DNA from: Bordetella parapertussis
GTDB lineage: Bacteria; Pseudomonadota; Gammaproteobacteria; Burkholderiales; Thiobacillaceae
Direction: 5' to 3'
DNA length: 64,000 bases
Assembly (NCBI GenBank): GCA_945890495.1
Contig: CAMDCO010000007.1
Coordinates: 1 to 64,000, forward strand
Shown here: positions 1 through 64,000 of the stretch, one piece after another
Layout: the number at the start of each line of letters is the position of its first letter
Numbering within the stretch: position 1 is the stretch's first letter
Made by a program: the position numbers and the translations under genes
Notes under the pieces: generated by a model
Databases searched by the model: none
What the model saw: only the letters and a program-made list of their open reading frames with translations
Told to the model about the DNA's origin: nothing

Positions 1-165
1 GCGATTGAACTGCCGGCCGGCACCGAGATGATCATGCCCGGCGACAACGTGTCGATTACCGCGGCGCTGATTGCCCCGATCGCCATGGAAGAAGGTCTGC
101 GTTTCGCCATCCGTGAAGGCGGTCGTACCGTCGGCGCCGGCGTCGTCGCCAAGGTTATTGAGTAA
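1..165 (+). CDS. tuf: Elongation factor Tu, C-terminal fragment (gene cut by window edge)
   Basis: Only the last 54 codons are present. They encode the end of the C-terminal beta-barrel of EF-Tu, the GTPase that delivers aminoacyl-tRNA to the ribosome. The segments MIMPGDNVS and [13 protein letters not shown] are typical of the EF-Tu terminus, and the reading frame closes with taa at 163-165. Only 9 nt separate it from rpsJ, so the str-type transcript probably runs on into the S10 genes. Confidence 0.93.
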
Positions 166-174
166 GGATTGACC

Positions 175-486
175 ATGCAAAAGCAAAAGATTCGTATCCG
201 CCTGAAGGCGTATGACTACACCCTCATTGACCGTTCTGCGGCCGAGATTGTGGAGACCGCCAAGCGCACCGGCGCCGTGGTCAAGGGCCCGGTGCCTTTG
301 CCGACGTCCATTGAGCGTTTTGATATCCTGCGTTCACCGCATGTCAATAAGACCTCGCGTGACCAGTTGGAGATCCGTACGCATAAGCGTCTGATGGACA
401 TCATTGACCCGACCGATAAGACGGTGGATGCGCTGACCAAACTGGATTTGCCGGCAGGGGTTGACGTCGAGATCAAGCTGCAGTAA
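175..486 (+). CDS. rpsJ: 30S ribosomal protein S10
   Basis: 103 residues, the normal length. S10 sits in the head of the small subunit and also acts as NusE in antitermination. IRIRLKAYD at the start, the loop around VKGPVPLPT and SPHVNK are conserved S10 features. I chose the ATG at 175, behind an AAGGA-type site, over an in-frame TTG six bases upstream because family members begin MQxQxIRIRL. It follows tuf directly, so there is no room for the long S10 leader that Escherichia coli has before rpsJ. Confidence 0.97.
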
Positions 487-502
487 TATTGCATTCCTCT
501 TT

Positions 503-536
503 GGGGGTTGCGCGAACTGCGCGGCCCCTTTGGGTT
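503..536 (+). promoter_or_regulatory. Strong hairpin plus T-rich run between rpsJ and rplC
   Basis: Bases 504-513 pair perfectly with 519-528 (10 bp, two of them G-U) around a five-base loop, and a TTTGGGTTTTT run follows. It resembles an intrinsic terminator or attenuator. It lies inside what is otherwise one operon, so it may lower or regulate readthrough from tuf-rpsJ into rplC. The function is inferred. Confidence 0.6.
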
Positions 537-581
537 TTTAGCCGACCAATTGTAGTTGGCCCTTGAATAAGGAAATAAAAC

Positions 582-1226
582 ATGACTCTAGGCCTTGTCG
601 GTCGCAAGATCGGCATGACCCGCGTATTTACTGAAGACGGCATGTCCGTCCCGGTGACCGTGTTGGACATGTCGAACAATCGCGTATCGCAAATCAAAAC
701 CCAATCGGGTGACGGCTATGATGCCCTGCAAGTGGCATTTGGCTCTCGTCGCGCGAGCCGCATTACCAAGCCGGTAGCGGGCCATTTGGCCGCAGCGGGT
801 GTCGAACCGGCGCGCGGCATCACCGAGTTTCGCGTTCCGGCGGATGTGGCGTCCCAGTACGCCCCGGGTGCCGCCATTGGTGTGGACATCTTCCGGGTGG
901 GCCAGATCGTCGATGTCTCCGGTGTGACGCAGGGTAAAGGTTACGCAGGTGTCATTAAGCGTCACCACTTCTCCTCTCAGCGTGCTTCTCACGGTAACTC
1001 CCGTTCGCATAATGCTCCGGGTTCTATCGGTATGGCGCAGGATCCGGGTCGTGTGTTCCCGGGTAAGCGGATGGCCGGCCATTTGGGCGCGGTTAATCGT
1101 ACCGTCCAGAATCTGGAAGTTGTTCGTGTGGACAACGAGCGTCAGGTGCTGTTGATTAAGGGCGCCGTACCGGGCTCAAAGGGTGGCGACATCGTCGTGC
1201 GTCCGGCCATCAAAGGGGGTGCCTGA
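582..1226 (+). CDS. rplC: 50S ribosomal protein L3
   Basis: 214 residues. L3 is an early assembly protein of the large subunit whose loop reaches the peptidyl-transferase centre. [12 protein letters not shown] at the N-terminus and the [13 protein letters not shown] segment of the internal loop are diagnostic. The glutamine in SIGMAQDPG lines up with the residue methylated in E. coli L3. An AAGGA site precedes the ATG. The stop overlaps the rplD start (TGATGG), suggesting translational coupling. Confidence 0.97.
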
Positions 1227-1852
1227 TGGAACTCAAACTGATTAATGCCCAAGGGCAGGATGCGGGTGCCGTTTCGGCCTCAGATCTGCTTTTTGCGCGT
1301 GAATACAACGAAGCGCTGGTTCACCAGCTGGTTACGGCTTATCAAGCCAATGCCCGGAGCGGTAATCGCGCCCAGTTGACCCGCGCTGAAGTGCATCACA
1401 GCACCAAGAAGCCGTTCAAGCAAAAAGGCACCGGTCGCGCTCGTGCGGGTATGACCTCTAGCCCGATTTGGCGTGGCGGCGGTCGCGCCTTCCCGAACAA
1501 GCCGGATGAGAACTTCAGCCAGAAGGTCAATCGCAAGATGTTCCGTGCCGGTATGGCCGCTATTCTGTCGCAACTGGTTCGTTCTGACCGTCTGCGCGTG
1601 ATCGACGAGATTGCTGTCGATGGCCCGCGTACCAAGTTGCTGGCTGCAAAAATCAAGGATCTTGGCATCACCAAGGATCGTGTCTTGATTATTGCCCCGG
1701 TGGTCGATGAGAACCTGTGGTTATCTTCCCGCAACCTGGCCAATGTGCTGGTGCTGGAGCCGCAGCAGGCCGATCCGGTCAGCCTGGTGCGTTTTGACCA
1801 GGTTCTGGTGACGCGCGAAGCGCTGCGCAGTATTGAGGAGATGTACGCATGA
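1226..1852 (+). CDS. rplD: 50S ribosomal protein L4
   Basis: 208 residues, of normal size. L4 binds 23S rRNA and lines the peptide exit tunnel. The basic tunnel loop is visible as [17 protein letters not shown] followed by [14 protein letters not shown]. In E. coli L4 also represses its own operon through the leader before rpsJ. Here such a leader is absent, and the only comparable hairpin lies between rpsJ and rplC. It overlaps rplW by 4 nt (ATGA). Confidence 0.97.
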
Positions 1853-2160
1853 ACGGCCAAAAATTCAATGAGGCTCGCCTGCTGCAAGTGATCCTGGCGC
1901 CCGTCGTTTCCGAAAAGGCCACGATGATTGCCGACAAGCAGCAGCAAGTGACTCTTCGCGTCGCAACAAGCGCCACCAAGCCTGAGATCAAGGCGGCTGT
2001 CGAGCTACTGTTCAAGGTTCAGGTCGCCGATGTCAAGGTGCTCAATGTTAAGGGCAAGGCCAAGCGTTTTGGTCGCAACATGGGTCAGCGCTCCAGCTGG
2101 AAGAAGGCCTATATCTGCCTTCAGCCGGGCCAAGAACTCAACTTTGCCGCAGGGGAATAA
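1849..2160 (+). CDS. rplW: 50S ribosomal protein L23
   Basis: 103 residues. L23 sits at the tunnel exit and is the docking site for trigger factor and SRP. The N-terminal [12 protein letters not shown] and the C-terminal KVKxxRFGRxxG-like stretch ([25 protein letters not shown]) mark the family. It overlaps the end of rplD by 4 nt and lies 3 nt before rplB. Confidence 0.96.
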
Positions 2161-2163
2161 GTC

Positions 2164-2994
2164 ATGGCACTCGTAAAGGTAAAACCCACTTCTCCCGGCC
2201 GCCGTGCCGTTGTGAAGGTTGTGACCCCGGGCTTGCACAAAGGCAAGCCCCATACCGCCCTGCTCGAGAAAAAGAGCAAGACGGCCGGTCGTAACAACAA
2301 CGGTCACATCACGACGCGTCACATGGGCGGTGGTCACAAGCAGCATTACCGTCTGATCGATTTCAAGCGCGACAAGGATGGTATTGTCGCCCGAGTCGAG
2401 CGCATCGAGTATGACCCGAACCGCTCCGCGCATATTGCACTCCTGTGCTATGCCGATGGCGAGCGTCGTTACATCATTGCCCCGCGTGGTATTGCTGAAG
2501 GCGCCAGTCTGATGAGCGGTGCAGATGCCCCGTTCAAGCCGGGTAACACCATGCCGCTGCGTAATATCCCGATCGGCTCCACCGTTCATTGTATTGAGAT
2601 GATGCCGGGCAAGGGCGCGCAAATTGCGCGTGCTGCGGGCACCTCGGCACAGTTGTTGGCGCGTGATGGCGCTTACGCTCAGTTGCGTTTGCGTTCCGGT
2701 GAGATCCGTAAGGTGCACATCGAATGTCGCGCGACCTTGGGTGAAGTGGGCAACGAAGAAAATAGCCTGCGTTCCTTCGGTAAGGCTGGCGCTAAGCGTT
2801 GGCTGGGCATCCGTCCGACCGTTCGTGGTACGGCCATGAACCCGGTTGACCACCCGCACGGCGGTGGTGAAGGCAGGACGGGCGAAGGTCGCGTGCCGGT
2901 CACCCCTTGGGGTGTCCCGACGCGGGGTTATCGTACTCGCAACAATAAGCGGACTGACGTCATGATCGTGCGTCGTCGCCACAAGAAGGCTTAA
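2164..2994 (+). CDS. rplB: 50S ribosomal protein L2
   Basis: 276 residues. L2 joins the two subunits and supports peptidyl transfer. It carries the conserved histidine-containing loop [13 protein letters not shown] near residue 230 and the TSPGRR N-terminus. The chain ends in a basic tail, VRRRHKKA. It lies within the S10 operon, 12 nt before rpsS. Confidence 0.97.
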
Positions 2995-3006
2995 GGGGTA
3001 ATCGAG

Positions 3007-3282
3007 ATGGCGCGTTCTGTTAAGAAGGGTCCGTTCATTGACGGGCACCTAATGAAAAAGGTGGAAACCGCACAGGCTAATTCGGACAAGCGTCCGATCA
3101 AGACTTGGTCGCGTCGTTCCACCATCCTGCCGGATTTTATCGGCCTCACCATTGCGGTGCATAACGGTAAGCAGCATATCCCCGTTTATGTGACCGAAAA
3201 CATGGTGGGCCACAAACTGGGCGAGTTCTCCCTGACCCGTACATTTAAGGGTCATGCGGCGGACAAGAAGGCCAAGAAGTAA
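3007..3282 (+). CDS. rpsS: 30S ribosomal protein S19
   Basis: 91 residues. S19 is a head protein that contacts S13 and the A-site region. [27 protein letters not shown] and [23 protein letters not shown] are canonical S19 motifs. It sits between rplB and rplV in the usual S10-operon order. Confidence 0.97.
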
Positions 3283-3294
3283 CTGGAGCGAACA

Positions 3295-3624
3295 ATGCAA
3301 GCGACTGCAGTATTAAAAGGTACACGGATCTCCGCTCAAAAGGTGCGTCTGGTGGCCGATATCGTTCGCGGTAAGGCCGTGGATAAGGCGCTCAACATCT
3401 TGGCCTTCACGCCCCGCAAGGCGGCCGTGGTGATCAAGAAGGTGCTCGAATCGGCGATTGCCAATGCCGAGCACAATGAGGGCGCTGATATCGATCTGCT
3501 TAAGGTGCAAACCATTTATGTGGACGAAGGCCCTGTACTGAAGCGATTCACTGCCCGTGCTAAGGGTCGTGGTAACCGGATCATGAAACCCACCTGTCAC
3601 ATCACTGTGACTGTTGGCGAGTGA
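3295..3624 (+). CDS. rplV: 50S ribosomal protein L22
   Basis: 109 residues. L22 binds all domains of 23S rRNA, and its hairpin lines the exit tunnel, the macrolide-resistance region. [17 protein letters not shown] at the N-terminus and the hairpin tip [13 protein letters not shown] near residues 82-95 are visible. Spacing to rpsC is 8 nt. Confidence 0.97.
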
Positions 3625-3632
3625 GGTAATTT

Positions 3633-4340
3633 ATGGGTCAAAAGATAAATCCGATTGGTTTCCGCCTGGCGGTCACCAAGAACTGGTCCTCCAAGTGGTA
3701 TGCCGGCAAGAAGACCTTTGGTGCCATGCTGCTCGAAGATCACAAGGTGCGTGAGTTTCTGAAGAAGAGACTGGCTAATGCATCGTTGAGCAAGATCTTG
3801 ATCGAGCGCTCTTCGAAGAGTGCCCGCATCACTTTGTATTCTGCGCGTCCTGGCATTGTCATCGGCCGCAAAGGTGAAGAAATTGAGCTCCTCAAAAAGG
3901 AACTTGCCAAGCACATTTCAGTGCCGGCCACCCTGACGATCGAAGAAATTCGCAAGCCGGAAACGGATGCCACCTTGGTGGCGGCGAATATCGCTCAGCA
4001 ACTTGAAAAGCGGATCATGTTCCGTCGCGCCATGAAACGCGCGATGCAAAACGCCATGCGTTTTGGCGCTCAAGGGATCAAGATCATGAGCGCTGGCCGA
4101 CTGAATGGCGCAGAGATCGCCCGTACCGAGTGGTATCGCGAGGGCCGTGTCCCGCTCCATACCCTGCGCGCTGATATTGATTATGGCGTCGCTACCGCAA
4201 GCACCAGCTATGGTGACATCGGTATCAAGGTTTGGGTTTATAAGGGTGAATACGGTGCGCGCAATGAGGCGCCGGCAGCGGCGGCTGAACCGGCCAAGCG
4301 CGGTAAGAAGCCAGGAGTGAAACATGCTGCAACCAGCTAG
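3633..4340 (+). CDS. rpsC: 30S ribosomal protein S3
   Basis: 235 residues. S3 lies at the mRNA entry channel. It has the [12 protein letters not shown] start and a type II KH domain with the GRKG loop at residues 78-81. The C-terminal tail is rich in Ala, Lys and Pro and is poorly conserved in the family. Its last 17 nt overlap the start of rplP in another frame. Confidence 0.97.
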
Positions 4341-4740
4341 AAGGAAGTTCCGTAAGGAACAAAAGGGTCGTAACACCGGTCTCGCACAGCGCGGTTCGTC
4401 GGTTAGCTTTGGTGATTTTGGCCTTAAGGCCATGGGTCGTGGCCGCTTGACGGCACGCCAGATCGAAGCGGCTCGTCGTGCCATGACGCGTCACATCAAG
4501 CGCGGTGGTCGTATCTGGATCCGTATCTTCCCGGACAAGCCGATTTCTAAAAAGCCGGCTGAGGTTCGAATGGGTAACGGTAAAGGAAGCCCGGAGTACT
4601 ACGTTGCTGAGATTCAGCCGGGTAAGGTGCTTTATGAGATGGACGGCGTAGATGAGGTGCTGGCGCGTGAGGCTTTCAAGCTTGCGGCAGCCAAATTACC
4701 GATTCCGACGGCCTTTGTGACCCGTCAGATTGGGGGTTGA
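4324..4740 (+). CDS. rplP: 50S ribosomal protein L16
   Basis: 138 residues. L16 organises the A-site tRNA contact of the large subunit. MLQPxRxKFRKxxKGRNxG at the start and [24 protein letters not shown] in the second half are diagnostic. The ATG lies inside the end of rpsC, an overlap of 17 nt that is common at this junction. Confidence 0.97.
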
Positions 4741-4741
4741 T

Positions 4742-4945
4742 ATGAAGATCAGCGAAATTCGCGGCAAGAATGCCGAGGACATGAACAAGGAGCTGGTGGA
4801 TCTCCTGCGCGCGCAGTTTAGCTTGCGTATGCAGTTGTCCACGCAGCAAAGCAACAAGACGCATGAACTGCGTCGTGTGCGCCGAGATATTGCCCGTGTG
4901 CGTACCCTCATTGCTGAGGTAAGCGTGACCGGACAGGTTGTATAA
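4742..4945 (+). CDS. rpmC: 50S ribosomal protein L29
   Basis: 67 residues, two-helix protein at the tunnel exit near L23. MKISEIRGK and the [14 protein letters not shown] helix identify it. I took the ATG at 4742, just past the rplP stop, instead of an in-frame TTG at 4730, because L29 proteins start with MK(A/I)xE(L/I)R. Confidence 0.95.
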
Positions 4946-4955
4946 AAGGTAGATC

Positions 4956-5222
4956 ATGGCCGAGCAAAATAAAGTTACCCGTTCACTGACCGGAAAGGTC
5001 GTGAGCACAAAGATGCAGAAGACCGTCACCGTTTTGGTCGAGCGTCGCGTTAAGCACCCCACCTTGGGCAAGGTTATTCGCTTGTCCAAGAAATATCATG
5101 CCCACGACGAAACGAGTCGTTGCCATGAGGGGGATGTCGTGATGATCGAAGAGTGTCGTCCGCTTTCCAAGACCAAGGCCTGGACCGTGGTGTCCGTGGT
5201 GGGTGGTGCGAACGCGGCCTAA
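4956..5222 (+). CDS. rpsQ: 30S ribosomal protein S17
   Basis: 88 residues, OB-fold protein that binds 16S rRNA early in assembly. [31 protein letters not shown] and the [15 protein letters not shown] ending are typical. It is the last gene of the S10 operon; a promoter and leader of about 190 nt follow before rplN. Confidence 0.96.
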
Positions 5223-5263
5223 CGGTCACTTTGCTGGTCTGGCTTCAAGGCAAGAAAAAAGCT

Positions 5264-5293
5264 TGCCATTGAACTCGGTGTGCATATATAATG
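5264..5293 (+). promoter_or_regulatory. Promoter of the spc operon
   Basis: A -35 box TTGCCA (5264-5269) and a perfect -10 box TATAAT (5288-5293) are separated by 18 bp. This is the same position as the spc promoter of E. coli, between rpsQ and rplN. Confidence 0.8.
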
Positions 5294-5299
5294 CATGGC

Positions 5300-5413
5300 T
5301 CTCGGTTCAGGACCCTGGTTAAACAGTTCTTGAGCCTTTAACACAAGACCCTTCGGGATCCAAAACTGCTTGGCCAGTGAAAACAGGCCGAGATAAGTTG
5401 GAGTAAGGAAATC
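5300..5413 (+). promoter_or_regulatory. spc operon 5' leader
   Basis: About 110 nt of untranslated leader lie between the promoter and rplN. It contains a small stem with a UUCG loop (5347-5360, one mismatch) and a weaker GGCC/GGCC stem (5372-5389). I see no known riboswitch. It could carry an autoregulatory site, but S8 control in E. coli acts further downstream. Confidence 0.4.
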
Positions 5414-5782
5414 ATGATCCAAATGCAGACCATCCTCGACGTGGCTGACAACACCGGTGCACGCTCCGTTATGTGTATCAAGGTGTTGGGCGGCTCTAAG
5501 CGTCGTTACGCCGGTATCGGCGACATTATTAAAGTCACCATCAAGGATGCGGCTCCGCGGGGTCGTGTTAAGCGCGGTGATGTCTATAACGCGGTCGTTG
5601 TTCGTACTGCCAAGGGTGTGCGTCGTCCTGATGGCGCCCTGGTGCGTTTTGATGGCAACGCGGCGGTTCTGTTGAATAACAAGCTTGAGCCCATTGGCAC
5701 TCGCATCTTTGGACCGGTTACGCGAGAGTTGCGTACCGAAAAGTTCATGAAGATCGTGTCCTTGGCCCCTGAAGTCCTTTAA
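5414..5782 (+). CDS. rplN: 50S ribosomal protein L14
   Basis: 122 residues. L14 forms an intersubunit bridge. [17 protein letters not shown] and the ending [12 protein letters not shown] are canonical. It is the first gene of the spc operon, preceded by a GGAG-like site. Length and sequence are ordinary. Confidence 0.97.
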
Positions 5783-5793
5783 GGAGTCCGACC

Positions 5794-6108
5794 GTGAACA
5801 AGATTCGCAAGGGTGACGAAGTTGTTGTTATGACTGGCAAAGACAAGGGCAAGCGCGGTGCTGTCCTGGCGTTGCTGGCCGGCAAGGTGATTGTTGAGGG
5901 CATTAACCGTGTCCGCAAGGCCACCAAGCCGAACCCGATGAAGGGTACTCAGGGGGGTCTGGTGGATAAGGATATGCCGGTGGATCAATCGAATATTGCG
6001 CTATTCAATCGCGGCACTGGCCGTGGTGATCGCGTGGGCATTCGCACGCTGGAGGACGGCCGCAAGGTTCGCTTCTTCAAGTCGAATGGCGAAGTTGTGG
6101 ATGCGTGA
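5794..6108 (+). CDS. rplX: 50S ribosomal protein L24
   Basis: 104 residues with a GTG start behind an AAGGAG site. L24 initiates large-subunit assembly at the 5' end of 23S rRNA. The KOW motif is seen in [19 protein letters not shown] at the N-terminus. It is followed by [11 protein letters not shown] and the C-terminal [12 protein letters not shown]. Confidence 0.96.
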
Positions 6109-6115
6109 GGCGAGC

Positions 6116-6655
6116 ATGGCACGTTTTAAAGAGTTCTACAAAGAGACCGTAGTGGGCCAGATGATGGCTACCTTTGGCTACAAGTCGGTGATGCAGGTTC
6201 CGCGCATCGAAAAGATTACCCTCAATATGGGTGTCGGTGAGGCCGTGGGCGACAAAAAGGTTCTCGAGTTTGCGGTGGGCGACATGGCCAAGATCGCGGG
6301 CCAGAAGCCTGTGGTGACCAAGGCGCGCAAGTCGATCGCGGGCTTTAAGATTCGTGACGGCTATCCGATTGGTTGCAAGGTGACCCTTCGTCGTGAGCAG
6401 ATGTTCGAGTTCTTCGATCGTTTGGTAACGGTTGCGATCCCCCGTATTCGTGACTTCCGCGGTGTCGGTGGTAAGGGTTTCGATGGCCGTGGCAATTTCA
6501 ACATGGGCGTGCGCGAGCAGATTATTTTCCCCGAAATCGAGTACGACAAGGTGGATACGCTGCGTGGCATGAACATCACGATCACGACGACAGCCAGTAC
6601 CGATGCTGAGGCGCGTGCCCTGCTGGCGGCTTTTAAATTCCCGTTCAAGAATTAA
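6116..6655 (+). CDS. rplE: 50S ribosomal protein L5
   Basis: 179 residues. L5 binds 5S rRNA in the central protuberance. [25 protein letters not shown] and the C-terminal [24 protein letters not shown] are typical. The frame is open further upstream, but the ATG at 6116 matches the family start. In E. coli the S8 repressor site overlaps this gene start; I could not confirm it here by eye. Confidence 0.97.
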
Positions 6656-6664
6656 GGATCGATC

Positions 6665-6970
6665 ATGGCCAAGACATCATTGATCAATCGCGAAGCGAAG
6701 CGCCGTGCTACGGTGAAGAAATTCGCTGTTAAGCGCGCCGCCTTGTTGGCGGCCGCTAGTGACATGAGCCGTAGCGATGAAGATCGTTACGCTTCCCGCA
6801 TGGAATTGCAGGACCTGCCGCGTAATTCAAGCGCAGTTCGCCTGCGCAATCGCTGTCAGATTACGGGCCGTCCGCGTGGCGTTTTCCGCAAGTTTGGCCT
6901 GTGCCGTATCAAGATTCGTGAGCTTGCCATGAACGGAGAAATTCCGGGCGTGGTCAAGGCTAGCTGGTAA
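6665..6970 (+). CDS. rpsN: 30S ribosomal protein S14
   Basis: 101 residues, the long zinc-free form of S14. The C-terminal [28 protein letters not shown] region is diagnostic and lacks the CxxC pairs of the zinc form. An AAGGAT site precedes the ATG. The order rplE-rpsN-rpsH is standard. Confidence 0.97.
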
Positions 6971-6980
6971 GGAGAATAGT

Positions 6981-7376
6981 ATGAGCATGAGCGATCCCGT
7001 CGCCGATATGCTGACCCGCATTCGCAACGCGCAGATGGTTGAAAAACCCACTGTTCGTATGCCTGCATCGCGCCTTAAGACCGCGATTGCTGAGGTTCTG
7101 CGCGCGGAAGGTTATATCGATGGTTTTGTGATTCGTCAGGCAGACGGCAAGTCTGAGATGGAGATGGCGCTGCGTTATTACGCAGGTGAGCCGGTCATCG
7201 GAAAGATTGAGCGTGTCAGCCGTCCGGGTCTGCGTGTCTATAAGGGCAGCAATGACCTGCCGCGCGTGATGAACGGTCTCGGCGTGGCGATTGTGTCCAC
7301 CTCGCAGGGTGTCATGACCGACCGTCGGGCGCGTAGCCTCGGTGTCGGTGGTGAAGTTCTCTGCGTCGTCGCTTGA
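6981..7376 (+). CDS. rpsH: 30S ribosomal protein S8
   Basis: 131 residues. S8 binds 16S rRNA helix 21 and, in E. coli, represses the spc operon. [18 protein letters not shown] and the C-terminal [25 protein letters not shown] are canonical. The ATG at 6981 follows GGAGA; a second ATG two codons on would be less typical. Confidence 0.97.
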
Positions 7377-7396
7377 TTTTTTGGCAAAGGTAGAAC

Positions 7397-7930
7397 ATGT
7401 CACGTATTGCTAAAAATCCAGTCGTCATTCCTGCGGGCGTTGAGGTTGCTCTCTCCGCTGCGGCGATCACCCTTAAGGGCCCGATGGGCGCTTTGACGCA
7501 GCCTTTGGTGGCTGACATTCAGGTGGTCCATGCGGATGGTCAGCTTAAAGTGTCTCCGGCCAACGAGAGTCGTTTTGCGCATGCCATGTCGGGCACCATT
7601 CGCGCCTTGCTGGCTAACATGGTCCACGGCGTAAGCAAGGGCTTTGAGCGCAAGTTGACCTTGGTGGGTGTGGGTTATCGTGCTCAAGCTCAAGGCGACA
7701 AGCTGAATCTTTCCCTGGGCTTCTCTCATCCGGTGGTTCACTCGATGCCGGCTGGCATCAAGGTTGAAACGCCGACTCAGACTGAAGTGCTGATCAAGGG
7801 TGTCGACAAACAGGCTGTGGGCCAGGTCGCTGCTGAAGTTCGCGCCTATCGTCCGCCGGAGCCCTATAAGGGCAAGGGCGTTCGGTATTCCGATGAAGTG
7901 GTCTCTATCAAAGAGACCAAGAAGAAATAA
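7397..7930 (+). CDS. rplF: 50S ribosomal protein L6
   Basis: 177 residues made of two repeated domains, near the GTPase-associated centre. [17 protein letters not shown] at the start and [21 protein letters not shown] at the end are diagnostic. It is an ordinary member in the standard position. Confidence 0.97.
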
Positions 7931-7945
7931 CCCGGAGTTAAGATC

Positions 7946-8299
7946 ATGGAAAAACAGATCCGGCGTTTGCGCCGAGCGCGCAAAACCCGCGCAAAGATCG
8001 CGGAACTCGTGGTGGCGCGCCTCAGTGTGCACCGCACCAATTCGCATGTATACGCTCAGGTCATTGACCCAAGCGGTTCCGTCGTTCTGGTCTCGGCCTC
8101 TACGGCTGAGAAAGAGATGCGCGGTTTGGTCAAGAACGGTGGCAATGTGGCCGCTGCCGTCTTGATCGGTCAGCGTATCGCCGAAAAGGCCAAGGCTGCC
8201 GGCATCGAGCGCATCGCGTTCGACCGGAGTGGATTTGCTTACCATGGTCGCATCAAGGCCCTTGCCGATGCTGCCCGTGAGCATGGTCTGCAGTTCTAA
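7946..8299 (+). CDS. rplR: 50S ribosomal protein L18
   Basis: 117 residues. L18 binds 5S rRNA with L5 and L25. [17 protein letters not shown] and the C-terminal [26 protein letters not shown] are canonical. The N-terminus is strongly basic ([13 protein letters not shown]). GGAG precedes the start. Confidence 0.97.
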
Positions 8300-8313
8300 T
8301 AGCGGGGAAGATC

Positions 8314-8832
8314 ATGGCTAAGATGCAACAGCAGCAAAAACAAGACGAGGTCAGCGATGGCCTGCGTGAAAAGATGATTGCCGTTAACCGCGTTTCCAAG
8401 ACGGTTAAGGGCGGTCGGATCATGGCCTTCTCCGCCCTGACGGTGGTCGGTGACGGCGACGGCTCGGTCGGTATGGGTAAGGGCAAGTCCCGCGAAGTGC
8501 CGGTAGCCGTGCAAAAGGGCATGGATGAGGCGCGCCGCAATATGGTCAAGATCCCGCTGAAAAATGGCTCTTTCCATCACGCCGTTGTGGGTCGTCATGG
8601 CGCTGCCGTGGTGCTGATCCAGCCGGCTAGCGAAGGTACCGGGATTATTGCCGGTGGCGCGATGCGTGCCGTTTTTGAAGTGATGGGTGTGACCAATGTT
8701 CTGGCCAAGTGCCTGGGCTCCACCAACGCCAATAATGTGGTGCGTGCAACCTTGAATGGCTTGCAGCAACTCAACACCCCGGCGGACATTGCGGCCAAGC
8801 GTGGCAAGTCTGTCGCTGAGATCATGGAGTAA
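8314..8832 (+). CDS. rpsE: 30S ribosomal protein S5
   Basis: 172 residues. S5 lies at the mRNA entry site and affects decoding accuracy. The double-stranded RNA-binding N-domain with [24 protein letters not shown] is clear. So is the C-domain with [23 protein letters not shown]. The first ten residues are unusually Gln-rich ([10 protein letters not shown]), a harmless variation. Confidence 0.97.
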
Positions 8833-8835
8833 GTC

Positions 8836-9027
8836 ATGTCAACTATGACCGGAAAAATCAAGGTAACGCAGGTCAAGAGTGTGATTGGAACCATCCAGTC
8901 GCATCGCGCTTGTGTTCGTGGTCTGGGCCTTAAGCGCATCAACCATTCTGTCGTCGTCGAAGATACGCCGTCTAACCGCGGCATGATCACGACCGTTCGC
9001 TACTTGCTTAAGAGTGAGGTCCTCTGA
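8836..9027 (+). CDS. rpmD: 50S ribosomal protein L30
   Basis: 63 residues. L30 is a small peripheral protein. [44 protein letters not shown] is typical. The stop overlaps the start of rplO by one base (TGATG). Confidence 0.96.
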
Positions 9028-9467
9028 TGTATCTGAATTCTATTCAGCCGGCTGCCGGCAGTACGCATTCCAAAAAGCGCCTTGGCCGTGGTATCGGTTC
9101 AGGTCTGGGTAAAACCTGTGGCCGCGGCCACAAGGGCCAGAAATCCCGCGCGGGTGGTTTCCACAAGGTTGGCTTTGAAGGCGGTCAGATGCCGATGGCG
9201 CGTCGTCTCCCCAAGCGTGGCTTCGTCTCCGTGGATCGCGCCTTTAAGGCTGAGGTTCGTTTGTCTGATATCGCACAGCTTCCGGTCGATACCGTTGATC
9301 TGTTGGTTCTTTTGCAGGCCGGTTTGGTCCCGCAAATGACGCGCAGCGCGAAGGTGATCCTGACGGGCTCGATTGAAAAAGCGATCAAGTTTGTCGGCGT
9401 CGGCGTGACGGCCGGTGCTCGCGCTGCCATTGAGGCAGCGGGCGGCTCTGTCGCCGAAGCGGCTTAA
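9027..9467 (+). CDS. rplO: 50S ribosomal protein L15
   Basis: 146 residues. L15 is a late-assembly protein. The glycine- and basic-rich extension [29 protein letters not shown] followed by [17 protein letters not shown] is diagnostic. It is translationally coupled to rpmD and lies 20 nt before secY. Confidence 0.97.
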
Positions 9468-9487
9468 GTCAGGCTCAGGAGAAAATA

Positions 9488-10813
9488 GTGTCCGGTGCGG
9501 CTGGCCTCATGCAGAAGTCTGGCAAGATGGGTGATCTCAAACAGCGCGTTTGGTTCCTCATCGGGGCGCTGGTCGTCTATCGCATCGGTGCGCATATCCC
9601 GGTCCCTGGCATTGATCCGGTGGTGTTGGCTGAGCTCTTCAAGACTCAAGCGGGCGGAATACTGGGCATGTTTAACATGTTCTCAGGCGGGGCCTTGGAG
9701 CGTTTTACGGTCTTTGCTCTGGGCATCATGCCGTATATTTCGGCCTCCATCATCATGCAATTGTTGACGGTGGTGTCTCCTTCAATGGAGGCCTTGAAGA
9801 AGGAAGGCGAAGCCGGCCGGCGTAAGATTACGCAGTACACCCGTTATGGAACGGTGGTCTTGGCGACCTTTCAGGCGATTGGTATTTCTATCGCGCTTGA
9901 AGGCCAGGCCGGTTTGGTTCTTGATCCGGGCATGATGTTCCGCCTCACGACGATGTTGACTCTCGTGGCCGGAACGATGTTCCTGATGTGGCTTGGCGAG
10001 CAGATTACTGAGCGTGGTTTGGGCAATGGGATCTCCATGATCATCTTCGCCGGCATCGCAGCAGGTCTGCCCTCGGCGATTGGCGGCACCCTTGATTTGA
10101 CCCGCACGGGTGCGTTCTCGATCCCGCTTGCCCTGCTGCTGTTCGTTGGCGCAATCTTGGTGGTGGCCTTGGTTGTGTTTGTTGAACGGGGTCAGCGCAA
10201 GATCCTGGTTAATTATGCCAAGCGTCAGGTCGGCAACAAGATTTATGGCGGTCAGAGCTCTCATCTCCCGCTCAAGATCAACATGGCCGGTGTGATTCCG
10301 CCGATCTTTGCCTCCAGCATTATTCTGTTCCCGGCGACGCTGGCGGGCTGGTTCGGCAGTGGTGAAAATATGACCTGGTTGCGCGATGTGGGTGCGTCCC
10401 TCTCGCCCGGTCAACCGCTGTATGTGTTGCTGTATGCGACGGCCATTGTATTTTTCTGCTTTTTCTACACGGCGTTGGTGTTTAACCCCCGTGAGACGGC
10501 AGACAACCTGAAAAAGAGTGGGGCCTTTGTTCCTGGGATTCGTCCAGGCGATCAGACCTCACGCTACATTGACAAGATCATGACCCGTTTGACGGTAGTG
10601 GGTGCGGTGTACATCACACTGGTGTGTCTGCTGCCGGAGTTCCTGATTCTGAAATGGAATGTCCCGTTCTATTTCGGTGGCACGAGTTTGTTGATTTTAG
10701 TCGTTGTTTCGATGGATTTCATGGCACAGGTTCAGTCCTACATGATGTCCCATCAGTACGAGAGTCTGCTCAAGAAGGCTAACTTCAAAGGCGGAAACTT
10801 TTTAGGTCATTGA
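9488..10813 (+). CDS. secY: Protein translocase subunit SecY
   Basis: 441 residues with a GTG start after AGGAGA. SecY is the channel subunit of the SecYEG translocon in the inner membrane. Ten hydrophobic segments are apparent. [12 protein letters not shown] and the motif [26 protein letters not shown] in the cytosolic C5 region are conserved. It keeps its gammaproteobacterial position between rplO and rpmJ. Confidence 0.97.
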
Positions 10814-10831
10814 GTTTTAAAGGAGCCGGAA

Positions 10832-10945
10832 ATGCGAGTTCAAGCATCGGTTAAGAAGATTTGTAACAAATGCAAGATCGTGCGTCGTAAAGGTGTCGTT
10901 CGTGTTATCTGCACCGAGGCTCGTCACAAGCAGCGTCAGGGTTAA
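10832..10945 (+). CDS. rpmJ: 50S ribosomal protein L36
   Basis: A 37-residue gene. It starts [19 protein letters not shown] and ends RHKQRQG. Cysteines 11, 14 and 27 plus a histidine form the zinc ribbon of the C+ type. AGGAG lies before the ATG at 10832. Placement between secY and rpsM is the gammaproteobacterial arrangement; betaproteobacteria usually have infA here. Confidence 0.96.
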
Positions 10946-10964
10946 TCCTGCCCTTGCTCGACAG

Positions 10965-10993
10965 TTGAAATCTGGGAGTTAATTTTGTATAAT
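10965..10993 (+). promoter_or_regulatory. Promoter of the alpha (rpsM-rplQ) operon
   Basis: TTGAAA (10965-10970), a 17-bp spacer and a perfect TATAAT (10988-10993) form a strong sigma-70 promoter. The expected start site is about 20 nt before the rpsM ATG, so the leader is very short. Confidence 0.82.
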
Positions 10994-11019
10994 GTTTCGT
11001 TTTCCGCGCGGAGTTTCTG

Positions 11020-11382
11020 ATGGCCCGTATCGCTGGGGTTAATGTCCCTAATCATAAACATGCTGAGATCGCCTTAACGGCGGTGTATGGCATTGGTCGT
11101 ACCCGTGCTCGTTTGATTTGCGAGCAGTGTGGAATTGCGCCTTCTACCAAGATCAAAGATCTTGATGATGCGGCTATCGACAAACTTCGCGATGGGGTAC
11201 AGAAGTTCACCGTCGAGGGTGATCTTCGTCGTGAAATCACGATGAACATTAAGCGCTTGATGGACCTGGGTTGTTATCGTGGTCAGCGCCATCGTCGCGG
11301 TCTTCCGATGCGTGGTCAGCGTACGCGTACCAACGCCCGCACCCGTAAGGGCCCGCGTCGTCAAATGCAAAACAAGAAATAA
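11020..11382 (+). CDS. rpsM: 30S ribosomal protein S13
   Basis: 120 residues. S13 contacts the P-site tRNA and 50S bridges. [26 protein letters not shown] and the C-terminal [22 protein letters not shown] are diagnostic. The short leader leaves no space upstream of the start for the S4-binding pseudoknot known from E. coli. Confidence 0.97.
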
Positions 11383-11399
11383 TGGCAGGATAGAATCTT

Positions 11400-11795
11400 A
11401 TGGCTAAGTCAAATACCAGCGCCCGCGTGCGTAAGAAAGTCAAAAAGAACGTCGTTGACGGTGTAGCGCACGTCCACGCCTCTTTTAACAATACCATCAT
11501 CACCATTACTGATCGTCAGGGTAATGCGTTGTCTTGGGCTACATCCGGTGGCGCTGGCTTTAAGGGTTCGCGTAAGAGCACCCCGTTTGCGGCGCAGGTT
11601 GCGGCCGAAAGCGCCGGCAAAATGGCCCAAGAATATGGTGTCAAAAATTTGGAAGTTCGTGTCAAGGGCCCGGGCCCGGGTCGTGACTCCTCTGTTCGTG
11701 CCCTCAATCTGTTGGGCTTCAAGATTATCAGCATCTCGGATGTGACGCCCATGCCGCATAACGGCTGCCGTCCGCCCAAGAAGCGTCGTATCTGA
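11400..11795 (+). CDS. rpsK: 30S ribosomal protein S11
   Basis: 131 residues. S11 lines the mRNA exit on the platform. [42 protein letters not shown] and the terminal [11 protein letters not shown] are canonical. An ordinary alpha-operon member. Confidence 0.97.
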
Positions 11796-11812
11796 TTCAA
11801 GGAGACCACCCC

Positions 11813-12439
11813 GTGGCCCGTAATACCGATCCCAAGTGCCGTCAGTGCCGCCGTGAAGGCGAGAAGCTCTTTATCAAGGGCGAGAAGTGCTATACCGACA
11901 AATGTGCCATCGAGCGCCGTAATTCGCGCCCGGGCCAACACGGTGCAAAGAACCAGCGTCTGTCTGACTATGCCGTTCACCTGCGTGAAAAGCAGAAGAT
12001 CCGCCGCATCTATGGCGTTCTTGAAGGCCAGTTCCGTCTGACCTACAAGTCCGCCAATGACCGCAAGGGCGTGACCGGCGAGAACCTGCTGCAGATTCTT
12101 GAATCCCGTCTGGACAGCGTGACCTACCGTATGGGCTTTGGCGCTTCTCGCACCGAGGCGCGTCAAGTGGTTCGCCACAACGGTATTCTGGTCAATGGTC
12201 GTCGCGTCAACATTCCGTCCTACCAAGTCAAGCCGGGCGATGTCGTTGAGGTCTCCGAGCGTGCCAAGGCCCAGTTGCGTATCAAGGGTGCTGTTGAAGC
12301 GGCTCAAGGTCGTGGCTTCCCCGAGTGGGTTGAGGTCGACACCAAGGCGCTCAAGGGTACCTATAAGGCGATGCCGACCCGTGCCGAATTGCCGCCGACG
12401 ATCAACGAGAACCTCGTTGTCGAACTTTATTCTAAGTAA
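11813..12439 (+). CDS. rpsD: 30S ribosomal protein S4, zinc-binding form
   Basis: 208 residues, GTG start after AAGGAG. S4 starts 16S rRNA assembly and is the repressor of the alpha operon in E. coli. An S4 RNA-binding domain is clear in the middle ([21 protein letters not shown]). The N-terminus carries Cys9, Cys12, Cys26 and Cys31 (KCRQCRR ... KCYTDKC), the zinc-finger arrangement known from Thermus. E. coli S4 lacks this full set, so this is an uncommon variant for a gammaproteobacterium. Confidence 0.96.
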
Positions 12440-12484
12440 TTAGTCGTCATTATTCGTCTTTGACGGTCTACTAAGGAACCAGAC

Positions 12485-13489
12485 ATGTCCCAAACCGGAG
12501 AACTGCTTAAACCGCGCATCATCGAGGTCGACAGCGTTTCCCCTCGTCAGGCCCGCATTACGCTTGAGCCTTTTGAGCGTGGTCATGGTCACACCCTGGG
12601 CAACGCTTTGCGTCGCATCTTGTTGTCTTCTATGGAAGGTCACGCACCGACTGAGGTCAGCATTGTCGGAGTTGTGCACGAATATTCCACGATTGATGGC
12701 GTTGAGGAAGATGTCGTTGATATCTTGCTTAATCTGAAGGGTTTGGCCGTCAAGTTGCACGGCCGTGACAAGACCACTGTCCAAATTAAGAAGGATGGCG
12801 AAGGCGTCGTGACGGCTGCAGATATCATCGCCGGCTCCGAAGTTGAGATCCTTAATCCGGACCATGTGATCGCCCGTGTTACTCAAGGCGGTCGCCTCGA
12901 AATGGAAATCACGATTTCCTCAGGTCGCGGCTACCAGCCTTCGTCGGTTCGTATTCAGAACGAGGAAACGCGTTCTGTGGGCACCATTCCTATTGATGCC
13001 CTCTTCAGCCCGGTGCGTCGTGTTAGCTATTCAGTGGAGTCGGCCCGTGTTGAACAGCGTACCGATCTCGACAAGCTCATCCTCGAGATTGAGACCAATG
13101 GCGTGATCGATCCGGAAGAAGCGGTGCGTGCTTCGGCCCGTCTGCTCATCAATCAACTGATTCCGTTTGCCGAACTGCGTGGCGTGAGCATTGAGTCTGC
13201 GCTTCAGCCGTCGTCTGAGGGTAGTCAAGTAGAGGGCGTGTATCTGCGTCCGGTTGACGAACTCGAGCTGACGGTTCGCTCTGCCAATTGCCTCAAGGCT
13301 GAAAATATCTATTACATCGGTGATCTGGTTCATCGCACCGAAAATGAACTTCTTAAAACCCCTAACCTGGGCCGTAAGTCTTTGAATGAAATCAAAGATG
13401 TGCTGCTTGCTCGTGGTCTTTCGCTCGGCATGAAGCTGGAGAATTGGCCGCCTGCCGGGTTGGAACGTCCTTCTGTGAATCGAGGTTGA
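12485..13489 (+). CDS. rpoA: DNA-directed RNA polymerase subunit alpha
   Basis: 334 residues. The N-terminal domain (about 1-235) dimerises and assembles polymerase, seen in [23 protein letters not shown]. The C-terminal domain (about 250-320) binds UP elements and activators, seen in [40 protein letters not shown]. The length is close to that of E. coli (329). It lies between rpsD and rplQ as usual. Confidence 0.97.
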
Positions 13490-13490
13490 T

Positions 13491-13874
13491 ATGCGTCACC
13501 GTCTCTCCAACCGTAAACTAAATCGTACCTCCAGTCATCGCCTGGCCCTGCTGCGCAACCTGTCGATCGCGCTGTTGACCCACGAAAGCATCAAGACCAC
13601 CTTGCCCAAGGCCAAGGAGCTTCGCCGCGTCGTTGAGCCGCTGATCACCCTGGGCAAGAAACCGACCCTGGCCAATCGTCGTCTGGCCTTTGATCGCTTG
13701 CGTGATCGCGATTTGGTCGGCAAGCTGTTCAATGATCTGGGTCCGCGCTTCGCCGCCCGTAACGGGGGCTATACCCGCATCCTCAAGTTCGGCTTCCGCG
13801 TAGGCGACAATGCGCCTATGGCCTTGATCGAACTGGTTGATCGCGCGGCCACGGCTGAGTCAACGGCTGAGTAA
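13491..13874 (+). CDS. rplQ: 50S ribosomal protein L17
   Basis: 127 residues. [45 protein letters not shown] is the family N-terminus. Only 1 nt separates the rpoA stop from this ATG. It is the last gene of the ribosomal block; a terminator follows. Confidence 0.97.
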
Positions 13875-13895
13875 TAGCGTGCCCATGGCATACAG

Positions 13896-13922
13896 AAAGC
13901 CGGCCTTTCAGCCGGCTTTTTT
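13896..13922 (+). terminator. Rho-independent terminator after rplQ
   Basis: AAAGCCGGC (13896-13904) pairs with GCCGGCTTT (13911-13919) around a 6-base loop, and the T run continues to 13922. It closes the alpha operon. Confidence 0.92.
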
Positions 13923-13952
13923 GTCTTCGGGTTCACGCTCTGGGGCCTTTGA

Positions 13953-14711
13953 ATGTCGATGCTAGTGCTCGTAACCGATTACGGCTGGGCCGATGCCTAT
14001 GTGGGTCAGCTGAAATGCGCTTTACATCGTGATGCGCCGGGTATTTCGGTCGTAGATCTTTTGCATGCGGTGCCTGATTTCAATGCCCATGCCGGCGCCC
14101 ATCTTTTAGATGCCTTTCCCCTGCCATCGGGCAGTGTTGTCCTGGCGGTTGTGGATCCCGGCGTTGGTGGGCCGCGTGATGCCGCCGCGCTTCTGGCGGA
14201 TGGCGTTTGGTATGTTGGCCCCGATAACGGGCTTCTGTCGATTCGTGCGCAACGGGCCCGGCAGGCTCAGGCCTACCGTATCGTCTGGCGTCCCGAGTTC
14301 CTTTCGGATAGCTTTCACGGCCGCGACCTCTTCGCACCCATTGCGGCCCGCCTTGCGCGGGGTGAGGCCCCTGCCTTGATCGAGCAGGGTGACTTGGTCG
14401 CCATTGAGGCGCTGCAAGTGGTTTTTGATGCGGCCGATTTACCGCGGGTGATCTACATCGATCATTATGGAAATGCCTGGACAGGGTTGCGTGGTGCCTT
14501 ATGGTGCGCCCAGGATCGACTTCGGGTTAAGGGGCAGGCCTTGCCGTGGCAACGCTGTTTTATCGAGGCTGGCCAAGCGGAGGTGTTCTGGCATACCAAT
14601 GCCAATGGGCTGGTTGAGATCGCCGCGAATCGTGCCTCGGCGGCGAATCTCTTAGGCTTGCAGGTGGGTGATCGAGTGGAATTCGTCCCGTCCGGGCCCG
14701 CGCGGCATTAG
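13953..14711 (+). CDS. SAM hydroxide adenosyltransferase family protein (DUF62)
   Basis: 252 residues. The N-terminal domain has the family pattern [35 protein letters not shown] and [10 protein letters not shown] smaller C-terminal barrel includes [13 protein letters not shown]. Characterised relatives hydrolyse S-adenosylmethionine to adenosine and methionine; related enzymes are halogenases, but nothing here suggests that. The start may be this ATG or the next one two codons on. It converges with the pseudouridine synthase gene, overlapping by 4 nt. Confidence 0.85.
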
Positions 14712-15439
14712 AACCCTTCTTCTGCGCGGAGCAGGCGCCATTTCCCTAAGGGCAAGTGACCGAGCATGATGCGGCCGATGCGTACGCGCTTCAGGCCGAC
14801 GACGCTGAGGCCCACTAATTCGCACATGCGGCGGATCTGCCGCTTCTTTCCCTCTTTCAGGATGAAACGCAGCTGGTCTTCGTTTTGCCAGCTGACCTTC
14901 GCGGGGCGCAGGGCCTTGCCATCGAGAGACAGGCCGTGATTCAGAAGGCGAAGTCCGGCCGCATCCAGCGCGCCGTTGACGCGGACCAGGTACTCCTTTT
15001 CGATATCGGAGTTCTCGCCGATGAGTTGCTTGGCGATACGGCCATCTTGGGTCAGGATGAGTAGACCGGTCGAATCGATGTCCAGTCGGCCGGCTGGGGC
15101 AAGACCCTTGAGCCAAGCCGGGGAGAACGCTCCGGAGCGATCTTCGTCCCAGCGGTGTTCAGGCTTAACGAGAACCACCGCCGGTTCATAGCCGGGTTCT
15201 GGCTGACCGCTGACATAGCCCACCGGTTTGTGTATCAGGACGGTCACGCGCTGGGCTTGTTGCAGGTTGGCCTCGCGGGTGAGGCGGATATCGCAGTCGG
15301 GTGCGGCCTTGGTGCCGAGGACGCTGATCTGGACGCCATTGACCCAGACCCAGCCGCGCTCGATATAGACATCGGCCTCACGGCGCGAGCAGAGGCCGCG
15401 TTCGGACATAAGTTTGGATAGGCGGACAGGTTCAGACAT
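14708..15439 (-). CDS. rRNA pseudouridine synthase, RluF/RluB type
   Basis: 243 residues. An N-terminal S4 domain ([22 protein letters not shown]) is followed by the RsuA/RluB/E/F catalytic domain. The catalytic aspartate sits in [21 protein letters not shown], and [12 protein letters not shown] is the second conserved motif. It isomerises uridine in 23S rRNA; the motif set is closest to RluF, but the exact target is not certain. It overlaps the uvrA stop by 8 nt on the same strand. Confidence 0.87.
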
Positions 15440-18251
15440 GTTTTTCGAGTAGAGGTTTCAGATATTGGCCGGTGACGCTGGCAGGATTGGCAGCCACCTG
15501 TTCCGGCGTGCCTTCGGCCATGATACGCCCACCCCCGTCGCCGCCCTCAGGGCCCATGTCCACGATCCAGTCGGCGGTCTTGATGACATCTAGGTTGTGT
15601 TCAATGACCAGGATGGTGTTGCCGCGCTCGACCAGCCGTTGCAGGACGGAGAGCAGCAGGGAAATGTCGTGGAAATGCAGACCGGTGGTGGGCTCATCGA
15701 GGATGTAGAGGGTGCGGCCGGTGTCGCGCTTGGAGAGTTCGAGGGCCAGCTTGACGCGCTGCGCTTCGCCGCCCGAAAGGGTGGTGGCCGATTGGCCAAG
15801 ACGGATGTAGGACAGGCCGACATCCACCAAGGTTTGCAGCTTGCGCGCGACCACGGGGACCGCGTCAAAGAAGGCGCGCGCCTCCTCGACGGTCATCTCC
15901 AGGATCTGGCGAATATTGCGGCCGCGGTATTCGATCTCCAGGGTCTCGCGGTTATAGCGCTGGCCGTGACAGACATCACAAGGGACATAGATGTCGGGCA
16001 GGAAGTGCATCTCGACCTTGATCAGGCCGTCGCCCTGACAGGCTTCACAGCGACCGCCCTTGATATTGAAGGAAAAACGGCCGGGCCCGTAACCGCGTTC
16101 GCGTGACATGGGTGTGCCGGCAAAGAGATCGCGAATGGGCGTAAAAAGCCCGGTGTAGGTGGCGGGATTGGAGCGCGGGGTGCGGCCGATAGGCGACTGA
16201 TCCACATTGACCACTTTATCGAAGAATTCGACCCCGGTAATGGATTCGAACGGGGCCGGCGTGGTGGACGCCCCGTTCAACTGGACCGCAATCTGGGCAT
16301 AGAGGGTGTCGTTGATGAGGGTCGATTTGCCCGAACCAGAGACGCCGGTGATACAGATGAATTGGCCTAGGGGGAGGTCTAAGGTGACGGATTTGAGGTT
16401 GTTGCCACTCGCACCGGTCAGCCGTAGGCGACGATCTTCACGCGCCGGACGGCGTTGATCGGGTAAGGCAATGGACCGTTTTCCCGTGAGGTAGTCGGCT
16501 GTAAGTGAGCGATCACTTGCGAGTATATCGTTGAGTGTTCCTTGGGCCAGGATCTCGCCACCGTGCTCGCCGGCGCCCGGGCCCATGTCGACGATATGGT
16601 CGGCGGCACGGATGGCCTCTTCGTCATGCTCGACCACGATCACGCTGTTGCCCTGATCGCGCAGGTGACGCAGGGTGGCCAAGAGGCGGTCGTTGTCGCG
16701 TTGGTGCAGGCCGATGGAGGGTTCATCCAGCACATAGAGAACGCCCGTCAGGCCAGAGCCGATTTGGCTGGCCAAGCGAATGCGCTGCGCCTCGCCGCCG
16801 GACAGGGTATCGGCAGAGCGGTCCAACGACAGGTAATCAAGGCCGACATTGTTGAGAAAACCTAAGCGAGCGCAGATCTCGCGCACAATCTTGTCGGCGA
16901 CTTGGGCGCGGTAGCCGTCCAATTTTAGGCCTTCGAAAAAGGCCAGACAGGTTCGAATGGGCAGATGGGCCAGTTCGTGCAGATGGGCGCCACCGAGGGT
17001 GACATGGCGCGCCTCGCGGCGTAGACGGCTACCCTCGCATTCTGGGCAGGTGCGGCTGGCGATGTACTTGGCCAGATCCTCACGCACCATTTGTGACTCG
17101 CTTTCCTTGTAGCGCCGCTCAAGGGTGGGGATGACGCCGTCAAAGACATGCTTGCGCGGTTGGGCGCGGCCACTCTCGCTGAGGTAATGGAAGCTGATCA
17201 ATTCGCTGCCGCTACCCAACAGAACGATGTCGCGCACCCGTTCGGGCAGATCTTCCCAGACGGTCTCGATGTCGAAACCATAGTGCTGGGCCAGGGCCTC
17301 GATCATGCGATAGAAAAAGGCGTTGCGCCGGTCCCAGCCCTTGATGGCGCCGGAGGCCAGGGAGAGGTGCGGAAAGGCGACCACGCGCTCGGGGTCAAAA
17401 AACTGGATATGGCCGAGGCCGTCACAGCGCGGACAGGCGCCCATCGGGTTGTTGAACGAAAACAGCCTGGGTTCCAGTTCGGGCAAGGCGTAGTCACAGA
17501 CCGGACAGGCAAATCGGGCCGAAAACAGGTGCTCCTTTCCGGAGTCCATCTCCACCGCCAGGGCGCGTCCGTCGGAATGGCGCAATGCGGTCTCGAACGA
17601 CTCGGCCAGCCGTTGCTGGATGTCCGGGCGGACCTTGATCCGATCAATGACGACCTCAAGGGTGTGTTTCTTGTTCTTGTCCAGCTTGGGGACGGCATCG
17701 ATCTCGAAGACCTCCCCGTCCACGCGGATGCGCACAAAACCCTGCGCGCGCAGCTCGTCGATGAGGTTGACCTGTTCGCCTTTGCGTCCCACCACCAGCG
17801 GCGCCAAGATCATCAAGCGGGTGTCTTCCGGTAGGGCCAGCACCTGATCGACCATTTGCGAGATGGTCTGCGCCGATAACTCGATGCCATGCTCCGGACA
17901 GCGCGGCGTGCCGGCGCGGGCAAACAACAGGCGCAGATAATCGTGAATCTCCGTGACCGTGCCGACCGTGGAGCGCGGGTTGTGGCTGGTCGCCTTTTGT
18001 TCGATCGAGATGGCGGGTGAGAGCCCCTCGATCAGATCGACATCGGGTTTTTCCATCAGCTGCAAAAACTGCCGCGCATAGGCCGATAAGGACTCGACAT
18101 ACCGCCGCTGGCCCTCGGCATACAGCGTGTCAAAAGCCAGCGATGACTTGCCTGAGCCTGACAGTCCGGTAATGACAATCAGTTGGTGCGACGGCAGGTC
18201 CAGGCTAATGTTTTTAAGATTATGGGTGCGAGCACCGCGGATGCGGATCAT
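15432..18251 (-). CDS. uvrA: UvrABC system protein A
   Basis: 939 residues, the normal length. UvrA is the damage-recognition ATPase of nucleotide excision repair. Two ABC modules are visible: Walker [10 protein letters not shown] near residue 31 and GVSGSGKST in the second half, each with an LSGGEAQR signature. Zinc-binding CPVC ... CPRC and CEAC ... CDVCHG sets are present. It is divergent from the MFS gene. The uvrA-MFS-ssb neighbourhood is also known from pseudomonads, although two extra genes intervene here. Confidence 0.97.
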
Positions 18252-18317
18252 GGATGGGCTGTGTGCGTTACAAACCGGCTAATATACGCGCTCTTTGCCT
18301 TGTTATGACACCCTGAA

Positions 18318-19724
18318 TTGACTGTGACCTCTTCTAACGCTGCCACCCCTTCTTCTCCGATGCTTCCCTCCGAACGCCGCGCAGCCCTATCGCTGGCGAG
18401 TATTTTCGGTCTGCGCATGCTCGGTATGTTCCTGATCCTGCCTGTGTTTGCCATTTATGCGCAGACGCTGACCGATGATCACACCCTGATCGGCCTTGCG
18501 TTGGGGATGTATGGATTAACGCAGGCGCTTTTGATGATCCCATTCGGGATGGCCTCCGACCGTTTTGGTCGCAAGCCCGTCATCATGCTGGGGTTGTTGA
18601 TCTTCGCCCTCGGCAGCCTGCTGGCCGCCAATGCCGATAGCATCTACGGCATTATCGCCGGTCGCGCCTTGCAAGGGGCGGGGGCTATTTCGGCGGCGGT
18701 GACCGCCTTGTTGGCCGATCTGACGCGCGAGGAGAAACGCACTCAGGCGATGGCCATGATCGGTATGACCATCGGTCTCGCCTTTGCCGGCTCGATGGCC
18801 GCCGGCCCAGCCTTGTATGCCTGGATCGGCATGTCGGGCATGTTCCTGCTGACCGCCGTTTTGGCCTTTGCCGCGATCGGCGTGGTTCGTTTTGTGACCC
18901 CGGATCCGGGCGTGACGGCATTCCACTCGGATGCTCAGGCCAACCCCGCCCGTTTTGGGGATTGCCTGCGGCGGCCAGAACTCCTCCGCCTGAACTTTGG
19001 CATCTTTGCCCTCCATGCCGCGCAGATGGCGATGTTTGTCGTGGTGCCCTTCGCCTTGCAGCAGTCCCTGCCGACGGCCGCACATTGGCAGGTCTATCTG
19101 CCGGTCGTGCTGGTTTCCTTTGTGCTCATGATCCCGGCCATTATCGTGGCAGAAAAGCACGGTCGCATGAAGCCGGTGTTTGTTGGTTCGGTCGCCCTCA
19201 TGCTGGGCGCGCAGGTCTTGATGGCGCTGGCGCTGACACACTTCTGGCTGATTGTTTTGGCCTTGCTGCTCTATTTCATCGCCTTCAACACCCTGGAGGC
19301 CAGCCTGCCGTCACTCGTTTCCAAGATTGCCCCGCCCGAGGCCAAGGGGACGGCCATGGGGATCTACAACACCGCACAGGCCTTTGGACTGTTTCTGGGT
19401 GGCATGGTGGGCGGTTGGCTGGCCCAGCACTATGGTTTCTCGGCGGTCTTTATTTTTTGTGCCGTCCTAATGAGCCTTTGGCTGGGGTTGGCCATGAGCA
19501 TGACGCCGCCGCCCCGGGTGAAAACGCAGATGTTCCATGTGGGGCCGATGAATCCTTCCCAGGCCCAACATTTGGCCGCACAGCTTACCGTCTTTGCCGG
19601 TGTCGAGGCGGTGACGGTGCTTCCGGAAGAAGGCGCCGTGTTGCTCAAGGTCAGCCAGTTGGGTTGGGACGAGGAGGGCGTTCGCCATGTGCTGGCGCAC
19701 GAGGCGCCTGAATCGGGTACATAA
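18318..19724 (+). CDS. MFS transporter, YajR-like
   Basis: 468 residues, 12 predicted membrane segments. It resembles E. coli YajR throughout: FGLRMLGMFLILPVFAIYA, the MFS loop motif SDRFGRKPVI, and GRALQGAGAISAAVTALLADLTREEKRTQAM. The last 75 residues or so form a soluble domain (MFHVGPMNPSQAQHL ...) equivalent to the YAM domain of YajR. The substrate is unknown. The start is uncertain: TTG at 18318, GTG at 18324 and ATG at 18360 are in frame, and none has a strong ribosome site. Confidence 0.85.
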   Translation: MTVTSSNAATPSSPMLPSERRAALSLASIFGLRMLGMFLILPVFAIYAQTLTDDHTLIGLALGMYGLTQALLMIPFGMASDRFGRKPVIMLGLLIFALGSLLAANADSIYGIIAGRALQGAGAISAAVTALLADLTREEKRTQAMAMIGMTIGLAFAGSMAAGPALYAWIGMSGMFLLTAVLAFAAIGVVRFVTPDPGVTAFHSDAQANPARFGDCLRRPELLRLNFGIFALHAAQMAMFVVVPFALQQSLPTAAHWQVYLPVVLVSFVLMIPAIIVAEKHGRMKPVFVGSVALMLGAQVLMALALTHFWLIVLALLLYFIAFNTLEASLPSLVSKIAPPEAKGTAMGIYNTAQAFGLFLGGMVGGWLAQHYGFSAVFIFCAVLMSLWLGLAMSMTPPPRVKTQMFHVGPMNPSQAQHLAAQLTVFAGVEAVTVLPEEGAVLLKVSQLGWDEEGVRHVLAHEAPESGT

Positions 19725-19748
19725 TTCGAAAGTTGACCGGAGGCAATG

Positions 19749-20429
19749 ATGACAACCTATATGTGTGACGACGGCTTGGCCGTGAAACTTGATGCCGGGG
19801 TGGGTGTAAAGATTGAGACCTCGGGGGCGTATGTCGGGCATTTCAGTTTGGCCCGGGAGCGGGTGGCGGGTACCGGCACCAAGGGCATTGAGTTTGTGTT
19901 TGAAACGGACGAAGGCCAGATGGCACGCAATTTGTCGCTGTGGTTGGTACGGGCCACGGGTGAGCGCATTGAGTATTTCCACGGTTTGTTGTCGGCGCTG
20001 ATGGTTTGCCTGGGCCTTAAGCAGATTGACACCTCGACGGCGACGCTGGAGTTGTGGGATCGCGATCAGGGTGGGCGCGTCGCCACTCAGGCGGAGGTCT
20101 TTGCTGCGCTGATGAATCAACCGATCGGCGTGGTGTTGCAGCGTGAAGAACGGGAGTGGGAGGGTCAGTTGCAGGTCAGCATGAAGTTGATCGAATTTTT
20201 CGACCCGGCCGATCGGAGTACGGCGACGGAGATATTAAATGGCGCTCGTTCTGGAAAGGCCCTGGAGCGTGTGCTGGAAAACTTGAAGGATCGCGTCGCT
20301 CCGCCCCCTTCGCGGCGCGATGATTTCCAGTCGCCGCCCCTGAGCGCATCGGCACCCGCTCGCGTTGCTGAGCCCAGCGTTGTTTCGTCTCCTGATGCCT
20401 CGTTCGATGATCAGGACATCCCTTTCTAG
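19749..20429 (+). CDS. Putative ssDNA-binding protein with SSB-type C-terminal tip
   Basis: 226 residues. The chain is not a standard SSB, but it ends in DDQDIPF. This closely matches the acidic DDDIPF tip with which SSB recruits RecQ, RecO, PriA and others. An ordered region (about 1-150, with SGAYVGHFSLAR, GTKGIEFVFETDEGQ and LMVCLGLKQ) is followed by a Pro/Ser/Ala-rich linker, the same plan as SSB: fold, flexible linker, acidic tip. The layout recalls phage-encoded single-stranded DNA-binding proteins. The ATG at 19749 has better spacing to GGAGG than the ATG at 19746. Next come recQ and ssb. DNA binding is inferred. Confidence 0.65.
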   Translation: MTTYMCDDGLAVKLDAGVGVKIETSGAYVGHFSLARERVAGTGTKGIEFVFETDEGQMARNLSLWLVRATGERIEYFHGLLSALMVCLGLKQIDTSTATLELWDRDQGGRVATQAEVFAALMNQPIGVVLQREEREWEGQLQVSMKLIEFFDPADRSTATEILNGARSGKALERVLENLKDRVAPPPSRRDDFQSPPLSASAPARVAEPSVVSSPDASFDDQDIPF

Positions 20430-20485
20430 CGTGCGATGTGGAGGGCGGAAGGTAAGTCGGACAAGGCGAACAAGGCGGGTCTCTC

Positions 20486-22354
<1,869 letters not shown>

Positions 22355-22473
22355 GGCCCGTATTTGAGCAACGGGATGGCAAATACGACTATGGCGTGCT
22401 GAAATGCGTAGTGGCAGGGCTGGCGAGGGGCGGATAGAATCCCTGCACTTCAACACACCACACGGAGATTTCC

Positions 22474-22920
22474 ATGGCATCAGTTAACAAAGTCATCCTG
22501 ATTGGCAACTTGGGCGCAGACCCTGAAACGCGTTATTTGCCTAGCGGTGATGCGGTCGCCAACTTGCGTTTGGCCACGACGGACAAGTTCAAGGACAAGA
22601 GCGGGGCAATGCAGGAAGTGACGGAGTGGCATAGTGTGGCCTTCTTCGGCAAGACCGCCGAGATCTGCGCGCAGTACCTGAAAAAGGGCAGTTCCGTGTA
22701 TGTCGAGGGCTCCCTGCGTACGCGCAAGTGGCAGGACAAGACGGGTGCTGACCGTTATACCACCGAGATTCGCGGCGACCGTATGCAGATGCTGGGCGGC
22801 CGGAGCGGGGGCAGTAGCGCGGCATATGACGATGCTGGCTCTGAGGCCCCGCGCGCTCGTCCGGCGGCAGCTTCCAGTGCCCCGGACTTCGGTGCCCCGG
22901 AGGACGACATCCCGTTCTGA
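22474..22920 (+). CDS. ssb: Single-stranded DNA-binding protein
   Basis: 148 residues. The OB fold is clear: [41 protein letters not shown] and [51 protein letters not shown] short linker follows, then the tip EDDIPF. It protects ssDNA and recruits repair proteins. An AGGAGA-like site precedes the ATG. This is the canonical SSB, so the 19749 protein is a second, different carrier of the same tip. Confidence 0.97.
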
Positions 22921-22949
22921 TCGGATCGCGCAGAGAATGAGGCGAGGGA

Positions 22950-23834
22950 GTGAGCCCTTTCTGGGAGCGGTTTAAACGCGCGAGCGTGCCCGAGCGGACG
23001 CTGGCCATCCTGCGCCGTGGGGTTGATCGCGTGGACCCCCGTCTTGTCCAAGCCTGTAGCTACCCAGGACCTTATTTGCCAGGCGTTGAACAGGCGCTGG
23101 CCTATGTGGAGGCCTTGGTGTCCGCGATCCCGGGCCCCCTGCAGGTAAACCGCGAGGCCTTTCTTCGTCAACCCTTGGTTCGGGCCTTGTTTGCCGCCCC
23201 AGATGAGATTGCGTCGGCCTTGTGCCGGAGCCCTGAGGCTCGGGCCTACGCAGAAGGCCATGGCGGCAGTTGCCACGGTATGTGCGCCCTGTTGACGGCA
23301 GAGCCTACGCTGCGCAACGACTTTGGGCCGGGCGAGCTGGATGGCCTCTTGGTGCGGGATCTGCCGCGTCAGATATGGAATTTTGATCACCACGCCTTGC
23401 TGTGTCCGGAAGACACCGAGACGGCGGTGCGTGCCGCGCTGGTCATCCGTTTGATGGAGGGCTTGTTCGATGGGGTGGCCGAACGCATTGCCCGGCGGCG
23501 GGTAGAGGCTTCATTAGATCCTATGGCCAAGGAGGCTGGAAAGCGGGCTGAGATCGGGTGTGCATCGGATCTGTGTGGGCACCTTGCAGATTTCAATGCG
23601 GTGCTGTGCGCGCCCGAGGCCTACCTCTCCCTGCAAACGCAAGAGGTGTCGATGGATGTCTTGGGTACGGTTGAAGAATCGGTCATCGCTTCTGAGGCCA
23701 CACGGACCATCCTGGTCGAGTTGCGACAACACGGGCATCCGCCCAGGGTGGTCACCCTGATTCAATGTTATGGCGACGGACAGGCCCCCTCATTAACGCA
23801 GGGCCTGCAAGATGTCCGGCATTGGATGGGATAG
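22950..23834 (+). CDS. Unrecognised protein downstream of ssb
   Basis: 294 residues with a GTG start behind GAGGCGAGGGAG. I do not recognise a family. No signal peptide or membrane segment is evident, so it is probably cytoplasmic. It has a scatter of cysteines and histidines (GGSCHGMCALL, FDHHALLCPEDTE, IGCASDLCGHLADFNAVLC) that could bind a metal. The latter half reads like a mixed alpha/beta domain ending in VVTLIQCYGDG. It follows ssb by 29 nt and probably shares its transcript. GC content and codon use match the neighbours. Confidence 0.75.
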   Translation: MSPFWERFKRASVPERTLAILRRGVDRVDPRLVQACSYPGPYLPGVEQALAYVEALVSAIPGPLQVNREAFLRQPLVRALFAAPDEIASALCRSPEARAYAEGHGGSCHGMCALLTAEPTLRNDFGPGELDGLLVRDLPRQIWNFDHHALLCPEDTETAVRAALVIRLMEGLFDGVAERIARRRVEASLDPMAKEAGKRAEIGCASDLCGHLADFNAVLCAPEAYLSLQTQEVSMDVLGTVEESVIASEATRTILVELRQHGHPPRVVTLIQCYGDGQAPSLTQGLQDVRHWMG

Positions 23835-23897
23835 CCGGGGGTTTCTCGGGGCGGTGCTCTGTTGGGGCGCGGGGTAATAATCCTCGTGCGCGGAGCA

Positions 23898-23936
23898 GCA
23901 AGTGATGACCGCAAGTGATGACCGCCCGGGTATAAT
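23898..23936 (+). promoter_or_regulatory. Promoter of the fmdB-aspS operon with a 13-bp tandem repeat
   Basis: A perfect -10 TATAAT lies at 23931-23936. Immediately upstream the 13-mer gcaagtgatgacc occurs twice in tandem (23898-23923), covering the position where a -35 box would sit. No good -35 is seen, so the repeat may be an activator site; that is inference. Confidence 0.5.
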
Positions 23937-23966
23937 TCGCGGCAATCCATTTTTCTTTGAAAAATC

Positions 23967-24227
23967 ATGCCTATCTACGCCTACCAATGTAGTGCCTGCG
24001 GTCATGCGCACGACGAAATGCAAAAGATCAGCGATGCGCCGCTGACGGTTTGTCCGCAATGCGGGCAGTCCACCTATGCCAAGCAGGTGACGGCCGCCGG
24101 CTTTGCCCTGAAGGGCAGCGGCTGGTACGCGACTGATTTCAAGAATGGTCAGCCGGCCAAGTCAGAAACGCCCGCACCCGCCTGTGGCGCGGGCGGCTGC
24201 GGCGGTTGCGCGGCCAGCGGAACATGA
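23967..24227 (+). CDS. FmdB-family zinc-ribbon protein
   Basis: 86 residues. The N-terminal zinc ribbon MPIYAYQCSACGHAHDEMQ ... CPQCG is the FmdB/CxxC_CXXC_SSSS pattern. The middle GFxLKGSGWYATDF is also typical. The end is Gly/Cys-rich (ACGAGGCGGCAASGT). Function is unknown in the family. It overlaps the DUF502 gene by 4 nt (ATGA), a conserved proteobacterial arrangement upstream of aspS. Confidence 0.9.
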   Translation: MPIYAYQCSACGHAHDEMQKISDAPLTVCPQCGQSTYAKQVTAAGFALKGSGWYATDFKNGQPAKSETPAPACGAGGCGGCAASGT

Positions 24228-24823
24228 AGCGTTATTTCATCACCGGACTGCTGATCTGGGTGCCGTTGGGCATTACCCTGTGGGTGCTTAATGCCTTGAT
24301 CGGCGCCATGGATACCAGCTTGCTGCTGCTGCCCGAACACTGGCGGCCGGACGCTTGGTTGGGCGTTCCGGTGCGCGGTGGTGGGGTGATCCTGACCTTG
24401 GCCATCATCCTGTTTACCGGGCTCTTTGCGGCCAACCTGATTGGGCAGAAGTTGCTCGATTGGTGGCATGGCATCCTCAATCGCATCCCGGTGGTCAATT
24501 CCATCTACGGTAGCGTCAAGCAGGTCTCTGACACCCTGTTGTCCTCTGAAGGCAACGCCTTCAAGAAGGTGCTTCTGGTGCGCTATCCGCATCCCGAGGC
24601 CTGGTCGCTGGCCTTTCAGACCAATGTGCCGGGCGAACTGGCGCCGGAGTTGGGCGATGACTATGTGGGTGTATTCATTCCCACCACGCCCAGCCCGGTG
24701 AACGGTTTTTATTTTTATGTGCGCCGTGACGCGACGCTGGAAGTGAATGTCACGGTCGATGCGGCACTTAAGTACATCATCTCGATGGGCGTGGTTGCGC
24801 CGCCCCCCAAGCCGGTCGTTTAA
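24224..24823 (+). CDS. DUF502 family membrane protein
   Basis: 199 residues. Two N-terminal membrane segments are visible (ITGLLIWVPLGITLWVLNALI and the stretch around GGVILTLAIILFTGLFAANLIG). NRIPVVNSIYGSVKQVSDTLLS and VFIPTTPSPVNGFYFYV are characteristic of the family. Its role is unknown. I chose the ATG at 24224, overlapping the fmdB stop, over an upstream in-frame start. It lies 27 nt before aspS. Confidence 0.88.
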   Translation: MKRYFITGLLIWVPLGITLWVLNALIGAMDTSLLLLPEHWRPDAWLGVPVRGGGVILTLAIILFTGLFAANLIGQKLLDWWHGILNRIPVVNSIYGSVKQVSDTLLSSEGNAFKKVLLVRYPHPEAWSLAFQTNVPGELAPELGDDYVGVFIPTTPSPVNGFYFYVRRDATLEVNVTVDAALKYIISMGVVAPPPKPVV

Positions 24824-24850
24824 ACCTCGGCTTCAAATTAAGGATTTTTC

Positions 24851-26656
24851 ATGCGATCTCATTATTGCGGTGCGGTACGCGCCGAGCATATTGGTCAGGA
24901 AATTGTGTTGTGTGGCTGGGCGCATCGGCGTCGTGACCATGGCGGAGTCATTTTCATCGATCTGCGCGATCGTGATGGCTTGGTGCAGGTGGTGGTCGAT
25001 CCTGATACGGTCGAGGCCTTCAAAACGGCCGAGGCCGTGCGGGGTGAATTCGTATTGCGCATCCGGGGTTTGGTGCGGGCACGTCCGGCGGGCACCGAGA
25101 ATACCCACATCGGTACCGGCCTGATCGAGGTGTTGACGCGTGAGATCGAGGTGCTCAACACCAGCGCTACGCCGCCTTTCCAGCTTGACGATGACACGCT
25201 CAGCGAAAACATTCGCTTGCAATATCGCTATCTCGATCTGCGTCGTGAGCCGATGCAAAAGAACATGCGGCTGCGCTACCGGGTCGCCAAGCTGATGCGG
25301 GATTATCTGGACAGCCGCGGCTTCATAGAGATCGAAACGCCGATGCTGACGCGCAGCACGCCGGAAGGCGCGCGCGATTATCTGGTGCCCTCGCGCGTTC
25401 ATGACGGCATGTTTTATGCCCTGCCGCAGTCGCCGCAGTTGTTCAAACAACTGTTGATGGTGTCCGGTTTCGAGCGCTATTTCCAGATCACCAAGTGTTT
25501 CCGCGACGAAGACTTGCGCGCGGATCGCCAGCCCGAATTCACCCAAGTGGACTTGGAGTTGTCCTTCGTTGAAGAAAACGATGTCATGGATCTGGTCGAG
25601 GGCATGATCCGCAGCACCTTCAAGCAGGCGATGGATATCGATCTGCCCAATCCCTTCCCGCGCATGACCTATGCCGAGGCGATGGGGCGCTATGGTTCGG
25701 ACAAGCCGGACATGCGCGTGACGCTGGAGATCACCGAGGTCACTGATGCGATGCAGGAGGTGGCGTTCAAGGTATTCTCCGGTCCGGCCAACGATGCCAA
25801 GGGTCGCGTGGCGGCCATGCGTATCCCCGGCGGTGCGTCGCTGACGCGGGGCGAGATTGATGCCTGCACCGAATTCGTCAAGATTTATGGCGCCAAGGGC
25901 TTGGCCTACATCAAGGTCAACGATGTCACCCAACTTAACGAGGCTGGCCTGCAATCGCCCATCGTCAAAAACCTGTCCGAAGCGGCGCTCAAAACGGTGA
26001 TGGCGCGTACGGGCGCGCAAAATGGCGATCTGATCTTCTTTGGTGCCGACAAGGCCAAGGTCGTCAACGATGCCTTGGGCGCGCTACGCACCAAGATCGG
26101 CCACGAGAAGGGCTTCGTCGATGGCCGTGCCTGGGCCCCGCTGTGGGTGGTCGATTTCCCCATGTTTGAGTTCAGCGAGGATCCCGAAAGCAAGACCAGT
26201 CGCTGGGACGCCCTGCATCACCCCTTCACCGCGCCCAAGGACGGCCACGAGGCCTTGCTGACCAGCGATCCGGGCGCGGCCTTGTCCAAGGCCTACGACA
26301 TGGTGATTAACGGTTGGGAAGTGGGCGGTGGCTCGATTCGTATCCACCGCGAAGCGGTGCAGGAACAGGTGTTTGCCGCGCTCAACATCAGCGAAGAAGA
26401 GCGCCGCAACAAGTTTGGCTTCCTGCTCGATGCCTTGCAGTTTGGTGCGCCACCGCATGGCGGCCTGGCCTTTGGCCTCGACCGCTTGGTGACGCTGATG
26501 GCCGGTGCCGAGTCGATCCGCGATGTCATCGCCTTCCCCAAGACCCAGCGCGCTAACTGCTTGATGACGGGCGCCCCCAATCTGGTCGACGAGAAGCAGT
26601 TGCGTGAACTGCACATTCGCCTGCGCAATACGCAAGTGTCGCCTGTGGTGGGGTGA
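24851..26656 (+). CDS. aspS: Aspartate-tRNA ligase
   Basis: 601 residues. It charges tRNA-Asp, or possibly also tRNA-Asn. The N-terminal OB domain ([28 protein letters not shown]), the class II motif 2 region ([20 protein letters not shown]) and the C-terminal motif 3 ([15 protein letters not shown]) are clear. A bacterial-type GAD insertion lies between. I see no gatCAB genes here to judge whether it is discriminating. It overlaps nudB by 4 nt. Confidence 0.97.
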
Positions 26657-27087
26657 GTCAGGCATTCAAGATCCCGGTTTCGGTGCTGGTGGTGATCCAT
26701 ACGGTCGATCGCCAGGTGCTGTTGATCGAACGCGCCGATCACCCCGGCTGGTGGCAGTCCGTTACGGGTAGCCAGGAGATCGGCGAGATCTTGCGCGACA
26801 CCGCAACCCGCGAGCTGTTTGAGGAGACCGGGCTAGTGGCAAACACGCTGACGGATTGGGACTATCACACGGATTATGAGATTTTTGAGTGCTACCGGCA
26901 TCGCTACGCGCCGGGCACGACGCATAACCGTGAGCATGTCTTTGGACTGGAGTTGCCCGCGCCCGTCACTGTACGCCTGGCACCAAATGAACACACGGCG
27001 CAACGCTGGTTGCCGTGGGCGGCGGCGGCAGAGGCCTGTTTCTCGTCGTCAAATGCCGCAGCGATTCGTCGCTTGGGGACGGCATGA
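26653..27087 (+). CDS. nudB: Dihydroneopterin triphosphate diphosphatase (Nudix)
   Basis: 144 residues, GTG start overlapping the aspS stop. The Nudix box [23 protein letters not shown] lies around residues 39-61. Family members remove pyrophosphate from dihydroneopterin triphosphate in folate synthesis. The aspS-nudB-ybhP order is common in proteobacteria. It overlaps the next gene by 4 nt. Confidence 0.88.
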
Positions 27088-27839
27088 GCCTAGCGAATTT
27101 GTATGTCGCCAGTTACAACCTGCACAAGGGGGTATCGTTCTTTGGCCGGCGCATGGTCCTGCATGAGATGCGCGATCGTTTGCATATGCTCAAGCCCGAT
27201 ATTGTGTTTCTGCAGGAGGTGCAGGGCCATCATGCGCAGCGCAGTCGGCGTTTTTCGAATTGGGCGGATGCCTCATCGCCTGAGTTTTGGGCTGGGCGTG
27301 ATTGGGGAAATTACGCCTATGGCAAGAACGCCGTTTATGAGCATGGCCATCACGGCAACGCCATCCTATCGCGTTTTCCTATCTTGAAATGGGAAAACGA
27401 GGACATCTCCGACCATGCCTTCGAGCAGCGCGGCCTGCTGCACTGCCAACTGGATGTCCCGGGTTTGGACCAACCCCTGCACGCCATTTGCCTCCATTTG
27501 GCGCTGACCGAGGGCAGCCGCCTACGCCAGATTGCTCAGATCATCCAGCGTATTCGCATGACGGTCCCTGAAGACGCCCCCTTGATCATTGCCGGCGATT
27601 TTAATGACTGGCGCGGTAGTGCCTGTGTACATCTGGAGTCAGCACTGGCCCTGCGCGAGGTTTTTGGCCAGATGCATGGTCGGCCGGCGCGTAGCTTTCC
27701 TGCGGCGCTGCCCTTGTTTGCCCTCGATCGGATCTATGTGCGTGGTTTCAGGGTCAATACGGCGACCGTGTTACACGGATCGGCTTGGCGCCGTTTATCG
27801 GATCATGCCGTCCTGACGGCGCATCTGTCGCCCTCTTGA
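27084..27839 (+). CDS. Endonuclease/exonuclease/phosphatase family protein, YbhP-like
   Basis: 251 residues. Catalytic motifs of the EEP fold are present: SYNLHKG, FLQEVQG, HGNAILSR, AGDFNDWR and SDHAVLTA. The substrate is unknown. The E. coli homologue ybhP also lies next to a cardiolipin synthase gene. The ATG at 27084 overlaps the nudB stop (ATGA) and the gene ends within the start of clsB (TGATG), so all three are likely co-translated. Confidence 0.87.
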   Translation: MSLANLYVASYNLHKGVSFFGRRMVLHEMRDRLHMLKPDIVFLQEVQGHHAQRSRRFSNWADASSPEFWAGRDWGNYAYGKNAVYEHGHHGNAILSRFPILKWENEDISDHAFEQRGLLHCQLDVPGLDQPLHAICLHLALTEGSRLRQIAQIIQRIRMTVPEDAPLIIAGDFNDWRGSACVHLESALALREVFGQMHGRPARSFPAALPLFALDRIYVRGFRVNTATVLHGSAWRRLSDHAVLTAHLSPS

Positions 27840-29038
27840 TGTTACGCGCCGGGAATCGTATCGATTTGCTGGAAAACGGTGCGGCCTATTTCCCGGCCCT
27901 GATCGCAGCCATCGAGACGGCTGAGCGCGAGATCTACTTCGAGAGTTACCTCTTCGTGGCCGATCATATTGGCTATGAGGTCGCGCACGCCCTCAGCCGT
28001 GCCGTGTTGCGCGGGGTACGGGTCAGGGTGATGTTGGACGGGTTTGGGGCCTTGGGCTTCGATGGGGATATCCGCCATGAATGGCGGGTTACGGGTGTGG
28101 ATCTGCTCATTTACCGGCCGTCTCGGCTGGGCTTGCATTGGCCGCGCCTGCGTCGTCTGCATCGCAAGCTGGTGGTGATCGACGCGCGCACGGCCTTTGT
28201 CGGTGGCATCAATGTGATCGATGACCGTAATGCACCGGGGTGCCCGGACCATCGCTACGATTATGCGGTGCGCGTCGAAGGCCCCTTGTTGGCCGATATC
28301 TATCCCTCCACGCGACGCCTGTGGTGGCTCTTGTCCTGGAGCCAGTTGCACCGTCGGCCGGCCCGTTCCTCACGCGTGCTCATGGATATGACCCCGCGCG
28401 GTGAGGTCTTGGCGCAATTTGTGCTGCGCGACAACCTGCGCCACCGGCGTGACATCGAGCAGGCCTACCTGAGCGCCATCCGTAGCGCACGACACGAGAT
28501 CGTGATTGCGAACGCCTATTTTCTGCCCGGCATGGCCTTGCGTCATGCCCTGGTCGAGGCGGCCCAACGCGGTGTGCGGGTCGTCATCCTGTTACAGGGC
28601 CGTTCCGATCACCCCTTGGTGCGTAAGGCGACGCGAGCCCTGTACCGCCGATTCCTTGAGGCGGGTGTCGAGATTCGCGAATATCACGCCAGTTTTATGC
28701 ACGCTAAAGTCGCGGTCATTGACGATGCCTGGGCTACGGTGGGTTCGTCAAACATTGATCCCTTCAGCCTCTGGCTTGCGCTTGAGGCCAATGTCGTGAT
28801 TATCGATACGGGCTTTGCGCGGCAGTTACGCGCCAGTCTGGAGGCCGCGATCCAGCAGGGGAGTCATGCCGTGCACCGCATGACCTGGCGGCGCATCAGC
28901 CGGTTCGAGAAGATGGCTTCTTGGGTGGCCTACGGGATCCTGCGGGTGTTGATGGGCCTGGTCTGGCGCAGGGGTGCGCATAAAGGGGCGCCGGATGAAG
29001 GGGGCGAGGAAGGCGGCAATAAGGCCGATCTCGGATAG
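27839..29038 (+). CDS. clsB: Cardiolipin synthase B
   Basis: 399 residues. It has two phospholipase D motifs: [16 protein letters not shown] in the first half and [20 protein letters not shown] in the second. ClsB-type enzymes condense phospholipids to cardiolipin at the inner membrane without N-terminal membrane helices, which fits this sequence. The ATG at 27839 overlaps the preceding stop by one base. The C-terminus is charged and variable. Confidence 0.9.
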
Positions 29039-29076
29039 AATCGCCCTGTTTATGTGGGCATTCGGGAATCAGGGTC

Positions 29077-29805
29077 ATGGCAGGTCATAGTAAGTGGGCA
29101 AACATCCAGCATCGCAAGGGGCGGCAGGATGCCAAGCGGGGCAAGGTCTTTTCGCGCATCTCCAAGGAGATTACCGTTGCGGCGCGCATGGGCGGCGGTG
29201 ACATCAGCTTTAATCCGCGCCTGCGCATGGCGGTGGAAAAAGGCAAGGCCGAGAATATGCCCAATGACAATATCGACCGCGCCATCAAAAAAGGCACCGG
29301 CGAACTCGAAGGCGTGAGCTATGAAGAGGTGCGTTACGAGGGCTACGGCCCGGGCGGCGCGCCGGTGATCGTCGATTGTCTGACCGACAACAAGGTCCGT
29401 ACCGTGGCCGATGTGCGTCACGCCTTTTCCAAGTGCGGCGGTAATCTGGGTACCGATGGTTCCGTGGTGTTCCAGTTCAAGCATTGCGGCCAGATCATCC
29501 TGGAGCCGGGTGCGGATGAAGATCGCGTGATGGAGGTGGCGCTGGAGGCCGGGGCCGAGGATGTGCTGGCCAATGACGACGGCTCGATCGAGGTGCTGAC
29601 CGCGCCCACCGGTGAGCTGACGATGGTCAAAGACGCGTTGGTGGCCGCCGGATTCAGGCCGGTCATCGCGGAGATCACCATGAAGGCGCTGAATGAGACC
29701 GAGGTTGGCGACGATGACGCGGTCCGATTCCAGAAGATGCTCGACATGATCGACGACCTCGACGATGTCCAAGAGGTCTATACCGCAGCGATCTTGCCCG
29801 AGTGA
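29077..29805 (+). CDS. yebC: YebC/PmpR-family protein
   Basis: 242 residues. [37 protein letters not shown] and the segment [25 protein letters not shown] are diagnostic. Members are described as transcriptional regulators and more recently as ribosome-associated factors. In many proteobacteria it precedes ruvC, as here. The gene overlaps ruvC by 4 nt (GTGA). Confidence 0.95.
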
Positions 29806-30320
29806 AGATTCTCGGCCTTGATCCCGGCTTGCGTATCACCGGCTACGGCGTGATCGATCAGGTTGGGCAGCGGCTGGAGTATCAGGCGAGCGGGGTGGTG
29901 CGCACCGAAACCGGCGAGTTGCCAGGGCGCTTGGCCATCTTGTTTAATGGTGTGCGTGAGATGGTCGAGCAGTTTCGGCCCGAAGCGGCGGCGATAGAAA
30001 AGGTGTTCGTCAATGTCAACCCGCAATCGACGCTGTTGCTGGGCCAGGCGCGCGGGGCCTTGATCGCCGCACTGACCCATATGGGCCTGCCGGTGTTTGA
30101 ATACACCGCCTTGCAGGTCAAGCAGGCGGTGGTGGGTAACGGCCACGCCGACAAGGTACAGGTGCAACACATGGTTAAACGCTTGCTTAATCTGCCCGCT
30201 GAACCCTCTGCCGATGCGGCCGATGCGCTGGCCTGCGCCATCTGCCACGCTCATGGTGGCCAAGGCTTGGGTGCCATCATGACGGCGGGTCGGCGGCGCA
30301 AATCCGGCCGCATTTTGTAA
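29802..30320 (+). CDS. ruvC: Holliday junction endonuclease RuvC
   Basis: 172 residues, GTG start. RuvC resolves Holliday junctions. Acidic catalytic residues are seen in [17 protein letters not shown] (Asp7), [22 protein letters not shown] and the C-terminal [15 protein letters not shown]. It is the first of three adjacent ruv genes. Confidence 0.97.
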
Positions 30321-30333
30321 GGAAAATATCGAA

Positions 30334-30915
30334 ATGATCGGACGCATCACCGGAACGCTCGTCGAAAAGACCCCGCCACAGATCGTGGTTGATTGTCATG
30401 GCGTCGGCTATGAGGTCGATGTGCCGATGAGTTCGTTCTACAACCTGCCTGCCGTGGGTGAGCGGGTCAGCCTGCACACCCAGTTCGTGGTGCGCGAGGA
30501 CGCGCAACTCTTGTACGGCTTTCTTACCCTGAAAGAGCGCGAGGCCTTTCGCCTGCTCACGCGCATCACCGGCGTCGGCCCCAAGATGGCCTTGTCGGTG
30601 CTGTCCGGTCTGAGCGTCGATGAACTGGCGCAGACGGTGGCCTTGCAAGAGGTGGGCCGTTTGACACGCGTTCCCGGCGTTGGCAAGAAGACCGCCGAAC
30701 GGCTGCTGCTGGAACTCAAGGGCAAACTTGCCGATGCCTTGCCCAGCGTCGCGGGCGTCCACAGCCCCGCGAGCATTCAGCACGATGCCCTTGGCGCCTT
30801 GATGGCGCTCGGCTATTCCGACAAAGAGGCCTTGCCCTTGCTGAAGTCACTGCCGGAAGGCCTGAGCCTGGAAGAGGCGATCCGCCAGGCGCTTAAGATG
30901 TTGGTGAGGAAATGA
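30334..30915 (+). CDS. ruvA: Holliday junction branch migration protein RuvA
   Basis: 193 residues. RuvA holds the four-way junction and recruits RuvB. The N-terminal OB domain ([28 protein letters not shown]), the double helix-hairpin-helix ([18 protein letters not shown] and [21 protein letters not shown]) and a C-terminal RuvB-binding domain are visible. It overlaps ruvB by 4 nt. Confidence 0.97.
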
Positions 30916-31982
30916 CCATGCTCGAGCCTGACAAGTGGGCCCCTGACCGCCTGATTACACCCGGGCCCGCCTCGCGCGAGGAGGAGGTTTTTGAGCGCGC
31001 CTTGCGGCCGCAGTCCTTGGCTGAATATGTGGGCCAGGCCCGGGCGCGCGAACAGCTGGGAATCTTCATCGCGGCGGCGCGAAAGCGGGGTGAAGCGCTC
31101 GATCACACCCTGCTGTTCGGCCCGCCGGGCCTGGGTAAGACCACGCTGGCACATATCATCGCGCGCGAGATGGGGGTTAATCTGCGCAGCACCTCCGGGC
31201 CGGTGTTAGAGCGCGCCGGGGATCTGGCCGCCTTGCTGACCAATCTGGAGCCGCACGATGTGCTGTTCATCGACGAGATCCATCGCCTCTCGCCGGTGGT
31301 CGAAGAAATCCTCTACCCCGCACTCGAGGACTATCAGCTCGATATCATGATCGGCGAAGGTCCGGCAGCGCGTTCGGTCAAGCTGGATCTGCCGCCCTTT
31401 ACCCTGATTGGCGCCACCACCCGGGCTGGGATGCTGACCAACCCGCTGCGCGATCGTTTCGGCATCGTCGCGCGGCTGGAGTTTTATAACGCCGAGGAGT
31501 TGGCGCATATTGTTGAGCGCTCCGGGCGGCTGATGAAGGTGGCCATCGATCAGACCGGCGCGTTTGAGATTGCCCGGCGTTCGCGCGGCACGCCGCGTAT
31601 CGCCAACCGTCTGCTGCGCCGGGTGCGTGATTTTGCCGAGGTCAAGGCCGATGGCGCGGTGACGGTCGCGGTGGCCGATGCGGCGCTGAAGATGCTGGAG
31701 GTGGATCACGGGGGTCTGGATGTGATGGATCGAAAGCTGCTGTCTGCACTGCTGGAAAAGTTTGCGGGGGGGCCGGTCGGTCTGGAAAATCTGGCGGCGG
31801 CGATCAGTGAGGCGGCTGACACCATTGAAGATGTGCTGGAGCCTTATCTGATTCAGCAAGGTTTTTTGGCGCGCACCCCGCGCGGGCGAGTGGCGCAACC
31901 CTTGGCTTATCGCCATTTTGGCCTTGCCGCGCCCACTCGCATCCAGCCTGCGGAATTGTTCGATGAGTCGCGTCGAGAGTAG
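30912..31982 (+). CDS. ruvB: Holliday junction branch migration helicase RuvB
   Basis: 356 residues. AAA+ ATPase with Walker [14 protein letters not shown], Walker [12 protein letters not shown], sensor 1 GATTRAGML and the arginine-finger region PLRDRFGIV. The winged-helix C-domain ends [13 protein letters not shown]. It drives branch migration with RuvA. Confidence 0.97.
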
Positions 31983-31989
31983 AACGCAA

Positions 31990-32421
31990 ATGACGCCCTC
32001 CCTGTTTAACGCCTCGCCCTCAGTGGGTTTTACCTGGCCGGTGCGCGTCTATTGGGAGGATACCGATGCCGGCGGCGTGGTGTATTACGCCAATTACCTG
32101 AAGTTTCTGGAACGGGCGCGCAGCGAGTGGTTGCGTTCGCTGGATATTCATCAGGCCGAATTGGCGGCACAGGAGGGCGTACTGTTTGTGGTGCGCCGCG
32201 TGGAGGCCGATTATCTGAAGCCGGCGCGCTTTGACGACGAACTTCGCGTGCAGTGCCGCATCACCGAGATGGGCCGCGCCAGCCTGACCATGGCGCAACA
32301 GGTCCTGCGTGGCGATGAAGTGCTGTTGTCCGCACAAGTGAGGCTGGCCTGCGTGAGCGCAACCGGGATGCGACCCGCTAAAATCCCCCCCCATCTGTTT
32401 ATCAAATTGAGTACGGCATGA
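31990..32421 (+). CDS. ybgC: Tol-Pal system-associated acyl-CoA thioesterase
   Basis: 143 residues. Hot-dog fold with the YbgC motif VYWEDTDAGGVVYYANYLKFLERARSEWLR; the aspartate of DTDAGG is the catalytic residue. It hydrolyses short-chain acyl-CoAs and is linked to phospholipid metabolism. I chose the ATG at 31990, just after ruvB, over an in-frame codon inside ruvB. It overlaps tolQ by 4 nt. Confidence 0.94.
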   Translation: MTPSLFNASPSVGFTWPVRVYWEDTDAGGVVYYANYLKFLERARSEWLRSLDIHQAELAAQEGVLFVVRRVEADYLKPARFDDELRVQCRITEMGRASLTMAQQVLRGDEVLLSAQVRLACVSATGMRPAKIPPHLFIKLSTA

Positions 32422-33095
32422 ATCTAACGACGGATCTTTCCCTGTGGACCCTGGTGCTTGAGGCTAGCTGGGTTGTCAAAATGGTGATGTTGCTGTTGCT
32501 AGCGGCCTCGCTGTTGTCCTGGTGGCTGATCTTTCACAAGTGGTTCGCTTTTCGCCGTGAGGAGCGTGCCACGCGGGTCTTTGAGGGCGAGTTCTGGGCG
32601 GGGGGCGTGACCGAGATTCTGATGCGCAAGGCCGAGGCCAATGCCGGCAGCATGGAGCGCGTGTGCCGCGCCGGTTATAGGGCCTTTGAGCGGATGCATA
32701 AGCAACTGGGGGCGACCCCTGAGGCTATTTTGGAGAGCGCGCAACGCGCTATGCGTGCAGAGTACCAGCGCGAGATGGACCGACTGGAGTCGCACTTGCC
32801 GCTGTTGGCAACCATTGGTTCGGTGTCACCCTATGTGGGCCTGTTCGGGACGGTCTGGGGCATTATGAATGCCTTCCGCAACTTGTCGAATGTCTCTCAG
32901 GCGACGCTGGCGCATGTGGCGCCAGGGATCGCCGAGGCGCTGGTGGCGACCGCCATTGGCCTGTTTGCCGCTATCCCGGCGGTGATCGCCTACAACCACT
33001 TCACCCATGAGTTCGATCGATTGGCGAATCGTTTCGATGTCTTTATGGAGGAGTTCGCTAATGTCATGCAACGCTGGGGGCATCAGAAGTCATGA
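32418..33095 (+). CDS. tolQ: Tol-Pal system protein TolQ
   Basis: 225 residues. Inner-membrane proton-channel subunit, homologous to ExbB and MotA. Three membrane segments are evident; ATIGSVSPYVGLFGTVWGIMNAF and GIAEALVATAIGLFAAIPAVIAYN are the conserved second and third helices. Successive tol genes overlap by 4 nt, which indicates coupled translation. Confidence 0.96.
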   Translation: MNLTTDLSLWTLVLEASWVVKMVMLLLLAASLLSWWLIFHKWFAFRREERATRVFEGEFWAGGVTEILMRKAEANAGSMERVCRAGYRAFERMHKQLGATPEAILESAQRAMRAEYQREMDRLESHLPLLATIGSVSPYVGLFGTVWGIMNAFRNLSNVSQATLAHVAPGIAEALVATAIGLFAAIPAVIAYNHFTHEFDRLANRFDVFMEEFANVMQRWGHQKS

Positions 33096-33511
33096 TTCGT
33101 CAGCGCCCTCGGCGCGCCATGAGCCAGATGAATGTGGTTCCCTACATCGATGTGATGTTGGTGTTGCTGGTTATCTTTATGGCGACGGCCCCGTTCCTGA
33201 GCCCGTCGCAGGTCGAGCTGCCGCGCATCGGTCAGGGTAGTAGTACGCCGGTTGGACCTCTGGAAGTGGTGTTGCGGAGCGATGCCTCGCTGATCCTGCG
33301 TGATCGAGCGGCCGATGGGCGCGAAGAGCCCTTTACCGAGGGGCGTCTTGTGGCGGAGTTGCGCGCTCGGCAGGTGGCCCGGCCGGGGCAGCCGGTGGTC
33401 ATCGCGGGGGATCGCAACCTGCGCTATGAGCAAGTGATGCGCCTGATGGACCTCCTGCAGCGTGGCGGGGTCGAGCGTATTGGCCTGCTCGTCCAACCGG
33501 CCGCTTCATGA
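33092..33511 (+). CDS. tolR: Tol-Pal system protein TolR
   Basis: 139 residues. One N-terminal membrane helix (YIDVMLVLLVIFMATAPF) carries the conserved aspartate needed for proton use. The rest is a periplasmic ExbD/TolR domain ending in LMDLLQRGGVERIGLLVQP. It works with TolQ. Confidence 0.96.
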   Translation: MIRQRPRRAMSQMNVVPYIDVMLVLLVIFMATAPFLSPSQVELPRIGQGSSTPVGPLEVVLRSDASLILRDRAADGREEPFTEGRLVAELRARQVARPGQPVVIAGDRNLRYEQVMRLMDLLQRGGVERIGLLVQPAAS

Positions 33512-34356
33512 ATGCCTGGGCGATACCGCAAGCGGCAGGGCCTGCCCGAGCCTTAGGGGTGGATCGTTCGTCCTGGTGGGCGGGCATATTGTCAGTGCTG
33601 GTCCATGGCGGGTTGTTGTTGGTGCTGATACTGGGAGTCTCGTGGCGCAATGCGCCCAATCAGCCTGTCCAGGCGGAGATCTGGACGCGCCTGCCGGAGC
33701 CGGCCGTGATCTCCAGGCCCGAACCCGTTGCCGAGGCCCAACCCAAGGTGGAACCGCTCCCCGTACGCAAACCGGATATCGCCCTCAAACCCAAGCTTGA
33801 ACCGAAACGGGCCAGCAAACCACCGGTTTCCAAGGTGGAACTGAAAAAGAGCGAGGCCCAGAAACAAGAAGTACAAAAACGCGAGTCGAATAAACGCGAG
33901 TCGAATAAACGAGAAGTGGCTCGCCGCGCCCTGGATCAAGCGTTGGCGAAGGAGGCCCTGGAGACCCTGGATGCCGATCTGGCACAGGTGAAGGCGCAGG
34001 CCTTGCAGCAACGGACGGAGAGTCGCGCACACACGGCGGCCCAGCTTAAGGCGATAGCGATTCGGGATGCCCAGGAGCGTATCCGCCTCAAGATCCGTGG
34101 CCTGTTGCGGATTCCAGAAGGCGTCAAGGGTAATCCGGAGGTGGTGTATCTGGTGCGCCTGTTCCCCAACGGGGAGATCATGGGGGCGCCGGAACGGATT
34201 CAATCGAGTGGCCAACCGGCGTATGACGCGGCGGTTGAAGCCGCCATCCTCAAGGCCTCCCCATTGCCGTTGCCTACGGGTGCGGGTGCGGGGGCGGGGG
34301 CGGCGGCCGATTTTCGCGAGGGCCTGGAATTGCGTTTCCGGCCACGCGAAGGATAA
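33508..34356 (+). CDS. tolA: Tol-Pal system protein TolA
   Basis: 282 residues, shorter than E. coli TolA (421). It has a membrane helix near residues 28-47, then a Pro/Lys-rich and Lys/Glu/Arg/Gln-rich helical region, then a TonB-like C-terminal domain (PEVVYLVRLFPNGEIMGAPERIQSSGQPAYDAAVEAAI). A 15-bp unit encoding RESNK is repeated twice near 33885-33914. TolA spans the periplasm to reach TolB and Pal. Confidence 0.93.
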   Translation: MNAWAIPQAAGPARALGVDRSSWWAGILSVLVHGGLLLVLILGVSWRNAPNQPVQAEIWTRLPEPAVISRPEPVAEAQPKVEPLPVRKPDIALKPKLEPKRASKPPVSKVELKKSEAQKQEVQKRESNKRESNKREVARRALDQALAKEALETLDADLAQVKAQALQQRTESRAHTAAQLKAIAIRDAQERIRLKIRGLLRIPEGVKGNPEVVYLVRLFPNGEIMGAPERIQSSGQPAYDAAVEAAILKASPLPLPTGAGAGAGAAADFREGLELRFRPREG

Positions 34357-34425
34357 GGGAGGCCGGCGATTAAGGGAGGCCGATGCTACAATCGCCTTGG
34401 TTTTTGTGTGGGGTAAAAGGATCCT

Positions 34426-35679
34426 GTGCAGCGCGTATTTGTTAGCCTGTTTTTGATGTGGATGGCCGGCCCGGTGTGGTCGGCGATGACCATTGAGATC
34501 GTCGGTGGCGCGGCCAACCGCATTGTGGTGGCGATCGGCCCCTTTGGCCCGGTGGCGGCCGGCCAGGACGATGTCGCGCGGGTTTTGGCGGACGACCTTT
34601 CTCTGAGCGGACAGTTTCGCATCGTCAACGAACCCTCCCTGCAGGTGGGCGATGTGTTGACGGCCGGTTTTGGCCGGATGCGCAAGAATGATGTCGATGC
34701 GGTCGTCGTCGGGCAGGTGACGACCTTGCCGGATAAGAGTGTTGAGGTGCGCTTCCGGCTTTATGACGCGGTGCGGGCGCGTCAGATGGTGGGTTTCAGC
34801 TATGTGGTGCCCCCTCGGGCGGTGCGGGGTGTGGCGCACCGGATCGCCGAGGAGATCCACCTGGCCTTATTAGGATCGCCAGGGGCCTATGGTGGGCGGA
34901 TGACCTATGTGGTTAAGCAGGGCGGTCGGTTTGCCCTCAAGGTCTCTGATATTGATGGGCACAATGCCTTTAGCGTGTTTGAGTCGGCCGAACCGATCAT
35001 CTCGCCGGCCTGGTCTCCGGATGGCAACCGGGTTGCCTATGTCTCCTTCGAGGAGCAGCGCCCCATTGTCTATGTGCAAACCTTGAGTGATGGACAGCGC
35101 CGGGCCGTGGCGCGTTTCCGGGGTTCGAACTCCGCCCCGGCTTGGTCGCCGGATGGAAAATATTTGGTGGTGGCGCTGACGCGGGATCAGTCTTCGCAGT
35201 TATATCGGGTGGATGCGTCAGGTCAGGAGGAGCCCACTCGATTGATGCGGAGCGCATCCATCGATACCGAGCCGGTCTATAGCCAGGATGGGCGCTTTAT
35301 CTTTTTTACCTCCGATCGGGGCGGGTCGCCGCAGATCTATCGGTTTGAATTGGCCTCGGGCGAGGCCCTGCGCATGAGCTTTGAGGGTAGCTACAATGTT
35401 TCTCCGGCGCTGTCCAAGGATGGGCGCTGGCTGGCCTTTGTGCATCGCGCCGAGGGGGCGTTCCGGATCGCGGTCATGGATTTGTCCACGCGACAGGTGC
35501 AAGTTTTAACCGAAACCGATTATGATCAGTCGCCGAGTTTTGCACCCAATGATCGTATTGTGCTTTACGCCACCCGGGTACAGGGCCGGGGTGTGCTGGC
35601 AACCGTTTCCCTGGATGGAAAGATCAAGCAGCGGTTGACGCAAGAGGGTGATTTGCGCGAACCGGCTTGGTCGCCCTGA
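34426..35679 (+). CDS. tolB: Tol-Pal system beta-propeller protein TolB
   Basis: 417 residues, GTG start behind AAAGGA, with a signal peptide of about 20 residues ending VWSA. After an N-terminal alpha/beta domain come repeated propeller blades, recognised by SPAWSPDGNRVAYVS, APAWSPDGKYLVV and EPVYSQDGRFIFFTSDR. It is periplasmic and binds Pal and TolA. A -10-like TACAAT at 34387-34392 may give it its own transcript. Confidence 0.95.
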   Translation: MQRVFVSLFLMWMAGPVWSAMTIEIVGGAANRIVVAIGPFGPVAAGQDDVARVLADDLSLSGQFRIVNEPSLQVGDVLTAGFGRMRKNDVDAVVVGQVTTLPDKSVEVRFRLYDAVRARQMVGFSYVVPPRAVRGVAHRIAEEIHLALLGSPGAYGGRMTYVVKQGGRFALKVSDIDGHNAFSVFESAEPIISPAWSPDGNRVAYVSFEEQRPIVYVQTLSDGQRRAVARFRGSNSAPAWSPDGKYLVVALTRDQSSQLYRVDASGQEEPTRLMRSASIDTEPVYSQDGRFIFFTSDRGGSPQIYRFELASGEALRMSFEGSYNVSPALSKDGRWLAFVHRAEGAFRIAVMDLSTRQVQVLTETDYDQSPSFAPNDRIVLYATRVQGRGVLATVSLDGKIKQRLTQEGDLREPAWSP

Positions 35680-35704
35680 TCGTTAATAGACAAGGTAGGT
35701 TTAT

Positions 35705-36346
35705 ATGCTTCGTTATGTTGTGATGGGGGTCGTTCTGTCCATGACCCTGGCCGGGTGTGCGAACAAACCAAGCAAGGAGGCGCCGATCGAGACGCGCGCT
35801 GCGCTGGAGGCGGTCAACAAGACGGTCGTGCCGAGCAAGGCGGTCTTGGCTCCACCGGTGCAACCGACGAAAACGCTGAGCGAGGCGGGGAAAACGCGTC
35901 CGCTCCGTAGCGATGAGATGCAGTCCAAGCCGCTCGACCCGCAAGCGGCGCCTGAATCGGCCAAAATCGAGCCGGTGAAGAGCGTCGTGGTGGTGCCGCC
36001 GGTTCGCCCCAAGGCACGCACCTTCCAGTTTGACTATGACAGCGCGACCCTGGCCGCCGCCGATCACGCGAGCCTAGAAGCACACGGGGCCTTTCTGAAG
36101 GCGCAGCCGAGTCTGGAGTTGATGGTACAGGGCCATGCCGACGAACGCGGTAGCCGTGAGTACAATCTGGCGCTGGGGCAGCGTCGTGCCGAAAGCGTCA
36201 AACAGGCCCTGGGTTTGCTGGGTATTCCTGAGGCCCGTATCGAGGCGGTCAGTCTGGGTTCCGAGAAACCGGTGACAGAAGGGCATGACGAGGCGGCGTG
36301 GAAACAAAACCGCCGGGCGATCCTGATCTACAAGGATGAGCGATAA
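35705..36346 (+). CDS. pal: Peptidoglycan-associated lipoprotein Pal
   Basis: 213 residues. A lipoprotein signal with lipobox LAGC (Cys18) is followed by a Pro/Ala-rich linker. The OmpA-type domain then binds peptidoglycan: TFQFDYDSATLAAADHASLEAHG, VQGHADERGSREYNLALGQRRAESV and the C-terminal NRRAILIY. It anchors the outer membrane to the wall and completes the Tol-Pal complex. Confidence 0.95.
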   Translation: MLRYVVMGVVLSMTLAGCANKPSKEAPIETRAALEAVNKTVVPSKAVLAPPVQPTKTLSEAGKTRPLRSDEMQSKPLDPQAAPESAKIEPVKSVVVVPPVRPKARTFQFDYDSATLAAADHASLEAHGAFLKAQPSLELMVQGHADERGSREYNLALGQRRAESVKQALGLLGIPEARIEAVSLGSEKPVTEGHDEAAWKQNRRAILIYKDER

Positions 36347-36350
36347 AGAC

Positions 36351-37181
36351 ATGGGTCGATTACGGGTTGCCCTTTTATTGAGCACAGCGCTGTGTTTGAC
36401 GCAGGCCGTGGCCGCTGAACCGGTTCGTACCGACACTTCGGGCGTTGATGCCCGGCGTATGCAGGAGCGTTTGGAGCGTCTGGAAGCCCAACTGCAGAAC
36501 CAGGGTCTGCTCGGTTTGCTGACCCGACTGGAGGAGAGCCGGTCAGAGATTGCCCGGTTGCGGGGCGCGTTGGAGGAGTTTTCACACCAGTTGAAACTCG
36601 CCGAGCAGCGGCAGAAAGATTATTACCAAGATCTTGATCAGCGCTTGAAGGCGCTGGACACGCGCTTGGCGGCCGTCGTGGCGAAGCCGGCGGAAGGGTT
36701 TAATCTGCAATCAGCGGTTGCGATCAAAGGGGGAGGGAAGCCGGCGGTTCAAGCGGTGATTCAACCGGCGGCAAGCACGCCGGTTCCCGTTCAGACCCCT
36801 GTGGGTGTCGAGGGTGTGGCGCTTTACGAAAAGGGTTTGGCCGTCTTCAAACGCGGCAAGTATCCGGAGGCGGTGGCCGCCTTCGAGCAATATGTGAAGG
36901 ATTACCCCGATAGCGACCTGACGGCGAACGCCCTCTACTGGTTGGGTCTGTCGTATCTGGCGATGGAAGATTTCAAGCAGGCCGCTGAGGTGCAACAGCG
37001 CCTGATCAAGGCTTTTCCCAAGCATGACAAACGCGCTGATGCGATGTTGAGTCTGGCGCGGGTACAGAAGAGTCTGAAACAGAACCCGGCGGCGCGCGAG
37101 ACGCTGGATCAACTAATCGCGCAATATCCGAAGAGCAAGGCCGCTGGCACCGGCCGCAAGCTGCGCGCCATCCTCGACTAA
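36351..37181 (+). CDS. cpoB: Cell division coordinator CpoB (YbgF)
   Basis: 276 residues from the ATG at 36351, chosen because it places a signal peptide (RVALLLSTALCLTQAVAA) at the N-terminus; an ATG 15 nt upstream, inside pal, is the alternative. A coiled coil with many Glu, Gln and Leu residues (about 25-95) leads to TPR repeats (VALYEKGLAVFKRGKYPEAVAAFEQYVKDYPDSD and two more). CpoB links Tol-Pal to PBP1b activity in E. coli. Confidence 0.93.
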   Translation: MGRLRVALLLSTALCLTQAVAAEPVRTDTSGVDARRMQERLERLEAQLQNQGLLGLLTRLEESRSEIARLRGALEEFSHQLKLAEQRQKDYYQDLDQRLKALDTRLAAVVAKPAEGFNLQSAVAIKGGGKPAVQAVIQPAASTPVPVQTPVGVEGVALYEKGLAVFKRGKYPEAVAAFEQYVKDYPDSDLTANALYWLGLSYLAMEDFKQAAEVQQRLIKAFPKHDKRADAMLSLARVQKSLKQNPAARETLDQLIAQYPKSKAAGTGRKLRAILD

Positions 37182-37186
37182 TCCTC

Positions 37187-37843
37187 ATGCAGGTCTCTGG
37201 CTCAGCGACGCTGCGGGTCAGCGAGATCTTTTTTTCCTTGCAGGGCGAGGCGAGCCGGGTCGGCTTGCCGACGGTGTTCGTGCGGCTGACCGGTTGCCCG
37301 TTGCGCTGTGTGTATTGCGATACGGATTACGCTTTTTCCGGGGGCGAAACGCAGACCCTAGCGGCGATCCTGGCCCGGGTTCAAGCCTTTCCGACGCGCC
37401 ATGTTACGGTGACAGGGGGCGAGCCCTTGGCGCAACGCGCCTGCACCGATCTGCTGACCTTGCTCTGTGATGCGGGTCTGGATGTCTCGCTGGAGACCAG
37501 CGGCGCGCTTGATATCGCTGCGGTCGATCCGCGTGCTGCGCGCATCGTGGATCTGAAGACGCCGGCCTCGGGCGAGGTTGCGCGCAATCTCTGGTCCAAT
37601 ATCGCTCACCTTACGCCGCGCGACGAGTTGAAGTTCGTCCTCGCCGGGGCGGAGGATTACGCTTGGGCGGTCGAACAGATCCATCAGCACGGCCTGGCGG
37701 AGCGTTGCCCGTTGCTGTTTTCGCCTGTGCAGGGTCAACTGTCCCCGACCCAACTGGCCGACTGGATCCTTCGCGATGGCCTGCCCGTGCGTCTGCAAGT
37801 GCAACTGCACAAGCTGTTGTGGACCGAGGCTAGGGGTCGATGA
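37187..37843 (+). CDS. queE: 7-carboxy-7-deazaguanine synthase
   Basis: 218 residues. Radical SAM enzyme of queuosine synthesis. [27 protein letters not shown] is typical, and the cluster ligands are CPLRCVYC (CX3CX2C). [11 protein letters not shown] is the GGE motif. It overlaps queC by 4 nt (ATGA), the next enzyme of the same pathway. Confidence 0.94.
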
Positions 37844-38613
37844 GTACGACAATGAGCGCGGCGATGGGTGCGGTGATGGGTGCGGTGATGGGTGCGGCGA
37901 CGAATACGACAATGAGCGCGCGGGTGGTTCCTGACGCGCGCCGCGCCGTCATTCTGCTTTCTGGCGGTCTTGATTCGGCCACTACGCTCGCCATGGCGCG
38001 TGACGAGGGTTACGCCTGCTACGCCTTGAGCGTTTCTTATGGTCAGCGGCACCTGGCCGAATTGGCGGCCGCCGCGCGGGTCGCTCAGGCCCTGGGGGCG
38101 GTGGAACACCGGGTTGTACACCTCGACATCGACCAGTTTGGCGGCTCGGCCCTGACCGATACGCGCATCCAGGTGCCCGAAACGCCCGGCACCGGCATCC
38201 CGGTGACCTATGTCCCGGCCCGCAATACGGTGATGTTGTCGCTGGCACTGGGCTGGGCCGAGGTATTGGGGGCCGAGGTGATTTATATCGGCGTTAATGC
38301 GGTGGATTACTCCGGCTATCCCGACTGTCGCCCGGTGTTTATTGAGGCCTTTCAGCGCTTGGCGGATGTGGCCACACAGCGGACGACCGAAGGCCAGTCG
38401 ATCCGCATCGCGGCGCCCTTGATCGCCTTGAGCAAGGCCGAGATCATTCGCCTGGGCGTGTCTTTGGGGGTCGATTACAGCCAGACGGTGTCGTGCTATC
38501 AGGCCGACGCAGCGGGGCATGCCTGCGGGCGCTGTGATTCGTGCCGCCTGCGCCGGGAAGGTTTTGCCGCCGCCGGGCTGGCTGATCCGACGCGCTATGC
38601 CCAGCCCTTCTGA
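37840..38613 (+). CDS. queC: 7-cyano-7-deazaguanine synthase
   Basis: 257 residues from the ATG overlapping queE. The ATP-pyrophosphatase motif SGGLDSATT lies near residue 47, and the C-terminal zinc site [24 protein letters not shown] is complete. It converts carboxy-deazaguanine to preQ0. The first 30 residues are a low-complexity extension absent from usual QueC and built from a DNA tandem repeat. ATGs at 37852 and 37912 are also possible starts; the one at 37912 gives a normal-length enzyme. Confidence 0.94.
37845..37920 (+). repeat. In-frame repeat cluster at the 5' end of queC
   Basis: A 12-bp unit atgggtgcggtg occurs three times in tandem (37864-37899, last copy one base different). 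This is bracketed by exact 16-bp direct copies of tacgacaatgagcgcg at 37845-37860 and 37905-37920, 60 bp apart. All units keep the frame, so copy-number changes would only alter the length of the N-terminus. Confidence 0.85.
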
Positions 38614-38729
38614 CCCTCCCTTCTGACGGCCTTGTGGTTTTCTACTAATACATCTGTACCGGGCCGGATGGCTTAAACCCTCGTTACAATCGGGCGCACA
38701 TTAATCTCGCTTGAGAGCGACGAGGAGAG

Positions 38730-39836
38730 ATGATGAATACCGAAGCGATGTCTCTGGCGGGCATAGTTGTTTGGGGCGGATTTTCGTTGGCCGTCCTGTT
38801 TGGTTATGTGGCCCATAAGACCAGTTTTTGCACCATGGGCGCGGTTTCCGATGTGGTGAATATGGGCGACTGGGGTCGCATGCGCGCCTGGATGCTGGCC
38901 ATGGCGATCGCCATCCTCGGTGCCAACGGCCTGGCCTACATGGGCAAACTCAATCTGGCCGACACCCTCTATACGGCGGGTCAAGTCTACTGGGGTGCGG
39001 CCTTGGTCGGCGGGCTGTGCTTTGGCGTCGGCATGACGCTGGCGGGCGGTTGTGCTCAGCGTACCCTCGTGCGGGTGGGCGGTGGGAACCTCAAGTCGAT
39101 CGTGGTCTTCCTGTTCCTTGGCTATTCCGCCCTCGTGACCATGCGCGGCATCTTCGGCGCGTTTCGCGTGGGTGTGTTGCAGTCAGAACCGCTGACCGTG
39201 TCGCTGGGCTCTTCCAGCGCCATTCCCGTCCTGTTGGGGCTCGATGCACAGGGCCAGTTTGGCCTTGCCGCCGCCGTATTTTTGCTGATTGCGGTCTTTG
39301 TTTTCAAGGACAGGGAGTTCCGTCATAGTCGGGACAATCTGCTGGCCGGTGTGGTAGCCGGCTTGGTCGTGGTGGCTGGCTGGTATTTGGCCGGTTATCT
39401 GGGTTACAGCGAGAACCCGGACACCATGGAAATGACCTATCTGGCGACCAATTCGCATCGCGCCGAGTCGCTCAGTTTCGTGGCGCCGATCGGCTACACC
39501 ATGGACCTGTGGGCCTACTGGACGGACGCGCAGACCAAGGTGACCTTTGGTATTGCCACCGTCTTCGGTATCGGTGTGGGGTCCTTCCTGTATGCGGTGT
39601 TGCATAAAACTTTTCGCTGGGAATACTTTACCAGTCCTCAAGATCTGTTTAGCCATATAATCGGTGCGACATTGATGGGCTTTGGTGGCGTGACCGCCAT
39701 GGGCTGCACGATAGGCCAAGGAGTTACCGGACTTTCGACGCTGGCCTTGGGTTCTGTGATTGCGCTGACGGGCATCTTGGCCGGCGCGGCGATCACCATG
39801 AAGCTCCAGTATCGCTGGATGATGCGAGAAAACTAG
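38730..39836 (+). CDS. YeeE/YedE-type sulfur-compound transporter
   Basis: 368 residues, about nine to ten membrane segments. Two sulf_transp repeats hold conserved cysteines: HKTSFCTMGAVSDVV, MTLAGGCAQRTLVRVGGGN and AMGCTIGQGVTGLSTLALG. In the thiosulfate importer TsuA equivalent cysteines relay thiosulfate through the membrane. Substrate here is inferred to be a reduced sulfur compound. GAGGAGAG precedes the ATG. A thioredoxin-like gene follows by 17 nt, probably as a partner. Confidence 0.87.
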   Translation: MMNTEAMSLAGIVVWGGFSLAVLFGYVAHKTSFCTMGAVSDVVNMGDWGRMRAWMLAMAIAILGANGLAYMGKLNLADTLYTAGQVYWGAALVGGLCFGVGMTLAGGCAQRTLVRVGGGNLKSIVVFLFLGYSALVTMRGIFGAFRVGVLQSEPLTVSLGSSSAIPVLLGLDAQGQFGLAAAVFLLIAVFVFKDREFRHSRDNLLAGVVAGLVVVAGWYLAGYLGYSENPDTMEMTYLATNSHRAESLSFVAPIGYTMDLWAYWTDAQTKVTFGIATVFGIGVGSFLYAVLHKTFRWEYFTSPQDLFSHIIGATLMGFGGVTAMGCTIGQGVTGLSTLALGSVIALTGILAGAAITMKLQYRWMMREN

Positions 39837-39853
39837 AATAAGGCAAAAAGAGA

Positions 39854-40378
39854 TTGCTTCGTTACCTAAAATTATTGCTAGGTGGGTTGCTGTGTGTGGT
39901 TTGTGTCTCTGGCGTCTTGTTTTCAGGCGCACAGGCCGCCCCCAAAACGATCAACTTTCAGTTCACCGATGTGAATGGCAAGTCGATCCGACTGTCGGAT
40001 TACAAGGGCCAATGGGTCTTGGTCAACTTCTGGGCCCCGTGGTGCCCATTGTGTTGGGAAGAAGCGCCGGACTTGAACGATCTCAACAAGCGCCGCGATT
40101 TTGTCGTCATCGGCATGGGGCTTGATTACGGCCCTGATGCCAACATCGTTGTCGAGACGGCCCAGCGTCACAACCTCAACTTTGAAGCGATTGTGGCCGG
40201 TGGCTCCCGGCGCAATCCGGACAGCCCGTTCCGCCAAGTGGGCCCGGTCGATTTTTACCCGACCTCTTACCTCTATGACCCCAATGGAGAGATGGTCATG
40301 TTTATCCCGGGCCTGATCAAGGTGAAGCGTATCAACGCCTTCATCGATACCTGGCGGCAGATCCAATCGGTCAAATAG
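39854..40378 (+). CDS. TlpA-like periplasmic thioredoxin
   Basis: 174 residues with a TTG start behind AAAAAGAG. A signal peptide of about 28 residues ends GAQA. The thioredoxin fold has the active site WCPLC in NFWAPWCPLCWEEAPDL. It should reduce or exchange disulfides in the periplasm. Pairing with a YeeE/YedE transporter suggests a role in handling protein-bound or transported sulfur; that role is inference. Confidence 0.87.
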   Translation: MLRYLKLLLGGLLCVVCVSGVLFSGAQAAPKTINFQFTDVNGKSIRLSDYKGQWVLVNFWAPWCPLCWEEAPDLNDLNKRRDFVVIGMGLDYGPDANIVVETAQRHNLNFEAIVAGGSRRNPDSPFRQVGPVDFYPTSYLYDPNGEMVMFIPGLIKVKRINAFIDTWRQIQSVK

Positions 40379-40452
40379 CGCTCGCTTTGGAAGGGGCTCG
40401 GCGTGTCGGTCCTGGCGCTATCGCAGCTCTGCCTTGGATTTGAATTTCAAGA

Positions 40453-40481
40453 TTGACGCGAAGGCCTGAATTTGGAATAAT
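40453..40481 (+). promoter_or_regulatory. Promoter of the tRNA-Lys pair
   Basis: TTGACG (40453-40458), a 17-bp spacer and AATAAT (40476-40481) lie 13 bp before the first tRNA. Confidence 0.7.
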
Positions 40482-40493
40482 GCTCCGCTTTCC

Positions 40494-40569
40494 GGGTCGG
40501 TAGCTCAGCCGGTAGAGCAGCGGACTTTTAATCCGTTGGTCGCGAGTTCGAATCTCGCCCGACCCACCA
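40494..40569 (+). tRNA. tRNA-Lys (anticodon TTT)
   Basis: 76 nt cloverleaf. Acceptor GGGTCGG pairs with CCGACCC (40559-40565), and CCA is encoded at 40567-40569. The D-arm TAGCTCAGCCGGTAGAGCA, anticodon loop CTTTTAA (anticodon TTT) and T-arm with GTTCGAATC are all present. Confidence 0.97.
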
Positions 40570-40575
40570 TGTTTC

Positions 40576-42979
<2,404 letters not shown>

Positions 42980-43061
42980 GCGCGTACGGCACCAAACGCC
43001 GTCGCTGCCAAGGCACCCCATCGGGCGGCACCTATCGTGCGTGACAGGCCAATCTGAAAGC

Positions 43062-43086
43062 GGAAATCGTGTCTGACCCCGTTTTT
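43062..43086 (-). repeat. GGGGTCAGA-core repeat, copy 1
   Basis: On the minus strand it reads ggggtcagacacgatttcc, one base shorter than the consensus core GGGGTCAGAxCACGATTT. Related copies are at 44218, 46747 and 47537. It lies left of the MntA/HepT module. Confidence 0.8.
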
Positions 43087-43108
43087 CGTTGCGTGCCGGC
43101 CTGATTTT

Positions 43109-43238
43109 CGTAGGGGCAACCCCCTGTGGTTGCCCATGTACCGTTAGGGCAGGCACAGGGGCCTGCCCCTACATGGGCCATGGCCGTCGTGGTTGCCAAA
43201 AGGTGTAATGTGGCCAGATCCACTACCAATCACCAAGA
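43109..43238 (+). repeat. 130-bp inverted repeat, copy A
   Basis: By my manual alignment it matches the reverse complement of 45780-45909 with about 7 mismatches. It contains two internal palindromes: GGGCAACC/GGTTGCCC (43114-43135) and GGGCAGGC/GCCTGCCC (43147-43168). Each has a 6-base loop. The double-hairpin design recalls REP/BIME-type mobile repeats. No transposase is encoded in it. Confidence 0.9.
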
Positions 43239-43334
43239 CCGCAATTTCCCCGCCGATTTCCCCTTGACCTCAGTTTTCCCTGTTTGCCTTGCCTATAGGA
43301 GACGGGCATACTCTTGCTGAAGCTGGAGATAGCC

Positions 43335-43625
43335 ATGCGCCTGACTGCCGAACAGATCAACCTGATACGCACACAAGTCCAAAGCCAATTTGGGCCGCAT
43401 TCGCGTGTGTGGCTGTTTGGATCGCGTGTGGATGACGCACGCCGGGGCGGGGATGTCGATTTGTATATCGAGCCCCAAATTGAAGCTACACCGTGGCAAG
43501 AAGCGATTTTGCGCGTCCAGCTTCAGGACGGCTTGCAGCTGCCGGTCGATACCGTCGTTGCAATGCAACCCGATGACCCCCGACCGATGTGCCGCATTGC
43601 CCGGATGACGGGGGTGGCATTGTGA
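43335..43625 (+). CDS. MntA-type nucleotidyltransferase antitoxin
   Basis: 96 residues from the ATG at 43335 (GGAG 7 nt upstream). The minimal nucleotidyltransferase signature is Gly29-Ser30 ... Asp40-x-Asp42 in FGSRVDDARRGGDVDLYI. MntA proteins inactivate the HepT toxin by adding nucleotides to a tyrosine. The gene overlaps the HEPN gene by 4 nt (GTGA). Confidence 0.85.
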   Translation: MRLTAEQINLIRTQVQSQFGPHSRVWLFGSRVDDARRGGDVDLYIEPQIEATPWQEAILRVQLQDGLQLPVDTVVAMQPDDPRPMCRIARMTGVAL

Positions 43626-44095
43626 GCGCGGATTTACTCGCAGAAAAAGGGCGGCTGCTGGCCGACAAGCTGACGGCTTGCCTGCGTTTGCAAGACCGGG
43701 TGCGCTACAGCCAGGCCAAGTTGCCGCTCCCCTTGCTGGACACGGCATGCTTGGACAATGCACAAATGGAGTCCTTGTCGGCCTTCAACGAAACCTTCAG
43801 CAAGTGGCAGGATGTGCTGGCCTCGGCCATGAAGGAAGCCGTGGGTTTGTCTGGGCTGGATGCCAGTCAGTTCATGCGCGTGCTGACCCTCATGGAAAAA
43901 GAGGGTGTGGTTGATGCCGTAGCGTGGCGCACCTTGCGTGAGCTACGCAACGCCGCCGCGCATGATTACTTGCTTGATGGCCAGCAACAGGCCCGCCATT
44001 TCAATGCTGTGGCAGGGCATGTTGGGGTGCTTGAGAGCGCCACGCAAAACCTTGTCGCGTATTGCGGCGACACCTTGGGCCTGGCGCGGCTGTAA
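43622..44095 (+). CDS. HepT-type HEPN ribonuclease toxin
   Basis: 157 residues, GTG start overlapping the antitoxin stop. A helical HEPN domain with the full RX4HXY motif is seen: Arg109, His114 and Tyr116 in RNAAAHDY. In characterised HepT the Arg and His form the RNase site and the Tyr is the target of MntA. It is therefore very likely an active toxin held by its partner. Confidence 0.85.
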   Translation: MSADLLAEKGRLLADKLTACLRLQDRVRYSQAKLPLPLLDTACLDNAQMESLSAFNETFSKWQDVLASAMKEAVGLSGLDASQFMRVLTLMEKEGVVDAVAWRTLRELRNAAAHDYLLDGQQQARHFNAVAGHVGVLESATQNLVAYCGDTLGLARL

Positions 44096-44217
44096 CGCCT
44101 CAACGGCCAGTAGGAACGTCATCAACGGCCTGTAGGCGCGCAACCCCTGCGCGGATCTTGCAAACCCATCGGCCACAGGCGGAAACCTACGAGCCCCGCG
44201 CCGCCCGCCCGCTGATT

Positions 44218-44243
44218 GGAAATCGTGGTCTGACCCCGTTTTA
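44218..44243 (-). repeat. GGGGTCAGA-core repeat, copy 2
   Basis: The minus strand reads ggggtcagaccacgatttcc, the fullest copy of the core. Nearly identical to copy 1 at 43062 and in the same orientation, so the two bracket the MntA/HepT module as direct repeats. Confidence 0.85.
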
Positions 44244-44254
44244 TGTTATTTCTC

Positions 44255-44286
44255 TGCCGTTTTAGTGCCGTTTTAGTGCCGTTTTA
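44255..44286 (+). repeat. 11-bp tandem repeat, three copies
   Basis: The unit tgccgttttag occurs at 44255-44265 and 44266-44276, and a third copy (last base missing) at 44277-44286. It is non-coding. Confidence 0.85.
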
Positions 44287-44435
44287 CCCGTTTTTGTTCG
44301 GCATTTTTCGTCTGATGGTATGAAGAAACCAGTTCACCAAAGGTTTTTTCCTTGCGGAGCGTGAGTTAAGGGGGTAAATTTCCGCAAGCCCGTGATCCGC
44401 ACGGTAGAACATTGCCCCACTCGATAGGAGAACAC

Positions 44436-45704
44436 ATGAAGCTGAACAAACTACTGCTGGCGCTGGCCGCCTCCGGCATCGCTACCTCGGCGTTTGCAAC
44501 CAATGGTTATTTTGCACATGGCATCGGCGTCAAGGCCAAGGCCATGGGCGGCGCGAGCATCGCGTTTGCGGAAGACGGCTTTGGCGCGGCGTCTAACCCG
44601 GCCAATCTGGCACAGGCCAATGATGGTTATTCTGTGGGGGTTAGCGCATTTAACCCTGATAGAGGGATTTCTTCATCCAGCACCAGCGGAGCATATATCG
44701 GTCCGAATGTAGATAAGAACGGCAATGAAACCAGCTTGTTTGCAATTCCGGAGTTTGCGTATGTTAAGACCCATAATGACAAAATAAAATATGGTGTCGT
44801 TGTTTATGGAAATGGTGGGATGAATGTTGAGTATGCTGGCTTGGTGTATGACTCAAGTACAAGAACATCAACAAACCTAGAGCAATTAATTATTGCACCT
44901 ACGGTTTCATACAAGCTGGATGACAAAAACACATTGGCGGCGTCAGTAAATGTTATCTACCAAACATTTGAGGCGACTGGCTTAAATATGTTTACATGCT
45001 ATACCGGGTCGGGTAATTGCAGTACCGGTGCGGGAGTTGCAAATCCAGGCGGTTATGGTGTTGATGACTCCATGGGTGTAGGTGTCAAGCTGGGTTGGAC
45101 GGGCAAGCTGTCGGATACTTTGACTGGCGGTGCCTATTATCAGCCCAAGACCTCGATGGATAAGTTTAGTGCTTACAAGTACTTGTTTGCGCAGGCTGGG
45201 GGCTTTGACATTCCGGAAACCTATGGTGCTGGTGTGGCCATCAAGGCCAACCCAAAAACAACCGTCGCCTTGGATGTGGTGCAGATCAATTACAGCGGCA
45301 TCAAGTCCTTGGCAAACCCGAATAATCATAATTATGCCAATACAATTCTTGGCGCTGAGGATGGCAAGGGCTTCGGTTGGAAAGACATGACGGTGTACAA
45401 ATTGGGTGTGGCACATCAGATGGATGCTAACACCACGATTCGTGCCGGTTGGAACTATGGCAAACAACCCATCTCCCTGGATCAGCTTGACTTCAATGTG
45501 TTGGCTCCGGCGGTGGTCGAACATCACTTCACGGCAGGCCTGACCCGTGTCTTGGATAAGAACTCGGATGTATCTCTACACGCCATGTATGCGCCTAAGG
45601 TTACGCTGACCGGTCCAGTTGTTTCTGGTACCGGCACCTATCATATGGATCAGCTTAAAATGAGCCAATACGAAGTCGGCGTTCAGTACAGCAAGAAGTT
45701 CTGA
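44436..45704 (+). CDS. FadL/OmpP1/TodX-family outer membrane protein
   Basis: 422 residues from the ATG at 44436 after AGGAG. A signal peptide of about 23 residues ends SAFA. The mature start TNGYFAHGIGVKAKAMGGASIAFAEDGFGAASNPA is typical of the family's N-terminal hatch and NPA motif. The chain ends in beta strands with a terminal Phe (VGVQYSKKF). Such proteins let hydrophobic compounds cross the outer membrane. The middle (about 44630-45020) is visibly richer in A and T than the surroundings. It lies between the two copies of the 130-bp repeat. Confidence 0.88.
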   Translation: MKLNKLLLALAASGIATSAFATNGYFAHGIGVKAKAMGGASIAFAEDGFGAASNPANLAQANDGYSVGVSAFNPDRGISSSSTSGAYIGPNVDKNGNETSLFAIPEFAYVKTHNDKIKYGVVVYGNGGMNVEYAGLVYDSSTRTSTNLEQLIIAPTVSYKLDDKNTLAASVNVIYQTFEATGLNMFTCYTGSGNCSTGAGVANPGGYGVDDSMGVGVKLGWTGKLSDTLTGGAYYQPKTSMDKFSAYKYLFAQAGGFDIPETYGAGVAIKANPKTTVALDVVQINYSGIKSLANPNNHNYANTILGAEDGKGFGWKDMTVYKLGVAHQMDANTTIRAGWNYGKQPISLDQLDFNVLAPAVVEHHFTAGLTRVLDKNSDVSLHAMYAPKVTLTGPVVSGTGTYHMDQLKMSQYEVGVQYSKKF

Positions 45705-45723
45705 TCGAACCGATTGCCACCAC

Positions 45724-45751
45724 AAAAAACCGGGCTTCGGCCCGGTTTTTT
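45724..45751 (+). terminator. Terminator after the FadL-type gene
   Basis: AAAAAACCGGGC pairs with GCCCGGTTTTTT around a TTCG loop. A and T runs on both sides allow it to work in either direction. Confidence 0.93.
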
Positions 45752-45779
45752 TACGCTCCTTTGATTTGCAAAAATGGGC

Positions 45780-45909
45780 TCTTGGTGATGGGTATTGGAT
45801 CTGGCCACATTACACATTTTGGCAACCACGACGGCCATGGTCCATGTAGGGGCAGGCCCCCGTGCCTGCCCTAACGGTGAATGGGCAACCACAGGGGGTT
45901 GCCCCTACG
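45780..45909 (-). repeat. 130-bp inverted repeat, copy B
   Basis: The reverse complement matches copy A (43109-43238) at about 123 of 130 positions by eye. It lies inverted relative to copy A, enclosing MntA/HepT and the FadL-type gene (about 2.5 kb). Confidence 0.9.
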
Positions 45910-45910
45910 G

Positions 45911-45944
45911 GTATTTCGGCGACAGTTTACTAAATCACTAAATG
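45911..45944 (+). repeat. 34-bp direct repeat, left copy
   Basis: Starts gtatttcggcgacagtttac and is repeated at 46704-46737 with two mismatches. The two copies enclose the toxin-antitoxin-like pair 46094-46688. Confidence 0.88.
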
Positions 45945-45956
45945 CGGAAAAATTCG

Positions 45957-46006
45957 GGTCAGACTCGATTGATCCATCTTGGATGAGAAATCAATCGAGT
46001 CTGACC
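45957..46006. repeat. 17-bp perfect palindrome with GGTCAGA ends
   Basis: GGTCAGACTCGATTGAT (45957-45973) pairs with its exact complement at 45990-46006 around a 16-base loop. Its outer bases share GGTCAGA with the short island repeat, so it looks like a full hairpin member of that family. Confidence 0.85.
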
Positions 46007-46093
46007 TCATTGATTTGCAGGGGCTAGAGGCTTGACCGACCCTCAACGACAAGTCAAAATATCATAAAGCACTATTTTAATAAGGCACGAATC

Positions 46094-46375
46094 ATGGCAG
46101 CTACTGCACTTCATTCCTCCGTCAAGGTCGTTGGAGCTAACGGCCAAATCTCGTTGGGAAAACAATTCGCTGGCCGGCAGGTGCTGGTCGAGGAGCGCGA
46201 GCCGGGTGTCTGGATGGTGCGCACGGCCACCGTCGTCCCCGACAATGAGCGCTGGCTGCACGAACCCCAAGCCGCCGTAGACCTGCAAGCCGCACAGGCC
46301 TGGGCCGCGGCGCACCCGGCCTCCAACGCGAACACCGACCATGTGCTAAAACGCCTGGACAATGACGAGCACTGA
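46094..46375 (+). CDS. AbrB-like putative antitoxin
   Basis: 93 residues. The N-terminal part VKVVGANGQISLGKQFAGRQVLVEEREPGVWMVRTA has the swapped-hairpin AbrB/SpoVT pattern (x-V-x-x-x-G-Q-I-x-L). It is followed by an Ala-rich helix. Such proteins bind DNA and are often antitoxins. It overlaps the next gene by 14 nt, the usual layout of a toxin-antitoxin pair. Assignment is by pattern and context. Confidence 0.65.
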   Translation: MAATALHSSVKVVGANGQISLGKQFAGRQVLVEEREPGVWMVRTATVVPDNERWLHEPQAAVDLQAAQAWAAAHPASNANTDHVLKRLDNDEH

Positions 46376-46688
46376 TCCGAACTCCAAGGTCTTGCTCGAC
46401 CTGAATAACCTCACCTTTCAGGAAAACCTGTTCAGTTTGCAAAAGCCTGAGCGCCATTCCGCGCTCGATACGCTCAACAAGATTCGGCAACTGACTTGGG
46501 CGCAGGTTTACCGGGACAACGGACTCAAGTGGGAAAAGATCGTCAGTGTGCGACCTCATGCTGGCATCGATGCTGTCTATTCGTTGCATATCACCCAGTC
46601 ACGCCGAGCAACCGCTTTGCGTGAGGGTCAATACATGCGCCTGCTCACCGTGGCCCTAGACCACGATAGATCATACGGCAAGAAGTAG
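46362..46688 (+). CDS. Putative toxin paired with the AbrB-like gene
   Basis: 108 residues. WEKIVSVRPHAGIDAVYSLHITQSRRATALREGQYMRLLTVALDHDRSY has the basic strands and terminal LxVxxDHDxxY seen in RelE/ParE-like mRNA interferases, but I would not assign a named family. It overlaps the upstream gene and is bracketed by the 34-bp direct repeats. Confidence 0.6.
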   Translation: MTSTDPNSKVLLDLNNLTFQENLFSLQKPERHSALDTLNKIRQLTWAQVYRDNGLKWEKIVSVRPHAGIDAVYSLHITQSRRATALREGQYMRLLTVALDHDRSYGKK

Positions 46689-46703
46689 ATTCGGCCTTGC
46701 TTG

Positions 46704-46737
46704 GTATTTCGGTGACAGTTTACTAAATCACCAAATG
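46704..46737 (+). repeat. 34-bp direct repeat, right copy
   Basis: Matches 45911-45944 with two differences. It leads directly into a GGGGTCAGA-core copy at 46747. Confidence 0.88.
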
Positions 46738-46746
46738 GAAATTGAT

Positions 46747-46772
46747 GGAAATTGGGGTCAGATCACGATTTT
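46747..46772 (+). repeat. GGGGTCAGA-core repeat, copy 3
   Basis: Contains ggggtcagatcacgatttt on the plus strand, the reverse orientation of copies 1 and 2. Lies beside the 3' end of the higA gene. Confidence 0.82.
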
Positions 46773-46805
46773 GACACCGTAGAAGCCAAGCTCAGCGTTC
46801 GATGA

Positions 46806-47177
46806 TCACCCTACAGCCGTCTGCGCAATCAGCACATCGGCCGGGATGCCCAGGCCTTTGTGCAGTCTACGGATCATGGCTAGCGTCAGCGGACGCTTGC
46901 GGTTCAGGACTTCGTAGACGCGGTTGCTTTTGCCAATAATCGGCTCCAGATCTTTGATGGATAGACCACTCTGATCCATCCGGAATTTGATGGCTTCCAC
47001 CGGGTCAGGCGCGGTGATGGGTATGTGCTTGGCCTCGTAGGCTTGCACCAGCGTGGCCAGGATGTCCAGACGATCACCCTCCGGCGTGCCCGGATCAGGG
47101 TCGGACTCCATCAAGGCTGAAATCTCTTTGAGCGTGGCCTTGTAGTCTGCTTCGGTGTGGATAGGGCGAATGTCCAT
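46806..47177 (-). CDS. higA: HigA-type antitoxin
   Basis: 123 residues. A C-terminal helix-turn-helix, IKFRMDQSGLSIKDLEPIIGKSNRVYEVLNRKRPLTLAMIRRLHKGLGIPADVLI, follows an N-terminal helical part starting MDIRPIHTEADYKATLKEI. This is the HigA layout, where antitoxin represses its own operon. It lies downstream of higB on the minus strand, 18 nt apart, which is the HigBA gene order. Confidence 0.9.
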   Translation of the reverse strand: MDIRPIHTEADYKATLKEISALMESDPDPGTPEGDRLDILATLVQAYEAKHIPITAPDPVEAIKFRMDQSGLSIKDLEPIIGKSNRVYEVLNRKRPLTLAMIRRLHKGLGIPADVLIAQTAVG

Positions 47178-47195
47178 GTTTTCCTCCGTGGCCGG

Positions 47196-47498
47196 TCAGG
47201 CTATTTCAACGGTTTCTGCGTCCACGGCGTCGTACTCCTTGTGGGTGCCGACAAACTTCACATAGACGATCTGCAATTTGTACGCAACGGCCACGATCAG
47301 CCGGTAGTCATTGCCTTTGATGTTGAAGACCATTCGACGGTTTTTCAGCACGCTGGCGCTACGGTATTGTGCCTTGATGTCAGCGGGCTGGGCCCAGGCC
47401 GCATTCATGGCTTCCTCGTACCAAGCCTTTAGCGGCTGCTCGGCATCGGGATAGCGCTCCCAGAAGGCCCGAAGGGTAGCCACGGCAATCACTCGCAT
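47196..47498 (-). CDS. higB: HigB-type mRNA interferase toxin
   Basis: 100 residues from the ATG at 47498 (family start MRVIAxxTLRxFWxxxPDAEQPL). RMVFNIKGNDYRLIVAVAYKLQIVYVKFVGTHKEYD is the conserved core of HigB, a ribosome-dependent RNase. The frame stays open 12 codons further upstream, but those residues do not fit the family. Confidence 0.92.
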   Translation of the reverse strand: MRVIAVATLRAFWERYPDAEQPLKAWYEEAMNAAWAQPADIKAQYRSASVLKNRRMVFNIKGNDYRLIVAVAYKLQIVYVKFVGTHKEYDAVDAETVEIA

Positions 47499-47536
47499 GG
47501 GCCGAAGCTTAGTCCCATAATGGGACTTTGGCAAGT

Positions 47537-47560
47537 GGAATTGGGGTCACCACGATTTCT
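47537..47560 (+). repeat. GGGGTCAGA-core repeat, copy 4 (degenerate)
   Basis: Reads ggggtcaccacgattt within the match, a two-base deletion of the core. With copy 3 it brackets the HigBA pair in direct orientation and marks the right edge of the island, 20 nt before the pilQ stop. Confidence 0.72.
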
Positions 47561-47579
47561 GCCCTCCCGTTTGTGGCAT

Positions 47580-48962
47580 CTAGGGTTGCCGGTCCACGAG
47601 GTGCGGGGTGAGAAAGACGAGCAATTCGCGGTCACGCCGGGTCTGGCCTTCGCTGCGGAACAGGCGTCCGAGCAGGGGGATGTCGGTCAGCAAGGGGATG
47701 CCGCTCTGGCTGTCGCCCCGGTCTTCTTGATAGATGCCGCCCAGGATCAGGGTTTCGCCATGTTTGACCCGGACGCGGGTCTTGAGGCGGTGGGTGTCGA
47801 TGGGGAAGGCCTCGGCACCTTGGCCGTTGCTGCCGTTCAGGCTGCGGCCGCGACTGTCTTTGTGCACTTCAATGTCGAGTTCGATCAGGTCGTTGTCGAG
47901 GATGTTGGGCGTGACCAGGAGGCAGAGCAGGGCGTCCTTGTAGGTGGTCTGGGTGCTGATGCTGCCGTTGGTGGTGGTGCTGTTTTGGATCGGCAGTTGT
48001 TCGCCCTGGGTGATGACGGCGGGGTTGCGGTTTAGGGTCATGACGCGAGGGTTGGCGATGATGCGGCCTTTTTCTGTTTGCTCCAGGGCGTCGAGTTCGA
48101 CGCGCAGCAGGTCGGTGGTGGCGGCGGCGAGGGGGCTGGCGTCGGTCAGGGTCGCGGGCAGGATCATGAGGCTGCTGCCCTGCGCCCAACGCGCCCCGAG
48201 CCGGATGCCGAGGTTGCGACTGAAGGTGGTGTCGGCAATGACGATGCGGGCCTCCAGCATGACTTGGCGCGTGGGTTGGTCAAGCAGGGCGAGGAGGCGT
48301 TGCAGGGTGGCGAGGCGCGACGGGCTGTCTTTGATCAGTAGACGCGGGTAGGCGTGATCGATCAGGAGTTGGCCTTTGGGGCTGAGTAGCCTGGGCCCGG
48401 CCGCCGAAGGGTTGGGCCCGCGTTCGGAAGGGGACTGTCGTGCCGGTGTTTGGCGGGTGGCGCTTGAGGTGGGTTGGGTCACCTCGGAACCGCAACTGAC
48501 CGGGCTTGCGCTCGACTGCCAGGGACGGCCTTCGATCAGGGCGGCGGCTTGTTCGACCGGCAGGTGACGGAGCGGGATCGCGACAAACTCCGCCGCCGGG
48601 CGTTCTTCCTGGCGTTCTTTGTTGAGGACGCGAAGGGCGCGGCCGTGCGGTTCTGTCGCCAGTCGTTTGCTGGCCAGGATGAGGTCTAGCGCCTCTTGCC
48701 AGGGCAGATCACGGACCTTGAGGGTGACTGTGCCGGTGATGTCTTCGTCAATGATGAGGCCTTGCCCGGAGAGGTCGGCGACCATGCGCAGGGCTTGGCG
48801 CACCTCAACACCGTCCAGATTGAGGTCGATGCGACCGGGGGTGGGCGGGGCGGTGAGCGGGGCGGTGGTGGGTGGGGTCGGGGCCGCACTCGTCGCAAAA
48901 GAGGGGGCGGCGAAGGACAGGGTGGCGGCCACGAAGAGTGGGGTCAGGGCGCGTAAGGTCAT
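47580..48962 (-). CDS. pilQ: Type IV pilus secretin PilQ, short form
   Basis: 460 residues against roughly 700 in Pseudomonas PilQ. A signal peptide (about 1-23, ending SFA) is followed at once by an STN-type domain (DLNLDGVEVRQALRMVADLSGQGLIIDE). Then comes a weakly conserved linker and the secretin domain (VMLEARIVIADTTFSRNLGI, RIIANPRVMTLNRNPAVITQGEQLP, LKTRVRVKHGETLILGGIYQED, ELLVFLTPHLV). The AMIN domains that bind peptidoglycan are missing. The gene overlaps pilOP by 4 nt. It should form the outer-membrane pore. Confidence 0.85.
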   Translation of the reverse strand: MTLRALTPLFVAATLSFAAPSFATSAAPTPPTTAPLTAPPTPGRIDLNLDGVEVRQALRMVADLSGQGLIIDEDITGTVTLKVRDLPWQEALDLILASKRLATEPHGRALRVLNKERQEERPAAEFVAIPLRHLPVEQAAALIEGRPWQSSASPVSCGSEVTQPTSSATRQTPARQSPSERGPNPSAAGPRLLSPKGQLLIDHAYPRLLIKDSPSRLATLQRLLALLDQPTRQVMLEARIVIADTTFSRNLGIRLGARWAQGSSLMILPATLTDASPLAAATTDLLRVELDALEQTEKGRIIANPRVMTLNRNPAVITQGEQLPIQNSTTTNGSISTQTTYKDALLCLLVTPNILDNDLIELDIEVHKDSRGRSLNGSNGQGAEAFPIDTHRLKTRVRVKHGETLILGGIYQEDRGDSQSGIPLLTDIPLLGRLFRSEGQTRRDRELLVFLTPHLVDRQP

Positions 48963-49873
48963 GGCGGGTTTCCGATCAGAAGGGACTGGCGGCCGGTGTC
49001 TTGCTGAACTTCAATGCCGTTCGGGAGGATGGCGAGTACCCGAGCGCTACGATCGCCTAGCCGCATCCCGGGCCGAATCGTGTGGGTCTTTCCGGCGGGC
49101 GTGCGTACCAGCGCATAGTGGTCGTGCTCGGCGCGGCCGACGGCAATGACCCGGTAGGCGGAGAGGGGGAGTTCTTCCAGCGCGGTTCGGGGTTTGGCGA
49201 CTACTTTGGGGCGGGCCTGAAACAGCGCTGCGGTGGGTGTGTTTGTAAGAATGGGGTGCGATTCGGCCCCGCGGATACAAACTTGTAGGGAAAGGGTCGT
49301 TATCCCGCGATCGTCGGGGGTTAGGGTGAAGCGCTCGACAGAATGCGGGCCGCGTAACAGGTCTTGGAGCAGGCCCTGGACAGCGAGGGGCGCGCCGTGC
49401 ATTTTTAGGCGCAGCCGTTGGCCATCGGGTTTGGCGTTGGCAGGGAGTGGGGTGTAGTCGAGCAGATGAACAGAGCGGGCGTGAGCGAGGCCTTGCAGGT
49501 ACGGCCAAGGGTCTGGTGCCGATGGGGGCGTGGCGGTTGCTGCGGTGTTTGGAGGGCTTAAGGGGTTTATGGGGTTTAAGGGGCTTAAGGGATTTATGGC
49601 ATGCAGGGCGTGGGTCAAGGCCTGAGCCTCGCGGAGGCGTTCATCCAACCCGCGAAGCTCGATCGTGCCGGCGCGAAGCTGGGCCTCAAGGGTGTGGATG
49701 TGGTCTTGCGTGGGCCAGATCCAGAGCGCTAGCCAGAGGGCACCGATGCAGAGTGGCCCGACGGCCAGTGCGCCATGGTGCATCCCTGCGGGGACTTGGC
49801 CATAGCGCAGCAGGGCGCGAGAGAGCGTGTGCGAAAGGCGTGTGAAAAGGTCGCTCATGCGGTCGTCGTTCAT
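48959..49873 (-). CDS. PilO-PilP fusion protein
   Basis: 304 residues from the ATG at 49873, which overlaps the upstream stop (ATGA). The N-terminal part has one membrane helix (about 33-52), a short helical region (HIHTLEAQLRAGTIELRGLDERLREAQAL) and a PilO-like core. A linker of repeated INPLSPLNPINPLSPP precedes that core. The last 75 residues (ALEELPLSAYRVIAVGR ... GKTHTIRPGMRLGDRSARVLAILPNGIEV) read as the PilP beta domain. PilP is normally a separate lipoprotein; no lipobox is present here. The gene maps between pilN and pilQ. Confidence 0.75.
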   Translation of the reverse strand: MNDDRMSDLFTRLSHTLSRALLRYGQVPAGMHHGALAVGPLCIGALWLALWIWPTQDHIHTLEAQLRAGTIELRGLDERLREAQALTHALHAINPLSPLNPINPLSPPNTAATATPPSAPDPWPYLQGLAHARSVHLLDYTPLPANAKPDGQRLRLKMHGAPLAVQGLLQDLLRGPHSVERFTLTPDDRGITTLSLQVCIRGAESHPILTNTPTAALFQARPKVVAKPRTALEELPLSAYRVIAVGRAEHDHYALVRTPAGKTHTIRPGMRLGDRSARVLAILPNGIEVQQDTGRQSLLIGNPP

Positions 49874-50991
49874 GGCGTTGTCGATGGCCTCGGCGAGCAG
49901 GTGGCCGGGAGTTGGAGCGCAAAGCGCAGTGGGCCATGGGTGTCGCGGTGGCCCTCGCTCAGATGGGGACACGGCAGGGCCTTGAGCAGACGGGTAAGGG
50001 CGGCCGGGGTTTGCGCCAGACCTTCAAGCCGTAGCCCTTGGCTGTCGTAGCTCAGGCTGTGGTAGCGCACTTCCTGAGGACGCCTGCGGGCCAGTTGATC
50101 CAGTCGTGCGGCCCAAGCCTGTTGTTGGCGCTGCGTGGCTTCACGCGCCGCCCGCTCGGCTTGCTGTGCGGCTTGTTGGGTGGCGAGTTGCTGGCGGAGT
50201 TGGGCGAGGTTGGGCAGTTGGGCCTGACGGGTCTTGATGGCCTCCATCAGCCGAGCCTGTTGGGAGGTGAGGGCCTGTTCATGGGCTATTTGCTGGGTGG
50301 CGATCCAGAGCGCTGGCAGGATGGCCAGCAGGCTGGTGGCCGCTAGCCATGTGAAGCGGCGTTGGCCTTGTTTCAACCAGGCGGCGTTGCGCCAGGGGAT
50401 AAGGTTGAACGGGGCGGATGCGGGGTCGGCGGGGGGCGAATCGTTTTCTGGGGTGATGGCGACGCAGCGTAAGCCGGCGGCCTGTACGGCCTCAAGGTAG
50501 GCTGCGATCAAGGCGCGCGGGGCTAGGCAGAGCGCGATTTCATCTGTTGAGATGCGCTGCCAGTCAAAGGCGATCGGTGCAGTGTGGCCTAGTTCGGCGG
50601 CGATCTGTGTGGCCATCTGGGCGGCCAGCGCGTGGGCCTCGGCCTCGGTGACCCCGACGGGGAAGGCTCGGTGTGCTATGCGGCATTGCGCGGCGGGGAT
50701 GACCAGGGTGAGTGCGTCGAGGGGCCCCGGCAACGCGGCACTCGCAGAACGCAGCGCGGCCGCGAGTAGAGCGGGGTCGGGGGGTGAGCCCTCGGCCATG
50801 GCGAGAGGGGCGTGGCCTTCGGCTAGGGGGTCGTGACCCGCTACAGGCCGGTTTTCCGGGGGCGCGTGGTCAGGGCCGTGGAGTGGGTCGTAAATAAGCA
50901 TTTGGACCCCCGATGCGCTAAGATGCGCAACGGCATGCAACGAGGATCGTTGGGGTCGTTTTATCCGAATGGGCAGTACGCTTAGGTTCAT
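49870..50991 (-). CDS. PilM-PilN fusion protein (PilM part shortened)
   Basis: 373 residues. Residues about 1-165 resemble the N-terminal half of PilM, the actin-like cytoplasmic protein (LTLVIPAAQCRIAHRAFPVGVTEAEAHALAAQMATQIAAEL, then ALIAAYLEAVQAAGLRCVAITPE). The nucleotide-binding second half is absent. PFNLIPWRNAAW near 196 is the typical PilN start, followed by a membrane helix (about 222-242), a long Gln/Ala-rich coiled coil and a PilN-like domain. In standard systems PilM binds the PilN N-terminus, so a fusion is structurally plausible. It is divergent from mrcA, the usual position of pilM. Confidence 0.72.
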   Translation of the reverse strand: MNLSVLPIRIKRPQRSSLHAVAHLSASGVQMLIYDPLHGPDHAPPENRPVAGHDPLAEGHAPLAMAEGSPPDPALLAAALRSASAALPGPLDALTLVIPAAQCRIAHRAFPVGVTEAEAHALAAQMATQIAAELGHTAPIAFDWQRISTDEIALCLAPRALIAAYLEAVQAAGLRCVAITPENDSPPADPASAPFNLIPWRNAAWLKQGQRRFTWLAATSLLAILPALWIATQQIAHEQALTSQQARLMEAIKTRQAQLPNLAQLRQQLATQQAAQQAERAAREATQRQQQAWAARLDQLARRRPQEVRYHSLSYDSQGLRLEGLAQTPAALTRLLKALPCPHLSEGHRDTHGPLRFALQLPATCSPRPSTTP

Positions 50992-51053
50992 GAGCCACCG
51001 TCCGAATGGGCTGGAGTGACGCGGAACCGGGCGGGTGCAGAAGAGGTTTTGTG

Positions 51054-53312
51054 ATGCAAAAGTGGCGTTTTATGCGTGTGGTTTGGGGCGGCTTGGCGGC
51101 GATCGTTGTGGCGACGATTGCCGTGACCGGTCTGTCGGCGGCGGTGTTGTATCCGAACCTTCCGGATGTGGCGACCCTGAAGGATTACAGCCCCAAGCTG
51201 CCCTTGCGGGTCTACACCGAGGACGGGGCCTTGATCGGTGAGTTTGGCGAGGAGAAACGCTCGGTCGTGGCGTTGAAAAACACGCCGCTGATCTTGCGCA
51301 GGGCGATTCTGGCGGCAGAAGACGAGCGTTTCTACGAACACGGTGGTGTGGACTCCCTCGGCGTTTTGCGCGCTGCTGTTTCGAATGTGCTCTCCGGTGG
51401 GGCCAAGGAGGGCGCGTCCACGATCACCATGCAGGTGGCGCGCAACTTCTTCCTGTCGTCCGAGAAAAGCTTCAAGCGAAAGATAAACGAAGCTTTGCTG
51501 GCCGTCAAAATTGAGAGCGCCCTGAGTAAAGATGAGATCTTGGAGTTGTATATTAACCAGATCTACCTCGGGCAGCGGGCCTATGGTTTCGAGGCGGCGG
51601 CCCGCGTCTATTTTGGCAAGCCGCTGGATCAGATTGATCTGGCCGAGGCGGCCATGCTGGCGGGCCTGCCCAAGGCGCCATCGGCCTATAACCCGGTGGT
51701 TAATTTCCCGCGCGCCAAGATCCGCCAGCAGTATGTGCTGAAGCGGATGCGCGACATCAAATACATTACCGAGGCTGAATTTGACCAAGCGCAACGGCGC
51801 AAGCTGGTGATTCGCTATACCCCGCAGACCTTCGATGCCGCGGCCGATCACCTGGCCGAGCTGGTGCGGCAATACATGTTCCAGAAGTACGGCGAGCAGA
51901 TCTACAAGACCGGGATGCGCGTCTATACGACCCTGCGTATTGCGGACCAAAAGGCGGCGGTCGATGCGGTGCGCGCTGGGGTGGTGGAATACACGCGTCG
52001 CCATGGCTATCCGGGTGCTGAGGCGCAACTGACCCTGCCCGCCAATGCCTTGGACCGTGAGGCGGCGATCGCGGATGCCCTGGCGGCTCGGGGCGAGCTG
52101 AATGGCTTGTTGCCGGCCGTGGTGCTGCGGGTCGATAGCAAACGAATCCGGGTGCGCCTGCGCGGTGGCGACGAGGTCGATCTCGGCCCGGCGGAGATCG
52201 AATTCGCGCAAGCGGCCATCGGCCCCAAGGCGAGCGCGGCGCGTCGTTTGCGGCCAGGTTCGGTGGTGCGAGTGGTGCGTCTGGGGCCTACTCAACCCTG
52301 GCTGTTGACGGCCACGCCGCAGGTGGAGGCCGCCTTGGTTTCGCTGTCGCCGGAGAGCGGCGCGATCCGGGCCTTTGTGGGCGGTTTCGACTTTGTCCGT
52401 AGTCAGTACAACCATGTCACTCAGGCCTTGCGGCAACCGGGCTCAACCTTCAAGCCGTTCATCTACTCGGCGGCCTTGGAGCGCGGCATCACGCCGGCGA
52501 CGGTCTTCGATGACGCGCCCCTCCGCATCAACCCGGCCTTGACGGGCGGTGTGGAGTGGAACCCGCAGAACTATGATCGTGAAAACGAAGGGCCGATGAC
52601 GATGCGTCGGGCCCTTTATAAATCCAAGAACCTGGTTTCCATTCGGGTCTTGGAGGCGACCGGATTGGAGTTTGCCCAGCAGCACGCCCAGCGTTTTGGT
52701 TTTCCAGCCGAGCGCGTGCCGGCCCTCTACACCCTCGCGTTGGGGGCCAACGAGGCAACGCCGCTGGAGATGGCGGCAGGCTATGCGGTGTTTGCCAACG
52801 GCGGGCTGCGGGTCAAACCGCACTATCTGTTGCGGGTCACGGACAAGAATGGCCAGCCGCTAGAAAACTTTAGCACCCCGGAAGTCGAGCCCGTGCTGGA
52901 TCCGCGCAATGCCTTCGTGATGACCACCCTGTTGCAGGATGTGGTGCGTCGGGGCACGGCGGTGAAGGCGATGGAACTGGGGCGGCTGGATCTGGCAGGC
53001 AAGACCGGCACGACGGATGACACGCGCGACACCTGGTTTGCGGGCTTTGGGCCGACCCGGGTGGCAGTGTCTTGGCTAGGTTTTGATCAACCCCGCCCGA
53101 CCGGCGAGACAGGTGGCGCGGCGGCCTTGCCGATCTGGATTCGTTACATGGGGGCGGCGTTACGCAATGTGCCCGAGGTCGGCTATGCCACACCAGAGGG
53201 GGTGAGTGTCCAGTCGGTGAACCCGGTCACCGGGCGGCCGGACCCGCAAGGGGTGGCGGAGTATTTCCTGGAGGAATTTCCGCCAGGCAGGCCTTTGCCC
53301 GCGCGGCGTTGA
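51054..53312 (+). CDS. mrcA: Penicillin-binding protein 1A
   Basis: 752 residues from the ATG at 51054, with AAGAGG upstream. One membrane anchor (about 7-30) leads to a glycosyltransferase domain (EDERFYEHGGVD; EGASTITMQVARNFFLS; ELYINQIYLGQRAYG). The transpeptidase has SXXK in RQPGSTFKPF, SxN in SKNLVS and KTGT in GKTGTTDDT. It makes and crosslinks peptidoglycan. Its divergence from the pilM gene is a conserved proteobacterial arrangement. Confidence 0.95.
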   Translation: MQKWRFMRVVWGGLAAIVVATIAVTGLSAAVLYPNLPDVATLKDYSPKLPLRVYTEDGALIGEFGEEKRSVVALKNTPLILRRAILAAEDERFYEHGGVDSLGVLRAAVSNVLSGGAKEGASTITMQVARNFFLSSEKSFKRKINEALLAVKIESALSKDEILELYINQIYLGQRAYGFEAAARVYFGKPLDQIDLAEAAMLAGLPKAPSAYNPVVNFPRAKIRQQYVLKRMRDIKYITEAEFDQAQRRKLVIRYTPQTFDAAADHLAELVRQYMFQKYGEQIYKTGMRVYTTLRIADQKAAVDAVRAGVVEYTRRHGYPGAEAQLTLPANALDREAAIADALAARGELNGLLPAVVLRVDSKRIRVRLRGGDEVDLGPAEIEFAQAAIGPKASAARRLRPGSVVRVVRLGPTQPWLLTATPQVEAALVSLSPESGAIRAFVGGFDFVRSQYNHVTQALRQPGSTFKPFIYSAALERGITPATVFDDAPLRINPALTGGVEWNPQNYDRENEGPMTMRRALYKSKNLVSIRVLEATGLEFAQQHAQRFGFPAERVPALYTLALGANEATPLEMAAGYAVFANGGLRVKPHYLLRVTDKNGQPLENFSTPEVEPVLDPRNAFVMTTLLQDVVRRGTAVKAMELGRLDLAGKTGTTDDTRDTWFAGFGPTRVAVSWLGFDQPRPTGETGGAAALPIWIRYMGAALRNVPEVGYATPEGVSVQSVNPVTGRPDPQGVAEYFLEEFPPGRPLPARR

Positions 53313-53328
53313 GACGAAAGGAATCTGC

Positions 53329-55636
<2,308 letters not shown>

Positions 55637-55655
55637 GGCAAGGTAGGTCCGGTGC

Positions 55656-55684
55656 TTGGCAATAGTGCGGCTTGCCGATAGAAT
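55656..55684 (+). promoter_or_regulatory. Promoter of the cytochrome c4 gene
   Basis: TTGGCA (55656-55661), a 17-bp spacer and TAGAAT (55679-55684) lie 35 bp before the ATG. Confidence 0.7.
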
Positions 55685-55719
55685 CCTCGGGATTTTACAA
55701 AAAAAGAGGAAGAATTGCG

Positions 55720-56361
55720 ATGAAACTGCTAACGATCTTTATTCTGGCTGCGCTGCCTGTGTCCATTGCGCTGGCCAGCCCGGCGGTTGCGCCGGTTGCC
55801 ACGGCGGTTGCCACTAAGGGCGATGCGGCCAAGGCGCAGGCTATTGTGAACAATCTGTGCGGCGCCTGCCATGGTGCGGATGGCAATAGCACGGCGGCCA
55901 ACTTTCCGAATCTGGCCGGCCAGACGCCGGAATATATCAACAAACAACTCCACGATTTCAAGTCGGGTGCGCGCAAGAACGCCATCATGGCGCCCAATGT
56001 GACCCAACTGAGCGCGGCCGATATGCTCAATCTGGCCGCCTATTTTGCGGCGCAGACGCCCAAGCCCAAGCTGGCTAAGGATGCGACCCTGGTGGCCGAA
56101 GGAAAGCGTATCTATATGGGTGGCAATGCGGCCAGCGGCGTGCCGGCATGCGCTTCGTGTCACGGTCCGGCGGGCGAAGGTATCCCGGTGCAGTTCCCGC
56201 GTCTGGCGGGTCAGCATGGTAAGTATGTGCAGTCTCAGTTGGTCGGATTCCGGAGCGGGGATCGTAGCAATGACGGCGGCAAGATGATGCAGGTCATCGC
56301 CCGCAAGATGACCGATCAGGAGATGCGTGCGGTCGCGGAGTACATCTCCGGATTGCGCTGA
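55720..56361 (+). CDS. Cytochrome c4 (dihaem)
   Basis: 213 residues from the ATG at 55720 after AGAGGA. A signal peptide of about 19 residues ends ALA. Haem-binding sites are CGACH (47-51) and CASCH (144-148), with methionines in IMAPNV (Met90) and near residue 185 as likely axial ligands. The repeated NFPNLAGQTPEYI / QFPRLAGQHGKYV pattern is typical of c4. It carries electrons to a terminal oxidase and may serve sulfur oxidation by the neighbouring sox genes; that link is inference. Confidence 0.92.
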   Translation: MKLLTIFILAALPVSIALASPAVAPVATAVATKGDAAKAQAIVNNLCGACHGADGNSTAANFPNLAGQTPEYINKQLHDFKSGARKNAIMAPNVTQLSAADMLNLAAYFAAQTPKPKLAKDATLVAEGKRIYMGGNAASGVPACASCHGPAGEGIPVQFPRLAGQHGKYVQSQLVGFRSGDRSNDGGKMMQVIARKMTDQEMRAVAEYISGLR

Positions 56362-56389
56362 TTCGCGGGTGGTTTCAGGGCCTTAAAAC

Positions 56390-56414
56390 AACGGCACTTC
56401 GGTGCCGTTTTTTT
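56390..56414 (+). terminator. Terminator after the cytochrome c4 gene
   Basis: ACGGCAC (56391-56397) pairs with GTGCCGT (56402-56408) around TTCG, followed by a run of T to 56414. Confidence 0.93.
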
Positions 56415-56441
56415 ACAAGGGTCAATAGTAGAAAATGCTGT

Positions 56442-56470
56442 TTGATATATTGCTCGAGAGAGGCTATAAA
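56442..56470 (+). promoter_or_regulatory. Promoter of soxYZ
   Basis: TTGATA (56442-56447), a 17-bp spacer and TATAAA (56465-56470) lie between the c4 terminator and soxY, so the sox genes have their own start. Confidence 0.75.
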
Positions 56471-56537
56471 TCGCATCCGGAGCACGAGTTGGCTGCCATT
56501 CGGCGGCCCGTTTCCTAACTGTAACAAGGAGAAATCT

Positions 56538-56996
56538 ATGGATCGTAGACAAGTTCTGAAGGGCGCTGGTTCAGCCGGTGCGGTCAGCGTTGCTATCGCG
56601 GCCGGTTTGCTGAAGCCGACGGATGTTTTTGCTGTGGATACCAAGGCCTTTTCGGCCTCGGATGCCGGTGCGGTTATGTCTGCTGTGGGCGGTAGCGGTG
56701 CAGAAGCCAATGCAGGTGTGGTGGTCGGGGCTCCGGATATTGCTGAGAACGGCGCTGTCGTTCCGGTGGATGTGACCTCCAATATTGCGGGCACCACTTC
56801 CATCGCTATTGTGTCTGAGAAGAATTCCCTGCCCTTGATTGCTGAATTCAACTTCAGCAACGGTGCTGTGGCCTATGTGGCTACCCGCATCAAGATGGGT
56901 GCGACCTCCAATGTCGTCGCTGTCGTCAAGGCTGGCGGTAAGACCTACAAGGGTCACAAGGAAGTCAAAGTCACCATCGGCGGCTGCGGCGGCTAA
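56538..56996 (+). CDS. soxY: Sulfur carrier SoxY
   Basis: 152 residues from the ATG at 56538 after AAGGAG. A Tat signal (MDRRQVLKGAG, then a hydrophobic stretch to about residue 30) exports it folded. The C-terminus TIGGCGG carries the swinging cysteine Cys150 to which sulfur intermediates are bound. SoxY forms a complex with SoxZ in the periplasm. No soxX, soxA, soxB or soxCD gene is in the window. Confidence 0.95.
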   Translation: MDRRQVLKGAGSAGAVSVAIAAGLLKPTDVFAVDTKAFSASDAGAVMSAVGGSGAEANAGVVVGAPDIAENGAVVPVDVTSNIAGTTSIAIVSEKNSLPLIAEFNFSNGAVAYVATRIKMGATSNVVAVVKAGGKTYKGHKEVKVTIGGCGG

Positions 56997-57026
56997 TCCA
57001 GACAACCACAAGAAAAGGACACTATT

Positions 57027-57335
57027 ATGGCAATGAAACTGCGTGCATCAATGTCTGGCGATACGGCCGATATCAAGTGTTTGATGAATCACCCGATGGA
57101 AACCGGTATGCGTAAAGACGCTGCTTCCGGTAAGGTGGTCCCGGCCCATTACATCACTGATGTGACCTGCACCGTTGGCGGTAAGCCGGCGGTCGTCGCT
57201 CAATGGGGCGGTGGCGTTTCCAAGAACCCGTACCTGGCTCTGAAGGTCAAGGGTGCGAAGTCCGGCGACGAGGTCACCGTGGCTTGGACTGACAACAAGG
57301 GTGAGAAGGAAACCGTTAGCGCTAAGATCGGCTAA
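57027..57335 (+). CDS. soxZ: Sulfur carrier partner SoxZ
   Basis: 102 residues. MKLRASMSGDTADIKCLMNHPMETGMRKDAASGKVVPAHYI and the later VSKNPYLALKVKGAKSGDEVTVAWTDNKGE are characteristic. SoxZ supports SoxY during sulfur transfer. It follows soxY by 30 nt. The next gene is 191 nt away and may have a separate promoter. Confidence 0.95.
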   Translation: MAMKLRASMSGDTADIKCLMNHPMETGMRKDAASGKVVPAHYITDVTCTVGGKPAVVAQWGGGVSKNPYLALKVKGAKSGDEVTVAWTDNKGEKETVSAKIG

Positions 57336-57526
57336 TGGGTCTTGGGGTTGGGCCTCGGTAACGGGGCTTGACCCCTTTCGGTTTACTTGGCAAAGGCATT
57401 CACCGCGTGTGTCTTGGCCAAGTAGTCTGGAAATAATTTTTTCTGTGCGCGGTATGTTGCGATGACCGTGATATGCCGATAACCGTGTTTTGGCCCCATC
57501 CCATGGGATTCTTTGGCAGGATAAAT

Positions 57527-58207
57527 ATGCGCGAGAAGCGTGTCTCAATCTGGCGGCTGTATGCCCTGCTGTGTGCGTTGCTGAGTGGTGGGGTGAGTGG
57601 TGCGGTGAATGCGGGTGCGCCGCATCCGGTGAATATCCGCCCGGATCTGGCCAAGTTGGTGGTTCAGCATGACGGGCGTCCCGTGGTCGTGGAGCGTAAT
57701 GTCGATCCGGAGAACATGATCGACCCGGATTTCATGATGACTTCGCGGGCGTGTCCGCCCTACTGCATCCAGCCGATGCAACTGGCGCCCGGGGTCGAGA
57801 CCATCGGTGAGTTGGAAGTGATTGGTTATCTGCAGTGGGTCGGCAAGGATGCTTCGGTGTTTGTGGTGGACTCGCGTGATGGGGACTGGGCGCAGCGGAG
57901 TGGCCTGATCCCCGGTGCGGTCAACATCCCCTGGCAGCGCTTGCATCCGGCGCACAGCGAGCCAGAAAAGATTGCCGATGTCCTGATTTTCCAGTTCGGC
58001 GCGGCACGCCAAGCCGGTCTGTGGAACTTTGAGAATGCCAAGACGCTGGTGATGTATTGCAATGGCCTTTGGTGCGGTCAGTCGCCGACGAATATCAAGC
58101 AATTGCTGGCGTTGGGTTACCCAGCCCACAAGATCAAGTGGTACCGCGGTGGTATGCAGTCCTGGAAGTCCCTAGGCCTCACCACGGTGTTTCCTGAGAA
58201 GAAGTAG
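57527..58207 (+). CDS. Secreted rhodanese-like protein
   Basis: 226 residues from the ATG at 57527. A signal peptide of about 27 residues ends VNAG/A. The single rhodanese domain covers about 95-220, with VFVVDSRDGDWAQRSGLIPGAVNIPW and the active-site loop MYCNGLWCGQSPTN. A second cysteine pair lies in RACPPYC. The CxxxxC loop is like that of the CXXCW-type secreted rhodaneses. It probably moves sulfane sulfur in the periplasm, possibly to or from SoxYZ; that partner is inferred from position. Confidence 0.85.
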   Translation: MREKRVSIWRLYALLCALLSGGVSGAVNAGAPHPVNIRPDLAKLVVQHDGRPVVVERNVDPENMIDPDFMMTSRACPPYCIQPMQLAPGVETIGELEVIGYLQWVGKDASVFVVDSRDGDWAQRSGLIPGAVNIPWQRLHPAHSEPEKIADVLIFQFGAARQAGLWNFENAKTLVMYCNGLWCGQSPTNIKQLLALGYPAHKIKWYRGGMQSWKSLGLTTVFPEKK

Positions 58208-58273
58208 AACTGTAATCAATACAAATATACACACGAGAAACCGAGTCATCGCCTTACAACCAGGAGTCACATT

Positions 58274-59008
58274 ATGAAACACATCGCATCTGCACTTTTC
58301 ATCACCTTGTCTGCACTGACCACCGCCGCTTTGGCCAACCCTTACCTGGCCCCTGCGGCCCCGATGGTGCCTGGAGTCGCCGCCGCTCCGGCTGCCCCGA
58401 CCTTCAGCCAGACGCCGCGCTATGCCGGCCCGTTCCAGTTGCCGATCGGCATGAACCAGAAGGGCACCAAGCCCTACGAGATGTCCGGTATCGTGACCCG
58501 CGAAGAAAAGGCTAAATTGATGGGTCAGATGCTTCCCATGATGTCCGGTGCCGGTCGTATGGATGCCAAGGACATGATGATTCTGATGAGCACCAAGTAC
58601 AAGGCCGCGAAGGGTTTGTCCTTTGACGAGGTGGTGGCCTCCATGGAACTGCGTGCCAACAAGATCAACATGAAGCGCGTCGGCCACAACCCGATGTGGA
58701 AAGACTTTGAGGCCGTGCTGGGTGACACCACCCGTCCGCGCATGGAGGTCTTCCATTACTGTGATATCGCCGCCGGTCGTGAGGTGTTGAAGTTCGCCCC
58801 CGAGTCCATCGTCTATCTGCCGTGCCGTGTCGCCGTCATGGAAGACGACCAGAAACAGATCTGGGTCCTGACCCTGGATTGGGATACCGCTTGGCTCTCC
58901 GCCATCAGCGGCCACATGGGCGTCCCGGACGCTCTGGTCAAGGCCGCTCAGGACATCCGCTTCAAGCTGGATGACATGATGAAGGCCGCGGCTAACGGCG
59001 ATCTGTAA
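58274..59008 (+). CDS. Secreted DUF302 domain protein
   Basis: 244 residues. A signal peptide of about 21 residues ends ALA. A DUF302 domain follows at roughly 115-210 (GLSFDEVVASMELRANKINMKRVGHNPMWKDFEAVLGD ... RMEVFHYCDI ... LPCRVAVMEDDQKQIWVLTLDWDTAW). Function is unknown; DUF302 genes are common beside sox and rhodanese genes in sulfur oxidisers. AGGAG lies upstream of the ATG. Confidence 0.82.
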   Translation: MKHIASALFITLSALTTAALANPYLAPAAPMVPGVAAAPAAPTFSQTPRYAGPFQLPIGMNQKGTKPYEMSGIVTREEKAKLMGQMLPMMSGAGRMDAKDMMILMSTKYKAAKGLSFDEVVASMELRANKINMKRVGHNPMWKDFEAVLGDTTRPRMEVFHYCDIAAGREVLKFAPESIVYLPCRVAVMEDDQKQIWVLTLDWDTAWLSAISGHMGVPDALVKAAQDIRFKLDDMMKAAANGDL

Positions 59009-59020
59009 GCGGGATGACCT

Positions 59021-59046
59021 CACGAAGACCCCTCGGGATCTTCGTG
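59021..59046 (+). terminator. Hairpin after the DUF302 gene
   Basis: CACGAAGA (59021-59028) pairs with TCTTCGTG (59039-59046). No T run follows, so termination is possible but not certain. It lies between two convergent genes. Confidence 0.6.
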
Positions 59047-59056
59047 TAGAGACTCG

Positions 59057-59998
59057 CTAGGTTGTGGCTTCGGCCACCCGTAGCAAACCCTCCTGAACCG
59101 GCCGCAAGGCCGGTTCAGTCTTTTCACGCATCAGCGTGCCGATGGCCGTGCTACGGGCAAAGATGGCGTCCACTAGGTTGGCGCTGACCTGTGCGAGCGC
59201 GGTGACCTCGGCGCGGGCGCGCGGTGAGAGGCGTTGCGTGAAGTGCTGGCCGATGGCATTGAGGGTGCGCGTGACCACTTCCTGGGTCTCTGGCTTGTCG
59301 AGGATCTCCAGGGCTGTACGGGCAAAGACGCGGTCATCCTCGGGGCCGGTGGCGCCCGGCAGGCGCGTGGCACGAAGTTCCAAAAACCCGCAGTAGTGGC
59401 AGCGACTGCGCTGTCCACGGCGCCAAATGGCCTCTTCTTGCGCGGGATTTAGGGTCTCGCTGTAGAGCAGGGTGACCACGGTGTCCATGATTGCGATGGG
59501 ATCTTCCTGCAGGAAGGGCAGGTGCTCCACCAAAAAGTGGGCCAGCACAGACCCCATATCCCCCTTGGCGACGGCAGGCCGTTGCAGCATGAGGCGGGCA
59601 TTTTCAATGTTGGGCATGGCCCACCAGGCCCGGCGGGCGATCTCGTTGGTTAAGGCCGGTGAGTACGCGACGGCGATGACGGCCTCGGGTTCGCCAGACA
59701 ACAGGAGTCGCGCCAGGTTGTCGCCGGCCATCGGCCCGTTCCCCATCTGCCCGTGCCGGATCCAGCGCGAGAGATGGACGGGATAGCCCTTCGGAGAACC
59801 CAGGGACTGGTTGGCCAGGGTCTCGCGCAGTCGACGCAGATAGCGCTCTGGCCGATCGTTGGGGTGCAAGGGGATCTGCACCTCGCCGTCCTCGGCGAGG
59901 GCATGCAAGATGAGCCGCGACTCGTCGATACGCACGGCCTGCAGGGGGCGCGTGAACAGGATCTCCAGCCGGAACTGGTCCTCTGCGGCGAGTTCCAT
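59057..59998 (-). CDS. DsrS-like protein (sulfur oxidation associated)
   Basis: 313 residues, no signal peptide. Overall wording resembles DsrS, the soluble cytoplasmic protein of unknown function encoded at the end of dsr clusters in Allochromatium-type sulfur oxidisers: AVRIDESRLILHALAEDGEVQIPLHPNDRPERYLRRLRE, GSPKGYPVHLSRWIRHGQM, EPEAVIAVAYSPALTNEIARRAWWAMPNIENARLML. A CxxC (RCHYCGF) is present mid-chain. No other dsr genes are in the window. The name is from memory of the family, so it needs a search to confirm. Confidence 0.6.
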   Translation of the reverse strand: MELAAEDQFRLEILFTRPLQAVRIDESRLILHALAEDGEVQIPLHPNDRPERYLRRLRETLANQSLGSPKGYPVHLSRWIRHGQMGNGPMAGDNLARLLLSGEPEAVIAVAYSPALTNEIARRAWWAMPNIENARLMLQRPAVAKGDMGSVLAHFLVEHLPFLQEDPIAIMDTVVTLLYSETLNPAQEEAIWRRGQRSRCHYCGFLELRATRLPGATGPEDDRVFARTALEILDKPETQEVVTRTLNAIGQHFTQRLSPRARAEVTALAQVSANLVDAIFARSTAIGTLMREKTEPALRPVQEGLLRVAEATT

Positions 59999-60042
59999 CG
60001 ACGCTTATCGAAGGGGCGACAGGGCCGCGCTGCGGTGAGACA

Positions 60043-61329
60043 TTAAGCGGCGAGTTTGGCGAAGGCGTGCCGTGCGGCCGTGAAGGTGGCCTCCAGGTCG
60101 GCTGTCTGATGCGCGGCGGAGACGAAACCGGCCTCAAATGCGGAAGGGGCGAGATAGACACCGTGTAGCAGCATGAGGTGGAAGAAGCGGTTGAAGGCCT
60201 CCTTGTCGCAGGCCATGACCTCGGCGTAGGAGGTGGGCACCCGGGCATTGAAATAGAGGCCGAACATGCCGCCCACACTCTGGGCGGAGAAGGGCACGCC
60301 CGCATCAAGAGCGAGGGCGGTGAGGCCCTCGACAAGCTGGCGGGTGCGTGCGGCCAGGGCCTCGTAGAAACCCGGTACGAAGGCCTTTCTCAAGGTAGCG
60401 AGACCCGCCGCCAGGGCGACCGGATTGCCAGACAGGGTGCCGGCCTGATAGACCGGGCCGAGCGGCGCGAGCCGGGCCATGATGTCTGCACGACCGCCAA
60501 AGGCCCCGACGGGCAGGCCGCCGCCGATCACCTTGCCCAGCGTGGTCAGGTCCGGCGTGATGCCGTACAGACCTTGGGCGCATTGCGGGCCGACGCGGAA
60601 ACCGGTCATCACCTCGTCGAAGATCAGCACGGCGCCATGGCGTGTACAGTTTTCGCGCAGGGCCTCCAGAAAGCCCGGTGCCGGGGTGATCAGGTTCATG
60701 TTGCCGGCCACGGCCTCAACGATGATGCAGGCGACCTCGCTACCGCGTTGCGCGAACAGTTCGTTGACCTGTTCGATGTTGTTGTAATCAAGCACGAGGG
60801 TGTGTTTGACGCAGTCCTCGGGGACCCCGGCGGAACTCGGGTTGCCGAAGGTCAGCAGACCCGAGCCGGCCTTGACCAGCAGGCTGTCGGCGTGACCGTG
60901 GTAACAGCCCTCGAACTTGACCAGCAGCGAACGATTGGTGAAGCCGCGCGCGAGGCGGATGGCGCTCATGGTCGCCTCGGTCCCGGAGGAGACCAAGCGA
61001 ACCTGTTCCAGCGAGGGCAGTTGGCCGGTGAGTAGTTCGGCCATTTCCAGTTCCATCGCGGTGGGTGCACCGAAGGACAGGCCGCGGGCGGCCGTCTCTT
61101 GTACGGCGCGTACCACATCGGGTTCGGCATGGCCGAGGATGAGCGGGCCCCAGGAGCCCACATAGTCGATGTATTCCTTGCCGTCGGCATCGGTGACGCG
61201 TGCGCCCTGTCCGCGTTCAAAAAAGCGCGGTGTGCCACCGACCGAACCGAAGGCGCGGACGGGGGAGTTCACCCCGCCGGGGATGAGGTGCTGGGATTTT
61301 TCAAACAGGGTGTCATTGCGCGAGGTCAT
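60043..61329 (-). CDS. hemL: Glutamate-1-semialdehyde 2,1-aminomutase
   Basis: 428 residues from the ATG at 61329, which gives the family start ... [29 protein letters not shown]. It makes 5-aminolevulinate, the substrate of HemB. The PLP-binding lysine lies in [22 protein letters not shown] at 61362 overlapping the thiE stop is an alternative start. No good ribosome site is seen before 61329. Confidence 0.95.
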
Positions 61330-61358
61330 GAGGAGGTCCGGATGAAACGGGTTAAGGA

Positions 61359-61994
61359 TCAAATAGCTTTAGGGTTGAACAGGTTAATGAAGGCCCGGGC
61401 TTGGGCGCCGGGGTCGTCGGCAGCGTACAGGGCTGCGATCACGGCCAGCATATGGGCACCGGCGGCGATCAGTGGAGGGGCATTATCTACTGTGATGCCC
61501 CCGATCGCACAGAGGGGGCGGTTCAATTGTTGCCGGGCGGCGCGTAACAGGTCGGGATGGGCCTGTTGCGCCAAGGGCTTGGAGGTGGACGGGAAGAAGC
61601 GTCCGAAGGCCACATAGTCGGCCCCCGCCGCGATGGCCGCGCGGGCGGTATCCAGACTTTGGTAACAGGAGGCACCGAGCCAGAGCGGGGCCGGCAGACG
61701 GGCGCGCGCCGCGGCCAGATCGCCATCGTCAGCGCCCAGATGCACGCCATCGGCCCCGACCGCGAGGGCCAACTCAATATCGTCGTTGATGATCAGTCGT
61801 GCCCCGTAGGCCTGGGTCAGGGCGCGCAGGGCACCGGCTTGCTCGGCGCGGTGACAGGGTGAGGTGGTTTTTTGGCGGTATTGCAGGAGGCGGCAACCCG
61901 CGGCCAGGAGGGCCTCGGTGAGGGTCAGCAGCCGTCGCGTGTCGGACTCGTCCGGCGTGATGGCATAGAGCCCCTCAAGGGGCGGAGCCATCAT
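61359..61994 (-). CDS. thiE: Thiamine-phosphate synthase
   Basis: 211 residues. It joins the pyrimidine and thiazole parts of thiamine. The TIM-barrel motifs [50 protein letters not shown] and [11 protein letters not shown] are all present. It overlaps thiD by 20 nt and precedes hemL. Confidence 0.94.
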
Positions 61995-62841
61995 CGTCAG
62001 GTTCCGCCGGGGGATCGTTCTGGGAATCGTCGGTGGGTTCCTCGCGGGCCCAGAACAGGCGATCCGGAATGAACTGGCCCATGCCGGGGCGGAAGCCGTT
62101 GCGCAGGGTTTCGTAGGTGTATTCCTGCGCGTCCTTGATCGCCGTGGCCATGTCCACCCCTTGCGCCAGCAAGGCGGCGATGGCGGAGGCCAGCGTACAG
62201 CCGGAGCCGTGATAGCTGTGGGGCAGCCGGTCCCAAGCCAGTGTGCTGGCTTGATCGCCCAGTCCGTAGAGGGTGTTGATGACCTGCGGGGTGTGCTCGT
62301 GCGAGCCCGTAATCAGGACGAATTCGCAGCCCATGTCGAGCAGGCGCATGGCGCAGGTGTCGAGGTCGGGCGGTTCGATATCCTCGTCGTCCTCGACCAG
62401 ACGGCGGGCCTCGACGCTGTTTGGCGTGATCAGCGTGGTTTGTGGTAGGAGCAGATCACGCATGGCCTCAAGCGTCTCCTCCGTGGCTAGATCATCGCCG
62501 CGCCCAGAGGCCAGGACCGGGTCCAGGATCAGCGGGATGTCGGGGTAATCCGAGACGATCTCGGCCACGGCGGCGACGATCTCGACGCTGCCCAGCATCC
62601 CCACCTTGAAGGCGGCCACCGGCATGTCTTCGAGGATGGCGCGGGCCTGATCGATAATCCATTCGGGCTCCAGCACCATGAAGTCCTCAACCCCGCGCGT
62701 GTCCTGAACGGTGATGGCGGTGACTACGGTGAGCGGGTGGCAGCCGAGGCTGGCCTGGGTCAGGATGTCCGCCTGCAGCCCGGCACCGCTGGTGGGGTCC
62801 GTGGCGGCAAAGGTGAGGATGATGGGGGGCGTGGCGGTCAT
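61975..62841 (-). CDS. thiD: Hydroxymethylpyrimidine/phosphomethylpyrimidine kinase
   Basis: 288 residues. The ribokinase-like fold shows LTFAATDPTSGAGLQADI, VTAITVQDTRGV, LDPVLASGRGDDL, ITPNSVEARRL and the catalytic SYHGSGCTLASAIAA. An acidic tail of about 25 residues ([16 protein letters not shown]) extends beyond the usual end. It supplies the substrate of ThiE. Confidence 0.94.
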   Translation of the reverse strand: MTATPPIILTFAATDPTSGAGLQADILTQASLGCHPLTVVTAITVQDTRGVEDFMVLEPEWIIDQARAILEDMPVAAFKVGMLGSVEIVAAVAEIVSDYPDIPLILDPVLASGRGDDLATEETLEAMRDLLLPQTTLITPNSVEARRLVEDDEDIEPPDLDTCAMRLLDMGCEFVLITGSHEHTPQVINTLYGLGDQASTLAWDRLPHSYHGSGCTLASAIAALLAQGVDMATAIKDAQEYTYETLRNGFRPGMGQFIPDRLFWAREEPTDDSQNDPPAEPDDDGSAP

Positions 62842-62874
62842 GGCCGGATTATGCCGCAGATCGGGTGATCCTAC

Positions 62875-63693
62875 TTAGGCCGTCCAGTTGACCCAGCCGA
62901 AGTGAGCGCTGGCCAGCACCAACAGGCCGAAGGCGATGCGGTACCAGGCAAAGACGGTGAAGTCGTGGTGGGCGATGAAACGCAACAGCCAGCGCACGCA
63001 CAGGAAGGCCGAGATGAAGGCGGTGGCGAAACCCGCGCCGAACAGGCCGATATCGTCCATGGACAACAGGTCGCGGTGTTTCCAGGCGTCATACACGGCG
63101 GCGGCCGACAGCGTGGGGATGGCGAGGAAAAAGGAAAACTCCGTGGCAGCGCGGCGCGAGAGGCCGAAGAACAGGCCGCCGATGATGGTCGCGCCACTGC
63201 GCGAGGTGCCGGGGATCAGGGCCAGTGATTGCGCCAGACCCACCTTGAGCGCGTCCTTCCAGTCCATGGCGTCCACTGTCTCGACCGTGATGCGATGCTC
63301 GCGCCGTTCAGCCCAGAGGATCAACAGACCGCCGACGATGAAGGCTATTGCCACCGGGACGGGCGCAAACAGATGGGCCTTGATGGTGCTGGCGAACAGG
63401 AGGCCAAGAAGGGCCGCAGGCAGAAAGGCGATGACGAGGTTGAGCGCGAATTGTTGAGCGCTGCGTTCCCGGCCTAGTCCGCCGATCACGGTCGCGAGTT
63501 TGTGCCGGTACTCCCACACGACGGCGAGGATGGCGCCCAACTGGATGACGATCTCGAACACCTTGCCGCGCTCGTCGTTGAAATCCAGCAGGTCACCGGC
63601 CAGGATCAAATGGCCGGTGCTGGAGATAGGCAGAAACTCGGTCAGGCCTTCGACAATACCGAGGATGAGGGCAGAGAGATAAACGGAGTCCAC
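62875..63693 (-). CDS. uppP: Undecaprenyl-diphosphatase
   Basis: 272 residues with about eight membrane helices. [17 protein letters not shown] and [13 protein letters not shown] are the two catalytic motifs of the BacA/UppP family. It recycles the lipid carrier for cell-wall synthesis and is associated with bacitracin tolerance. Confidence 0.96.
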
Positions 63694-63703
63694 GAAAGGC
63701 CTT

Positions 63704-63961
63704 TTAGTCAGGGTGCGGCATTGTAGCAGGGCGGGTCTCGATCTCCAGCCGGGTCAGGTAGGCCAGGGCCGCGACCCGATCCACGCCGCACATCTCGGCC
63801 GACGGTTGCAGGCCGCTGCAACACGCGGGTCGATTAGCTTGCCCAAACAGGGTGCAGCGCAAGGCGGCGTCGAGGTGCGGACACGGCACCCCGGCGGGTT
63901 TACCCAGCGAACTGATCGACGGTGCGATGCAGCAGGCGGCGCAACCCGGGCGGCAGATCAT
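63704..63961 (-). CDS. YkgJ-family cysteine cluster protein
   Basis: 85 residues. [52 protein letters not shown] are the conserved cysteine groups, probably metal-binding. Its function is unknown. The ATG overlaps the stop of a gene entering from the window edge (ATGA), which supports this start. Confidence 0.85.
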
Positions 63962-64000
63962 GCCAGTCCGGTCGGGTGGTCGACCTTGGTGTGGCTCAGT
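63958..64000 (-). CDS. C-terminal end of a gene cut by the window edge
   Basis: The last 13 residues read [13 protein letters not shown] and stop with TGA at 63960-63958, overlapping the YkgJ-type start by 4 nt. Too short to identify; existence is inferred from the coupling pattern. Confidence 0.4.
   Translation of the reverse strand, partial: LSHTKVDHPTGLA

Follow-up and report, generated by a model that had tools for sequence, protein, structure and literature searches.

PilM-PilN and PilO-PilP fusions in a three-gene type IVa pilus operon of an uncultured Burkholderiales genus

The 64,000-nucleotide stretch of DNA analyzed here (the window) contains an operon in which pilMNOPQ of the type IVa pilus is reduced to three genes, encoding a PilM-PilN fusion, a PilO-PilP fusion and a short PilQ secretin. 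This operon likely encodes a functional, condensed alignment complex that was formed by in-place fusion and domain loss. The members of the genus are uncultured and known from metagenome-assembled genomes only, the host being described as freshwater; the named relatives are likewise Burkholderiales/Betaproteobacteria assemblies (e.g., SXRG01000058.1 and VGVU01000022.1). The original prediction concerned the PilO-PilP chain. With PilM-PilN fused upstream of it, and with PilQ and PilB both short, this chain no longer reads as a single fused pair but as part of a condensed scaffold.

The PilO-PilP gene was recovered as predicted at positions 48959-49873, on the minus strand, as an open reading frame of 304 amino acids, whose ATG start is backed by alignment to relatives and which shares ATGA overlaps with both the upstream and the downstream gene. 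A Pfam search identified the PilP domain (PF04351) on residues 225-290, inside the C-terminal 80 residues, with an E-value of 8.7e-6 and 26.2 bits against a curated cut-off of 25.6; within the Pfam model, the match starts at position 62. Searched by sequence against the PDB, the chain also matched a PilP best (3jc8_Pa, E 0.0044). Structure prediction, which had been suggested as a check, gave a PilO fold followed by a PilP fold: the AlphaFold2 model runs from a transmembrane/coiled-coil helix through an abb-abb core to a beta domain, and was built on a shallow alignment of three sequences with a mean pLDDT of 60, mostly 70-83 in both domains, and a whole-chain pTM of 0.30. Foldseek returned PilO and PilP as the top PDB matches of the model, the two domains matching separately and in operon order. 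VIA-align placed residues 119-204 (49262-49519, minus strand) on P. aeruginosa PilO 2rjz (2rjz_B, Z 12.4, rmsd 2.2, 85 aligned residues) and residues 227-303 (48965-49195, minus strand) on PilP 2y4y (2y4y_B, Z 11.0, 76 aligned residues). The predicted inner-membrane helix was found as the hydropathy maximum GALAVGPLCIGALWLALWI at about residues 34-52 (49718-49774, minus strand), which is also a helix in the model.

The PilO-like core stood as far as its fold is concerned, while the profile search proposed for it did not recognize it: PF04350 had zero matches in the PilO-PilP protein and in the assembled genome, and a profile-profile comparison of the PilO part with 15 PilO sequences of relatives was not significant (probability <1%). 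Since comparison by sequence failed, the assignment is carried by the predicted fold, which identifies the N-terminal part of the chain as a PilO core with a transmembrane segment, a coiled coil and an abb-abb ferredoxin-like core, and by the gene order, in which the gene sits between the pilN part and pilQ, as expected for pilO. A second pilP in the assembled genome, which is 80.8% complete, was represented by a chance-level match only (E 0.3), and the four sister genomes agree with its absence. The predicted replacement of the lipid anchor by a transmembrane one was also supported, as a pattern search detected no lipobox in any of the five PilO-PilP proteins of the genus, compared to 14 of the 16 separate PilP proteins of relatives. 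PilP is not generally outer-leaning, as had been assumed: in Pseudomonas, this lipoprotein is associated with the inner membrane and contacts PilNO through its disordered N-terminus and PilQ through its beta domain (PMC5805733). The N-terminal tether is missing from the fusion, in keeping with the late start of the match in the Pfam model.

Upstream, the PilM-PilN gene (49870-50991, minus strand) encodes 373 amino acids. A local PilN profile matched residues 195-339 (E 3.6e-13), while profile-profile comparison aligned the N-terminal part with PilM 57-182 at a probability of 85%. Fold comparison showed that residues 15-188 (50428-50949, minus strand) form the N-terminal lobe of PilM (5eox_A, Z 11.5; 3jc8_Ma, Z 11.9; cyto-EpsL 1yf5, Z 9.3), corresponding to residues 10-173 of the approximately 354 of P. 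aeruginosa PilM; the C-terminal lobe was not found in the fused chain by fold comparison, and PF11104 gave no match in Pfam. The PilN hallmarks are all present. The INLLPHR motif of PilN appears in alignments as FNLIPWR, now internal to the fused chain (50389-50409, minus strand), and is accompanied by a transmembrane segment at the hydropathy maximum FTWLAATSLLAILPALWIA (residues 213-231; 50299-50355, minus strand) and by a periplasmic ferredoxin-like core (residues 286-364; 49900-50136, minus strand), which matched 5hl8_A (Z 10.1) and PF05137 (E 2.9e-4; 21.3 bits, just under the cut-off of 22.8).

The third gene (47580-48962, minus strand) encodes a PilQ of 460 amino acids, with Secretin and STN domains and 313.3 bits to TIGR02515 against a cut-off of 284.35. 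The AMIN domain was missing from this protein in the Pfam search; it is present in the 759-amino acid PilQ of a relative. On the other side of the operon lies the divergent ponA (51006-53312, plus strand), encoding PBP1a with Transgly and Transpeptidase domains, which is the same neighbor as in relatives and marks the ancestral pil locus. A HigB-type toxin gene (47196-47534, minus strand; PF09907, E 3.5e-33) directly adjoins pilQ, followed downstream by a likely antitoxin gene (46806-47177, minus strand); this pair occupies the site of lpxC and ftsZ in G023 and G002.

Both fusions were found in the sister genomes G001, G002, and G004, while the short contig of G003 ends within the PilO part, after PilM-PilN. 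In each of the four genus members that could be read, pilMNOPQ consists of three genes, not five. The family's remaining genera have separate pil genes at the same site beside ponA, including canonical PilO proteins with best matches of E 1e-38 to 1e-55; PF04350 was detected in 20 of 20 of the other family genomes searched and in none of the five genus members. Among 399 genomes of the order, the only full-chain match to PilO-PilP was in the window's genome, and weaker matches corresponded to the PilP end.

A class-wide PilP search with follow-up of weak matches revealed PilO-PilP fusions in at least seven further gammaproteobacterial families (f81, f88, f110, f129, f146, f165, and f202), of which f165 and f202 also hold unfused relatives. 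In one genome, G474 (f110), PilM and PilN are fused as well, in a three-gene layout, while PilO-PilP fusion without PilM-PilN fusion was found in G529, G566, G452, G510, G493/G721, and G445/G589/G695. The PilQ of these genomes, G474 included, has 398-450 amino acids, except for G529, where no PilQ was seen adjacent. They are like the genus in PilO-PilP and, apart from G529, in the short PilQ, but lie far from it on the PilQ tree, and the PilO profile recognizes the PilO part in several of their fusions and in none of the genus. Within the PilQ tree, the internal supports among the fusion lineages outside Burkholderiales were 38-87, with the unfused G771 and G644 placed among them. Two PilQ-PilP loci were observed in G721 (f129), one with separate PilO and PilP (L151 and L150 being the two loci) and one fused; this assembly is 58% complete and fragmented, and contamination may lie behind the two loci.

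Further components of the machinery were also surveyed. PilB and PilC were found in the window's genome and in other genus members, a PilT/PilU family ATPase in G001-G004, and pilins and, in five of five genus members, ComEC; the incomplete genome of the window itself yielded no PilT. These findings bear on whether the genus is losing its type IV pili, the fusions being read-through debris of genome reduction. This would be in line with the small genomes (1.2-1.7 Mb), with the loss of half of PilM and with the faster divergence of the two fusion genes, that of PilM-PilN being compatible with relaxed constraint: dN/dS was 0.31-0.36 for PilO-PilP and 0.41-0.47 for PilM-PilN, compared to 0.11 for PilB and 0.15 for PilQ. 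However, all of these values are well under 1, which is the pattern of purifying selection on the fusion genes, PilB, and PilQ; both fused frames are intact in every species read, down to approximately 40% identity, and the remaining machinery is kept, so that decay is an unlikely explanation.

Horizontal acquisition of the condensed operon from a small-genome gammaproteobacterium such as the G474 lineage was considered on account of the shared three-gene layout and of the similarity of the PilM-PilN proteins of G474 and the genus (24% identity over 245 amino acids, E 2.8e-10). The respective PilO-PilP proteins, however, have no significant similarity (E 0.33), and the PilQ tree groups the genus, on a long branch, with its own family with a support of 100 and away from G474. 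The PilN tree, whose support is too weak for placing the genus, joins G474 to G452 (support 85) and not to the genus. In addition, ancestral neighbors are kept, with ftsQ-ftsA-ftsZ-lpxC, pil, and ponA in the same order in G002 and G023, and transfer is accordingly less likely still than decay. Because of these neighbors and of the PilQ tree position, the fusions most likely formed in situ at the ancestral pil locus, and the double fusion of G474 probably arose independently. It is very improbable that the 304-amino acid protein belongs instead to type II secretion as a GspC/GspM-type protein: its PilP domain does match the GspC HR domain (3oss, Z 8.8) and its core matches PulM, but the pilus structures are better matches, the next gene is a PilQ over the family cut-off, the operon occupies the ancestral pil position, and another contig of the window's genome (G000:C18, ~28800-36600, L197) carries a GspE/GspF-type cluster of its own, which includes pilin-like genes and is apparently a type II secretion system. 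No match comparable to this cluster was found in the sister genomes searched.

The condensation of the operon is accompanied by a shortening of the motor protein. PilB of G000, G002, and G004 has 419-425 amino acids, with a TIGR02538 match from position 172 and no MshEN domain, and that of a family relative has 573 amino acids, with MshEN. Short PilB proteins lacking MshEN were also found in G474 (375 amino acids), G566 (438), G493 (365), G510 (390), and G452 (396), and MshEN is retained in G529 and G695. PilM is of half length in the genus and in G474, and has 205 amino acids in G566, 284 in G452, 327 in G529, and 310-317 in f81; in G493, an open reading frame of 196 amino acids without a Pfam match is in the PilM place. 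Half-length PilM was always paired with a PilB lacking MshEN in the cases examined, a count over few lineages that ignores their kinship. An exception is G510, whose PilM of 340 amino acids has both ends, yet whose PilB lacks MshEN. Small genome size alone is insufficient to account for the co-loss, because neither part has been lost from the f81 genomes, which measure 1.4-1.6 Mb. The PilB N-terminal domain has been placed against PilM by analogy with GspE-GspL, the type II secretion homologs (PMC11656802; PMC8389850). We tentatively suggest, at somewhat less than even confidence, that the C-terminal lobe of PilM and the MshEN domain of PilB may together make up a single regulatory interface that type IVa pili can do without. 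Its joint loss in separate lineages would leave two fusion proteins as a minimal alignment complex that still drives a working pilus.

A PilO-PilP fusion as such is not new: that of Pseudomonas putida (UniProt Q88CU9), known here from its mention by Korotkov et al. (2011; PMC3169554), joins the same two partners in one chain. The 1:1 ratio that the original prediction derived from the fusion, and which still stands, was drawn in print in the same paper, which does not mention a PilM-PilN fusion; nor was a mention of the latter found within the one limited literature collection searched. The new parts are the condensed operon and the co-loss in PilM and PilB, the co-loss being the most interesting. 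GspC of type II secretion carries a PilP-like HR domain (PMC3169554), but there GspM and GspC are separate proteins, and here both the secretin and the locus belong to a type IVa pilus. Regarding PilQ, the protein of the window also matches HofQ models, under the HofQ cut-offs. Short PilM and short PilQ proteins occur in the DNA-uptake systems ComABCDE of Haemophilus and HofMNOPQ of E. coli, the genes of which are not known to be fused.

According to the mechanism proposed here, an ancestral pilM-pilN-pilO-pilP-pilQ operon would have been condensed in place into three overlapping genes. In the fused chains, PilM has lost its C-terminal lobe, the remaining N-terminal lobe being joined to PilN, while PilP has lost its lipid anchor and PilNO-binding tail, its PilQ-binding beta domain being joined to PilO; the covalent link to PilO replaces the binding of the PilP N-terminus to PilNO, with the PilQ-binding part kept. 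PilQ has in turn lost its AMIN domains. This architecture, the domain losses, their conservation and the lack of separate pilO and pilP in the assemblies are what the sequences show directly. We infer that the two fusion proteins would pair via the ferredoxin cores of PilN and PilO, resulting in a ring with a constant 1:1 subunit ratio. This ring would connect the secretin with the motor on the cytoplasmic side, a role comparable to that of GspL, GspM, and GspC in type II secretion, and PilB without MshEN would have to dock through PilC and the remnant of PilM. The pilus would remain working, and the most economical reading is that it is probably a retractable pilus for DNA uptake.

Such fusions fix stoichiometry and show between which components of the pilus machinery contact is required, and the operon argues for 1:1 ratios of PilM to PilN and of PilO to PilP. 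In Coxiella, pilus genes have been reported but pilP has not (PMC3882888), and a PilO-PilP fusion, if present there, may explain the reported absence. The joint loss of half of PilM and of the MshEN domain of PilB points to the contact between them as a discardable regulatory module.
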